A stretch of 46,904 nucleotides of DNA from an uncultured Spirochaetaceae bacterium. Its GTDB lineage: Bacteria; Spirochaetota; Spirochaetia; Sphaerochaetales; Sphaerochaetaceae. The notes under the pieces were generated by a model, which was not told where the DNA came from, searched no databases, and saw only the letters and a program-made list of their open reading frames with translations. The stretch covers positions 1 through 46,904 of the forward strand of contig CALXLH010000034.1 in the NCBI GenBank assembly GCA_944389145.1, written 5' to 3'. Every line of letters begins with the position of its first letter. The first letter of the stretch is position 1. The position numbers were made by a program, and so were the translations under genes. Shown here in pieces: positions 1 through 46,904 of the stretch.

Positions 1-710
1 AAGCTGTTGATCGTAAGCATCATGAACACGAAGAACGTGCTAGGGGTGAGCATCGGGAGCGTTATCTGCCTGAACTTCTGCCATGTCGTGGCACCGTCGA
101 GGGTTGCTGCCTCGTAGAGCTGCGCAGGGATATCCTGAAGGCCTGCAAGGTATATGAGCATGTAGTAGCCCATGAACTTCCATATAGCCACCACGATCAC
201 TCCCCATATGGCCCAGTCGGTAGAGGCGAACCATCCTGGAGGATTATCTATGCCGATTGCCCTGAGGGCCATGTTTATCGGTCCGTAATTCGATTCGAAG
301 AGCTGCTTCCAGACAGCGCCTATGGCGATCATCGATGCTACGTACGGGAAGAATATCGCCGAGCGGAATACATCCCTTCCCTTGATCTTCCTGTTGAGCA
401 CGCAGGCAAGGGCCAGGGCTGCCAGGAGCGTCAGAAGGACGGTGAATACGACATATAGAAGGGTAAGCCAGAATGCTGACTTGAATACGCGATCGCGCAG
501 GATTGCCTGGAAGTTCGATAATCCGGCGAATGACATCGCGTTGAATCCATCCCAGTCCATCACGGACAGGATGATCGTGAATATCACTGGAAAGAGAATG
601 AATATGGCGAATCCGATGAAGTTGGGCGCTATGAATGAATAGCCGATCAGCGACTGCTTCAGCCTCAGTGACCCTTTCTTCCCTTCGGATGCTGTTGCGA
701 CCTGTGCCAT
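1..710 (-). CDS. Sugar ABC transporter permease, MalF/UgpA type (3' end outside the window)
   Basis: Inner-membrane subunit of a binding-protein-dependent carbohydrate importer. The reading frame is open from the ATG at 710 to the left edge, so about 236 N-terminal residues are seen of a usual 290-310. A first membrane helix follows a short cytoplasmic tail (IGYSFIAPNFIGFAIFILFP), then come the large loop and further helices typical of MalF/UgpA permeases. The EAA loop that contacts the ATPase (EAATLDGATTWQKFRQITLP) lies near residues 200-220. The start is fixed by an AGGAGG seven bases upstream. It lies 82 bp downstream of the binding-protein gene on the same strand with a hairpin in the gap, so the two form one operon; a MalG-type partner should lie beyond position 1. 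The sugar cannot be told from sequence. Confidence 0.9.
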   Translation of the reverse strand, partial: MAQVATASEGKKGSLRLKQSLIGYSFIAPNFIGFAIFILFPVIFTIILSVMDWDGFNAMSFAGLSNFQAILRDRVFKSAFWLTLLYVVFTVLLTLLAALALACVLNRKIKGRDVFRSAIFFPYVASMIAIGAVWKQLFESNYGPINMALRAIGIDNPPGWFASTDWAIWGVIVVAIWKFMGYYMLIYLAGLQDIPAQLYEAATLDGATTWQKFRQITLPMLTPSTFFVFMMLTINS

Positions 711-743
711 TTTTCCTCCTTTGCTTGTTTTCCTTTAAGAGTA

Positions 744-774
744 AAGAAGGGCTACCGGGAAAGCAGCCCTTCTT
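744..774 (-). terminator. Hairpin between binding-protein and permease genes (attenuator or mRNA stabiliser)
   Basis: A 10-bp perfect inverted repeat (AAGAAGGGCT and AGCCCTTCTT) with an 11-base loop lies between the stop at 793 and the next start at 710. Only a weak T-run follows on the minus strand, so it should be leaky. Such hairpins usually let the binding protein be made in excess over the permeases. Confidence 0.6.
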
Positions 775-792
775 TTATCATGAGTGATTATC

Positions 793-2061
793 TCACTCTG
801 CCATGATCTCAGCGTAGTTCCTGTTCATGTTGGCGATGCCTTCATCGACAGTCTCCTCGCCGAGGAGGATCAGCTGATGCTCGGCAAGGAGCATCTGGTC
901 GATCTGCGTTACCTTGTCCATGGCCGGGCGGTCAGGGGAGATGTGCGTTGCATAGAGGCCTTCCATGACGCCTTCCGGCATTCCAGGAGCAGCTGCATAT
1001 GCCTCGAGGTATCCCTCGCCGACAAGGGCAGGAACCTGTCCGTTCTCAGCCATGATCTGTGCGCCTTCCGGTCCGCTGATGAACTCGACGAACTTCCATG
1101 CGGCATCCTTGTCGCTGCTTGCGTTGTTGATGCAGATAGGCGTTGTCGCACCGACGGTGTATCCGTTAGGGACATCATCTGCATGTGGGATCACCGCAAC
1201 GCCCCAGTTGATGCTTGTCTCACCGGAAATCGTGCGGGAAGCCATCGTCTGGATCAGCCATGAGCCCATCGGAAGCATGGCAACGAGACCCTGTGAGAAT
1301 ACGTCGGTGTAGGAGAGGCCAGAAGCCTGGATCTGCGCGAAGGACATGGCGGTTCCGGCTTCCTGCATCCTCAGGACCATCTCATAGTATGGCTTGAAGA
1401 ACTCATAGTTGCCGCTCATGATGGAGTGCTTTCCATCCTGTACGCCCCAGTTCTGGACACATGCGTTCCAGCTGTGGAAGTAAGCGCCGTACTTCTTCGT
1501 CGCGCCTTCACCCTGCGTGAGCTGTCCTGCAAGCTCCTCGAACTCAGCCCAGGTCATGTCGTTGTCAGGATATGCGACACCTGCTGCATCGAAGAGGTCC
1601 TTGTTGTAGAAGAGCACATACTGGTCGGTGCGGAGAGGCATTGCATAGAGGCTGCCATCGAACGTGAAGTTCGCATCCGTTCCGTTGTAGGCGCTCATAT
1701 CGATGTCGGAAGCCTCGACATACGGGGTGAGGTTGGCAAGCTGTCCCCTGTCATAGAAGGTCTTTGTCTTATCAGCTTCCTTGATGAGGAAGAGGTCGAC
1801 GTCGGATCCACCGTTGAGCTGGGTGTTGAGCTTCGTGATGTAATCTGCAGCCGGGGAATCCTGGACCTCGATCTTGATGTCAGGGTTCGCTGCCTCGAAT
1901 GCCGCGATGGCCTTCGACAGATATGCGTTCTGGGTATAATCCCATACGGCGAACGTAAGGGTTGTTGTTCCGTCATCGGCTGCAGCTTCCTTCGAGCCGC
2001 CGGCGAAGACAGATGATATTGCCATAAGGGCAACAAGAGAAAATACGATAAGCTTCTTCAT
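793..2061 (-). CDS. Extracellular sugar-binding protein of ABC transporter (family 1)
   Basis: Periplasmic solute-binding component that delivers a sugar to the neighbouring permease. The 422-residue product starts with a signal peptide of about 21 residues ending in SSVFA, followed by GGSKEAA, a start common in Sphaerochaeta and Treponema; there is no lipobox cysteine. The mature part has the SBP_bac_1 pattern: an N-terminal lobe with FAVWDYTQN, the hinge segment around YALPLRT-like residues (LYAMPLRTDQYVLFYNKDLF, about 130-150) and the later PMGSWL and ISGPEGAQIMAE stretches. An AGGAGTC ribosome site lies just before the ATG. The gene is divergent from a sensor kinase/response-regulator pair that probably controls it, and its promoter carries a site shared with the kinase promoter. 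Ligand unknown. Confidence 0.92.
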   Translation of the reverse strand: MKKLIVFSLVALMAISSVFAGGSKEAAADDGTTTLTFAVWDYTQNAYLSKAIAAFEAANPDIKIEVQDSPAADYITKLNTQLNGGSDVDLFLIKEADKTKTFYDRGQLANLTPYVEASDIDMSAYNGTDANFTFDGSLYAMPLRTDQYVLFYNKDLFDAAGVAYPDNDMTWAEFEELAGQLTQGEGATKKYGAYFHSWNACVQNWGVQDGKHSIMSGNYEFFKPYYEMVLRMQEAGTAMSFAQIQASGLSYTDVFSQGLVAMLPMGSWLIQTMASRTISGETSINWGVAVIPHADDVPNGYTVGATTPICINNASSDKDAAWKFVEFISGPEGAQIMAENGQVPALVGEGYLEAYAAAPGMPEGVMEGLYATHISPDRPAMDKVTQIDQMLLAEHQLILLGEETVDEGIANMNRNYAEIMAE

Positions 2062-2113
2062 CTTGACTCCTTTATATACTTGTCTGATTCAATCACGGTT
2101 CCTGCGATATCTG

Positions 2114-2141
2114 AATGTAAAAATAAAGCCAGAATCGGCAA
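2114..2141 (-). promoter_or_regulatory. Promoter of the sugar-binding-protein gene
   Basis: On the minus strand a -35 TTGCCG (2141-2136) and a -10 TACATT (2119-2114) are 16 bases apart. The 12-base element GCAATATTTTGC (2149-2138) overlaps the -35, the usual place for an AraC-type activator. Confidence 0.5.
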
Positions 2142-2149
2142 AATATTGC
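2138..2149 (-). promoter_or_regulatory. Putative response-regulator site 1
   Basis: GCAATATTTTGC read on the minus strand. The same 12 bases occur at 2286-2297 on the plus strand. Each copy overlaps the -35 of its own promoter in the same orientation relative to the gene. Binding by the AraC-type regulator at 4007-5581 is inferred. Confidence 0.45.
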
Positions 2150-2285
2150 ACTGATGCATTTTTATTTGGCTGAATATTGTCGTGCATTTCTGCAGATACT
2201 TGGATCAATAAGGGGTTCTATGCATAAGTATCGTTATATCATGCAACGAGATATGTCCAGACATGCCTCCTTCCTGCCTCTGTTG

Positions 2286-2322
2286 GCAATATTTTGCATT
2301 CCGGACGATCTGGCTGTAGAAT
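2286..2322 (+). promoter_or_regulatory. Promoter and putative regulator site 2 of the sensor-kinase operon
   Basis: GCAATATTTTGC at 2286-2297 overlaps a -35 TTGCAT (2294-2299); 17 bases further is a -10 TAGAAT (2317-2322). The expected transcription start is near 2329, which is the ATG of the kinase gene itself, so the message may have no leader. Confidence 0.5.
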
Positions 2323-2328
2323 CAATAT

Positions 2329-4017
2329 ATGCAGGGACGCATCGGACGGACATTGAAGGCAAGGATACTCATCTCCGTGATGCTATGCTTCCTTGTCGTC
2401 AGCATCCCGTCCTTCTTCGTGCTCTTCTCCCATATGAACAACCTCGTGTATATGGAGTCCAGCGCTGCCGACAGCGCGAGGGTCGCTGATATGACGGACG
2501 GAGTGAGGGAGGATCTTGAATCGCTTATCACAGCGGTTGCCTGGATAGCGGATGAGGAGAGCGTCAGGGAGGCGCTTTCGTTCGGCGATATCTCCGAGCC
2601 GGGAGCTGCCATGGCTGTCATCAGGGCGCAGAGGGCTGTGTCGACGTATATGGCCGCCTCTCCTGCGTCCGAGACGCTCAACAAGATCGTCATATTCAAT
2701 CCCGGCACCGGACTTGCGTTCGAGATCACCAGCAACAGGTACGGGGCGCTCGGTGATGCCAGGGCCATAATGGAGACTGCGGAGTTCCCTGGCCTTTCCT
2801 TTCCTACGGGATCCGTGGTGAGGCTTTTTCTCTCGACGACGATAAACAGCCCTGAGGAGCTGGCTGTCACGGCCTACGGCAGGATAAGGGGAAGCGACGG
2901 CTTTGTGTATGCTGAGCTTTCTTCCGATCTCTTCTCTCCATTGATAGCCGCCGGAAATGTCTTCATCGTCTCGCCGGGAGGCGCTTATCCCGATGCTATC
3001 CCAGGGCGGTTCTATGATGCGGATGACTGGACGGAGATCCGTTATCCGCTACCTGTCCCCGATTGCTATGTGGTCCAGTTCCTTGACAGGTCGCCGCTGC
3101 GCCTTGCCTCGTCATACGGCCTCGCGGTCTTCCTCGTGATACTTCTGGCTTCGACTGTGCTGCTGGTGCTTCTCTCGTTCATCCTTTCCCGCTATCTGAC
3201 AAAGACGACGCGCAGGCTTGAGAGGCATATCAGGCATCTGACAGCGACGAATGACTTCGGCACTGTCGATAAGTCGATCGAGAAGGGCGACGATGAGATC
3301 GCGGCCATCGGTCGTACCGTGAATAAGATGAGTGTTTCGATCTCGGAGCTTCTCAAGCGTAATGAGGCGCTTTTCGAGGATAAGAAGAGGATGGAGATCA
3401 GCATGCTGCAGATGCAGGTGAATCCTCATTTCCTCTATAACACGCTTGAATCCATACATTACCTTGCCGATGTGCAGAAGGATGATGGCATATCAAGGAT
3501 GGCTAGGGGGTTGACGACGCTCCTCAGGAATATGGCGAAGGGCTGCAGCGATAGGATATCGCTTGCGGACGAGCTTTTGCTTCTCCATGATTATGATGAT
3601 ATCCAGCAGGTCAGGTACATGGGCATGTACGAGATCGATTGCCGCGTACCGGAGTCCTTGATGGGATATGCGATACAGAAGTTCACGCTTCAGCCCCTTG
3701 TGGAGAACGCGATCTTCCATGGCATCGAGCCGTCAGGACGCTGCGGCACGATCGTGATCGACGCGTCCCTTGAGGGCGACGTGCTGTCCGTCTCCGTTAC
3801 GGATGACGGGGTCGGGATGTCTGAGGAGACGATCAGTCATATCTTCGACGAGAGGACTCATTCCAAGACCGACATGACCGGTGTCGGCCTGAGGAACATC
3901 GATGAGAGGATAAGGCTGATCTACGGCAGGGGATATGGCCTGTCATTCGAATCAGAGGAAGGCCGTTACACGAAGGTGACTGTCAGGATAAGGGCGGAGG
4001 CTGCAGATGACGTATAA
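2329..4017 (+). CDS. Sensor histidine kinase, LytS/YesM type (two-component system)
   Basis: Membrane sensor that should phosphorylate the response regulator encoded next to it. The 562-residue protein has a first membrane helix at about residues 12-34, an extracytoplasmic sensing region, a second helix at about 262-287 and a HAMP linker. A His_kinase domain carries the motif NPHFLYNTLE (His near 366), and a GHKL ATPase domain shows an N-box (LVENAIFHG, about 457), a G1 box (DDGVGM) and a G2 box (GVGLRNI). ATG 2329 is the first start after an in-frame stop; no ribosome site precedes it. It overlaps the regulator by 11 bp. Its place opposite a sugar-binding protein suggests it responds to that sugar, directly or through the binding protein. 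Confidence 0.93.
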   Translation: MQGRIGRTLKARILISVMLCFLVVSIPSFFVLFSHMNNLVYMESSAADSARVADMTDGVREDLESLITAVAWIADEESVREALSFGDISEPGAAMAVIRAQRAVSTYMAASPASETLNKIVIFNPGTGLAFEITSNRYGALGDARAIMETAEFPGLSFPTGSVVRLFLSTTINSPEELAVTAYGRIRGSDGFVYAELSSDLFSPLIAAGNVFIVSPGGAYPDAIPGRFYDADDWTEIRYPLPVPDCYVVQFLDRSPLRLASSYGLAVFLVILLASTVLLVLLSFILSRYLTKTTRRLERHIRHLTATNDFGTVDKSIEKGDDEIAAIGRTVNKMSVSISELLKRNEALFEDKKRMEISMLQMQVNPHFLYNTLESIHYLADVQKDDGISRMARGLTTLLRNMAKGCSDRISLADELLLLHDYDDIQQVRYMGMYEIDCRVPESLMGYAIQKFTLQPLVENAIFHGIEPSGRCGTIVIDASLEGDVLSVSVTDDGVGMSEETISHIFDERTHSKTDMTGVGLRNIDERIRLIYGRGYGLSFESEEGRYTKVTVRIRAEAADDV

Positions 4018-5581
4018 GGTACTTGTCGCCGATGATGAGCCGATCATCCTCTCTGGGATAAGGCATCTGATCGACTGGGGATCTGTCGATGCCCGGATCA
4101 TCGGCTGTGCCTCCAATGGCGCCGATGCCTATTCGATCATAGAGAGAGAACATCCGGATATCGTGATAACGGATATCCGCATGCCGGTGATGGATGGGCT
4201 GGCCCTTGCCGGACGCTGCAGCGAGGAGTTCCCTGATATCGTGTTCATCATCCTCACGAGCCTTGCGGAGTTCAGCCTTGCCAAGGAGGCGATAGGCTAT
4301 GGGATATCGGACTATCTGCTGAAGACGGAGCTTGATGGAGAACGTCTCCGCCAGGCCCTGCTCAAGGCAGAGGAAGAATGCAGCCGGCGTCGCGAGGGCT
4401 ATGGGAAGGAGAGCCTGGAGAAGGCTGAGGATAGGATCCATTCCGTAATCTCAAGCCTGCTCCTCATGAGGGATATAACCCCGGAGACGAAGGTCCTCCT
4501 GGATGAGCGGGGACTTCTGTCAGGCTATGCCTTGATAGCCTTTGCCTTCAGCTTTCCGCCGCCGAGCCTGGAGAAGCAATGGACGGCTGAGGACTACATG
4601 AAGCTTCATGACTGGGAGAAGGATGTGGTGGAGAAGATCCTGTCCTCCTCGTTCTCATCATTCTGGCCGGTAATGCCAGTTTCCGGAAAGCCTGGTACCT
4701 TGGTCTATTTCATACCAGGATTATCGGCCGATACCTGGAATGCTGTCGCTGCGCGGCTTGAGGATAAGGTTGCTTCCGCATCCTCCATGGTCACGGGACT
4801 GCGCCCATCGCTCCTGCGGACATCCGTAATGGATGGCCGTGACAGCCTTCGGAACGCTCGCTTGGCAATAGAGCGTTCGCTTATGGGCTATTATCTTGAG
4901 AAGGATGAGCGATCGCTTTCCCCCTCATCCCTGGATATAGATGCCGTGTTTCCACGGCTGGAACAGGCCGTCGTCGATATGGATGGCGTGAGCTGCCGGG
5001 CCTGCTTCAGCGTGATCCGCGAGGCTCTATCCTCCTCTGACCACGGCCTTCCTCAGTTCATGTTCATGGTTTCCGTGCTGCGTTCTGCTCTCTCAAGCGG
5101 GCTTGCGGCCATAGGATTGCAGGGCGAGGGCTCTGTGAAGGAAGTGTTTGAGTCAGCTGACTTCATCACGCGGCGGAGAGAGGCAGTAGCCTTCCTTGAT
5201 GATGCCCGTAGCAGCCTGGTTGCCCTTCTTGGCAGCAAGGGCAGAGGGGGTGGCGGGGTCGCTGACAAGGCCCGTGAGTATATACTTGCCCATATCACCG
5301 AGAGGATATCATTGGGAGATGTGGCGGAGTACGCCTGCGTCTCCCCCGGCTATATGTCTAAGAGCTTCAAGCGCATCATGGGCATGAGCCTTGTGGACTA
5401 CATCAGCACGATGAAGATCGAACGGGCCAAGGAGATGATGGGTAAGGGGCAGGAGAGCCGTATCGCGGATATAGCCCTGTCGCTAGGCTTCCATAACATC
5501 TATTACTTCTCCAAGGTCTTCAGGAAGGTTGAGGGAATCCCTCCGACTGAATATATGAAGAAGCTTCATACGATGTCCTGA
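4007..5581 (+). CDS. Response regulator with AraC-type DNA-binding domain (YesN type)
   Basis: Transcription activator partner of the upstream kinase. The 524 residues start with a receiver domain: acidic pair D9/D10, phosphorylation site D56 in ITDIRMP, T84 and K106. A long middle region of unknown fold follows. Two helix-turn-helix motifs of the AraC family fill about residues 425-524, with the signature SRIADIALSLGFHNIYYFSK followed by FRKVEGIPPTEY. The start overlaps the end of the kinase gene by 11 bp, so the two are translationally coupled. It most likely acts on the divergent transporter promoter and on its own operon through the shared 12-base sites at 2138 and 2286; that target is inferred. 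Confidence 0.93.
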   Translation: MTYKVLVADDEPIILSGIRHLIDWGSVDARIIGCASNGADAYSIIEREHPDIVITDIRMPVMDGLALAGRCSEEFPDIVFIILTSLAEFSLAKEAIGYGISDYLLKTELDGERLRQALLKAEEECSRRREGYGKESLEKAEDRIHSVISSLLLMRDITPETKVLLDERGLLSGYALIAFAFSFPPPSLEKQWTAEDYMKLHDWEKDVVEKILSSSFSSFWPVMPVSGKPGTLVYFIPGLSADTWNAVAARLEDKVASASSMVTGLRPSLLRTSVMDGRDSLRNARLAIERSLMGYYLEKDERSLSPSSLDIDAVFPRLEQAVVDMDGVSCRACFSVIREALSSSDHGLPQFMFMVSVLRSALSSGLAAIGLQGEGSVKEVFESADFITRRREAVAFLDDARSSLVALLGSKGRGGGGVADKAREYILAHITERISLGDVAEYACVSPGYMSKSFKRIMGMSLVDYISTMKIERAKEMMGKGQESRIADIALSLGFHNIYYFSKVFRKVEGIPPTEYMKKLHTMS

Positions 5582-5588
5582 AATGAAA

Positions 5589-5614
5589 GGAAGCAGGCCT
5601 TCTGACCTGCTTCC
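5589..5614 (-). terminator. Terminator between convergent regulator and dehydratase genes
   Basis: A 9-bp perfect stem (GGAAGCAGG / CCTGCTTCC) with an 8-base loop. On the minus strand it is followed by TTTCATTT, so it mainly ends the dehydratase transcript; it may also slow transcription coming from the plus side. Confidence 0.7.
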
Positions 5615-5636
5615 ACGCTTATCGGGCTATTTCTGC

Positions 5637-7358
5637 TTACTCCATGTAGCCACCCTTCATGGGGCTTACCGCATGGCGGCTGAAGAGGCTGAGGACGCCG
5701 GAAGGGTAGCGCGGAGCCTTTGGCTTCCAGGCCTTCCTCCTCTCCTCAAGCACCTTGCTGACCTCCTCGGGGCTCTTCCTCTCTCCATTGATGCCGATGA
5801 TGTTGAGCCTTCTGCCTGGAATGGAGATCTCTATCAGGTCTCCCTCCTCCAGAAGTGCTATCGGTCCACCCTCCGCGGCCTCCGGGCTGACGTGTCCGAT
5901 GGCTGGTCCCTTGCTCGCGCCGGAGAAGCGTCCGTCGGTTATCAGGGCTATCGTCTTCCCGAGCTCGCCGTCGCTGGAGATCGCCTCGGTCGTGTAGAAC
6001 ATCTCAGGCATACCAGAGCCCTTCGGGCCCTCGTAGCGGATGATCACCGCGTCTCCCGGCTTGATATCATGTGCCAGGACGGCGGCCAGCGCATCCTCCT
6101 CGCAGTCGAACGGGCGGGCGCGGAGCACAGCCTCGAACATCTCCTTCGGTACGGCCGAATGCTTGACTACCGCACCCTCTGGCGCGAGGTTGCCCTTGAG
6201 GATGGCGACGGTACCGTTCGTTCCGATCGGCTCATCGAACGTGCGGATGACATCGGTCCTCTTGAGTCCCCACTTCTCGAGGTACTTCTCGCACTTCTCG
6301 TAGTAGCCGCTCTTCCTGAGATCCTCAAGATTCTCCCCGAGCGTCTTTCCTGTGACGGTCATGGCATCGAGATGGAGCTGCGACTTGATCTCCTCCATCA
6401 CCGCCGGTACTCCTCCTGCATAGTAGAAGAACTGGGCCGGCCATCTGCCTGCGGGGCGGATATCCAAGAGGTAATGGGCTCCTCTGTGCATCCTGTCGAA
6501 GGTGTCGCTGTCGATCTCGAACCCGAACTCATGGGCTATGGCGGGGATGTGCAGCAGGCTGTTCGTCGACCCGGATATCGCGGCATGGACCATGATAGCG
6601 TTCTCGAAGCTCTCCATCGTCACTATGTCCTTCGCCTTAAGCCCTTTCCTGGCAAGGCGTACCGACTGCCTTCCTGCCTCGTATGCCGCCTCTGTAAGCT
6701 CCTTGCTCGTCGCGGGCAGCAGCGCGGTTCCCGGAAGCATCAGCCCCAGCGCCTCAGCCATGATCTGCATCGTGCTTGCCGTGCCCATGAACGAGCAGGC
6801 CCCGCAGCTGGGACAGGCATGCTTCTTGTAATAGTCAAGCTTCTCCTCTGTTATCTCGCCTCTGGCACACATGGCAGAGTATGCCCCGATCTGCTCGAGC
6901 GTCAGAAGATCCGGGCCGGCATCCATCACGCCTCCCGTGATGAAGATCGAAGGCAGGCCAAGCCTACCAAGTCCCATCAGGCATCCGGGAACCGACTTGT
7001 CGCAGGATGCGATGTATACCGCCGCGTCGAAGCCCGTGCTGTTTCCATGTATCTCTATCATGTTCGCGATCATGTCGCGGCTCACGAGGGAGTAGTTCAT
7101 CCCATCGTGTCCCTGCGCGATGCCGTCGCATATGTCAGTGGCGTAGTACCTGGCTCCCTTGCCGCCCTCGTCGCTGATGCCTCTGACTGCGGCCTCCACG
7201 AGCTTGTCCAGATGCGCAGAGCCAGGGTGGCTGTCTCCGAACGTGCTTTCCACCATGATCTGCGGCTTATCCAGATCCTCTACCGTCCATCCCATTCCGA
7301 TCTTCAGCGGATCGTTCTCCGGTGCCAGCTTTCGTACCCTCTGGCTGTTGAGTTCCAT
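5637..7358 (-). CDS. IlvD/Edd-family dehydratase (dihydroxy-acid or sugar-acid dehydratase)
   Basis: Iron-sulfur enzyme that removes water from a 2,3-dihydroxy acid to give a 2-keto acid. The frame extends upstream to 7478, but the ATG at 7358 has a strong AGGAGGTTAGC site and gives 573 residues, normal for the family. Cluster ligands are visible: C119 in ASCDKSVPG and C185 in CPSCGACSF. The third position, Cys in [2Fe-2S] members, is Gly here (HPGSAHL), as in E. coli IlvD. The family covers branched-chain amino-acid synthesis (IlvD), 6-phosphogluconate (Edd) and aldonate dehydratases. The neighbours are a sugar-type GntR regulator, an iron alcohol dehydrogenase and a TRAP importer, with no other ilv or leu gene, so a sugar-acid substrate is more likely. 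That choice is inference. Confidence 0.85.
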   Translation of the reverse strand: MELNSQRVRKLAPENDPLKIGMGWTVEDLDKPQIMVESTFGDSHPGSAHLDKLVEAAVRGISDEGGKGARYYATDICDGIAQGHDGMNYSLVSRDMIANMIEIHGNSTGFDAAVYIASCDKSVPGCLMGLGRLGLPSIFITGGVMDAGPDLLTLEQIGAYSAMCARGEITEEKLDYYKKHACPSCGACSFMGTASTMQIMAEALGLMLPGTALLPATSKELTEAAYEAGRQSVRLARKGLKAKDIVTMESFENAIMVHAAISGSTNSLLHIPAIAHEFGFEIDSDTFDRMHRGAHYLLDIRPAGRWPAQFFYYAGGVPAVMEEIKSQLHLDAMTVTGKTLGENLEDLRKSGYYEKCEKYLEKWGLKRTDVIRTFDEPIGTNGTVAILKGNLAPEGAVVKHSAVPKEMFEAVLRARPFDCEEDALAAVLAHDIKPGDAVIIRYEGPKGSGMPEMFYTTEAISSDGELGKTIALITDGRFSGASKGPAIGHVSPEAAEGGPIALLEEGDLIEISIPGRRLNIIGINGERKSPEEVSKVLEERRKAWKPKAPRYPSGVLSLFSRHAVSPMKGGYME

Positions 7359-7449
7359 GCTAACCTCCTGAATGGCAGGCCTATTCCTTCCTGCCATGGA
7401 TTGTCTCCTGCTCTCGCAGGGTCGGTATATGCTATCGAGATCTATTTCC

Positions 7450-8511
7450 TCAGAGCGCCTTGACCGTGCTGCCTTCAATGAGCTCCACAGGGCTGTCTAT
7501 CCTCATCGGAAGCCTGCGCCCGCCGCTGATCTGCCATAGCAGCGACTGTGTCGCTCCTTCGGCTATCGTGCTGACATGGGCCTCTATCGAGGTCAGCTCG
7601 ATGGTGCCGAGCGATGCGTTGAGATTATCGAAGCCTACGACAGATATATCCTCGGGAACGCTGAGTCCTGCATTCCTTATTGCCTTTATCGCGCCATAGG
7701 CCAGACGGTCGTTGAATGCGAACATGGCTGTGGCTGTCCTCTTCTCGCTCCGAAGGTATTCCGCCACGCACTTCTCCCCGCCGTCACGCTCCCAGGATTC
7801 GGATATCCCGATCCTGTAGCTGTCCTCGCTTATGCCGAACTCATGCATCGCGCGGCGGAAGCCATCGAGCCTCTCCTGGTTCGTCGTGTATGTGCGTACG
7901 CCTGTTATCAGGAAGAAGCGCCTGTGTCCTTTCTCGCAGAGATATCTTCCTGCGAGGTATCCTCCCTCCTCGTTGTCGGTGAGGACAGAAGGGATCAGAG
8001 GACTGTAGCTATTGAGCATTATGCAGGGGAAATCGAGGGCTATCGCCTCCTGGACGAACTTCTGTTCCACGTTGCTTACGAATGCGCATCCCACGAGATT
8101 CAGGCTTCGTATCGTATCGCTCAGGTCCGCCCCGCTGTCCAGCGTGGAGTAGATGAGGGAATAGCTATGCCTCTGGAGTATCTGCTCGAGCTCATAGAAG
8201 AGGAGCGAGTAGAACTGCTCCGTGATGGCGTTCCCGCTTGGAAGCAGGAAGCCTATGTTCTTATTCGTGCCGGCAGCTGCCTTTCCCGGCTCCGAGGCCA
8301 GGTTGCGGCCTATGACGATCGTTCCCTTTCCCGCGCTCTTTTCCACGAGCCCGTCATCGACGAGCATCTGGAGGGCGCGGCGGATCGTGCTTCTGTCCAC
8401 ATCGAACTCATTGGCAAGGGTATTCTCGGAAGGAAGCAGGCTTCCTCCCTTGATCGAGCCGTTTAGTATCTTCTCCTTGTATATGCCGTATACCTTCTGA
8501 TATCTGAACAT
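7450..8511 (-). CDS. GntR-type transcription regulator with LacI-like effector domain (AraR type)
   Basis: Ligand-responsive repressor of the surrounding catabolic genes (inferred). The 353 residues have an N-terminal winged helix of GntR type at about 1-70 (LPSENTLANEFDVDRSTIRR, then LVEKSAGKGTIV). From about residue 80 there is a periplasmic-binding-like domain of the LacI/GalR family (NIGFLLP, then ERLDGFRRAMHEFGI, FAFNDRLAYGAIKAI and VPEDISVVGFDNL), which binds sugars or sugar derivatives. This combination is that of AraR. The stop is 91 bp before the dehydratase start. The ATG is preceded by AAGGACG about ten bases away. Sites resembling CAACAKGTT lie upstream of this gene and in the divergent region at 9763-9943. 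Confidence 0.9.
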   Translation of the reverse strand: MFRYQKVYGIYKEKILNGSIKGGSLLPSENTLANEFDVDRSTIRRALQMLVDDGLVEKSAGKGTIVIGRNLASEPGKAAAGTNKNIGFLLPSGNAITEQFYSLLFYELEQILQRHSYSLIYSTLDSGADLSDTIRSLNLVGCAFVSNVEQKFVQEAIALDFPCIMLNSYSPLIPSVLTDNEEGGYLAGRYLCEKGHRRFFLITGVRTYTTNQERLDGFRRAMHEFGISEDSYRIGISESWERDGGEKCVAEYLRSEKRTATAMFAFNDRLAYGAIKAIRNAGLSVPEDISVVGFDNLNASLGTIELTSIEAHVSTIAEGATQSLLWQISGGRRLPMRIDSPVELIEGSTVKAL

Positions 8512-8547
8512 GGTTACGCTTCGTCCTTCGATGTGGAAATAGATGTT

Positions 8548-8569
8548 TCAATATTTATGTAACATGTTG
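8548..8569 (-). promoter_or_regulatory. Putative GntR operator O3 upstream of the regulator gene
   Basis: Read on the minus strand the site starts CAACATGTT, identical to one arm of operator O1, and continues into ACATAAATATTGA. A wider inverted repeat TGTTWCA-N7-TGWAACA (8544-8564) is also present. Its place upstream of the GntR gene suggests autoregulation. Confidence 0.4.
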
Positions 8570-8571
8570 CC

Positions 8572-8599
8572 AAAAAGCAGACAAGCTCCTTGCCTGCTT
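8572..8599 (-). terminator. Terminator of the iron alcohol dehydrogenase gene
   Basis: On the minus strand AGCAGGCAAG, a 4-base loop, TTGTCTGCT and then TTTTTGG: a stem with one G-T pair followed by a T-run, just after the stop at 8614. Confidence 0.7.
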
Positions 8600-8613
8600 T
8601 CTGGCATATTTCC

Positions 8614-9762
8614 TCAGTCCTCCATCGCCATGTTGAAGGCGTCGATCATCAGCTGCTCGTCAAGCGGCTTCGGGTTGCACTTGATGTGTCCTGTCGTCCT
8701 CTTGATGATGTCGACAAGCTCCGCCATGTCAGGCACTTCCTTCATGTAGCCCTTCAGGCACTTCGGCGCGCCGATCTCCTCCTGGAGCTGGCGTACCCTC
8801 TCGATGGCCTTCTTGCCGTTCTCCTCGTCGCTGAGACCGTCGACATATACGCCGAGAGCCTTGGCGATATCCGCATACTTCTTGGTAGCGTAGGGGAGAT
8901 TGAGCGTCATCGCGCCTGGGAGGAAGATAGAGCATGCATCTCCGTGCGGGATGCCATAGTATCCTCCGAGCGGCTGAGCCATGATGTGGGCGATTCCGAT
9001 TCCTGCCGTGATAGCGACTCCACCGCAGTAGGAGGCAAGCATCATGGCGCCCCTTGCCTCAAGGTCATCCGGATGCTCGCAGGTCCTCTTGAGGTACTTG
9101 TTGATAAGCTCCATCGCCTTCAGTCCGTACATCTCGGTAAGCGGGCTGGCGTTGAGCGATACATATGATTCGATCGCATGGCTGAGAGCGTCCATTCCAG
9201 TCGCGCTCGTGACAGGGCGGGGGAGCTCTACGGTGAAGGTCGGGTCAAGGATGACGACATCCGCGATCATCGTCGTATGATAGAGGCTCTTCTTAAGATG
9301 GTTGTTGTTATTGCAGACCACTGCTGTCTTGGTGGCCTCTGCGCCGGTTCCGCTGGTCGTAGGGATCGCGATGAATAGAGGAGGCTCGACCGTTACTTCC
9401 TTTCCCCTCATCTGGTAGTCCTCGATGCATCCGCCGTTGACAGCGAGCATTCCGATGCTCTTTGCCGCGTCTATCACGCTGCCGCCGCCAAGGGCGACCG
9501 TGCAATCGCAGCCTTCCGCGAGGAACTTATCCCTTCCTCCGTCTATGATCTTCAGATCCGGCTCTCCGGTCACGACATGGGAGGCATACTCGATGCCATT
9601 GGATGTAAGCAGGTCAGCCACGCGCTTGAAGCCGCCGATCGTGGTTGGATAGGAAACGAGCATGACCTTCTTCTTGCCATACCACTTGAGAAGGCCGGGA
9701 AGCATCTCTACCTTGTTCTCTCCGAAGATAACCTGACGATTCATTACTATCTCGAAATTCAT
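8614..9762 (-). CDS. Iron-containing alcohol dehydrogenase (FucO/DhaT-like)
   Basis: NAD(P)-dependent dehydrogenase that interconverts an alcohol and an aldehyde or ketone in the cytoplasm. The ATG at 9762 with GGAGGGTGTC in front gives 382 residues, the exact usual size; the longer frame to 9837 has no ribosome site. Nucleotide-binding GGGSVID is at about 92-98. The four metal ligands of the family are in place: D191 and H195 (MDALSHAIE), H259 (GIAHIM) and H273 (GIPHGDA). The FucO-like spacing fits lactaldehyde or propanediol reduction, but related enzymes act on many substrates. It has its own promoter next to the regulator sites and probably works in the same pathway as the dehydratase. 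Confidence 0.9.
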   Translation of the reverse strand: MNFEIVMNRQVIFGENKVEMLPGLLKWYGKKKVMLVSYPTTIGGFKRVADLLTSNGIEYASHVVTGEPDLKIIDGGRDKFLAEGCDCTVALGGGSVIDAAKSIGMLAVNGGCIEDYQMRGKEVTVEPPLFIAIPTTSGTGAEATKTAVVCNNNNHLKKSLYHTTMIADVVILDPTFTVELPRPVTSATGMDALSHAIESYVSLNASPLTEMYGLKAMELINKYLKRTCEHPDDLEARGAMMLASYCGGVAITAGIGIAHIMAQPLGGYYGIPHGDACSIFLPGAMTLNLPYATKKYADIAKALGVYVDGLSDEENGKKAIERVRQLQEEIGAPKCLKGYMKEVPDMAELVDIIKRTTGHIKCNPKPLDEQLMIDAFNMAMED

Positions 9763-9783
9763 GACACCCTCCAAAAATAAATA

Positions 9784-9800
9784 CAACAGGTTTGTTTTCA
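9784..9800. promoter_or_regulatory. Putative GntR operator O2 in the alcohol dehydrogenase leader
   Basis: CAACAGGTTTGTTTTCA repeats the first ten bases of operator O1 (9845). It lies right after the -10 of the minus-strand promoter, where a repressor would block initiation. Confidence 0.4.
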
Positions 9801-9805
9801 ATTTC

Positions 9806-9834
9806 AAACTACCACCGGTATCTGGGGTTGTCAA
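9806..9834 (-). promoter_or_regulatory. Promoter of the alcohol dehydrogenase gene
   Basis: On the minus strand a consensus -35 TTGACA (9834-9829), a 17-base spacer and a weaker -10 TAGTTT (9811-9806). Site O2 covers the start region and O1 lies just upstream. Confidence 0.55.
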
Positions 9835-9844
9835 CAAAAAAATT

Positions 9845-9866
9845 CAACAGGTTTTAAAACATGTTG
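9845..9866. promoter_or_regulatory. Putative GntR operator O1 (22-bp palindrome)
   Basis: Arms CAACAGGTTTT and AAAACATGTTG meet at the centre and match in ten of eleven paired positions. It abuts the -35 of the HIT/TRAP promoter (9867) and sits just upstream of the alcohol dehydrogenase promoter, so one dimer could control both directions. Confidence 0.6.
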
Positions 9867-9894
9867 TTGACATGTGGGATTCTTATGGTAGAAT
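9867..9894 (+). promoter_or_regulatory. Promoter of the HIT-TRAP operon
   Basis: Consensus -35 TTGACA (9867-9872), 16-base spacer and -10 TAGAAT (9889-9894). It starts directly at the end of palindrome O1. Confidence 0.7.
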
Positions 9895-9943
9895 CCAGAG
9901 TGTAAGAGATGCGGAATGCGCATGAAAAAGGAGAATATAAGCA

Positions 9944-10384
9944 ATGAGCGATTGTTTCTATTGCGAGAACGGCGAGAAGCTGAGAAGCCTCATGATCCTT
10001 ATAAAGGAGACTCAGTATTCTAAGATATATCTGAACAGGGATCAGAAGCATCCTGGACGCTGCGTCGTGCAGCTCAAGGATCACAAGACTGAGTATTTCC
10101 AGCTCACTAAAGAAGAAAGAGAAGGATACTTCTACGATGTGGCTGTTACCGCCAAGGCAATCTGGGAGGTATATGGCCCTGATAAGATCAACTATGCCAC
10201 CTTCGGCGACCTCGTCCCGCATGTCCATGTGCATGTCGTTCCCAAGTATGAGGGCGGCCTCGACTGGGGCTCTCCCTTCGATGACAGCCATCCGAAGGGG
10301 CTTCTGGATGATGCCGGGTATGAAGAGGCGGTCAAGAAGCTCTCTGCCAAGCTCGATGAGCTTTATGGCAGATCATTCAGCTAA
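9944..10384 (+). CDS. HIT family protein (histidine-triad nucleotide hydrolase or transferase)
   Basis: Small cytoplasmic enzyme of 146 residues that acts on a nucleotide phosphoester or phosphoramidate. The family motif HVHVHVVP is at residues 93-100, with H97 as the expected nucleophile. A CFYC pair (C4, C7) near the start suggests a metal site, as in many HIT proteins. An AAGGAG lies about 12 bases before the ATG. It is the first gene after a strong promoter and is followed 63 bp later by a complete TRAP transporter, an unusual companion. Whether it takes part in the imported acid's metabolism or is only co-transcribed is unknown. Confidence 0.9.
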   Translation: MSDCFYCENGEKLRSLMILIKETQYSKIYLNRDQKHPGRCVVQLKDHKTEYFQLTKEEREGYFYDVAVTAKAIWEVYGPDKINYATFGDLVPHVHVHVVPKYEGGLDWGSPFDDSHPKGLLDDAGYEEAVKKLSAKLDELYGRSFS

Positions 10385-10447
10385 GGATATATACCCGTTT
10401 TAAGGGATATGCGATAAACCACAGGTTGTGTTTTTTCAAAAGGAGTT

Positions 10448-11446
10448 ATGAAAATGAAGAAAGCTCTCGTATTCGTTCTCGTTGCAATGCTTGCAATGAC
10501 CTCTGTCTTCGCTGGCGGCTCCAAGGAGTCCGATGGCCCAAGGACGCTCAGGCTCGCTACAGATGCGGCGCTTGACTATCCTACGACGAAGGCTCTCAGC
10601 TACTTCGCTGACAAGGTGAAGGAGTATTCAGAGGGAAGGATCACGGTCGAGATCTATGCGAATACCCTCGGAGATGAGATCAGCTACCTTGAGCAGCTTC
10701 AGATGGGCACCGTTGATATCGGAAAGTTCTCCATCGGAACCCTCAGCGGCTTCTATGATGACCTTCAGGTCTTCAACCTCCCGTTCCTCTTCCGCGATGG
10801 CAATGAGATGTGGAAGGTCCTTGAGAGCGAGGTGGGCGACAGGGTCCTTACAGGTCTTGAGGAGTATGGCCTCAGGGGTATCGGCTTCACCGATAACGGC
10901 TCAAGGTGCTTCTACACGACATTCCCTGTGGAGACGATCGAGGACTTCTCTGGAAGGACGATCCGCGTGCAGCAGAACCATGTCATGCTTTCCCTCGTAA
11001 GCCTGCTTGGCGCTAATCCTGTAAACGTTTCCGCCAATGAGATGTACTCAGCTCTCCAGACCGGTGTCTGCGAAGGCGGCGAGAACAACCTCAACACCAT
11101 CCTTGCTGACTCTCTCTATGAGGTCGCTAAGTATGTCACGCTCGACAACCACACCACCGGTATGGATACCATCGTATTCAACCTTGACGTCTGGAATTCC
11201 TTCTCTGAGGAAGATCAGCAGATGATGCTCCGCGCCATGGACGAGGCTACTGCATACGACAGGGAGATCTGGGACGCTTCCATCGAGGACGCGAAGAACA
11301 AGCTCACCGAGGGTGGTGCTATCATCTCGACTCCGGCTCCGGAGGTCCAGGATTCCTTCTTCGAGGCCATGGCTCCGCTCTACGAAGAGTACAGCGCTGA
11401 GTATGGTGACTGGATCGCGTCTATCAACGAGGTTCTCGGAAGGTAA
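10448..11446 (+). CDS. dctP: TRAP transporter substrate-binding protein DctP
   Basis: Periplasmic receptor of a tripartite ATP-independent importer, a class that takes up C4-dicarboxylates, sugar acids and similar organic acids using an ion gradient. The 332-residue product has a signal peptide ending in TSVFA followed by GGSKES, like the sugar-binding protein at 793-2061. The mature part shows the DctP pattern: GRITVEIYANTLGDE, then FLFRDGNEMWKVL, the conserved Arg in GRTIRVQQN (about residue 175) that usually holds the ligand carboxylate, and NEMYSALQTGVCEGGENN. The ribosome site is AAGGAGTT. The two membrane subunits follow. Ligand not identifiable; the flanking dehydratase points to a sugar acid. 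Confidence 0.93.
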   Translation: MKMKKALVFVLVAMLAMTSVFAGGSKESDGPRTLRLATDAALDYPTTKALSYFADKVKEYSEGRITVEIYANTLGDEISYLEQLQMGTVDIGKFSIGTLSGFYDDLQVFNLPFLFRDGNEMWKVLESEVGDRVLTGLEEYGLRGIGFTDNGSRCFYTTFPVETIEDFSGRTIRVQQNHVMLSLVSLLGANPVNVSANEMYSALQTGVCEGGENNLNTILADSLYEVAKYVTLDNHTTGMDTIVFNLDVWNSFSEEDQQMMLRAMDEATAYDREIWDASIEDAKNKLTEGGAIISTPAPEVQDSFFEAMAPLYEEYSAEYGDWIASINEVLGR

Positions 11447-11465
11447 GTCCTTGATCGCTTGACGG

Positions 11466-11494
11466 CTGTTCTCGGGGACCTGCCCCGGGAACAG
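11466..11494 (+). terminator. Strong hairpin between dctP and dctQ (attenuator)
   Basis: A 12-bp stem (CTGTTCTCGGGG and CCCCGGGAACAG, one G-T pair) with loop ACCTG, followed by TATTCTTTATT. It probably ends part of the transcripts or protects the dctP message, giving more receptor than membrane subunits. Confidence 0.65.
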
Positions 11495-11516
11495 TATTCT
11501 TTATTGGGGTTTTTCT

Positions 11517-12050
11517 ATGGTTAAGGAAAAAGTAGAGAAGGTGATGGATCTGGTGTTCGTAGCCGTTGAGTCCATCTGCAAGATCATTCTCCTCTTCATG
11601 GCAGTCGTGGTCACGCTGCAGGTCGTATTCAGGGCCTTCGGGGGGAATATAAGCTGGTGTGAGGAGATAATGCTCTTCCTCCTTGATACTCTGATGTTCC
11701 TCCTGCTGCCTGTAGGAATAAAGGAGGATCTGCATATAAGGGTTGAGGCTTTCGCGAAATACTTTCCTAAGAAGGCGAGGATTTCGTTCGTATATATCTC
11801 AGATGTAGTGATGCTCCTGGTATCTCTCTGCATGATCTGGTATGGACGCCTGCTGATGAACAGGACCTATGCCAAGCTCACGATCACGGGACTTCCGAGA
11901 AAGTATCTGTATCTGGTTACGGTCATAAGCGGGGTGCTCTGCTCGGCAGTGCTGATCGCGCAGATCTGCGGACTCTATCATACGGAGAACAGGCAGAACT
12001 TCATCGAAGGCGTTGGTGACAGCGCCAAGGACATAAAGGACGAGGAGTAA
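11517..12050 (+). CDS. dctQ: TRAP transporter small permease DctQ
   Basis: Small membrane subunit (177 residues) that pairs with DctM. Four hydrophobic helices are visible, near residues 18-38 (IILLFMAVVVTLQVVFRAFG), 50-66 (EIMLFLLDTLMFLLLPVG), 90-110 and 130-150. The WCEEIMLFLLDTLMFL stretch is a family hallmark. No clear ribosome site precedes ATG 11517, only a GGGG; translation may depend on the upstream hairpin region. It lies between dctP and dctM in the standard order, with the stop five bases before the dctM start. Confidence 0.9.
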   Translation: MVKEKVEKVMDLVFVAVESICKIILLFMAVVVTLQVVFRAFGGNISWCEEIMLFLLDTLMFLLLPVGIKEDLHIRVEAFAKYFPKKARISFVYISDVVMLLVSLCMIWYGRLLMNRTYAKLTITGLPRKYLYLVTVISGVLCSAVLIAQICGLYHTENRQNFIEGVGDSAKDIKDEE

Positions 12051-12054
12051 TAAG

Positions 12055-13359
12055 ATGAGCATCACAGTAGCAATCACGATTCTTTTCGTTTCATTCTTCA
12101 TCATGATGATCATCCGCGTACCGGTGACGTTCAGCCTCCTCGGCGCGAGCGTAGTCACATGCCTGTATGTCAATCCGGCTCTGATCTCCTCGGTATTCCT
12201 CCGCCTCGGCGATGGCGTGCAGTCGTTCTCGTTCCTGGCGATTCCGTTCTTCATCCTCGCCGGAGACCTGATGAGTGCCGGCGGCATATCCGACCGCCTC
12301 GTCGCGGTTGCTGACGTGCTGGTCGGAAGGTTCCGCGGAGGACTTGCATATGCCAACGTCATCGACTCCACCTTCTTCGGCGGTATCTCCGGATCTCCGA
12401 CGGCTGACGTCAGCTCCCTCGGATCGATCACGATCCCGATGATGGAGAAGAACGGCTACAGGAAGGACTTCACCATCGCCATCACGGTAGCCACCGCTAC
12501 CCAGGCGTTGCTGATCCCGCCAAGCCACAACATGGTCATCTACGGGCAGGCTGCCGGCGGTGTCTCGACAGGCCGTCTCTTCCTTGCCGGTATCCTTCCT
12601 GGGCTTCTGCTCTGTATCGCGATGATGATCCTCGTACGCCGCATGACGATAAAGGAGAACTTCCCTCGCGGTCCTAAGTACACGCTCAAGGAAGCGGTGC
12701 GCACATGCCTCAACGGCGTCCTTGCTCTCATCACGATCGTCATCATCATCGTAGGATGCTCATCCGGTATCTTCACCGTTACCGAAAGCGCTGCCATCGC
12801 CTGTGTCTATGCTGCATTCCTGACCTTCGTCGTATACCGCTCGGTCAAGATCACGGAGGTATGGCGGATCCTCAAGGGCACGCTCAAGACACTGGCCATG
12901 ATCCTCGCGATCATCGCAAGCGCCAATGCGTTCTGCTATCTGATGAGCTACCTGCAGGTTCCGGCCATGATCACGAACTTCATGCTCACAGTCACCGACA
13001 ACAAGTTCGTGCTGCTGATGATGATCAACGTGCTTCTCCTGGTGCTCGGATGCTTCATGGATGTCGCGCCTCTGATCCTCATCACCACGCCGATCCTCCT
13101 TCCTGCCGTCGAGCAGTTCGGAGTCGATCCCGTGCACTTCGGCATCATCGTCATGATGAACCTTGCCGTGGGAAGCCTCACGCCTCCTGTAGGAACGACG
13201 CTCTTCGCAGGATGCGCGGTCGGCCATATGTCGATCGAGAAGGTGTCCAAGGCACTTATCCCGTTCTACATCTGCATGGTCATCGTGCTTCTGATGGTTA
13301 CATACATCCCTGCAGTATCGATGTTCCTGCCTAATCTCCTGATGGGAGCCGCTGTGTGA
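12055..13359 (+). CDS. dctM: TRAP transporter large permease DctM
   Basis: Main transport subunit, 434 residues with about 12 membrane helices. Family motifs are visible: IPFFILAGDLMSAGGISDRL at about 60-80, GISGSPTADVSSLGSI at about 120-135, a long hydrophobic stretch IIVGCSSGIFTVTESAAIA near the middle, and LAVGSLTPPVGTTLFAG near residue 370. GAGGAG at the end of dctQ serves as ribosome site, four to five bases from the ATG context. It ends the operon; a terminator follows at 13405. Confidence 0.93.
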   Translation: MSITVAITILFVSFFIMMIIRVPVTFSLLGASVVTCLYVNPALISSVFLRLGDGVQSFSFLAIPFFILAGDLMSAGGISDRLVAVADVLVGRFRGGLAYANVIDSTFFGGISGSPTADVSSLGSITIPMMEKNGYRKDFTIAITVATATQALLIPPSHNMVIYGQAAGGVSTGRLFLAGILPGLLLCIAMMILVRRMTIKENFPRGPKYTLKEAVRTCLNGVLALITIVIIIVGCSSGIFTVTESAAIACVYAAFLTFVVYRSVKITEVWRILKGTLKTLAMILAIIASANAFCYLMSYLQVPAMITNFMLTVTDNKFVLLMMINVLLLVLGCFMDVAPLILITTPILLPAVEQFGVDPVHFGIIVMMNLAVGSLTPPVGTTLFAGCAVGHMSIEKVSKALIPFYICMVIVLLMVTYIPAVSMFLPNLLMGAAV

Positions 13360-13404
13360 GGTAATTAAATCTGGAATCTTGGAACTGATCCATGTGCCAA
13401 TCTT

Positions 13405-13431
13405 GCCGGGCCTAGTGCCCGGCTTTCTGTT
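13405..13431 (+). terminator. Terminator after the TRAP operon
   Basis: Perfect 7-bp GC stem GCCGGGC / GCCCGGC with loop CTAGT, followed by TTTCTGTT. Confidence 0.8.
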
Positions 13432-13451
13432 AGGAATAAAGGCTCAGATGG

Positions 13452-13479
13452 TTGTATATGTATCTTGGTTATATATTAT
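13452..13479 (+). promoter_or_regulatory. Promoter of the toxin-antitoxin pair
   Basis: -35 TTGTAT (13452-13457), 16-base spacer, -10 TATTAT (13474-13479), in an AT-rich stretch right after the TRAP terminator. Confidence 0.45.
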
Positions 13480-13518
13480 GGGATTTTTATGTTATTATCA
13501 TGTCATAAGGAGATAAGG

Positions 13519-13779
13519 ATGCCTAAGATAATTCCTATAAGAGATCTAAAAGATACCTCTGATGTACTGAATCTCTGTGAAGAGGTTGCTGAACCGATTT
13601 TCGTAACAAAGAATGGATATGGTGCCATGGTAATAATGAGCATGGAGACTTATGAGCGGACGCAATGGATAAATGATGTCCGTGCAAAGGTTGAGGTTGC
13701 GGAGGAGGCTATAAGGAAAGGACAATACGAAAAAGCCGATGTAGTCATTGCCAGGTTAAAGGAAAAGCATGGACTTTGA
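13519..13779 (+). CDS. Type II antitoxin, Phd/YefM family
   Basis: DNA-binding antitoxin of 86 residues. ATG 13519 follows AAGGAGATAAGG; the frame is open upstream to 13465 but without a ribosome site. The N-terminal pattern MPKIIPIRDLKDTSDVLNL followed by EPIFVTKNGYGAMVIMSMET is the Phd/YefM fold, and the charged C-terminal tail would wrap around the toxin. It overlaps the toxin gene by 11 bp, the usual coupled arrangement. Such antitoxins normally repress their own promoter. Confidence 0.9.
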   Translation: MPKIIPIRDLKDTSDVLNLCEEVAEPIFVTKNGYGAMVIMSMETYERTQWINDVRAKVEVAEEAIRKGQYEKADVVIARLKEKHGL

Positions 13780-14104
13780 TATCATCATCACCACTCCCGC
13801 GGAGAAGGACCTGTCAGATCTGCTTGATTATATTGGAAGTGTCTTATGCAATAAGCCCGCTGCTGAATCCTTCCTAGAGGATTTTTCTGAGAATCTGGAT
13901 CATCTATCCCAGATGCCTTTCCTTTACAGTGAGTGCAATGATGCCGTTTTGAATGCGAAAGGATACCGTAAGATAGCCGTAGGTAATTATATCGTCTTAT
14001 ATAAAGTAGATGCGGAGATGCACCGAGTATATATATCAAGGGTCGTATACGGGCGGAGAAATCTTCCTGATATGGTTGATGAGAAGACTCCTCAGTATCT
14101 GTAA
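13769..14104 (+). CDS. Type II toxin, RelE/ParE family
   Basis: Toxin partner of the upstream antitoxin; 111 residues. The sequence starts with FDIIITTPAEKDLSDLLDYI and ends with YKVDAEMHRVYISRVVYGRR, the strands and basic end typical of RelE/ParE. RelE members cut mRNA on the ribosome, ParE members poison gyrase; which applies cannot be read here. The gene ends 15 bp before the convergent lrgB stop. Base use is more AT-rich than the neighbours, which fits an acquired module. Confidence 0.85.
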   Translation: MDFDIIITTPAEKDLSDLLDYIGSVLCNKPAAESFLEDFSENLDHLSQMPFLYSECNDAVLNAKGYRKIAVGNYIVLYKVDAEMHRVYISRVVYGRRNLPDMVDEKTPQYL

Positions 14105-14119
14105 TATTTGTTCTCCTTG

Positions 14120-14806
14120 TCATCCGAAGATCAGCAGTGACAGTACCACCGTTATTATCCCTGACATGACAAGGGCGATTGAGGAGAGGGCGCCCTGTAT
14201 CTCTCCAAGCTCTATCGCCTTGCTTGTGCCTACCGCGTGGCTTGCGGCTCCCATTGCCATGCCCTGGGCTATCTCGCTCCTGATGCGGAAGAGCCTTATC
14301 ATCACCGGGCCTATGATGCTTCCGAGTATTCCCGTTACGATCACCGACAGCACCGTGATTGCCTGTATGCCGCCGAGGCTCTCGGAGACGGCTATCGCCA
14401 TCGGCGTGGTGATGCTCTTTGGAAGAAGCGATGCCATGATCGTGTCATCCAGACCGAGGGCGCGGCAGAGGACGAATACTATCAAGATGGAGGAAGCAGA
14501 GCCTGCAAGGCTTCCTGCAAGGACTGCCGCGATGTGCTTTCTTAATATGTCCCTCTGCCTGTAAATCGTGATGGCCAGCACGGCGGTGGCAGGGGAGAGG
14601 AACATGTTGATGATATCACCGCCCTTGTCATACCACTCCAGCGGGATATCGAATAGAAGGAGCGAGGGGATTATGAGAAGATATGAGATGAGGAGCGGAT
14701 TCAGAAGTGCCAGCCTTGTCTTCCTGTTTATATAGCATCCGATGCTATAGGCGATGATGGAGAGCGTTATTCCGAAGAATGGAGAGGTACAGATCATTTC
14801 CTTCAT
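14120..14806 (-). CDS. lrgB: LrgB family membrane protein
   Basis: Inner-membrane protein of 228 residues with about six to seven helices. The conserved core (TIMASLLPKSITTPMAIAVS at about 125-145, then GMAMGAASHAVGTSKAIELG at about 183-203) identifies LrgB/CidB. The family works with LrgA/CidA in control of murein hydrolase activity, programmed lysis and, in some bacteria, pyruvate or glycolate transport. The ATG overlaps the end of the lrgA gene by 4 bp (ATGA type), so the two are translated together. Confidence 0.92.
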   Translation of the reverse strand: MKEMICTSPFFGITLSIIAYSIGCYINRKTRLALLNPLLISYLLIIPSLLLFDIPLEWYDKGGDIINMFLSPATAVLAITIYRQRDILRKHIAAVLAGSLAGSASSILIVFVLCRALGLDDTIMASLLPKSITTPMAIAVSESLGGIQAITVLSVIVTGILGSIIGPVMIRLFRIRSEIAQGMAMGAASHAVGTSKAIELGEIQGALSSIALVMSGIITVVLSLLIFG

Positions 14807-15159
14807 CGTCTTCTCTCCTCAAGCCTTAGCGCTAGGCTTACTGTCAATGCCGTCACTATGAATACCACGATCGTCGAAGCCGCCACTACGATGAGGAATC
14901 GCCACCAGATGGATGCGATAAGCTCGAAATGCTCAACGACCTTCACCCCTGCCGGAATGAAGAAGAACGCCATGTTCGATAGAAGGAAGTCGCTCTTCTC
15001 CTTTATGTGATCGATCTTCAGGACCCCTGAGAACAGGGCCAGCAGCAGAAGGAGCATCGCTGATATGGCAGGGGGAAACGGGAAGGGAAGGATCGCGCTT
15101 ATTATCTCTCCGAGGAGACAGAGCGCGAATATGATCGCTATCTGGTAGAGTATCTTCAT
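14803..15159 (-). CDS. lrgA: LrgA/CidA family holin-like protein
   Basis: Small membrane protein of 118 residues with four helices, starting with LYQIAIIFALCLLGEIISA and containing the family's PFPFPPAISAMLLLLL segment near 25-42 and FFFIPAGVKVVEHF near 66-80. It forms oligomers in the inner membrane and works with LrgB. It is the first gene of a two-gene minus-strand operon. An AGGATACCTCT lies just before the ATG. Confidence 0.92.
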   Translation of the reverse strand: MKILYQIAIIFALCLLGEIISAILPFPFPPAISAMLLLLLALFSGVLKIDHIKEKSDFLLSNMAFFFIPAGVKVVEHFELIASIWWRFLIVVAASTIVVFIVTALTVSLALRLEERRR

Positions 15160-15235
15160 AGAGGTATCCTGTCTGAGGAGGTATAGCAGAAAGTAGCCCT
15201 CTCCGCTAGATGTTAGAGTTATCTCTGCTTCTTGA

Positions 15236-15276
15236 TTGGTTATGATATTGTTGCCCTGAATGTATTTGGTTATGAT
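15236..15276 (+). repeat. Direct repeat TTGGTTATGAT upstream of the envelope lipoprotein
   Basis: Two exact 11-base copies at 15236-15246 and 15266-15276, 30 bp apart, in the region between lrgA and the lipoprotein gene. They may be regulator sites or part of the promoter. Confidence 0.4.
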
Positions 15277-15308
15277 TTATCATTGTGTTGGATCCACGTG
15301 TCGTTCAT

Positions 15309-17273
15309 ATGCTTAAGAAGATATCCGTTGTCGCCGTATCGCTATTGCTGGCATTGCTGATGTTCTCTTGTGAGCTATACTCCGATACCGTTATCTCTGA
15401 CATCACGGAAGATGATGATCAGCCAGAGGATGGGGGAAATATCCAGATAGATAAGACTGTTCTCTATGACTTAATGACGGAGCGGTTCGGTACTGATCTC
15501 GGTGATGGATATACTGAGGGGGACAAGATACAGCTTGTGCTTGATCAGTACAGATATAGTCCTTTGGGGACAGTCAGCGGTGGAGCTCATCTGAGGATAA
15601 CCAGAACCGGTACAGGCGTCCTTGGCATATCCATAGATGATGCAAGCCTTTATTTTGATAAAGATTCGATTACCATCAAAAGTGATTCCATAGATCCTTC
15701 GGACTGCAATGACGGAAACCATGGCATAGATGAGTTCAGGCAGATGTTCCTAGGCCTGCTTGATTCGGTGGCCAACCCTGCGGTCTACAGGGTAAATGGG
15801 CTGGATTACTTTCTCCTTGAGCGTGATATGACTGATGCAGTTTCCATGACGGTGCAGGATGTTGAGGGGAATGACGTGCATCTTGTGAACAGCCGGTATT
15901 CGCTTATGAAAGAGGTCTCTGAGGATCAAGAATCCCTCAAGCTGCGCTTTGAGCTGTCGGGAGATGTAGATGTCATGCTTGAAGCGCTGATAGATCCTCC
16001 ATCCGATCCTGAGATCATGTATTTCAAGATAGGGGATTATATAGAGGGAAGCGTTATGAGCAGCGGCCCGGATTCGATACCGCCTGCGCTTTATTACTAT
16101 AATAAGATCAATACACGCTATGGAAATGCGTCCCTTTATCCGCTGGAATATGAGGATTCGGATAATATCAAGGCCCTGATCAAGCCGATGATCATAAGCT
16201 CCGACTCTGTTGAAGGGAACTTCGATGTAAGGATAGTCGGATCGAGCCGCCAGGGGTACAGCGTATATGTCAACAGCGCTGCGTTGGAGATTGAGGGTAA
16301 TATGGTGAGGGTTACGGATAATACCGTTGATCCTTCATCACAGGTAGACCTGTATAAGATTCAGAGCCTGATCAAGGCATTCCTTGAGAATTGCAGGGAG
16401 ACAGGCGGGTATTCAGGCTGCTATTTCCTCCTTACGCGTGAGGTATCAGGTGGAACCGTAGAGCTTTATGATGATTCTTGGGAGCTGAATCCCTTTACGA
16501 TAGCTTATCTGCAGTTCTTTTCTGAGAGGACTGAATATGCCAGCATTCCTACTCATTATATCAGTTTCGGCCTTTCCGGGGGCTCGGAGGTGGCCGTGGA
16601 GGCAACCTATAGATCTGGATCTGTCGTTGATATCAGATACTACAGGAATGGATCGCATAGCGAAGGTCAGATGAGCAGCGGGAATCCGATAACCGGTCCA
16701 TCAACCGTACTCGATGAGACATACTACCTTGATGCCATCCTTAAGCGGTATAGCATAGATTCCAAGGTCATGAATGACTATGAAAAAGGGGATATGGTAT
16801 CCATTGGATTCGATAGTTATATCTCTGGTCCAAATGTTGTGTCTGGGTCTATCGAAGGCAGCCTTGTCGATTCTACCGATATGTCTATCGTCGTTGCGGA
16901 TTTCACACTCAATGGAGCCCATATAACCGTAGCCGATGATGTGTATGATCCCGGTTCTGGAGATGGTATCCCTGATATAACCGAGGGCCTTGTGGAGGAG
17001 GCTAGGGTGAATACTGACAATGAGGGGATCACGTTCTTCCGTCATATGCGTAGCTATAGCGGCGGTAATATCACGCTATACAGCCCTGAGCATATCAGCA
17101 GAAGCTATGCGGTCTCTGATCTGACTGTTACTAAGGAGAAGGCTAATGGCCTGATATCCACATCCTTGGATTGCCATCTGACATATGGATCCGATTATGT
17201 GCGGTTCTCCGCCTTGCTTTCAGGTGAATCATTCCAGGTGACTGATTTTGATTGCAGTGAGTGGCATATATGA
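15309..17273 (+). CDS. Large putative lipoprotein of unknown function
   Basis: No known family recognised. The frame opens with GTG at 15285, but the ATG at 15309 starts a clean lipoprotein signal: KK, a hydrophobic stretch (ISVVAVSLLLALL) and lipobox MFSC, giving 654 residues. The mature part is acidic and rich in Ser, Asp and Gly. It seems to contain related segments: blocks of the type VDPSSQVDLYKIQSLIKAFL, DETYYLDAILKRYSI and DKTVLYDLMTERFG recur before stretches on an added or expanded sequence of beta type. This suggests three or four diverged repeats of about 150-200 residues. The next gene starts on its stop codon (ATGA), so the two products probably work together in the envelope. No good ribosome site is visible. 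Confidence 0.8.
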   Translation: MLKKISVVAVSLLLALLMFSCELYSDTVISDITEDDDQPEDGGNIQIDKTVLYDLMTERFGTDLGDGYTEGDKIQLVLDQYRYSPLGTVSGGAHLRITRTGTGVLGISIDDASLYFDKDSITIKSDSIDPSDCNDGNHGIDEFRQMFLGLLDSVANPAVYRVNGLDYFLLERDMTDAVSMTVQDVEGNDVHLVNSRYSLMKEVSEDQESLKLRFELSGDVDVMLEALIDPPSDPEIMYFKIGDYIEGSVMSSGPDSIPPALYYYNKINTRYGNASLYPLEYEDSDNIKALIKPMIISSDSVEGNFDVRIVGSSRQGYSVYVNSAALEIEGNMVRVTDNTVDPSSQVDLYKIQSLIKAFLENCRETGGYSGCYFLLTREVSGGTVELYDDSWELNPFTIAYLQFFSERTEYASIPTHYISFGLSGGSEVAVEATYRSGSVVDIRYYRNGSHSEGQMSSGNPITGPSTVLDETYYLDAILKRYSIDSKVMNDYEKGDMVSIGFDSYISGPNVVSGSIEGSLVDSTDMSIVVADFTLNGAHITVADDVYDPGSGDGIPDITEGLVEEARVNTDNEGITFFRHMRSYSGGNITLYSPEHISRSYAVSDLTVTKEKANGLISTSLDCHLTYGSDYVRFSALLSGESFQVTDFDCSEWHI

Positions 17274-19594
17274 AAAAGAACATATTTCTGATCTCTCTAT
17301 TCATGTTCATCGTAAGCCCTCTTATCGCGGTAGACTTCATGGCTACCGGATATGGCAGCTCCATCAATGAGGCGAGAGAGGATGCGCAGAATTCCCTTGT
17401 CAGCCAGATATCCACGGAGGTGTCTGTGATGATAAGCACCTCCGTATATGATGATTCCAAGGAAACCTATTCGGATGAATTCAATCAGGTCAGTCTCCAT
17501 AACTCTGGGCTCACCCTTATGGGAACGGTATATGAGAAGCCGCAGATCAGGGATGATGGGCTATATGAGATAACGATTGTCCTTCCCTCATCCTCAGCCC
17601 CTCTTTACTATGACAGGCTTTCTTCCCTGCTTTCTGAGATTAATGCCCTATATACGGGATTAGGGCGTCTTGAGGATATCGATTCCGTATCATATGCTGG
17701 ATTCGATCAGCTGACGGACCTGCTTACGGAATATGAGGCGAGCCGTGTGGTTGCTACCAGCCTTGACAGATCTCGCGCCGGAGAGCTTGAGGACCTTCCT
17801 GTATCGAAGTCTCAGGTAGAGGCCCTGCGCAATGCCAAGGTGTTAGCCGAGGAAAGCCGTCTGCAGGAGCGTATCGATAGCTTTGATCTCTCTGAAGCCT
17901 ATGGTCTCCTGACCGAAGAGAACGAGGAGGAGAGAGCAAGGCTTGCAGAGCAGCTTGCGGCGCTCCGGTACGAGAACGAGGAGCGTATGCAGAAAATCCA
18001 TGAAGAGACGCTCCTGAAGCTGAGGGGTATCGGATATAGCGAATTCCCTGATCATGACGGGGCCGAGGATGGTTCCTATGCTGATATCTCCCGATCCTTG
18101 GATGCGATTGACAGGCAGATTCAAGGGATTGGCATACTGAAGCAGGCAATCGTATCATCTATGTCCGAGATTTGCTTAGAGTATCAAGAGGCCTGTGATG
18201 AATACCGCAGGACCGAGATGGCCAGACCTTATTCCGAGATTGATCTGGATGATGCGGGGAGCCCGACCAAGGAAGCTGTTGATATCAGGAGCGCTGGTGT
18301 CTCACAGGAGATCGAAATGAATATCCAGCCAATATATGTAAAGGAGGCAAGGTCACGCTTCACCGAATATATGGTCAGAATCGTTATGAACCTGGATACG
18401 ATTTCAGATATGGCTGATGGCATAATAGGGCAGAGGTTTCGCATAACCTCGATGCAGCCGGAGCTGTCTGTTGCCGTAACCGGCTTCAAGGACGATTCAT
18501 TCATCGGCTATGCGTTGCTCTCGCATGGCGAGGATGAGATCCAGATAGACTTCTCGATTCCTTACACAGCCTGGATGGGCGAGGATATCCCTGATTACAG
18601 GACTAACAGGGCGGAGTATGAGGACTATCGCTTCATAGCCAGCCAGTGGCTTAATATCCTGAAGGATAATCCGGCCATGATCCTGCTTGAGCTTGATATG
18701 CGGATCAATTATGATCCGGTTGAACATATCATGTTCCTTTATGCCGATTCCTATTCCATCACGCGTCTTGATACAGGAGATGTCGTGGTTCCCGACGGGA
18801 GAGCCGGAGTTTCAAGGCAGGTTGCGGTTCTTCCGTTCTCGCGAGAGGATCTCTCCCTCTCATATGGCAATGCCACAGACTTCGTAAATTCGATCGGACC
18901 GCATGAGATCGTCGATAGCATCATCAGCGAACATAGCCTTGACGACAGCCTATTGGTAAACGGACTTGTACAGCTGAGGCCATCGGCAGCTCAGAGGCGC
19001 CTTAGTCCTGAGAAGAGAAGCCTCATGGATGCCTCCATGGCTGAGGATGAAGAATCCAGATCTATTGAAGGGAGACCTATCTTCAAGGATGCGGAGATGC
19101 TCATGGCCATCTATGCCAGGGGAGGTTTCTGCCCTTATGTGTCGGATGGCTCATCCGGGGGATTCGGAGGCCTGGGGCTTGAGTTCCTGTTCCCATTCGT
19201 TGTTTCAGATACTCCTGATTTCTCAGGAATCAATGTGTGGTATTCTACGAAGCTCGATCTGAGTTATATAGGACTGAAGAGAAGTACGGTATCAGGGAAT
19301 CATCTCTTAACCACATCCACTGGATTGATAGATCTGCGTTCGATATTAGGGGCAACTCTCTACATTCCTATGGCTAACTATTTCGGCATGCTTGTCGGAG
19401 CGGGCTTTGGAGTGGGATACAGAGGAGGTTATGTTTTTGATCTTTGCTTCGAATGTAAGGTTGGAGCCTTGCTGCCTGCCGGAGCGAGCCGGATAGAGAC
19501 ATCCTTAGTATATGCCTTTGATGCCGGGATATCATCAGATAGCCGTTATGCCTCTTCCGTGGGTATCATCATCAGCTATATGTTCGGCCTTTGA
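17270..19594 (+). CDS. Exported protein with LPP20-like start, coiled coil and barrel-like end
   Basis: Function unknown. ATG 17270 overlaps the upstream stop as ATGA and opens a signal peptide (KKNIFLISLFMFIVSPLIA); 774 residues. Residues about 20-110 look like an LPP20 domain (ATGYGSSINEAREDAQNSLV followed by ITIVLP), known from lipoproteins and flagellar FlgT-like proteins. About 150-260 is charged and probably coiled coil (EENEEERARLAEQLAALRYE). The final 160 residues alternate hydrophobic and polar residues with many Gly and Tyr and end in aromatic-Gly-Leu (YMFGL), as in outer-membrane beta barrels. The layout suggests a periplasm-spanning outer-membrane protein acting with the co-transcribed lipoprotein. 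Its 3' end overlaps the convergent gene by 60 bp. Confidence 0.8.
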   Translation: MKKNIFLISLFMFIVSPLIAVDFMATGYGSSINEAREDAQNSLVSQISTEVSVMISTSVYDDSKETYSDEFNQVSLHNSGLTLMGTVYEKPQIRDDGLYEITIVLPSSSAPLYYDRLSSLLSEINALYTGLGRLEDIDSVSYAGFDQLTDLLTEYEASRVVATSLDRSRAGELEDLPVSKSQVEALRNAKVLAEESRLQERIDSFDLSEAYGLLTEENEEERARLAEQLAALRYENEERMQKIHEETLLKLRGIGYSEFPDHDGAEDGSYADISRSLDAIDRQIQGIGILKQAIVSSMSEICLEYQEACDEYRRTEMARPYSEIDLDDAGSPTKEAVDIRSAGVSQEIEMNIQPIYVKEARSRFTEYMVRIVMNLDTISDMADGIIGQRFRITSMQPELSVAVTGFKDDSFIGYALLSHGEDEIQIDFSIPYTAWMGEDIPDYRTNRAEYEDYRFIASQWLNILKDNPAMILLELDMRINYDPVEHIMFLYADSYSITRLDTGDVVVPDGRAGVSRQVAVLPFSREDLSLSYGNATDFVNSIGPHEIVDSIISEHSLDDSLLVNGLVQLRPSAAQRRLSPEKRSLMDASMAEDEESRSIEGRPIFKDAEMLMAIYARGGFCPYVSDGSSGGFGGLGLEFLFPFVVSDTPDFSGINVWYSTKLDLSYIGLKRSTVSGNHLLTTSTGLIDLRSILGATLYIPMANYFGMLVGAGFGVGYRGGYVFDLCFECKVGALLPAGASRIETSLVYAFDAGISSDSRYASSVGIIISYMFGL

Positions 19595-20215
19595 TGACAG
19601 AGCATCCTTCCGTATGGTCCGCCCTATCCATGCGACGGTAGGTCCTATCGTGAGGGCAAGGATCACGGTACCTATGGTCAGATGTCCTCCGGCAGCGATG
19701 CCGATGGCGATCGCAAGGAAGTCCCAGGCCATGCGTACCGCGAAGAATGGAATGTGAACGTTAGCGCTGATGATGGTCGGAATGGCATCGTATGGCGCCA
19801 GACCAGTATCTGAATTCATGTATAGGGCTGCCGATATGAGGAAGAAGGCCAGGGCTACGGCAAACGTGGCCGTACGGTAGGGCTGCAAGGTGAAGATCCA
19901 TTCCGGAAGATAGCGTTCCTCCAGCATCGTGCAGAGATCGGAGATATAGCCTATCACGGCCATGTTCACGATCGTGCCGATTCCTATGAAGCGGCGTCCC
20001 CAGATGATCTCTGCTATGAGCTGTATCGCGTTCATCGATACCATTACCGTTCCGAGCGATATGCCTATCCGTGATGCTATCGAGGCATTCATGAACGAGG
20101 AGGTGTCCGTACCGTATCCCACCTTCAGCAGCAGCGAGAGGAATATTCCCATGCCGACGACCCCTGCCAGCATCAGCGTAATGTTACGTCTTGGCGGTAA
20201 TCTCCTCATATCCAT
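19535..20215 (-). CDS. YczE/YyaS/YitT-like integral membrane protein
   Basis: Membrane protein of about 226 residues with six to seven helices; role unknown. The core MLAGVVGMGIFLSLLLKVGYG, the GTVMVSMNAIQLIAEII helix and NSDTGLAPYDAIPTIIS are typical of the YczE branch. The frame is open far upstream to 20500, but homology and hydrophobicity begin at MDMRRLPPRR, so ATG 20215 was chosen; ATG 20209 or 20233 are possible. The ribosome site is poor (GCCGAGG immediately before). The last 20 codons overlap the end of the convergent outer-membrane gene. Confidence 0.78.
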   Translation of the reverse strand: MDMRRLPPRRNITLMLAGVVGMGIFLSLLLKVGYGTDTSSFMNASIASRIGISLGTVMVSMNAIQLIAEIIWGRRFIGIGTIVNMAVIGYISDLCTMLEERYLPEWIFTLQPYRTATFAVALAFFLISAALYMNSDTGLAPYDAIPTIISANVHIPFFAVRMAWDFLAIAIGIAAGGHLTIGTVILALTIGPTVAWIGRTIRKDALSSKAEHIADDDTHGRGITAI

Positions 20216-20356
20216 CCTCGGCGATGATAGCATTTCATCCAATCTCGTTCTACACAGTCTTCTCATTTGAAATCTAACGGAATGAATCCATGTAATCTCA
20301 CGGATTTGTTTGATTATATTCACTGTCTCCTTGCCATTCATTCGAGGAGCAGAGCC

Positions 20357-20738
20357 ATGGAGAACGCCGCATATCGTCCCCGTAGCATCGATAGTGTGAT
20401 TTCTGAGTATCTTTCCACGTTCGGAGGAATCTGGGTCAGGGGACCGAAGTGGCGTGGGAAGACATGGACCAGTGCCCATCATGCCAATAGTGCTTCGCAA
20501 TAATGAGATCGATGCGGTTCTGGAAATGCCTGATGGGAACTGGGGAGCCTTCGAGATAAGGCTCGGAGCGAATCAGGTCGACAAGGCTGCTGATAACCTT
20601 ATCAGGCTGAGAAATGTCTTCGAGAAGGGAGAAGGAACGCCTCCTTCCGTACTCTGCGTGATCTGCGGATTATCGTCAGCGGCATATAAGCGACCTGATG
20701 GGGTATATGTCGTACATATGACCGCCCTTAAGGACTAA
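20357..20738 (+). pseudogene. Remnant of an AAA ATPase with DUF4143 C-terminal domain
   Basis: Two pieces of one gene joined by a large deletion. The first piece (from ATG 20357) reads YRPRSIDSVISEYLSTFGGI and GPKWRGKTWTSAHHANSAS, the N-terminal start and P-loop of the family; Cys is usual where Arg stands in PKWRGK. After about 20500 the other frame continues with EIDAVLEMPDGNWGAFEIRL, then QVDKAADNL, VLCVICGLSSAAYKRPDG and VYVVHMTALKD, which is the C-terminal end of the same family. Intact members have about 400-440 residues, so roughly 280 are missing and the frame shifts at the joint. No function expected. Confidence 0.8.
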
Positions 20739-20885
20739 TGCCCGGAAAGCCGGAAATATCGGCTGAAGTGGCGAAGCTTTGCCTGCCGCGGCATTTCGCT
20801 TCATTTATCTGATTCTTTCCACCCAGCCGTTGTCCATCCTGCATTTCTCTGATAATGTTGTCGCGTTCACTGAAGGGAGTCCGGT

Positions 20886-21866
20886 ATGCTCAGAAGACAG
20901 ATTGCCAAGGCTTTGGTCTCATTGCCTATCCTGCTGATCCTCATCTCATGCCAGAGCATGGAGGTGTCTCCTGATTACTCTGATCCCTCCTCATGGGCCT
21001 AATACGCGGAGGGCGATGATGAGGATGTCGATCTGTTCCTTGTCTGTCCTACCGTTGATATGGGTGAGGAAGGAAACCTCAACATGTCTCTCGATGACGA
21101 GGAGACGAAGGCTGCATTCGTCGGCGCGCTGAACATGGAACGCGGCATCTATGAGGATACTGCCGTGATGTATGCGCCATTCTATCGCCAGATGACCTTC
21201 CCTGTGTATGAGGCGCGCATCGCAGAGGATGGAGAACACCTCCGTATCGCCTATTCCGATATAGAAGAAGCCTTCACATATTACATGGAGAACATCAATG
21301 ATGGCCGTCCCTTCATGCTCGCAGGATTCTCTCAGGGGGCACAGCTTGTGCTGATGCTGCTTGAAAGGCATCTTTCCGATCCTGGGCTTCAGGAGAGGCT
21401 CGTGGCGGCATACTGCATCGGCTGGAAGGTCACTGAGGACGATCTGGACAGGTATCCTCACCTGAAGATGGCTGCGCGGGAGGATGATACAGGCGTGATC
21501 ATCTCGTTCAATACTGAGGCCGAGGGCATCCAGGATTCCATCATAGTCCCTGCAGGCGTAAGGACGCTGTCGATCAATCCTCTCAGCTGGCGGACCGATA
21601 GCGCTATAGCTGACAGATCGCTCAACAAGGGAGGATGCCTTACCGATTATGCAGGCAACGTGGTTGAGGAGATCCCCTTCATGACGGGGGCTTATATCGA
21701 TCCGGAGAGAGGGACACTCCGTGCCGTGGATATCGATCCGGCGGCGTATGAGAACGGGCTCTTTCCGTCCGGAGTCTACCACCTGTATGACTATCAGTTC
21801 TTCTTCCGCAACCTTGCGGAGAACGTGGCTGCCAGGGCCGATGCGTGGCTTGAGGGAGGAAATTGA
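20886..21866 (+). pseudogene. DUF3089 lipoprotein (alpha/beta-hydrolase-like) interrupted by an in-frame TAA
   Basis: ATG 20886, preceded by GAAGGGAGTCC, opens a lipoprotein signal (LPILLILISC) and continues to SDPSSWA, where TAA at 21000-21002 interrupts it. The same frame then runs on from YAEGDDEDVDLFLVCPTVDM to 21866. Members of this family read WAYY at that place as I remember them, so a Tyr codon has probably become TAA. The second part carries a nucleophile elbow GFSQGAQ and conserved MSLDDEETKAAFVGALNMER. Without the stop the product would be 326 residues, normal for the family. The rest of the frame is intact, so this is a recent mutation, a sequence error, or a gene restarted downstream at ATG 21060. 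Confidence 0.8.
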
Positions 21867-21994
21867 CCTCGATGCAGGCTGTAACGCTTTATCCCATAGG
21901 CAACTCGTGCTATAAATACCTCACGATGAATAACGTTGAATATATCAGGACTATCGGATGCGAGTAGCTGAAGATTGTCACTTAGGGGAATGCG

Positions 21995-23107
21995 ATGATA
22001 GAGATTAGGCACCTTAGGAAAGTATTTGACGATGATACGATCCCGCTGAAGGATATCAGCATAACCATAAACAATGGTGATGTGATATCGGTAATCGGAC
22101 CTTCCGGCACAGGCAAGTCGACCCTTCTCAGATGCATCAACATGCTGACCGAGCCGACGGAAGGAAGCATAATAGTAGATGGACAGGATATAACGGAGAA
22201 GGGCTGCAACCTCAATGAGATCCGCAGGAAGATGGGAATGGTATTCCAGTCGTTCAACCTCTTCGGGCATCTCACGATAATCGAGAACATCATGAATCCG
22301 CAGATAACGCTTCTGGGAAGGAGCCGCCAGGAGGCCTATGACAAGGCGATGTATCTCCTGCAGCAGGTCGGCCTTGCCTCGAAGGTGTTTGCCTATCCTG
22401 ATGAGCTTTCCGGCGGCCAGCAGCAGCGTATAGCGATAGCCCGCACGCTGGCCATGGATCCTGATATCATCCTGTTCGATGAGCCGACCAGCGCCCTCGA
22501 TCCATCGATGATCGGAGAGGTCCAGTCGGTAATAAAGATGCTTGCCAAGAGCGGTACGACGATGATGATCGTCACCCATGAGATGGATTTCGCGAGGAAG
22601 ATCTCAAACCGCATAATCTTCATGTACGACGGCTACATCCTCGAAGAGGGGACTCCAAAGCAGATATTCGAGCATCCTCAGAATGAGATCACCAAGCGCT
22701 TCATTCAGCGGCTCTCGTCGCTTACATACCGCATCGACTCCACGGAGTTCGATGTCGAGGCGATGAATGACGAGCTTAACGCATATGGCGAGAAGCTCCT
22801 GATCGAGGCGGAAAGGCTTTCGAAGCTCATGCTTGCGTTCGAGGAGATCTGCATCAACAACATCGCCGCTGAGACCGATGTGCCTGATATCCTGGTTAAG
22901 GTCGAGTATTCCGAGAAGCTCGACATACTCTCCATGCTTATATGCTACAAGGGAGAGAGGTTCGATGTGCATTCCTCGGGAAGCAAGCTCTTCCTTGATC
23001 TTCTCGCGGAGCCTACGACCGAGGTGAGGCAGGAAGATCTCAAGGATGATCCTAATAGCTACGAGCATGTGATATCCATGCGCTTCAGATGGATGGAGGA
23101 AGAGTGA
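21995..23107 (+). CDS. Amino-acid ABC transporter ATPase with C-terminal GHKL-like extension
   Basis: Energy subunit of a polar amino-acid importer; 370 residues. The first 240 are a GlnQ-type ATPase: Walker A GPSGTGKST (35-43), Q-loop MVFQSFNLF, signature LSGGQQQR (138-145), Walker B IILFDEPTSAL and H195 in VTHEMD. Normal GlnQ ends there. Residues about 249-370 form an extra domain: FDVEAMNDELNAYGEKLLIE, then LSKLMLAFEEICINNIAAE and VKVEYSEKLD, which resembles the RsbW-type GHKL ATPase fold with an E-x-x-x-N-like N-box, but with no clear G1 box. It could bind nucleotide or serve as a regulatory partner domain. AGGGGAATGCG precedes the ATG. Its stop overlaps the next gene's start (TGATG). Confidence 0.9.
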   Translation: MIEIRHLRKVFDDDTIPLKDISITINNGDVISVIGPSGTGKSTLLRCINMLTEPTEGSIIVDGQDITEKGCNLNEIRRKMGMVFQSFNLFGHLTIIENIMNPQITLLGRSRQEAYDKAMYLLQQVGLASKVFAYPDELSGGQQQRIAIARTLAMDPDIILFDEPTSALDPSMIGEVQSVIKMLAKSGTTMMIVTHEMDFARKISNRIIFMYDGYILEEGTPKQIFEHPQNEITKRFIQRLSSLTYRIDSTEFDVEAMNDELNAYGEKLLIEAERLSKLMLAFEEICINNIAAETDVPDILVKVEYSEKLDILSMLICYKGERFDVHSSGSKLFLDLLAEPTTEVRQEDLKDDPNSYEHVISMRFRWMEEE

Positions 23108-24612
23108 TGAGAAGGCTGCTTGTTCTCCTGGCCTTGCTCTGCCTTGTCATTGGCAGTGCAGCCGCGGCATCGGAATACGCCACGATAGAGGATCTTGATG
23201 GTCATGATATCGGGGTGCAGACGGCTGTCCTCTATGAGGATCTCATCCGCTCCCGTGTCCCGAACACCACGTTCCAGTACTACACGATGCCTAACGACAT
23301 GATCCTCGCGCTGCAGTCCGGGAAGATCGACGCATATCTGATTGAGGAAGTCAGCTATGGCGTGCAGAAGAAGAACCATCCCGATCTTGCCGTGCTTGAG
23401 GAGCCTGCCGGGTATATCAACGCGACATGCATAATCGGCAATAACGAGAAGCAGGACAGGATCCTCTCGGAACTCAACGCGTTCATCGCCGAGAGCCGTG
23501 AGAACGGGCTTCTGGATGAGCTTTATGACTACTGGATCGCGGATTTCGATCCTGTGAATGATACCTGCGACACTACGGGATTCACCGGTGAGAATGGCGT
23601 CATATCCATTGCCGTCGAGGGAGGCTATGAGCCGTTCTCATTCATCAGCAATGGCAATATCTCGGGCTTCGATGTCGACTTCGCCTGCCGCTTCGCCCGC
23701 GCCTATGGCTATACCCCTGAGTTCTATGAGGTGCCTTTCGAGGCGATCGCTCCGGGGGTGGAGAGCGGTAAGTACGATATCGGGATGAACATCGTCGTAA
23801 GCGCCGAGCGCAATGAGACGGGAACGCTCTCCGATGTCTACTACTCGACGCCCATCCGCCTCGTGATAGAAGGCGAGGATGAGAGCGGGATAGGCTTCTT
23901 CGAGCAGCTTGCCGAGAGCTTCAACAAGACCTTCATGAGGGAGGGCAGGTGGAAGCTCTTTGTGCAGGGCGCCGGGGTGACGGTGCTTATCACGGTGGCG
24001 TCCATCATCGCCGGAACTGCGCTCGGCTTCCTGATCTTCATGCTCTGCCGCCGCGGTGCGCGCCTTGCCAACGGCGCGACCAATGTCTTCCTGTGGCTTA
24101 TCCACGGGATGCCGACGGTGCTTCTGCTGATGATCCTCTACTACATCATCTTCGGTTCCTCGTCGCTGAGCGGCATGTGGGTATCCGTAGTGGGATTCTC
24201 GCTGATGTTCGCCTGCTCGATGATCGATATGCTCCGCGTGGGGTGCAATGCGATAGGCCGCGGCCAGTTCGAGGCGTCCACCGCGCTTGGCTATTCCGAT
24301 AGCCAGAGCTTCTTCCGCATCATCCTGCCTCAGGCGGCGCAGCACTTCCTGCCGATCTATCGCAATGATGTGGTCACGCTGATCAAGGAGACTTCCGTCG
24401 TCGGCTATATTGCGGTGCTGGATCTGACGAAGATAAGCGATCTTGTCCGCAGCCGTACCTACGAGGCGTTCTTCCCGCTGATCGTCACGGCGATCATGTA
24501 CTTCGTGATCTCCGCTGTGCTTACGCGCATCGTGCGCCTCGTGGAGAACTCGATCGATCCGAGAAGGCGTAAGAAGGAGAAGATACTCAAGGGCATCAAG
24601 GAATGGGAATGA
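23107..24612 (+). CDS. Amino-acid ABC transporter: permuted substrate-binding domain fused to permease
   Basis: Single polypeptide (501 residues) combining receptor and membrane channel. ATG 23107 follows GGAGGAAGAG and overlaps the ATPase stop; the upstream ATG 23089 is not used. After a signal peptide (LVLLALLCLVIGSAAA) residues about 26-150 match lobe 2 and the C-terminal return of GlnH-type proteins (EDLDGHDIGVQTAVLYEDL, LQSGKIDAYL, LSELNAFIAESRENGLLDEL). Residues about 165-270 then match lobe 1, normally first (EGGYEPFSF, SGFDVDFACRFARAYG, VESGKYDIG). A HisM/GlnP-type permease fills 290-495, with EAA loop FEASTALGYSDSQSFFRIIL. The lobe order is thus swapped. The architecture occurs in gut Firmicutes; substrate unknown. 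Confidence 0.9.
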   Translation: MRRLLVLLALLCLVIGSAAAASEYATIEDLDGHDIGVQTAVLYEDLIRSRVPNTTFQYYTMPNDMILALQSGKIDAYLIEEVSYGVQKKNHPDLAVLEEPAGYINATCIIGNNEKQDRILSELNAFIAESRENGLLDELYDYWIADFDPVNDTCDTTGFTGENGVISIAVEGGYEPFSFISNGNISGFDVDFACRFARAYGYTPEFYEVPFEAIAPGVESGKYDIGMNIVVSAERNETGTLSDVYYSTPIRLVIEGEDESGIGFFEQLAESFNKTFMREGRWKLFVQGAGVTVLITVASIIAGTALGFLIFMLCRRGARLANGATNVFLWLIHGMPTVLLLMILYYIIFGSSSLSGMWVSVVGFSLMFACSMIDMLRVGCNAIGRGQFEASTALGYSDSQSFFRIILPQAAQHFLPIYRNDVVTLIKETSVVGYIAVLDLTKISDLVRSRTYEAFFPLIVTAIMYFVISAVLTRIVRLVENSIDPRRRKKEKILKGIKEWE

Positions 24613-24851
24613 TGCTTCTCTGATCGCTGTCCAGGGGCCATCTGCGTATGCCGCGGGTGGTCCTTTCCTGTCAGGGCGGCATGCAGGAGCCGTGGCGCTA
24701 TCATGGGATATCCGTGAGCCTTGATGGGGCTCGGATGCTGGCTTTGCCAGGGAAGAGAGCGGCCCCTCTTGCCGACTTATCAGATTATGTATATTTTACG
24801 AATTGGCAGAGATGCCATCTTAATATGAATCATTAAGGAGAGGATACAGAT

Positions 24852-26480
24852 ATGGCAAAGCAGCTTCAGTTCAACGAAGAAGCCAGGAAGTCCCTGGTCA
24901 ATGGCGTTGAGAAGATCTCCAAGGCCGTCATGACCACGCTTGGTCCAAAGGGACGCCTTGTTCTTCTTGATAAGAAGTATGGTGCTCCTACCGTGACCAA
25001 GGATGGTGTATCCGTGGCACGCGAGATCGAGCTTGAGGATCCGTTTGAGAACATGGGCGCGCAGCTTCTCAAGGAGGTCGCGGCAAAGACGAATGATGTC
25101 GCTGGAGACGGAACCACTACGGCTACCGTTCTTGCATGGTCAATCACCAAGGAAGGCATGAAGAGCGTCGCCGCAGGCGTCAACCCGATGGGAATCAAGA
25201 GGGGTATCGACAAGGCTGTCGCTGATGCAGTGGCCTGCATCAAGAAGGAAGCCAAGATGATCCAGGACAAGGAGGAGATCGCACAGGTCGCTTCCATCTC
25301 CGCCAATAACGACAGGATGATCGGAGATGAGATCGCGAATGCCATGGACAAGGTCGGCAAGGATGGAGTCATCACCGTCGAGGAGTCCAAGACGATCGAG
25401 ACCACCGTTGATTTCGTCGAGGGCATGCAGTTCGACCGCGGCTATCTCTCCGCTTACTTCTGCAATAACAGGGATACGATGACGGCTGTCCTTGACAATC
25501 CGTACATCCTTATCTACGACAAGAAGATATCTTCAATGAAGGATCTGCTTCCGCTTCTTGAGCGCGTGGCGCAGTCAGGCAAGCCGCTCCTTATCATCGC
25601 TGAGGATGTCGATGGAGAGGCTCTGGCGACCCTCGTGCTTAATGCTGTCCGTGGAACGCTCAACGTGGTTGCCGTCAAGGCACCGGGCTTCGGTGACAGG
25701 CGCAAGGCGATGCTTGAGGATATCGCTATCCTTACCGGCGGCCAGGTCATCACCGAGGAGCTTGGAATGAAGCTTGAGAATGCTGATATCTCCATGCTCG
25801 GAAGGGCGAAGAGCGTCAAGGTCGAGAAGGAGAATACCACGATCATCAACGGCGCTGGTGCTTCCGATGCCATCCGTGACCGTATCGCTCAGATCAAGAT
25901 GCAGATCGAGGACTGCACATCTGACTATGACAGGGAGAAGCTCCAGGAGAGGCTTGCGAAGCTCGCCGGCGGCGTAGCTGTCGTCAATGTCGGTGCTGCT
26001 ACCGAGGTTGAGCTCAAGGAGAAGAAGCACAGGGTGGAGGATGCCCTTTCCGCAACCCGCGCTGCTATCGAGGAGGGAGTCATCCCTGGCGGCGGTGTCG
26101 CTCTCGTACAGGCTGTCAACGAGCTCTCGAAGAATGATCTCTCCGCTCTTTCCGAAGAGGAGAAGGTCGGCTACAGGATCGTTATCCGTGCCCTTGAGGA
26201 GCCTATCAGGCAGATTGCCGAGAATGCTGGCGTTGATGGTTCCATCATCGCTGACAAGTGCAAGAACGAGAAGGCCGGCGTCGGCTATGATGCCAACGCG
26301 ATGAAGTGGGTGAACATGGTCGAGAGCGGAATCATCGATCCTGTGAAGGTTACCAGGTCCGCGCTGCAGAACGCTGCATCGATCGCTTCCCTGATCCTTA
26401 CCACCGAGTGTGCCGTCACCGATATCCCCGCACCAGAGCCACCAGCTCCCGCAGGCGGCCAGATGGGCGGCATGATGTGA
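24852..26480 (+). CDS. groL: Chaperonin GroEL (60 kDa)
   Basis: Ring-forming ATP-dependent folding chaperone of the cytoplasm; 542 residues, close to the usual 540-550. The nucleotide-binding motif [14 protein letters not shown] lies near 84-97, the start [17 protein letters not shown] and [11 protein letters not shown] are conserved, and the tail ends in GGQMGGMM like the classic GGM repeats. Ribosome site AAGGAGAGG. No groES precedes it, and no CIRCE element for HrcA was seen in 24613-24851, so heat-shock control, if any, must be of another kind. A strong terminator follows at 26497. Confidence 0.97.
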
Positions 26481-26496
26481 TCGGCTGATCGAAGGA

Positions 26497-26532
26497 AACG
26501 GCATGGCCCGTTATAGGACCGTGCCGTTTTTT
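26497..26532 (+). terminator. Terminator of groEL
   Basis: Ten-base arms AACGGCATGG and CCGTGCCGTT (one G-T pair) around a 12-base loop, ending in TTTTTT. Confidence 0.9.
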
Positions 26533-26555
26533 CGTCTTTCGTGTATGCTTCAGCC

Positions 26556-26921
26556 ATGAACGATAAGGATCTGGAGAGGAAGATAAAGGAGGAGATGGAC
26601 AGGGAGATAGCCGAGCGCGGCTATGCAGCCCCTGCAGATCTCCTGGTTGCACTCGGATATCTGGACAAGGGCGGTTACCGCGAATGGAGGGAAGGGAAGG
26701 TCCCTTACCTTGAGAAGGTTCTGAGGCTTGGGCCGCAGAAGACGCTGCGCCTGCTCTCTGTCATGAGCGCCCATGCCAGGAAGGAAGGGTATAAGCCTGC
26801 CCGTACCGCATATGTCAGGAATGGCGATCCATCGGTTCCCCTCCGTTTCTCCCGCACAGGCAATGAGGTAATAGAAGGGCAGTACTCGACCCATTATGTC
26901 GATAAGTACTGGGAAGGCTAG
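26556..26921 (+). CDS. Small conserved protein of unknown function
   Basis: 121 residues, hydrophilic, rich in Lys, Arg and Glu, cytoplasmic. The order of blocks (NDKDLERKIKEEMDREIAER, a YREWREGKVPYLEKVLRL segment, and RFSRTGNEVIEGQYSTHYVD at the end) is like a small protein seen in many Firmicutes, for which I know no function. It begins 24 bp after the groEL terminator and has no obvious ribosome site, so it may have a weak promoter of its own or depend on read-through. yajC follows after 56 bp. Confidence 0.7.
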   Translation: MNDKDLERKIKEEMDREIAERGYAAPADLLVALGYLDKGGYREWREGKVPYLEKVLRLGPQKTLRLLSVMSAHARKEGYKPARTAYVRNGDPSVPLRFSRTGNEVIEGQYSTHYVDKYWEG

Positions 26922-26977
26922 CCCTACTAGCAAGAAAATGCTATAAGACCAATAGCAACATAAGAAGGAATCGAAAA

Positions 26978-27436
26978 ATGAATAGTACACTGCTTTCACT
27001 CATGGCGGCCGATGCGTCCGGCGCTAACAGCACCGCTTCGATGATGACCACGATCATCACGTTCGCGCTTATCATCCTCATCTTCTACTTCCTGATCATC
27101 AGGCCGCAGAAGAAGAAGGACAAGGAGACCAAGGCGATGCTTGAGGCGATGAAGAAGGGTGATAAGGTCGTCACGATCGGAGGCATCCATGGTACCGTCG
27201 TCTCCGTTAAGGATCAGACGGTCGTCATCAAGGTCGACGACTCCGCACGCATCGAGTTTTCCAAGAACGCGATCTCCGCAGTCGTGAACAAGAGCGTTGA
27301 GAAGCCTGCTCCTAAGAAGGATAAGGAGAAGGGTGAGGCCGTGCTCGAGAACGGTGGAGAGGCTGGCTCTATCCAGGCTCATGCAGAGAGTGCGCCTGAG
27401 TCCAAGGAAGAGAGCAAGGATAACGGCGAGAACTGA
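26978..27436 (+). CDS. yajC: Preprotein translocase subunit YajC
   Basis: Accessory subunit of the SecDF-YajC complex in the inner membrane. 152 residues: a short periplasmic start, one membrane helix at about 22-43 (MTTIITFALIILIFYFLIIR) and then the family core RPQKKKDKETKAMLEAMKKG, VVTIGGIHGTVV. The C-terminal 40 residues are a Lys/Glu-rich tail not found in short YajC proteins. Ribosome site AAGAAGGAATCG. In many bacteria secD and secF follow; here ispH comes next, so the Sec genes must lie elsewhere. Confidence 0.95.
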   Translation: MNSTLLSLMAADASGANSTASMMTTIITFALIILIFYFLIIRPQKKKDKETKAMLEAMKKGDKVVTIGGIHGTVVSVKDQTVVIKVDDSARIEFSKNAISAVVNKSVEKPAPKKDKEKGEAVLENGGEAGSIQAHAESAPESKEESKDNGEN

Positions 27437-27461
27437 GCCTCTCCTGAGGCCTGCACCAAGA

Positions 27462-27488
27462 GAGGGCAGTTCAGCTGCCCTCATTTTG
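27462..27488 (+). terminator. Terminator of yajC, directly before ispH
   Basis: Perfect 8-bp stem GAGGGCAG / CTGCCCTC with loop TTCAG, then ATTTTGATT. It ends 8 bp before the ispH ATG. Confidence 0.75.
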
Positions 27489-27496
27489 ATTGAGAT

Positions 27497-28330
27497 ATGA
27501 CTGTCCTTATTCCACGCTGCCATGGCTTCTGCGGGGGTGTCCGAGCCGCGCTCAGGAAGGCCGATGAGGCCATAGAGGAGGCAAGGAGCCGCTCTCTGCC
27601 ATGTTATCTATACGGAAGCATCGTCCATAACAGGCTTGTCACGAAGTCGCTTGAGGAGAAGGGCGTGCGCACGATTCTCACCCCTGACGGAGCGGAGCCT
27701 GGCGTGCTTATAATCCGTACCCATGGCATACCTGATGCGATGCGTGCCCTCTTCGAGGAGAGGGGCTTCCTTATCATCGATGCAACCTGTCCTGTCGTGC
27801 TGAGGAACATGTCGATGCTCAGGGAGGCGGAGGGCAGGGCCCTGATCATCGGTGTCAGGGGGCATAGCGAGATAGAAGCGCTCTCTGGCGCGCGGCCCGA
27901 TGCGCCCGTCATCGGATCGGCAGCTGAGCTGGATGGCATTGCCGCAGGGGAGTATAAGACGGTGGTCCAGACGACATTCTCCGTTCCCCTGCTCGCATCG
28001 ATAGAGCATGAGGCTGCTAGCCGCGGCATCGTCCTGGATGTGCTTAATTCCATCTGCGATGCGTCTGAGAAGAGGAGAGAGGCCCTCTCATCCATCCTTG
28101 ATGGCGTCGAGGCTGCCGTGGTCGTGGGAGATGGCGAGAGCGCCAATTCCAGGGAGCTGTGCGCGCTTGCCCGGAAGGCGGGGAAGAAGGCGTGCCTGAC
28201 GCTTGATGGCCAGGGTATCCCTGATGAGATCCTCATGTGCGGATCGGTGGCTCTCACATCTGGCGCATCGACGCCTGATGAGGCATTCGATGCCGTAAGG
28301 GATGCCCTTATGGCAGGAAAGAGGTTTTGA
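27497..28330 (+). CDS. ispH: 4-hydroxy-3-methylbut-2-enyl diphosphate reductase IspH (LytB)
   Basis: Last enzyme of the MEP pathway, forming IPP and DMAPP with a [4Fe-4S] cluster. The 277 residues hold the three cluster cysteines C12 (HGFCGGV), C98 (DATCPVV) and C187 (NSICDAS). The substrate-binding histidines are H44 (SIVHN), H76 (RTHG) and H123, and the catalytic Glu E125 is in GHSEIE. The end TSGASTPDEAF is typical. Length is slightly short of the usual 280-310. It has a poor ribosome site (TTGAG) and lies just after a terminator, so it may have a promoter within the yajC end. The rex gene follows one base after its stop. Confidence 0.95.
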   Translation: MTVLIPRCHGFCGGVRAALRKADEAIEEARSRSLPCYLYGSIVHNRLVTKSLEEKGVRTILTPDGAEPGVLIIRTHGIPDAMRALFEERGFLIIDATCPVVLRNMSMLREAEGRALIIGVRGHSEIEALSGARPDAPVIGSAAELDGIAAGEYKTVVQTTFSVPLLASIEHEAASRGIVLDVLNSICDASEKRREALSSILDGVEAAVVVGDGESANSRELCALARKAGKKACLTLDGQGIPDEILMCGSVALTSGASTPDEAFDAVRDALMAGKRF

Positions 28331-28331
28331 T

Positions 28332-28991
28332 ATGTCAGATGAAGTTCAGAGATCCATGATTCCCATACCAACGGTCAAGAGGTATCCGTCATACCTGAGG
28401 ATACTCGGCCAGGCCAGGGAGAGCGGAGCGCGATATATCAGCGCGACGACGCTTGCCGAGGAGCTTGGGCTCAAGTCCATACAGGTGAGGAAGGATATCT
28501 CTGCAACCGGGATAGAGGGAAGGCCTAAGGTCGGCTTCGATATAGAGGAGCTTATACGTACCATACGCCATGTCCTTGGCTGGGACAACGCGACCGACGC
28601 GCTTATCGTGGGGGCAGGTAACCTTGGCTCTGCGCTTGCAGCCTATGATGGCTTCGCAGCCTACGGCCTCAGGATAGTAGCCATCTTCGATAAGGATGAG
28701 AGCAAGGTAGGCAGGCGCATAGGCAGCCTTTCGGTGCAGCCCATGGAGGCGATCAACGGATACATAAAGAGCCATGCTGTCACGATCGCGGTTATAGCCG
28801 TCCCTGCCTCCCAGGCACAGGCTACTGCCGATATGCTCGTGAAGTGCGGGATACGCGCCATATGGAATTTCGCGCCGAAGGATCTCAAGCTCCCGGATGA
28901 TGTCGTTGCCCAGCGTACCGATCTTGCGACCTCTTTTGCGGTGCTTTCCGTCAAGCTGAGGAAGAAATATGGAGATGAATCGCAGATTTGA
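28332..28991 (+). CDS. rex: Redox-sensing transcriptional repressor Rex
   Basis: Repressor that reads the NADH/NAD+ ratio: NADH releases it from DNA. The ATG at 28332 (GAGG seven bases before) gives 219 residues, the normal size; the start at 28302 lies inside ispH. N-terminal winged helix about 15-85 (RYPSYLRILGQARESGARYI, then LAEELGLKSIQVRKDI), then a Rossmann fold with GAGNLGSALAAYDGF near 92-106 and a C-terminal helix. Its operator lies 20 bp beyond its stop, in front of the hydrogenase operon, so that operon is its likely target. Placement next to its target in an anaerobe is typical. Confidence 0.96.
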   Translation: MSDEVQRSMIPIPTVKRYPSYLRILGQARESGARYISATTLAEELGLKSIQVRKDISATGIEGRPKVGFDIEELIRTIRHVLGWDNATDALIVGAGNLGSALAAYDGFAAYGLRIVAIFDKDESKVGRRIGSLSVQPMEAINGYIKSHAVTIAVIAVPASQAQATADMLVKCGIRAIWNFAPKDLKLPDDVVAQRTDLATSFAVLSVKLRKKYGDESQI

Positions 28992-29010
28992 TGCTGTCTC
29001 GTCTCTGTTA

Positions 29011-29028
29011 TTGTGATCGCGTTCACAT
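29011..29028 (+). promoter_or_regulatory. Rex operator upstream of the hydrogenase operon
   Basis: TTGTGATCGCGTTCACAT fits the Rex consensus of TTGTGA and TCACAA half sites around a six-base centre; 16 of 18 positions agree with TTGTGAACGCGTTCACAA known from actinobacteria. It lies between rex and the first gene of the hydrogenase operon, about 80 bp before a likely -35. Confidence 0.75.
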
Positions 29029-29104
29029 GAAATACGCATAAGCTCCGCATAATATGGCATTTTCTGCTATTCTCAGAGCTATTTTCATCTGCTAAATCAT
29101 TTTA

Positions 29105-29131
29105 TTGACTAAGTCCTTTTCATCGTATAGT
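29105..29131 (+). promoter_or_regulatory. Likely promoter of the hydrogenase operon
   Basis: TTGACT (29105-29110) and TATAGT (29126-29131) with a short 15-base spacer. An AGGAG follows before ATG 29155. The short spacer makes this tentative. Confidence 0.4.
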
Positions 29132-29154
29132 CTTTTTTCTGACTAGGAGTAGAA

Positions 29155-29421
29155 ATGGCGGAAAAGGAGAAGCTGACAGTGGAGCTCTGCATGGGGTCCA
29201 GCTGTTTCGCGCGAGGCAACAGCACCGCGCTTGGATATCTGGAGACGTTCATAGAGGAGAACGGACTCTCTGACAGGATAGAGCTTGGGGGACATCTGTG
29301 CATCGGCCAGTGCAACAATGGTCCCCATATAACGATAGGAGGGAAGGAGTATTCCGGGATAACCGATCCTGATTGCATCATCGATATAATCAGGAAGACG
29401 CTGGAGGGTGAGGATGCTTAA
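29155..29421 (+). CDS. Thioredoxin-like [2Fe-2S] protein (NuoE C-terminal/HydC type)
   Basis: Small electron carrier of 88 residues. The four cluster cysteines have the NuoE spacing: C12 and C17 (CMGSSC), C49 and C53 (CIGQC). It lacks the N-terminal helical bundle of full NuoE, so it is the bare 2Fe-2S domain. It should pass electrons to or from the hydrogenase-like protein encoded next, whose start lies inside its last codons. First gene of a five-gene operon behind a Rex site. Confidence 0.88.
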   Translation: MAEKEKLTVELCMGSSCFARGNSTALGYLETFIEENGLSDRIELGGHLCIGQCNNGPHITIGGKEYSGITDPDCIIDIIRKTLEGEDA

Positions 29422-31204
29422 TCCTATCTATACCGAGACTACCAGCTGCCGTGACTGCTATAAGTGCGTGCGTTCCTGTCCTGTGAAGGCCATACAGATC
29501 AAGGATGGTAACGCCATGATCGTGAAGGACAGGTGCGTCTACTGCGGCAAGTGCGTGGATGTCTGTCCCAATAGCGCGAAGAAGGTCAGGGACGATGTGG
29601 AGCGTGTGAGGCTTGCCATCGCATCGGGCCGTCCTGTCTTCTGTTCTCTCGCGCCGTCCTATTCATCCGAGTTCTCCGGGCGTGAAGCCGAGCTGCTTAC
29701 CGCGCTCAAGCGCCTTGGATTCAAGGAGATATCAGAGACAGCGATAGGAGCTGCTCTCGTCACCGAGGCTCTGGATATATATGCCAGGGAGCATGACGGC
29801 TCCTGCCCGTTCATCGGAACTGCATGCCCCACTGTCGTGGAGCTTGTCAAGAAGTACTATCCAGAGAAGGTCGGCAAGCTTGCTCCGGTGCCTTCTCCGC
29901 TACAGACGCATAGCGCATATCTGAGGAGCCTGTATAACGAGGATATCATCATCGTATTCGTCGGCCCATGCATCGCGAAGAAGACGGAGGCTGACAATAC
30001 GCCGGGATATCCTGATCTCGCGATAACCTTCAATGAGCTTCGCGCATGGCTTCAGGAAGAGGGGATTGACCTCGATAAGATCGAGGCCGAGCATGTGGAT
30101 TTCGTTCCATGCCGTGCAGGCATCTCCTCTATATATCCTGTCGAGGGCGGCCAGATCTTGTCCTCATCGATCTGGGGTGCCAAGGCCCTGCAGACCGATG
30201 CGATACCGCTTTCCGGAATGGAGGAGGTGCTTTCAGCTCTCGATGGCAAGGAGGATGGCGCTGCGTTCCTTGAGCTCCTTGGATGCGATGGTGGCTGCGT
30301 CAATGGCCCTGCCACCCGCGGCGACATCTCCATAGCGCAGAAGAAGAGGACCGCTTCCGAGTGGACGACGGCACGCCTCGATGATCCGGGGCTTTTCACC
30401 GGCGATGAGGCCTTTGCCCGCACGCTGCTTGAGAAGGGATACTCCATCCTCAACTCCAAGGCTCCTTCTAAGGAGGCGTCGTTCCATAGCGAGCATAGCG
30501 AGAGTGAGATCAAGCGTGCCCTCGTTGAGCTTGGCAAGCTTACCAAGGCCGATGAGCTCAACTGCGGAGGATGCGGCTATAACACCTGCCGTGAGATGGC
30601 CGTGGCGTATCTTGATGGCATGGCGGAAGTCGAGATGTGCGTGACGAAGATGCGCAAGGAGGCCGAAAGCAAGGTTGATGTCCTGCTGCGTACCGTGCCG
30701 ATGGGTGTCGTGATCGTCGATTCCGACCTTCAGATAGCTGACTGCAATACCGAGTTCCTAGATATCTTCGGTGATATGGAGGAGGGATTCATAGATCAGG
30801 GCGTGCTTTCGATGGTGAAGGGACTGCCTCTTGAGAGCTTCGTCCCCTTCGCAGATAAGTTCCGCGATCAGTTCTATCTCTCGCATCCGGGGCAGTACAG
30901 GATACATTTCAAGGACAAGTATCTCCGCGTCACCTTCTTCCTCGTGGAGGAGAAGAGGCTCCTTGGAGCTATGTTCGAGGATATAACGAGTCCGACGATA
31001 AAGCGCGAGACCGTGGTCAAGAAGGCGGAGGATGTAATCCAGAAGTCTCTGGAGACGGTACAGCAGATAGCCTCCCTCCTTGGCGAGAATGCCGCAGAGA
31101 CGGAGATAATGCTTAATTCGCTGATAGATGCCTTCAGCGTCCATGGGGCAGCGAATGAGGAAGGAAATTCATTTACAGAGGATGAGGGCGGAGACCTGAC
31201 ATGA
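29414..31204 (+). CDS. Sensory [FeFe] hydrogenase with PAS domain (group C, HydS type)
   Basis: Putative hydrogen or redox sensor rather than bulk catalyst. ATG 29414, behind GGAGGGTGAGG, gives 596 residues. Two 4Fe-4S sites: C12, C15, C18, C22 and C41, C44, C47, C51. H-cluster motifs: L1 TACPT (C138; Ala replaces the proton-transfer Cys of TSCCP), L2 VGPCIAKK (C186), L3 GCDGGCVNGP (C291, C295). A further 4Fe-4S domain, with CGGCGYNTC (384-392) and C409, and a PAS-like domain at about 425-520 end the protein. This order and the Ala are known for group C enzymes such as Thermotoga HydS. The phosphatase gene overlaps its stop, so the signal is probably passed to it. Maturases HydEFG are not in the window. 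Confidence 0.9.
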   Translation: MLNPIYTETTSCRDCYKCVRSCPVKAIQIKDGNAMIVKDRCVYCGKCVDVCPNSAKKVRDDVERVRLAIASGRPVFCSLAPSYSSEFSGREAELLTALKRLGFKEISETAIGAALVTEALDIYAREHDGSCPFIGTACPTVVELVKKYYPEKVGKLAPVPSPLQTHSAYLRSLYNEDIIIVFVGPCIAKKTEADNTPGYPDLAITFNELRAWLQEEGIDLDKIEAEHVDFVPCRAGISSIYPVEGGQILSSSIWGAKALQTDAIPLSGMEEVLSALDGKEDGAAFLELLGCDGGCVNGPATRGDISIAQKKRTASEWTTARLDDPGLFTGDEAFARTLLEKGYSILNSKAPSKEASFHSEHSESEIKRALVELGKLTKADELNCGGCGYNTCREMAVAYLDGMAEVEMCVTKMRKEAESKVDVLLRTVPMGVVIVDSDLQIADCNTEFLDIFGDMEEGFIDQGVLSMVKGLPLESFVPFADKFRDQFYLSHPGQYRIHFKDKYLRVTFFLVEEKRLLGAMFEDITSPTIKRETVVKKAEDVIQKSLETVQQIASLLGENAAETEIMLNSLIDAFSVHGAANEEGNSFTEDEGGDLT

Positions 31205-32397
31205 ACAATATCTTCATAGATGTGGATTATGCCCAGATATTCAAGCACGGCCAGAAGATCGGCGGTGATGTCTTCCTGCTCTCGCGCAATCCCGAGAACA
31301 ACCAGATCGTCTCCACGCTCTCTGACGGGCTTGGCAGCGGGGTGAAGGCCAATGTCCTTGCCTCGCTCACGGCCCACATGGCCCACCGCCTTTCCTTCTC
31401 CCCGATAGATCTCAGCCATAGCGCCAAGATCATCATGGATACGCTCCCTGTCTGCAAGGAGAGGAAGATCAGCTATTCCACGTTCACCATCGCTGATATA
31501 AGATACGGCGAGAACATGGAGCATATCGCGGTGAACCTTGTCGAATATGACAATCCCGCATCCCTGCGCTTCTCCGGCTCCGACCCGCTTCAGTGGCAGA
31601 GGAGCCGTACCGAGCTGCAGAGGGAAGGTGCCTTCAAGAAGGAGATAATCGCGCATTCCGCGTTCAACATGCAGATAGGCGAGCGCCTTATCATGTTCTC
31701 CGATGGCGTGACGCAGTCCGGGCTTGGCAAGAGCCTTCCTCTCGGATGGAGGCTGGACGGGGTGAGGAAGTTCATCAGCGAGGAGATCGCGAAGCAGCCT
31801 GATATCTCATCGCGTGAGCTTTCCCGGGCTATCGTGCAGAAGGCATATTCGCTGGACGGCCTCTCTGCCAAGGATGATATCACCTGCGTGGTGATCTACA
31901 TCCGCCGTCCGCGCCGCCTCCTGATAGTGACAGGGCCTCCGTTCACGAAGGAAGCCGATGCTGTGCTGGGTGAGAAGATAAAGGCGTTCGATGGCAAGAA
32001 GATCGTCTCTGGAGGCACTACGGCCCAGATCGTGGCGCGCCTCTTCGGCAAGAAGATGACGCTCGATCTCTCCTCGTGGTCCAAGGATGTGCCACCCGCC
32101 TCGAAGATGGAGGGCATCGACCTTGTCACAGAGGGTATGCTGACCTTGTCCAAGGTAGCCTCGATCCTTGAGAAGAAGACCAATCCGGCCGATCTTCCCA
32201 ACGATCCGGCAAAGAAGTTCGTTGAGATGCTGCTGGACAGCGATCAGGTGCATTTCATCGTCGGCACGAAGATAAACGAGGCCCATCAGGACCCCAATAT
32301 CCCGGTCGAGATAGGCATAAGGAGAACCATTATCGGGCGTCTGAGGAAGGCGCTTGAGGAAATATATCTGAAGGAAACTTCACAGGAATATCTATAG
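31201..32397 (+). CDS. SpoIIE-type (PP2C-like) serine phosphatase with extra C-terminal domain
   Basis: Likely output of the hydrogen sensor. 398 residues, ATGA overlap with the sensor gene. The phosphatase domain (about 1-235) shows metal-binding acidic residues in GGDVF (D23), LSDGLGSGVKA (D42), MFSDGVTQSG (D168) and KDDIT (D225, D226). Residues about 238-398 are a second domain I do not recognise: RLLIVTGPPF, then KKIVSGGTTAQIVARLFGKK and VHFIVGTKINEAHQDP. Phosphatases of this type next to group C hydrogenases are known from clostridia and Thermotoga relatives, but their substrate is not. No STAS or anti-sigma partner lies in this operon. Confidence 0.88.
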   Translation: MNNIFIDVDYAQIFKHGQKIGGDVFLLSRNPENNQIVSTLSDGLGSGVKANVLASLTAHMAHRLSFSPIDLSHSAKIIMDTLPVCKERKISYSTFTIADIRYGENMEHIAVNLVEYDNPASLRFSGSDPLQWQRSRTELQREGAFKKEIIAHSAFNMQIGERLIMFSDGVTQSGLGKSLPLGWRLDGVRKFISEEIAKQPDISSRELSRAIVQKAYSLDGLSAKDDITCVVIYIRRPRRLLIVTGPPFTKEADAVLGEKIKAFDGKKIVSGGTTAQIVARLFGKKMTLDLSSWSKDVPPASKMEGIDLVTEGMLTLSKVASILEKKTNPADLPNDPAKKFVEMLLDSDQVHFIVGTKINEAHQDPNIPVEIGIRRTIIGRLRKALEEIYLKETSQEYL

Positions 32398-32409
32398 GAG
32401 GAAAATGAA

Positions 32410-32670
32410 ATGAAGAAGTCCAAGGTAAAGGTAAGGATCTGTCTCGGAACAGCCTGCTTCGTACAGGGAGGAGCTGACCTGCTTCTCTACAATGACTTCG
32501 TGGATCCGGCAATTCTTGCGGAGTGCGAGATCGAGGGATGCTCCTGCCTCGACGAGTGCAAGGTCGGCAATGGCAGCGCTCCATACGTATCTATCAACGA
32601 CAAGATCTACAGCGGAGTGAATCAGGACATGTTCTGCAAGCTCCTTGCGGAGGCTGTGAAGAATGCTTGA
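32410..32670 (+). CDS. Thioredoxin-like [2Fe-2S] protein, second copy
   Basis: 86 residues with the same fold as the protein at 29155. Likely cluster ligands are C11 and C16 (CLGTAC) and C46 and C50 (CLDEC); C39 and C44 are additional. The start has TAGGAGG 11 bases upstream. It overlaps the group B hydrogenase gene by 8 bp, so it probably serves that enzyme as electron carrier, while the first copy serves the sensor. The two copies are clearly diverged. Confidence 0.87.
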   Translation: MKKSKVKVRICLGTACFVQGGADLLLYNDFVDPAILAECEIEGCSCLDECKVGNGSAPYVSINDKIYSGVNQDMFCKLLAEAVKNA

Positions 32671-34117
32671 GCTGAACAATCAGTACACTCTCATGAAGAG
32701 GAAGATCGACACTGAGGTGCTTAAGTGCTTCTTTGACGATACCCTCGTGGAGAGGGCTGACAAGCTCCCGTTCGAGATCATCCCGAAGACGAGAACTCCG
32801 TTCAGATGCTGCATCTACAAGGAAAGGGCCATGGTGCGTTACCGCATAATGGCGCTTGCCGGCATAGACATCGAGAGGGATGATGACGAGGAGAAGCCTC
32901 TCCGTGAGTATATGCAGGAGGTGCTGGAGGAGGATAAGCCGCCTCTACCCTTGCTGACTACCATAATCACAGGATGCTCCGGCTGCCCGAAGTCGCAGTA
33001 CAGGATCTCCGATGGCTGCCGCGGATGCTTCGCGCGTCCATGCATGTCCAACTGCCCGAAGGATGCCATCGTATTCATCAACGGCCAGGCTCACATCCAG
33101 GAGGACAGATGCATACGCTGCGGCAAGTGCATGGAGGTCTGCCCGTTCCACGCTGTCGTGCATATCCCCGTTCCATGCGAGGAGGCATGCCCTGTGGATG
33201 CCGTGAAGAAGAACGAGGACGGCTTTGTCGAGATCGAGCATGATAAGTGCATCGGCTGCGGCAAGTGCGTGCGTTCCTGCCCGTTCGGGGCTATCGTTGA
33301 GCGCTCCGGGCTCTTCCCTGTGCTGAAGATGCTCAAGCGCGGCGAGAAGGTGGTGGCGATGATCGCCCCTGCCATAGACGGCCAGTTCCCGGGAACGCTG
33401 GGCCAGGTCAAGGCGGCTATAAAGGCGGCTGGATTCCATGATGTGATAGAGGTTGCCGAGGGCGCGGAGATTACCTCTCGAAATGAGGCTGAGGAGCTTC
33501 ATGAGAAGATCACGGAAGGAAAGGGCTTCATGACCACTTCCTGCTGTGCCGCATACATGGAGCTTATCTACAAGCATATCCCATACCTCAAGGACCGGCA
33601 TTCCACGTCGCTCTCGCCGATGGGCTATACGGTGAACATCATCAGGGAGAAGTATCCTGATGCCAAGATGGTCTTCATCGGTCCATGCCTTGCCAAGAAG
33701 GTTGAGGTCGCAAAGCGCTTCCGCGACTCTATTAGCGGTGTGATGACGTTCGCCGAGCTTGCGTCGATCTTCGTCGCCAAGGGCATAGATGTCCGTGAGA
33801 TGGAGGCTGATGACCTTGGTGATACCGAGAGCTTCCAGGACTGCCGTGAGTTCGCAGTCTCCAGCGGTGTCGCAGCCTGCGTGATGAGGCGCTTCGCTCA
33901 GGATGGCGTGACTGCCCGTGTCCTTCCCATCAATGGACTGGACAAGAAGACGGTGCGCCTGATGAAGACCTGGGAGAAGAGGGCGCCTGAGGCGGATCTC
34001 GTCGAGGTGATGGCCTGCGAGGGAGGATGCCTCGCCGGTCCAGGAACGATCGTCAAGCCTGCGCTCGCGATGAAGCTCAGGGCAGCCAAGCCCGCTCCTA
34101 AGGCCGCGGCGAAATAA
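32663..34117 (+). CDS. [FeFe] hydrogenase, group B type
   Basis: Cytoplasmic iron hydrogenase that makes or uses H2; 484 residues. An N-terminal region with GCSGCPK, CRGCFARPC and CP motifs is followed by two 4Fe-4S motifs (C150 IRCGKCMEVC and C196 IGCGKCVRSC). H-cluster motifs: L1 TSCCAAY (C294, C295; both cysteines kept, Pro replaced by Ala), L2 IGPCLAKK (C342), L3 EVMACEGGCLAGP (C452, C456). The double Cys in L1 means the proton path is intact, unlike in the sensor at 29414, so this one is probably catalytic. Group B members are poorly studied but common in clostridia. The tail is Ala/Lys/Pro rich. Last gene of the operon; a terminator follows. Confidence 0.92.
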   Translation: MLELNNQYTLMKRKIDTEVLKCFFDDTLVERADKLPFEIIPKTRTPFRCCIYKERAMVRYRIMALAGIDIERDDDEEKPLREYMQEVLEEDKPPLPLLTTIITGCSGCPKSQYRISDGCRGCFARPCMSNCPKDAIVFINGQAHIQEDRCIRCGKCMEVCPFHAVVHIPVPCEEACPVDAVKKNEDGFVEIEHDKCIGCGKCVRSCPFGAIVERSGLFPVLKMLKRGEKVVAMIAPAIDGQFPGTLGQVKAAIKAAGFHDVIEVAEGAEITSRNEAEELHEKITEGKGFMTTSCCAAYMELIYKHIPYLKDRHSTSLSPMGYTVNIIREKYPDAKMVFIGPCLAKKVEVAKRFRDSISGVMTFAELASIFVAKGIDVREMEADDLGDTESFQDCREFAVSSGVAACVMRRFAQDGVTARVLPINGLDKKTVRLMKTWEKRAPEADLVEVMACEGGCLAGPGTIVKPALAMKLRAAKPAPKAAAK

Positions 34118-34122
34118 CAGAG

Positions 34123-34157
34123 AGAAGGCGGTGGGCGACCATCGCCTTCTTCATTTC
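34123..34157 (+). terminator. Terminator of the hydrogenase operon
   Basis: Twelve-base arms AGAAGGCGGTGG and CCATCGCCTTCT (one G-T pair), loop GCGA, then TCATTTC. Confidence 0.8.
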
Positions 34158-34175
34158 ATAGTCATATTCTCATGA

Positions 34176-34204
34176 TTGACGGAACTTGTACTTCCGATTA
34201 TCAT
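34176..34204 (+). promoter_or_regulatory. Promoter of AAA ATPase gene 1
   Basis: -35 TTGACG (34176-34181), 17-base spacer, -10 TATCAT (34199-34204). The left arm of the inverted repeat at 34181-34226 lies between the two boxes. Confidence 0.55.
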
Positions 34205-34226
34205 AATAAACGGAAGTAGAGGTTCC
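34181..34226. repeat. Inverted and direct repeats at the ATPase 1 promoter
   Basis: Arms of 16 bases (34181-34196 and 34211-34226; 14 of 16 pair) around a 14-base spacer. In addition TTCCGATTATCAT occurs twice, at 34192-34204 and 34223-34235; the second copy runs into the ATG at 34234. The position suggests an operator for autoregulation. Confidence 0.6.
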
Positions 34227-34233
34227 GATTATC

Positions 34234-35400
34234 ATGTATATAAAAAGAGTGTCGGATATATCAGCCAGGCTTGAACGCAAGAGCCAGTTCCTTTTCGGTC
34301 CGCGGGAGACCGGGAAGACCTCATACATCGAGAATGAGCTGTCGGATGATATCATCCTCAGATGGGACCTCCTCGATACCAGGCTGAGGCGTCGGGCCTC
34401 AGTTGATCCTGGACTGCTATATGAGGAGGTCATGGCCACGGGGAAGAGGGGCGGACTCGTGGTCATCGATGAGATACAGAAGGTCCCGGAGCTTCTTGAT
34501 GAGGTCCATCGCCTGATAGAAGAAGGCGGCTTCCGCTTCCTTCTCACCGGCTCAAGCGCTCGCAAGCTCGTGCGCTCCGGCGTCAATCTCCTTGGAGGAC
34601 GGGCCGGCAGATGCTACCTCTTCCCATTCGTGTATCCTGAGGTCAGGGATGTTGATTTCTCTCTAGGCCACATCTTCTCCTCCGGCCTTCTCCCTGCCGC
34701 ATACCTTGATCCTGACCCGGATCAGACACTGGATGATTATATAAACACGTACCTGTATGATGAGATACAGAGCGAGGGAGCGGTAAGGAACCTGCCGGCC
34801 TTTTCCCGCTTCCTGGAGGTTGCCGCTATCTCCAACGGCGCTATCCTGAACTTCACGAATATAGCGAATGACGTGGGGCTTTCGAAGACATCCATAAGGG
34901 AATGGTACCAGATACTGACAGACACCCTCCTCGGATTCGAATTGCAGCCTTTCGTCAGGACAAGGAAGCGGAAGGCCATAGAGACGGCTAAGTACTATCT
35001 CTTCGATGTCGGGGTGCTTCGGTCATTGCTGGGAATCCAGCCTCCTGCTGAGACGCAGACGGAATATGGCACGTTCTTCGAGACATTCATCATCAACGAG
35101 GTGAAGGCATATCTGAGCTATAACGGGAAGGATAGGAAACTGCCTATCTCATACTGGCGCAGTACCAGCGGGTTCGAGGTGGGCCTCATCATCGGAAGCG
35201 AGGTCGCGATAGAGCTCAAGACCTCGAAGAGCCTTATTCCTAGGGATTTCCGGGGACTGAGGGCCTTCAGCGAGGAAGGCATCGCGGCAAAGAGCATCAT
35301 AGTATGCAGGGAGGAGCGGAAGAGGCTGGTCGATGGGGCCTTCCTTGTCTATCCCTGGCAGGACTTCCTCAAGGAGCTGTGGAACGGGGAGATCGTATAG
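34234..35400 (+). CDS. AAA ATPase with DUF4143 domain (1)
   Basis: 388 residues, function unknown. Walker A GPRETGKTSY (about 22-31), Walker B GLVVIDEIQ (about 71-79) and sensor LLTGSSARKL, then DUF4143 with the C-terminal nuclease-like strand pair. There the usual EVDF-x-AIEVK pattern reads FEVGLIIGSEVAIELK, so the Asp is Gly and nuclease activity is unlikely. The family is widespread in gut and archaeal genomes, often in several copies, with proposed but unproven roles in defence or mobile elements. An AGAGG 11 bases before ATG 34234 lies within the inverted repeat. A truncated relative lies at 20357 and another intact one at 39646. Confidence 0.88.
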   Translation: MYIKRVSDISARLERKSQFLFGPRETGKTSYIENELSDDIILRWDLLDTRLRRRASVDPGLLYEEVMATGKRGGLVVIDEIQKVPELLDEVHRLIEEGGFRFLLTGSSARKLVRSGVNLLGGRAGRCYLFPFVYPEVRDVDFSLGHIFSSGLLPAAYLDPDPDQTLDDYINTYLYDEIQSEGAVRNLPAFSRFLEVAAISNGAILNFTNIANDVGLSKTSIREWYQILTDTLLGFELQPFVRTRKRKAIETAKYYLFDVGVLRSLLGIQPPAETQTEYGTFFETFIINEVKAYLSYNGKDRKLPISYWRSTSGFEVGLIIGSEVAIELKTSKSLIPRDFRGLRAFSEEGIAAKSIIVCREERKRLVDGAFLVYPWQDFLKELWNGEIV

Positions 35401-35493
35401 CGCTTCACACAATCTTCATATTCGTATATAGCCCTTGCCTGTATAAACATAGGTAATAGGACATTAGAGAAGATCAAGAAGCTTGCGGAGTAC

Positions 35494-37185
35494 ATGGAGA
35501 GCGTGCAGGGAATAACCCTTGCCCGTGCTATATCCGTAAGCCCTGCGAAGATAGAGAAGATCCTCGCAGGAGAGGAGGAGCCGAACGCGCGCCTGATCGC
35601 GAAGATCGCCGCGTATTTCTTCATTCCCGTGGATATCATCACGGATGATGCGAAGGAGCTGCCCGATTTCGACACGCTGCAGCTTGACGAGGACCTGCTA
35701 TCGATCCAGCGTAATGATATTGCGAACGACATAGAGAGGGAGAGGCAGAGGCACTTCTTCTCACGCAACTGGCGCATGATCGGCTACCGCAAGCGCGTGA
35801 AGCTCGTGCTTTCCGTGCTGCTTATCGCCGTGCCTCTCATCGCGTACATCCTCTACTGCGGCTCAGAGGTCGCATACGAGCGCTTCGATGACCAGAGGAA
35901 GTACCGCATCGGCAGCGATGGCCTCGATTATGATATCTACGATCCCATCCAGAAGAAGTACCACGATGATCTGGAAGGCACCTCGAAGGCCAATAATCCC
36001 GATGCGTACTACACCGAGGTCAAGGTCGGAGTCGTGCTGGAGAAGATAAAGAACATCGATGCCTCCACCTCCCATTACGAGGCGAGGATGCAGCTCTACT
36101 TCAAGTTCGACAAGGATGAGTTCAGGGAGATGTTCCGCCATTACGCGCGCAACGTGCTTGCCGATCAGATCATCAATGACTACTACTCCTCTACCGGAGA
36201 GGCGAGGCCCACGGGCGCCTTCCTCCATGACCAGTGGATTGATGAGCATCAGGCGTTCTTCGAGGAGTGGGTGGAGCTTCATGACAGCGAGTACTATCCT
36301 GGCGAGACTCCTTCCAACGTCCTTACCGACAAGGAGACGATGTTCACCATCGGCAACGGCGAGTTCGTCCCTGATTCCCTCGGTACCCTCAAGGAGCTTG
36401 AGGAGGTACAGTACTACGATGAGGAGGGCAATCTCCGCACGATGTGCTATCAGAAGATCCGCTTCAACGCCTCCTTCGAGAAGGCCTTTGACAGCGTGCG
36501 TTATCCCCTTGATTCGGTGCAGTTCAAGATGTACATCCTGCCGACGATGGATGCCGATTACATCCGCTACACGCCGGATAAGGACGTCAACTCCGATGGC
36601 GTGAGGATCAGCGGCTTCACCCCGTACTTCGGCATCACCTCCGGCTACAGGGTCATCCACGATACCGACACTGTCGATAACTTCACTCTCCGCCTCAACT
36701 ACTACTACGATGAGAATAACGATCCGGCGGTCCACTTCGAGGATTCGGTGCGCACGCAGCTTGAGATCATCGTCCGCGCCAACAGGGCCGGCGTCTCGCT
36801 CTTCCTGAAGGCGTTCATCAACCTCTTCAGCGTCGTCATCTGGATCATCATCGCCTTCTACAGCCAGAGCTATACGGGTGAGGACAGCGTAGGGATGCTC
36901 GGCACAGGACTGTTTGGTGTCATATCCTCGATGCTCGTCGGACTCTCGATGGTATCGGACGCAGGCATATTCTCCCTGATAACGATGATCAATATATTCA
37001 CGCTAGCTGTGATAATGATAATGACCTATCAGGCGATAGCCGCGAAGAGGGCGCAGGCGAGGAAGGACAAGGTGCTTATCGCATACAACGGCATTAAGCT
37101 CCGCATCCTCTTCATCATCCTCACCATCTGCACCATCGCCATGTTCCTCGTGATTCCTGCGATGGCTTATATGTGGGGTGCTTGA
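35494..37185 (+). CDS. Membrane protein with HTH-like N-terminus and large external domain
   Basis: 563 residues. The first 55 (TLARAISVSPAKIEKILAGE, then EPNARLIAKIAAYFFIPVDI) look like most of a Cro/CI-type helix-turn-helix; the first helix seems missing, although codons upstream of ATG 35494 (KIKKLAEYM) would extend it without a standard start. A membrane helix at about 108-128 is followed by a region of about 320 residues rich in Tyr, Asp and Glu, and then by four hydrophobic helices at 430-560. The external and C-terminal part resembles DUF4436 membrane proteins; this match is tentative. A membrane-bound DNA-binding protein is one reading. GGAG lies five bases before the ATG. Confidence 0.75.
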   Translation: MESVQGITLARAISVSPAKIEKILAGEEEPNARLIAKIAAYFFIPVDIITDDAKELPDFDTLQLDEDLLSIQRNDIANDIERERQRHFFSRNWRMIGYRKRVKLVLSVLLIAVPLIAYILYCGSEVAYERFDDQRKYRIGSDGLDYDIYDPIQKKYHDDLEGTSKANNPDAYYTEVKVGVVLEKIKNIDASTSHYEARMQLYFKFDKDEFREMFRHYARNVLADQIINDYYSSTGEARPTGAFLHDQWIDEHQAFFEEWVELHDSEYYPGETPSNVLTDKETMFTIGNGEFVPDSLGTLKELEEVQYYDEEGNLRTMCYQKIRFNASFEKAFDSVRYPLDSVQFKMYILPTMDADYIRYTPDKDVNSDGVRISGFTPYFGITSGYRVIHDTDTVDNFTLRLNYYYDENNDPAVHFEDSVRTQLEIIVRANRAGVSLFLKAFINLFSVVIWIIIAFYSQSYTGEDSVGMLGTGLFGVISSMLVGLSMVSDAGIFSLITMINIFTLAVIMIMTYQAIAAKRAQARKDKVLIAYNGIKLRILFIILTICTIAMFLVIPAMAYMWGA

Positions 37186-37209
37186 TAGCCCACTCTCTCA
37201 AATGACCGT

Positions 37210-37230
37210 CCCCTGCCTCACAAGCAGGGG
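37210..37230. terminator. Terminator between convergent membrane-protein and acetyltransferase genes
   Basis: Perfect 7-bp stem CCCCTGC / GCAGGGG with a 7-base loop, 25 bp after one stop and 5 bp before the other. T-richness is modest on both strands. Confidence 0.65.
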
Positions 37231-37234
37231 ATTC

Positions 37235-37690
37235 TCATTCAACGGGCTCTATCCTGTATACCGTCCACTCGCTCATCGCCCTTGCCCCGAGTCCCTTCTC
37301 ATAGAAGCCGATGGCATCCCTGTTCTCATCGAGGCACCACCACTCGATGCGGCCGCAGCCGCGCTCTGCCGCGATCGCGCGAAGGTGGTCGATCAAGGCG
37401 CGTCCATAGCCCTTTCCCCTGTACTCAGGAGCGATGTAGAGATCCTCTATGTAGAGCCCCGGACGTCCTAGGAATGTGGAGAAGTTATGGAAGAAGAGGG
37501 CGAAGCCTATCTCTCTGCCATCAAGCACGGGGAACACGACCTCGGCCATCCGCCTCTCAAAGAGATTCTTCCTCAGTATCTCCTCGGTGGCCGTGACCTC
37601 CGACAGGAGCCCCTCATAGGATGCAAGCTCCCTTATCATCGTGAGGATAAGCGGTACATCAGCCTCTACTGCGTTACGGAACCTGAGCAT
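37235..37690 (-). CDS. GNAT family N-acetyltransferase
   Basis: Acetyl-CoA-dependent transferase of 151 residues. ATG 37690 is chosen because homology begins at MLRFRNAVEADVPLI; the upstream frame lies in the previous gene. Acetyl-CoA motif A reads YIAPEYRGKGYGRALIDHL (about 97-115), followed by CGRIEWWCLDENRDAIGFYE. The WWCLDEN pattern is like spermidine/diamine or thialysine acetyltransferases of the SAT type, so a polyamine-like amine is possible but unproven. Its start lies one base after the stop of the RNA-ligase-like gene, with which it forms a two-gene operon. Confidence 0.88.
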   Translation of the reverse strand: MLRFRNAVEADVPLILTMIRELASYEGLLSEVTATEEILRKNLFERRMAEVVFPVLDGREIGFALFFHNFSTFLGRPGLYIEDLYIAPEYRGKGYGRALIDHLRAIAAERGCGRIEWWCLDENRDAIGFYEKGLGARAMSEWTVYRIEPVE

Positions 37691-37691
37691 G

Positions 37692-38204
37692 TCATGACCT
37701 ATGGAAGAGGGAGGTGTAGACCATATGGCCATCGATCCTCTCCGAGAGCATCAGATCGAATCCCGATACTGTGCATCCGATCGCTTCGATAGCACCTGCT
37801 GCCATGGAGCCGATTACCCGTCGCCCCAGCGTTATATGGGGTTTGTACCGTCTCCGCTCAAGCCTCAGTCCACGGTCCTCAAGCTCCCTGTGGAGATTCC
37901 TCTGCAATCCCATCAGCGCGCCGCTCTCCTCGGCTCCTACCCACCATGTGTCCCCGTCAGGACGGGTGAAGCATCCGATGCGGTTCATCGATATATCAAA
38001 AGGGGAGAAATCAATGGAGCGCATGGCCTCTATCGCCTTGTTGCGCTCTGCACTATCGCACTCGCCGAGGAACTCAAGGGTGAGGTGGAGGTTATCACGG
38101 GAGACGAACGAACCATGGACCGCCTTATCATGAAGAGCGTCACGTAGCTCCACGAGCCTATCCACGGTATCATCATCGAACAGCACTGCAATGAACAATC
38201 TCAT
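37692..38204 (-). CDS. thpR: 2'-5' RNA ligase family protein (ThpR-like cyclic phosphodiesterase)
   Basis: Member of the 2H phosphoesterase superfamily, 170 residues. The two catalytic motifs are H40-x-T42 in NLHLTLEFLG and H123-x-T125 in KPHITLGRR. Family members hydrolyse RNA 2',3'-cyclic phosphates and can join tRNA halves through 2'-5' bonds in vitro; the physiological role is unclear. ATG 38204 fits the family start MRLFIAVLF; no clear ribosome site, and a TTG further up (38234) could be used. A TATACC box lies about 35 bases upstream. Confidence 0.88.
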   Translation of the reverse strand: MRLFIAVLFDDDTVDRLVELRDALHDKAVHGSFVSRDNLHLTLEFLGECDSAERNKAIEAMRSIDFSPFDISMNRIGCFTRPDGDTWWVGAEESGALMGLQRNLHRELEDRGLRLERRRYKPHITLGRRVIGSMAAGAIEAIGCTVSGFDLMLSERIDGHMVYTSLFHRS

Positions 38205-38236
38205 AGGAAGATGGTAGCACGAAAGGGAGAGCAAGG

Positions 38237-38242
38237 TATAAT
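38237..38242 (+). promoter_or_regulatory. -10 box for the lipoprotein gene at 38262
   Basis: TATAAT preceded by AGG, 20 bases before the ATG and divergent from thpR. No good -35 was seen, so it may need an activator. Confidence 0.4.
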
Positions 38243-38261
38243 CAGGGAAAGGGAGGACGGT

Positions 38262-39560
38262 ATGCTCTCAAGGATTGCGGCTTTATCACTGATTATCGTG
38301 TCGATCATCTCATGCGGAGGAAACAGCACGGTCACCACCAATGAGGAGGTCATCGATATAACCACGACATCTATAACCAGGGACTATCCTATAGACAGTC
38401 TTACGGAGGTTACGCTTACCAATCTCACTCCTGGGCATCTCTATGCCATCTATCCATCAGGAAGCATCCTGCCATCAAAAGGCTCATCTGATCTGATTAA
38501 CACTCAGGGTGGTACGTTCCTCCTTACGCCGGATGTTGCGGAATTCTCATTTTCCGGTGGTGATATAGGGATAAGCGATGGAACGTTCCGTGTCTATGAA
38601 CTCCATCCGGAGGGCAGGGATATGATCATCGATGAATCCTCTGATACGCCACTCTTCATCTCTTCTGACGGCACGAAGGTATATGAGGAATACTATGAGA
38701 TCGATTTATCAGAGGTTCAGGATATAGATGCCAGCAATGTCTCTCTCTTCTCGATAAGGAACGGAAATGGCGTCTCTACTGTCTCAAGAGGCATCATCGA
38801 TGATAATGGACGTCTGTCATCAGGAGAGAACCTCATGGATCTCTCCGGACAGAAGATCGTAAGGATATTCAATCAGATCCATATCAAGGAAAGCGATGGC
38901 GATATGTCCCAAGAGCTTCGCCTTATGACACCAGAGACAATCAGTACAGGTTCCAAGCTGCAGTCTCCGGGAATGTACAGGATAGGCAGTACATCAGAGG
39001 ATATCGTGATGGAGATAGGCTGCACGACGGGCGTGACGGCCTATCAGCTGATGTCGCGCTTCCCCAATGTCCGTGATGCCCATACCGGTCTGAAGGTAGA
39101 TAGGTTCTTCCCGATCTATGCCAGCGATAGCGAGAGGAAGCTCATCGTCTATATCGGGCCTGTCAGCAATGATATCCTCTTCGAGTTCTATCTCTACGAA
39201 GGCTCCGATGGTGGTACGGCGACGATCCGTCCGATTACAGCTGAGGAGAAAGAGCTTATCCAGACCATAGGAGCTACAGGAGGGACGATATCTTCTCCTG
39301 CTGGTGAAGGAGTGCGCATCGTGCCATTCATAATTGATGGAAAAGCCTCTACAAGCGCTTCCATCTCTACGACAGCGAACGATGATACACAGATTATAAT
39401 CCGTTCCTTCTCAGATGATATGAGAGGCTATTCGCAACTATCTCTTACGAACAGCAATCCATCTCGTCCATTTCCTACGGATCATCCGTTTACGCCCACG
39501 TTAGGCTATGCGATCATCCGGGGCCCGGAGGCAGAGAGCATAACCTTGACGATAAGATAA
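38262..39560 (+). CDS. Putative lipoprotein of unknown function
   Basis: 432 residues from ATG 38262, with GGGAGGACGG in front. Signal SRIAALSLIIVSIISC has the lipobox Cys at about 18, followed by GGN. The mature protein is rich in Ser, Thr, Ile and Gly and seems to be beta-rich; I recognise no domain. Segments such as VTLTNLTPGHLYAIYPSGSI resemble fibronectin-like or pre-peptidase C-terminal beta sandwiches. It is probably anchored in the outer or inner membrane facing the periplasm or surface. Related in style, not in sequence, to the lipoproteins at 15309 and 41019. Confidence 0.8.
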   Translation: MLSRIAALSLIIVSIISCGGNSTVTTNEEVIDITTTSITRDYPIDSLTEVTLTNLTPGHLYAIYPSGSILPSKGSSDLINTQGGTFLLTPDVAEFSFSGGDIGISDGTFRVYELHPEGRDMIIDESSDTPLFISSDGTKVYEEYYEIDLSEVQDIDASNVSLFSIRNGNGVSTVSRGIIDDNGRLSSGENLMDLSGQKIVRIFNQIHIKESDGDMSQELRLMTPETISTGSKLQSPGMYRIGSTSEDIVMEIGCTTGVTAYQLMSRFPNVRDAHTGLKVDRFFPIYASDSERKLIVYIGPVSNDILFEFYLYEGSDGGTATIRPITAEEKELIQTIGATGGTISSPAGEGVRIVPFIIDGKASTSASISTTANDDTQIIIRSFSDDMRGYSQLSLTNSNPSRPFPTDHPFTPTLGYAIIRGPEAESITLTIR

Positions 39561-39617
39561 TCATCAAGATTACTTTGATGAATATCTGGGAAATCATCAA
39601 GATTACTTTGACGAATA
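39559..39617. repeat. Tandem 26-bp repeat, each with an inverted repeat, before AAA ATPase 2
   Basis: Copies at 39559-39584 and 39592-39617 differ at one base and are 33 bp apart, about three helical turns. Each contains TCATCAA-N7-TTGATGA (second copy TTGACGA). The second overlaps the -35 of the ATPase promoter, so both look like operator sites. Confidence 0.7.
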
Positions 39618-39636
39618 CGCCAGCCTCCATTAAGAT
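39608..39636 (+). promoter_or_regulatory. Promoter of AAA ATPase gene 2 (leaderless transcript likely)
   Basis: -35 TTGACG (39608-39613), 17-base spacer, -10 TAAGAT (39631-39636). The start of transcription is expected at 39643-39646, that is at the ATG itself. No ribosome site is present. Confidence 0.5.
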
Positions 39637-39645
39637 TTAGTTGAT

Positions 39646-40968
39646 ATGGATATTGCCGCGATCAAGGAAAAGATACTCTCTGATAGGGAATACATTTTCT
39701 CAAGGACATACACGGAAAGGGATTTCACCTTCAGTGAGCTGCCTGGTATGGCTGTGATAATCGTCGGTGCAAGGCGTTCCGGAAAGACCTCATGGCTTAG
39801 GGGCTATGCCCGTAAGCTTATCGATGGAGGGCTGCCTAAGGAGAAGGTCTGCTACATGAACTTCTTTGAGCGCCTTGATGGCATGACGATACCACTTGTA
39901 GAGAAGGCCTATTTCGAGCTTTATCCTGAGTTTCAGAATGACAGAGAGGTACGCTTCCTCTTTGATGAGGTCCAGAACATAGAAGGCTGGGGACCTGGCG
40001 TATCGGTCCTGATGGACAGGCATCCCTGCCATGTCATACTCACCGGCTCCTCAGCTAAGTATCTATCGACAGACATAGCCGATGAGATGAGGGGTAGGGG
40101 GCTTCCGTTCTCATTTTATCCCCTCTCGTTCCGTGAGTTCTGCCGGTTCAATGGAAAGGCTGTGGATGGAGGAGGGTATTATACGGCAACAGAGCAGAAC
40201 ACGCTCTCCAATCTCTTCTTATCCTATCTTCAGAGAGGATCATACCCTGTCCTTGCCTCCGTTGATGATGAGGCACTACGGCAGATGGTGCTGAATGATT
40301 ACTTCGACCTTGCGTATTCAAGGGATATCATAGACAGGTTCGAGGTGATGAAAGGCTCCCTCCTCAGAAGGCTCTTATTCCGCATCGTGAAGAACAGCGG
40401 AAGCCCATATACGGTCGCCCGTCTCGTCCATATGCTCAAGAGCGAGGGCTTCCCCACATCCGCGGAGCTTATCTCATCGTACATAGAGATGATCAAGGAC
40501 ACCAGGTTCATCGAGGAGGTTGATATCTATGGAACCGAGACGGAGAAGAGGAGGAATCCCAAGAAGCTATATGCCATAGATCATCAGATGGCCGTCCTCT
40601 TCCGTGAGTTTGGCTATTCAGAGGGAGTAGTCCTCGAACACGCCATCTTTTCCTCAGTTCTTAGGACAGGGCTGAAGATCAATTACTATCGTGATGAGAA
40701 TGGATATGAGACTGATTTCGTCGCCTCTGATATTTCCATGGCCCCAAAGGCCCTTGTCCAGGTCACATACAGCCTTGGAGAGAACCGAGACAGGGAGATC
40801 CGTGGCCTTAGAAGCGCAATGGCAGCATTCAATCTGAAAAGAGGGCTTATCATCACCATGGGTGAAGAAGGACACGAGGAATACGATGAAGGCTCAATCG
40901 ATATCATCAGAGGCTGGCGATTCGCCCTGAATCCAGCTGCCTTTATTGAGCATGGAGAGAAAAAGTAA
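39646..40968 (+). CDS. AAA ATPase with DUF4143 domain (2)
   Basis: 440 residues, function unknown. Walker A VGARRSGKTSW (about 40-50), Walker B VRFLFDEVQN (about 104-113), ILTGSSAKYLS, then PFSFYPLSFREFC. A winged-helix-like middle is followed by the C-terminal nuclease-like motif YETDFVAS with VQVTYSL, in which the Asp is kept, unlike in ATPase 1. The two intact copies belong to different branches of the family. No ribosome site precedes the ATG, so a leaderless message is likely. A hairpin follows the stop. Confidence 0.88.
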   Translation: MDIAAIKEKILSDREYIFSRTYTERDFTFSELPGMAVIIVGARRSGKTSWLRGYARKLIDGGLPKEKVCYMNFFERLDGMTIPLVEKAYFELYPEFQNDREVRFLFDEVQNIEGWGPGVSVLMDRHPCHVILTGSSAKYLSTDIADEMRGRGLPFSFYPLSFREFCRFNGKAVDGGGYYTATEQNTLSNLFLSYLQRGSYPVLASVDDEALRQMVLNDYFDLAYSRDIIDRFEVMKGSLLRRLLFRIVKNSGSPYTVARLVHMLKSEGFPTSAELISSYIEMIKDTRFIEEVDIYGTETEKRRNPKKLYAIDHQMAVLFREFGYSEGVVLEHAIFSSVLRTGLKINYYRDENGYETDFVASDISMAPKALVQVTYSLGENRDREIRGLRSAMAAFNLKRGLIITMGEEGHEEYDEGSIDIIRGWRFALNPAAFIEHGEKK

Positions 40969-40996
40969 GGAGCCACATCCGTGGGGATATGGCTCC
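40969..40996 (-). terminator. Terminator between ATPase 2 and the minus-strand lipoprotein
   Basis: Twelve-base arms (11 pair) GGAGCCACATCC / GGATATGGCTCC around a 4-base loop. On the minus strand it is followed by TTACTTTTTC, so it mainly ends the lipoprotein transcript. Confidence 0.65.
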
Positions 40997-41018
40997 GAAA
41001 GCACTGATTGGGTATCAA

Positions 41019-43010
41019 TCAGTTAGCGCTTGAGACAAGCGAGATTACCGGCTTTTCTCCTCTGTTGAAGACGAATTCCTGGGTTTCCTGCGTATACCTT
41101 ACTTCGTCTTCTGTTGGAGCTGAATCATAAAGCTTTATACCAGTAACAGTAGTGGTTGTTCCTTCTGTCTTTGTCGTAAACTGAATTCCCTTGGTTGCTT
41201 CTTCTGCCGTTGTTGCAGTTGTTGCCTCAGTCGCTGCTTCATCTCCTATCGTGCCCTCTCCGGAGAGAGTTACCGTTGCATCACTTCTGACTCTGACTCC
41301 TGTTCCTGTTGTACCATCAGAAAGATTGATGGTTGTTTTTCCAATACTAAACGATGTGGCTGTGAAGATATTATCTTCTACAGTATCATTTCCCTTGAAG
41401 GTAATGCTTACCGTACCGCTGGCTCTCTGATTGCTATCTCCACGATAATATTCATAATCGTTCAGATCGAGATTGAGCGTGAACCGCTTTTCAGTATCCC
41501 CTGTGATACCAATACCCGTTGTTGTGAATGACAGGCCATTGGAATCATCATCGGCTTCTGAGAATACAGCATACATGGACTTGAGGAACCTCAGTGTACC
41601 GAAATGCTGATAGAAGTACTCAGCATCCGCCTTAGCTGCAGAAACCTTAGCGAAGTTTGAATTACTATCAATTGTGAGATCTGCCCAATTTACTTCCTGT
41701 GTTTCTGTTCCATTAGAGACTGTGATTGCAATATCAGCAGCTCTTTCAGGGATACAGAGATCTGGGGAAGGAATCATGGAAACGGTACTTGCGAAATCAT
41801 CAAAGGATATGGTGTATACTCCATCATTCTTTGTAATGACCTTGAGGTTATCCACGCTTACGGTATAGATTCCCTCAAGTGAGGAGATGGACATTTGCCC
41901 TCCATCAAATTCACCCCTTCCAGGGATGATTGTGAGGGTAGCGGTACCGGACTGGATCATGTCAGCATAATCTGCTGCGTTACTTGTACCATCAGATGTT
42001 TCATCCTTAAATGCATCAAAGTAATCAAAGCTGACAGTCATCTCAATCGATACGTCATAGATATTGGCAAAGATTCCTTCAAGCTCCTTTTTGTTTTCTT
42101 CCGTCAGTGACTGCAGAGAAGAAAGGGCGGATTGGTCAGAAGTAATTACGGCAAGAAGAAGTTTTTTCAGAGTTTCATTTTCTTCTCCCCTGTATTTTAC
42201 AGATACTCCTTTCTTGCTAAGTGTTACTCCTGGTACAGAATCAATGTTATCATCAAGCCCTTCCAAACCGGCCATCATCGCTTTCATCAGCTTTTCCCTA
42301 GAAAGGTCATTGACGATATTGGATACGGCATTACGTGCCATTGTTTCCGTGAATGTCTCATCCGGTGTCGTTGTTCCAGAACCACCTCCGGGGATTTCCA
42401 CATCGGCCTTTATGTCATCAAAATCCACGGATACGTTGCCTACTGAGATGGAGGCCTCGGTTGGCTTTGAGATAGAGATGGAAGTTGCGTCATCGGCAAT
42501 TCCTACGATCATTCCGCCAACAACATTGAAGCTCGCGCTTGCCGTGCCAGATGCAGAGAACTCGAAAGCAGCAAGCTCCTTATTCTCCTTGTCAACGAAC
42601 ACGAGCGGCTTATCTTCAACGGTCTCTACCGTATAGCGTGTCCTTGATTCCGTAGCCTTTGCCGTAGAAGGGAATGTGAACCTTAGGGCGCCGGACTTGA
42701 TCTGGGAAAGCTCTGTTGCGTTCTCTTCGGTCTTGTCGCTTGTATCAAGGGCAGCACCCTTATACTCGTCGAACTCGATCGTGAATCCGTTTGCCTCTGG
42801 CGTGATGTCGAGGGCGTTATTGCTTTCCTCGAATGCTTCCACGATGAGAGATCCATAGTTTATGGCGCTCATGTAGGTGGTAGCGAGATCGGTCGCCGTT
42901 GCCTGGTCTACAGTCGGATCATCAACCTGTCCTGAATTGCTGTTGTCGCAGGCAGTGAAAGCGAAGGCCATGAGCAGGATGCTCAAGAGCGCAATCAATG
43001 TCTTTTTCAT
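41019..43010 (-). CDS. Large putative lipoprotein, Thr/Ser-rich, function unknown
   Basis: 663 residues from ATG 43010 with GGAGGAAAAAT in front; the frame to 43034 is an extension without a site. Signal KKTLIALLSILLMAFAF with lipobox FTAC. The mature protein is acidic and rich in Thr, Ser and Asp, with a Gly/Thr linker (PGGGSGTTTPDE) at about residue 220 separating an N-terminal from a larger C-terminal part. A low-complexity Ala/Thr/Glu stretch near 600 (EAATEATTATTAEEATK) resembles surface-protein spacers. Several beta-type segments follow the pattern of an index helix plus expanded strands. No known domain recognised. Base use is more AT-rich than in the neighbours. Confidence 0.82.
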   Translation of the reverse strand: MKKTLIALLSILLMAFAFTACDNSNSGQVDDPTVDQATATDLATTYMSAINYGSLIVEAFEESNNALDITPEANGFTIEFDEYKGAALDTSDKTEENATELSQIKSGALRFTFPSTAKATESRTRYTVETVEDKPLVFVDKENKELAAFEFSASGTASASFNVVGGMIVGIADDATSISISKPTEASISVGNVSVDFDDIKADVEIPGGGSGTTTPDETFTETMARNAVSNIVNDLSREKLMKAMMAGLEGLDDNIDSVPGVTLSKKGVSVKYRGEENETLKKLLLAVITSDQSALSSLQSLTEENKKELEGIFANIYDVSIEMTVSFDYFDAFKDETSDGTSNAADYADMIQSGTATLTIIPGRGEFDGGQMSISSLEGIYTVSVDNLKVITKNDGVYTISFDDFASTVSMIPSPDLCIPERAADIAITVSNGTETQEVNWADLTIDSNSNFAKVSAAKADAEYFYQHFGTLRFLKSMYAVFSEADDDSNGLSFTTTGIGITGDTEKRFTLNLDLNDYEYYRGDSNQRASGTVSITFKGNDTVEDNIFTATSFSIGKTTINLSDGTTGTGVRVRSDATVTLSGEGTIGDEAATEATTATTAEEATKGIQFTTKTEGTTTTVTGIKLYDSAPTEDEVRYTQETQEFVFNRGEKPVISLVSSAN

Positions 43011-43205
43011 ATTTTTCCTCCGGTGATCGAACACTGCATTTTATATGGCCGGCAATGGTCGATCATCATTACTTTACTGTTTATTTGAGAATTAGGAAAG
43101 CGTTATCGAACATTTTGCTATTCGTGAACATATTGCGGCGCTGAGTGTACGGTATTGGCACTTGTCAGCCTCAGCCCTTTTCATTATGCTCAGGGTAATA
43201 GCTTT

Positions 43206-43452
43206 GACGGAGAAGAGTAGCTTCTGATTCTGCCGCTGAGAGGGTGTCCACGCAAGTGGGTGAGAGACGCCTGGGGATAGGATGCGAAAACCACTCCTGA
43301 GCTGCATGGCGGAAAGTGTAGTATGTCATGCCGTTGCCCGCGTTATTGGGTTGAGAGCGTCCCCGTAAGGGGGAAGCAAGGTGGGACCGCGGAGCCTTTG
43401 CAGCTTCGTCCTTGCAAGAGCGAGGATGAGACTGGAAAGGCTTTTTCTTTTT
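43206..43452 (+). promoter_or_regulatory. T-box riboswitch of thrS (threonyl-tRNA sensing)
   Basis: The untranslated region before thrS holds the full T-box plan. Stem I begins near GACGGAGAAGAGTAG; a likely specifier codon ACC (Thr, 43290-43292) stands in GAAAACCACTCCTGAGC, followed by the expected purine. The conserved T-box AAGCAAGGTGGGACCGCGG is at 43374-43392. A long terminator (43393-43440, arms AGCCTTTGCAG and CTGGAAAGGCT with a strong inner stem) ends in CTTTTTCTTTTT. Uncharged tRNA-Thr would bind specifier and T-box bulge, favour the antiterminator and let thrS be transcribed. Confidence 0.92.
43393..43452 (+). terminator. T-box-controlled terminator before thrS
   Basis: AGCCTTTGCAG pairs with CTGGAAAGGCT, enclosing a second stem TTCGTCCTTGC / GCGAGGATGAG with loop AAGA; T-run at 43442-43452. 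Confidence 0.88.
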
Positions 43453-43464
43453 GAAGGAGAGAGT

Positions 43465-45201
43465 ATGGCTAAGGAAATGAACCTTGAGACTATCAGGCAC
43501 TCGATGGCCCATGTGATGGCTGAGGCGGTGCTTGAGATCATGCCGGAGGCCAAGATCGCGATAGGACCGTCTATCGAGAACGGCTTTTACTATGACTTCG
43601 ATCTTCCTCGTCCGCTGACGGACGCGGATCTTGAGACGATAGCGGAACACATGAAGGCTATCATCAAGTCCGGTGTTACGTTCGAGAGGAAGGAGATCTC
43701 TCGCGACGAGGCCAGGACGCTCTTCGCGGACCAGCCTTACAAGCTTGAGCTGCTGGATGCGATTCCGGAGGGTGAGACGGTATCGATCTATACCCAGGGA
43801 AAGTTCACGGATCTCTGCCGCGGACCCCATGTGGAGAGCACGAAGGATCTCTCCGCTGATGGCTTTAAGCTTCTTTCTATCGCTGGTGCGTACTGGCGCG
43901 GAAATGAGAAGAATCCGATGCTTACCCGTATCTACGGTACCGCGTGGAGGAATGGCAAGGAGCTGAGGGTATACCTCGATCATCTTGCTGATATCGAGAA
44001 GCGTGACCATAGGAAGCTTGGCAAGGAGCTTGACCTATTCTCGCTCCATGAGGAGGCTGGCCCTGGATTGGTCTACTGGCATCCCCGCGGGGCCCGCGTC
44101 CGCCAGGCGATAGAGGAGTTCTGGAGGGGCGAGCATTACAAGAACGGCTATGAGCTTGTCTATACGCCGCATGTCGGCAAGAGCTGGCTCTGGGAGACCT
44201 CAGGCCACCTCGATTTCTACAAGGACTCGATGTATCCGAAGATGGAGATGGACAAGGCTGACTACTATGCCAAGCCGATGAACTGCCCGTTCCATATCAT
44301 GATCTATAAGAACAGCAAGCACAGCTATCGCGAGCTTCCGTTCCGCTGGGCTGAACTTGGAACCGTATACAGGTATGAGAAGGCCGGAGCGCTCCATGGC
44401 CTGATGAGGGTGCGTGGGTTCACTCAGGATGATGCCCATCTCTTCGTCACGCCCGAGCAGATGGATGATGAGATCGTGGAGGTCCTCCGCTTCTCGCTCT
44501 ATATGCTCCATTCCTTCGGCTTCAATGATGTCCATGCATACATCTCCACCAAGCCGGAGAAGTCCGTCGGCCGTCAGGAAGACTGGGATGCTGCGACTGC
44601 TGCGCTGAAGAAGGCAGTCGAGAAGGAAGGCCTGAGCTATGATATCGATGAGGGCGGCGGCGCATTCTACGGTCCTAAGATCGATCTCAAGGTGAAGGAC
44701 GCTATCGGACGTGAGTGGCAGCTTTCGACCGTGCAGTTTGACTTCAACCTCCCAGAGCGCTTCGACCTGACGTTCGTCGACCGGGATGGCTCGGAGAAGA
44801 GGCCGTACATGATCCACCGCGCGCTTCTCGGTTCCATAGAGAGGTTCTTCGGTGTCCTCATCGAACACTATGCCGGGGCCTTCCCGCCATGGCTCTCGCC
44901 TGACCAGATCGCGATCATCCCCGTGGGTGAGACCGCGTTCGATTACTGCAAGGCCCTTGAGAAGAGGCTTCGCGGCGAGGGCTTCAGGGTGGCTATCGAC
45001 CTGTCGGATGACAGGCTGAATGCCAAGATCAGGAATGCCCAGAAGCTTAAGACTCCTTATATGCTGATCATCGGAGAGAAGGAGATGTCAGGGGATCTGG
45101 TGTCGGTGCGCTACCGCAGCGGCAAGCAGGTGAACGGTGTTCCTACCGCAGACTTCATCCAGGAAGTCCGTGGCGTGATAGACCGCAAGGAACAGATCTG
45201 A
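43465..45201 (+). CDS. thrS: Threonyl-tRNA synthetase without TGS domain
   Basis: Charges tRNA-Thr. ATG 43465 behind GAAGGAGAGAG gives 578 residues; E. coli ThrS has 642. The missing part is the N-terminal TGS domain: the protein starts at the editing domain, whose metal motif is H12-x-x-x-H16 (HSMAH) with C118 and H122 (CRGPH). The class II core is complete: motif 2 region MRVRGFTQDDAHLF, MNCPFH with a zinc Cys, and motif 3 near RALLGSIERF; the anticodon domain closes it (IIPVGE...). Control is by the T-box leader. The pgsA gene follows after a small GC hairpin. Confidence 0.96.
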   Translation: MAKEMNLETIRHSMAHVMAEAVLEIMPEAKIAIGPSIENGFYYDFDLPRPLTDADLETIAEHMKAIIKSGVTFERKEISRDEARTLFADQPYKLELLDAIPEGETVSIYTQGKFTDLCRGPHVESTKDLSADGFKLLSIAGAYWRGNEKNPMLTRIYGTAWRNGKELRVYLDHLADIEKRDHRKLGKELDLFSLHEEAGPGLVYWHPRGARVRQAIEEFWRGEHYKNGYELVYTPHVGKSWLWETSGHLDFYKDSMYPKMEMDKADYYAKPMNCPFHIMIYKNSKHSYRELPFRWAELGTVYRYEKAGALHGLMRVRGFTQDDAHLFVTPEQMDDEIVEVLRFSLYMLHSFGFNDVHAYISTKPEKSVGRQEDWDAATAALKKAVEKEGLSYDIDEGGGAFYGPKIDLKVKDAIGREWQLSTVQFDFNLPERFDLTFVDRDGSEKRPYMIHRALLGSIERFFGVLIEHYAGAFPPWLSPDQIAIIPVGETAFDYCKALEKRLRGEGFRVAIDLSDDRLNAKIRNAQKLKTPYMLIIGEKEMSGDLVSVRYRSGKQVNGVPTADFIQEVRGVIDRKEQI

Positions 45202-45205
45202 TGAA

Positions 45206-45221
45206 GGGGGCGCCTGCCCCC
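45206..45221 (+). terminator. Short GC hairpin between thrS and pgsA
   Basis: Perfect GGGGGC / GCCCCC stem with a 4-base loop, then TCTCTT. Weak T-run, and the pgsA ribosome site GGAGG follows closely, so read-through is likely. Confidence 0.5.
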
Positions 45222-45240
45222 TCTCTTATGGAGGAAAGCC

Positions 45241-45837
45241 ATGAACCTGCCTAATAAGCTTACCGTGCTGCGCCTTGTGATGGTGCCTGTATTCTTCATT
45301 TCTTATCTGATCTCCCTTCTGGGATTCGAGTCTGCATCCGTCGTGTCCGCGGTGATGATGTTCATCTGCTACGCGATCGCAGAGCTCTCCGATCTCATGG
45401 ATGGCAAGATCGCAAGGAAGTATAACCTCGTGACCGATCTGGGGAAGGTGCTTGATCCGTTTGCTGATACGCTTTCGCATCTGACATTCTTCGTCTGCTT
45501 CATGCATAGCGGCATAATGCCTGTCTGGGCCTTCATCATAATCATGTGGCGCGAGTTCTCGATACTCTTCCTGCGCATGCTGATGATGCGTACCGGAAAG
45601 GCGATGCCCGCGAATATCTGGGGAAAGAGCAAGACAGTGCTTTACGCTATCGCATCGGTGTTCTCGATCGTCTATATCGTGGCTGCCGCATTTATCGCTC
45701 CAGGTGCATGGAACGGGACCTATGAGATGGTGCTGTATGTGCTGTTCGCGCTTTCGGCCATAGCTTCCCTGATGAGCTTCGTCACATACCTTGCGACCGT
45801 ATTCAGGTCGAAGGCCCTCTCCGGGATGACTAGATGA
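45241..45837 (+). CDS. pgsA: CDP-diacylglycerol-glycerol-3-phosphate 3-phosphatidyltransferase
   Basis: Inner-membrane enzyme forming phosphatidylglycerophosphate from CDP-diacylglycerol and glycerol 3-phosphate. 198 residues with about five helices. The CDP-alcohol phosphotransferase signature is complete: DG-x2-AR-x8-G-x3-D-x3-D, here DGKIARKYNLVTDLG followed by KVLDPFADT (about 54-77). The start MNLPNKLTVLRLVMVPVFF is typical for PgsA. Ribosome site GGAGGAAAGCC. It overlaps the next gene by 4 bp. Related enzymes make phosphatidylserine or inositol lipids; the start motif favours PgsA. Confidence 0.93.
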   Translation: MNLPNKLTVLRLVMVPVFFISYLISLLGFESASVVSAVMMFICYAIAELSDLMDGKIARKYNLVTDLGKVLDPFADTLSHLTFFVCFMHSGIMPVWAFIIIMWREFSILFLRMLMMRTGKAMPANIWGKSKTVLYAIASVFSIVYIVAAAFIAPGAWNGTYEMVLYVLFALSAIASLMSFVTYLATVFRSKALSGMTR

Positions 45838-46607
45838 GCGAGGAGAGGGGACTGCCTTTCTCCTCCCTGACGGAGGAGGAGAGACGCGCTGTCGAGATCA
45901 TCGTCTCCGATGTCGATGATACGATCACCAAGCGTGGTAAGCTCTACCCTGAGGTATTGAAGTCCCTGTGGCTCCTGAAGCGCAAGGGGCATATGATCGT
46001 CCTGGTCACGGGCGGAAGCTCTGGCTGGGCCGATGCATATATAAGGCAATGGCCTGTCGATGCGGTCATAGCTGAGAGCGGCGCCCTGATCCTTGCCCAT
46101 GGCCAGGGCAATAAGATCATCTATGTGAAGAATCCTGCGATCGCCCCTGATATAAGGGAGAAGAAGGAGAAGCTCATCAAGTGTACCGCGGGGCTTACAT
46201 TCTCCTCCGACCAGTATGCCCGCCAGTATGATATAGCATATGAGAAGGCGGAGCTGCGCGACGCGGAACGGAGGACGCTTTTCAATTACGTGAAGGCCAT
46301 GGGGGGCACGTGGCGCGAAAGCTCCATACATATCAATGTGAGCTTCGGGTCATTCGACAAGCACACGGCCCTCTCATATTTCATGTCGGAGCTTTATTCG
46401 ATCGATGAGGATAGGCTCAAGGAGAAGGGGATGTATCTTGGAGACAGCCTCAATGACTGTGGTATGTTCTCATTCATACCGCTATCTGTAGGGATGCACT
46501 CTGTCGAGGATGACAGGGAAAGCTTTCCTGTGCTGCCCAGGTACATCACCGAGGGATACGGCGGAGATGGCTTCATAGAGGTCTCAAAGTCGCTCCTTGC
46601 CGATTAA
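45834..46607 (+). CDS. HAD superfamily hydrolase, Cof/SPP-like phosphatase
   Basis: Cytoplasmic phosphatase of 257 residues. Motif I DVDDT with nucleophile D26 and acid D28 (IIVSDVDDTITKRG), motif II LVTGGSS, a C2-type cap (about 85-180) and motif III/IV GDSLNDCGMF (about 202-211) place it in the Cof or sucrose-phosphatase-like group. The substrate is probably a phosphosugar or phosphoglycolate-type compound; neither is proven. ATGA overlap with pgsA shows coupled translation, so a phospholipid-related substrate such as phosphatidylglycerophosphate cannot be excluded, although PgpA/PgpB/PgpC are other families. Confidence 0.88.
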   Translation: MSEERGLPFSSLTEEERRAVEIIVSDVDDTITKRGKLYPEVLKSLWLLKRKGHMIVLVTGGSSGWADAYIRQWPVDAVIAESGALILAHGQGNKIIYVKNPAIAPDIREKKEKLIKCTAGLTFSSDQYARQYDIAYEKAELRDAERRTLFNYVKAMGGTWRESSIHINVSFGSFDKHTALSYFMSELYSIDEDRLKEKGMYLGDSLNDCGMFSFIPLSVGMHSVEDDRESFPVLPRYITEGYGGDGFIEVSKSLLAD

Positions 46608-46659
46608 TTCCTTGCATTGCATAGCGCTAAGAAATTTGCAAAAATTTTGTATATTTCTG

Positions 46660-46689
46660 TTGACAAATCATAGCGAACGGTAGTACTTT
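46660..46689 (+). promoter_or_regulatory. rRNA operon promoter with AT-rich upstream element
   Basis: Consensus -35 TTGACA (46660-46665) and -10 TACTTT (46684-46689), spacer 18. The 30 bases before the -35 are A and T runs like an UP element. Confidence 0.65.
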
Positions 46690-46716
46690 ATTTGGGCACG
46701 CCGGATAACCGGTAGG

Positions 46717-46731
46717 TGCTGATCTTTAACA
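46717..46731 (+). promoter_or_regulatory. boxA-like antitermination site of the rRNA leader
   Basis: TGCTGATCTTTAACA, close to the rRNA boxA TGCTCTTTAACA that NusB/NusE bind. GCTGAT and ATCAGC flank it and could form a stem (46718-46742). Confidence 0.6.
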
Positions 46732-46857
46732 GGTATATCAGCGAAGGGAAGAGAAGAGGAATATAGAGGTAAGGAAACCTCTGTCAATCCGAGCGAACAG
46801 GTGAAGAGAAGCCGGTTCGTGAGCGAGCGATGGGAAAGAACGTAAAGTAGAGAATGT

Positions 46858-46875
46858 CCGTAGCTTCGGCTACGG
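46858..46875 (+). other. UUCG-loop hairpin just before 16S rRNA
   Basis: CCGTAGC-TTCG-GCTACGG, a perfect 7-bp stem with a stable tetraloop, 6 bases before the expected 16S start. It is probably part of the 16S precursor fold or processing signal. Confidence 0.6.
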
Positions 46876-46881
46876 GTTTCG

Positions 46882-46904
46882 ATGACGGAGAGTTCGATCC
46901 TGGC
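46882..46904 (+). rRNA. 16S ribosomal RNA, 5' end only
   Basis: GAGAGTTCGATCCTGGC at the right edge matches the universal 16S start (AGAGTTTGATCMTGGC, E. coli 8-23) with one T-to-C change. By that alignment the mature 5' end is near 46882. The gene continues beyond the window. Confidence 0.88.

Follow-up and report, generated by a model that had tools for sequence, protein, structure and literature searches.

A T-box leader with a threonine specifier precedes thrS in a spirochaete and in related Spirochaetia

More than 95% of T-box hits belong to Firmicutes (PMC2494555), and a survey from 2008 found no T-boxes in 6 Spirochaetes genomes (PMC2494555, Table 3). A first-pass annotation of the window, i.e. 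the whole 46,904-nt stretch of DNA analysed here, had described a complete T-box riboswitch at 43206-43452 in front of thrS, with ACC at 43290 as the threonine specifier and a terminator with a T-run before the gene. It placed the DNA in a probable spirochaete and stated that T-boxes were not known to be typical for this group. How does such a leader come to stand before a spirochaete thrS? Either the gene came together with its leader from a clostridium or T-boxes are wider in this lineage. The annotation left both ways open and proposed to decide between them by a covariance search of the region and of related genomes and by a phylogeny of ThrRS; a contig of Firmicute origin would have spoken against it. 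As to the absence from earlier descriptions, the annotation agrees with the survey and with our search of the open-access literature on T-boxes and spirochaetes, where no spirochaete T-box was described and a Borrelia transcriptome paper merely cites a T-box review.

The covariance search gave a significant result. Rfam model RF00230 matched the forward strand, on which all features described below are located, at 43195-43416 with 102.3 bits (gathering score 93) and an E-value of 1.4e-21 (cmscan). The match covers model positions 1-219 of 219, that is, the full length, and no other Rfam match in the window was over the cut-off. The genome (2.13 Mb, 95% complete) has a single T-box. The element, which extends from Stem I through the antiterminator, had thus been recognised as complete by the annotation, and its coordinates were right in general except at the 5' end, since the element begins about 11 bases earlier. 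Stem I lies at 43201-43302, with the conserved AGUA/GAA motifs at the base and AGAG / GGUGAGAG loops at the distal end. The specifier codon ACC occupies 43290-43292, exactly where it had been predicted, and coincides with the model's specifier columns. It is followed by Stem II (43305-43330), Stem IIA/B (about 43332-43352, a pseudoknot of CCC with a downstream GGG), Stem III (43360-43373) and the antiterminator (43378-43413). The latter contains the T-box sequence AAGGUGGGACCGCG at 43378-43391 with the UGGN bulge, here UGGG, at 43382-43385. Upstream, a consensus scan found one sigma-70-like promoter (TTGTCA-17-TATGCT, 43162-43190; 0.3 sites expected), whose end lies 4 bases upstream of the T-box match. 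A looser promoter pattern (TTGNNN, 17-18 bases, TANNNT) was present at the same distance to Stem I in all 41 T-box loci of the same genus that were checked. By every structural feature tested in the sequence, the window leader is an ordinary class I T-box.

Conservation of the structure was studied in 52 diverse spirochaete thrS leaders. Since long insertions in the MAFFT alignment limited RNAalifold to 22 pairs, we transferred the Rfam structure from the window sequence to the alignment and counted pairs. In this sample 82.6% of cells are paired and double changes occur in 36 of the 47 pairs. The covariation score is 0.455 as compared to 0.180 in shuffles, none of 500 reaching the observed value, and it drops to 0.20 or less once the register is slid. 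Most pairs of the lower part of Stem I are paired in over 90% of cells and many of them show double changes. Compensatory changes were seen in all 7 pairs of Stem II and in 5 of the 6 counted pairs of Stem III, while the antiterminator pairs are kept in 96-98% of cells. Complementarity of the Stem IIA/B pseudoknot (4.06) is narrowly above all 500 re-dealings of the 3' strands (maximum 4.04, mean 3.69). Thirty columns are invariant in the 52 aligned leaders, including the specifier ACC and GGUGG.ACCGCG.

For the specifier we considered all 127 T-boxes collected from the phylum, 105 before thrS and 22 before other genes. ACC was found in 105 of 105 thrS leaders and in none of the other 22, which have TAC, ATC, GTA, GTC or TTC and, in one case, an uncertain specifier. 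The genome encodes tRNA-Thr(GGU) on contig 8 of the assembly (G000); its discriminator base is U73 and CCA is not encoded, and the same holds for the relatives where this tRNA was found. The UGGG bulge of the window can pair with U73 by a G-U wobble, and UGGA, present in many relatives, makes a Watson-Crick A-U match. Several relatives have UGGU despite the kept U73, which results in a U-U mismatch. The bulge varies against a constant U73, and pairing with the discriminator is therefore not obligatory here.

The gene behind the leader, at 43465-45201, codes for a threonyl-tRNA synthetase of 578 aa, which scores 726.9 bits with NCBIfam TIGR00418 (cut-off 383.65). Pfam recognised the SAD, class II core and anticodon-binding domains in this ThrRS and no N-terminal TGS domain. 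To what extent this arrangement is shared was followed at three levels. A T-box match was found in 48 of 48 genomes of the window's genus and confirmed before thrS in 46; as for the other two, G043 gave only a pheS contig and one further genome was not included. Across the phylum, a T-box match at E<=0.001 was obtained in 72 of 393 genomes and only 26 are above the Rfam cut-off; these counts are a lower bound as few candidates were scored per genome. In the class, where the core pattern was joined with thrS positions, a T-box core lies 74-353 bases upstream of thrS in 63 of the 149 genomes having thrS, and 23 of the 40 families sampled are represented. The core was not found before thrS in 13 genomes of the Borrelia-like family, nor in 11 sampled members of family f24, which may be Treponema; two other f24 genomes (G341 and G434) do have it there. 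Twenty spirochaete thrS loci lacking the core showed no T-box even at E<=1. Near-universal presence in the genus and the spread over class families favour the second alternative of the annotation, i.e. that T-boxes are wider in the lineage.

The ThrRS tree tells more about the origin of gene and leader. Nearly all spirochaete enzymes, with or without a T-box, form one clade (SH-aLRT 99, and 100 in a smaller set), which takes in Borreliella having no T-box; the window enzyme is of the spirochaete type. The distribution of T-boxes on this tree needs a minimum of 17 changes. Such patchiness would be expected if only the leader had been borrowed by spirochaetes, once or several times, and then placed before the native thrS. 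A family-type leader before a very different thrS in G051 is in line with this, as it indicates that leader and gene can part. On the other side, constraining the spirochaete thrS leaders to one clade does not worsen the fit compared with the unconstrained tree (p-AU 0.65), and several leaders from the family of the window cluster with each other. Loss is also a simpler explanation than the same ACC leader having been recruited repeatedly to the same gene. We consider borrowing of the leader rather unlikely. At the same time, the patchy distribution and the Borrelia-like family having no T-box make a single ancestral origin less than certain.

Import of thrS and leader together from a clostridium is far less probable. 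It draws on the prevalence of T-boxes in Firmicutes and on the fact that clostridial thrS genes likewise bear ACC T-boxes. However, the window ThrRS groups with the spirochaetes, Borreliella included, and a clade of spirochaete and clostridial T-box ThrRS was rejected (lnL 363 lower, p-AU 1e-45). The window enzyme has no TGS domain, whereas clostridial ThrRS from Lutispora (L068) carries an extra N-terminal stretch of about 65 aa. Clostridial thrS leaders form a separate clade with support 100/97, which includes one leader from a Chloroflexales record. Thus the ThrRS tree, the missing TGS domain and the leader tree all speak against the first alternative of the annotation, and joint import is rejected for the window gene with the reservation that the sampled Clostridia might miss the donor.

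Two loci bear on the mobility of thrS in general. The G051 locus mentioned above (L160) has a very divergent thrS with 44% identity, located on a long branch outside the spirochaete clade; its thrS may have been replaced behind the T-box, judging by these sequences. L044 comes from a MAG labelled Clostridiaceae, in which a TGS-bearing ThrRS outside the clostridial clade stands behind a T-box of 118 bits. It is an example of either thrS mobility or misbinning.

Does the leader of the window act on transcription or on translation? Folding revealed an intrinsic terminator at 43391-43452, with a long hairpin (43391-43444) followed by TTTTTCTTTTT, and a U-run at 43442-43452. As the annotation had it, the terminator carries its T-run before thrS, at 43442-43446 and 43448-43452, directly past the hairpin. 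A simple terminator scan missed this terminator in the window; the fold shows a stem broken by small internal loops. The 5' arm of the hairpin includes the 3' strand of the antiterminator, the common strand being 43405-43413 in the fold, and because of this shared strand the two structures exclude each other. In the terminator shape the region 43378-43452 folds with -36.0 kcal/mol, and the antiterminator region alone with -11.4 kcal/mol. The Shine-Dalgarno sequence GAAGGAG (43453-43459) and the start of thrS (43465) are located beyond the U-run, the former outside the hairpin. A hairpin and then a U-run are found in 93 of 105 spirochaete thrS leaders.

A class II T-box, acting on translation, does occur to one as an alternative since a few relatives have no U-run: in the thrS T-boxes L115 (G411) and L193 (G390) the Shine-Dalgarno sequence has the 3' antiterminator strand as its pairing partner, and by their sequence these two are probably translational T-boxes in spirochaetes. 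In the fold of the window leader no sequestration of the Shine-Dalgarno sequence of the class II kind was seen. Instead, the window has a stable terminator fold with two runs of 5 T behind it, and most spirochaete thrS leaders likewise have a hairpin and a U-run; we consider action on translation rather than on transcription very unlikely.

We are therefore left with a class I T-box of the spirochaete lineage in front of a vertically inherited, spirochaete-type thrS, where uncharged tRNA-Thr would relieve termination; we hold this reading, based on sequence comparison, to be very probably correct. RNA polymerase would start just upstream and make the leader, and Stem I would read the anticodon of tRNA-Thr via the ACC specifier. 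An uncharged tRNA would pair through its CCA end with the UGGG bulge and hold the antiterminator. This would block the overlapping terminator, so that thrS is transcribed and the level of ThrRS is raised. With charged or absent tRNA-Thr, the more stable terminator would form and transcription would stop at the U-run. We infer tRNA binding, sensing of the charging state and the direction of regulation by analogy with the T-box family. The leader would be native to the spirochaete lineage, preceding an inherited thrS across the class.

The host assignment made by the annotation stands. The window ThrRS shares 78-88% identity with records from Spirochaetota, among them that of the isolate Bullifex porci, and the ThrRS tree puts a genome of the same class with Borreliella; the source organism, as its ThrRS indicates, is a spirochaete near Bullifex and not a Firmicute. 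B. porci NM-380-WT-3C1 (L039, NZ_VUNN01000032.1) has the same leader before the orthologous thrS with 96.0 bits. In B. porci a 16S rRNA gene follows a few kilobases downstream of thrS, and in the window, which likewise ends downstream of thrS in what reads as a 16S gene start, the layout is similar. B. porci differs from the window in being a cultured isolate and its ThrRS is 78% identical in the best segment. Firmicute contamination of a spirochaete bin comes to mind because assemblies of relatives contain some T-box contigs of foreign appearance (pheS in G043), but the ThrRS identity to Spirochaetota and the T-box and 16S layout of B. porci make it next to impossible and it is rejected.

In comparison with the clostridial thrS class I T-box (RF00230), the window leader has the same structural parts, the ACC specifier, UGGN bulge, antiterminator/terminator switch and thrS as the target. 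It differs in the host phylum and in the native spirochaete thrS lacking TGS; also, most spirochaete members are under the Rfam cut-off. The sensor logic is shared with the class II translational T-boxes of Actinobacteria (PMC7778990), in contrast to which the window leader has a terminator with a U-run, and only a few spirochaete relatives look translational. What is new is the host: a known kind of T-box in a poorly recognised phylum, conserved across a class of spirochaetes. The silence of the literature is probably explained by most spirochaete T-boxes scoring under the Rfam cut-off, which suggests that the threshold hides true members outside Firmicutes. Since TBDB draws for the most part on Rfam and collections like it (PMC7778990), it may already contain some entries from spirochaetes; the Bullifex T-box, which is over the Rfam cut-off, could have been annotated automatically.

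Our results extend the known range of T-boxes by one phylum. By analogy with other T-boxes, diderm spirochaetes would gain a direct link from tRNA charging to gene expression. A class-wide set with one specifier, one target, patchy loss and both transcriptional and probably translational forms is a natural series for studying T-box retention, loss and change of mode, and cultured B. porci is among the organisms suited to testing the T-box. A broader proposition sees the T-box at thrS as an old and widespread regulatory feature of Spirochaetia which the Rfam cut-off, too high for most of its members, has kept from notice. Several lines, the Borrelia-like one among them, would have lost it, and in a few families it would have turned translational; sister Ile, Val and Tyr T-boxes in related spirochaetes would control amino acid synthesis from branched-chain or aromatic acids. 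Taken as a whole, this proposition could equally well be right or wrong.

Regarding T-boxes before other genes in related spirochaetes, those with an Ile specifier (ATC) precede a fusion of HTH, cupin and AMP-binding (acyl-CoA) ligase domains (L267, on contig 9 of G056, 36500-44700, minus strand; L168-L171 and L205). In G056 the run of genes behind the T-box consists of the ligase, a nitrilase-like hydrolase, a branched-chain aminotransferase (ilvE) and three subunits of a 2-oxoacid:ferredoxin oxidoreductase of the vor type. The ligase has MbcS as its best NCBIfam match, below the cut-off of that family, and VorB is over its cut-off. This gene content suggests that the Ile T-box controls isoleucine synthesis from a branched-chain acid by reductive carboxylation; our literature search found no paper on T-box control of such a pathway. 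In the family of the window, another HTH-cupin-AMP-binding ligase fusion has Val T-boxes (GTC/GTA) in front of it (L114, L157, L158, L163, L164 and L165), and those T-boxes that lie on small contigs in some genomes of the same genus could be foreign. The Phe (TTC) T-box L004 precedes pheS on contig 241 (3.5 kb) of G043, an assembly from the same genus, and is probably a Firmicute contaminant. In L186 (G268 contig 4) a T-box precedes trpB and the aligned specifier is TAC, not TGG, which means either misalignment or an unusual specificity. Finally, Tyr (TAC) T-boxes of family f11 (L002, L003, L111, L112, L113, L128, L172 and L173) precede an unusual combination of genes, coding for an AMP-binding ligase, a sodium:solute symporter and an enzyme resembling tryptophanase/tyrosine phenol-lyase.
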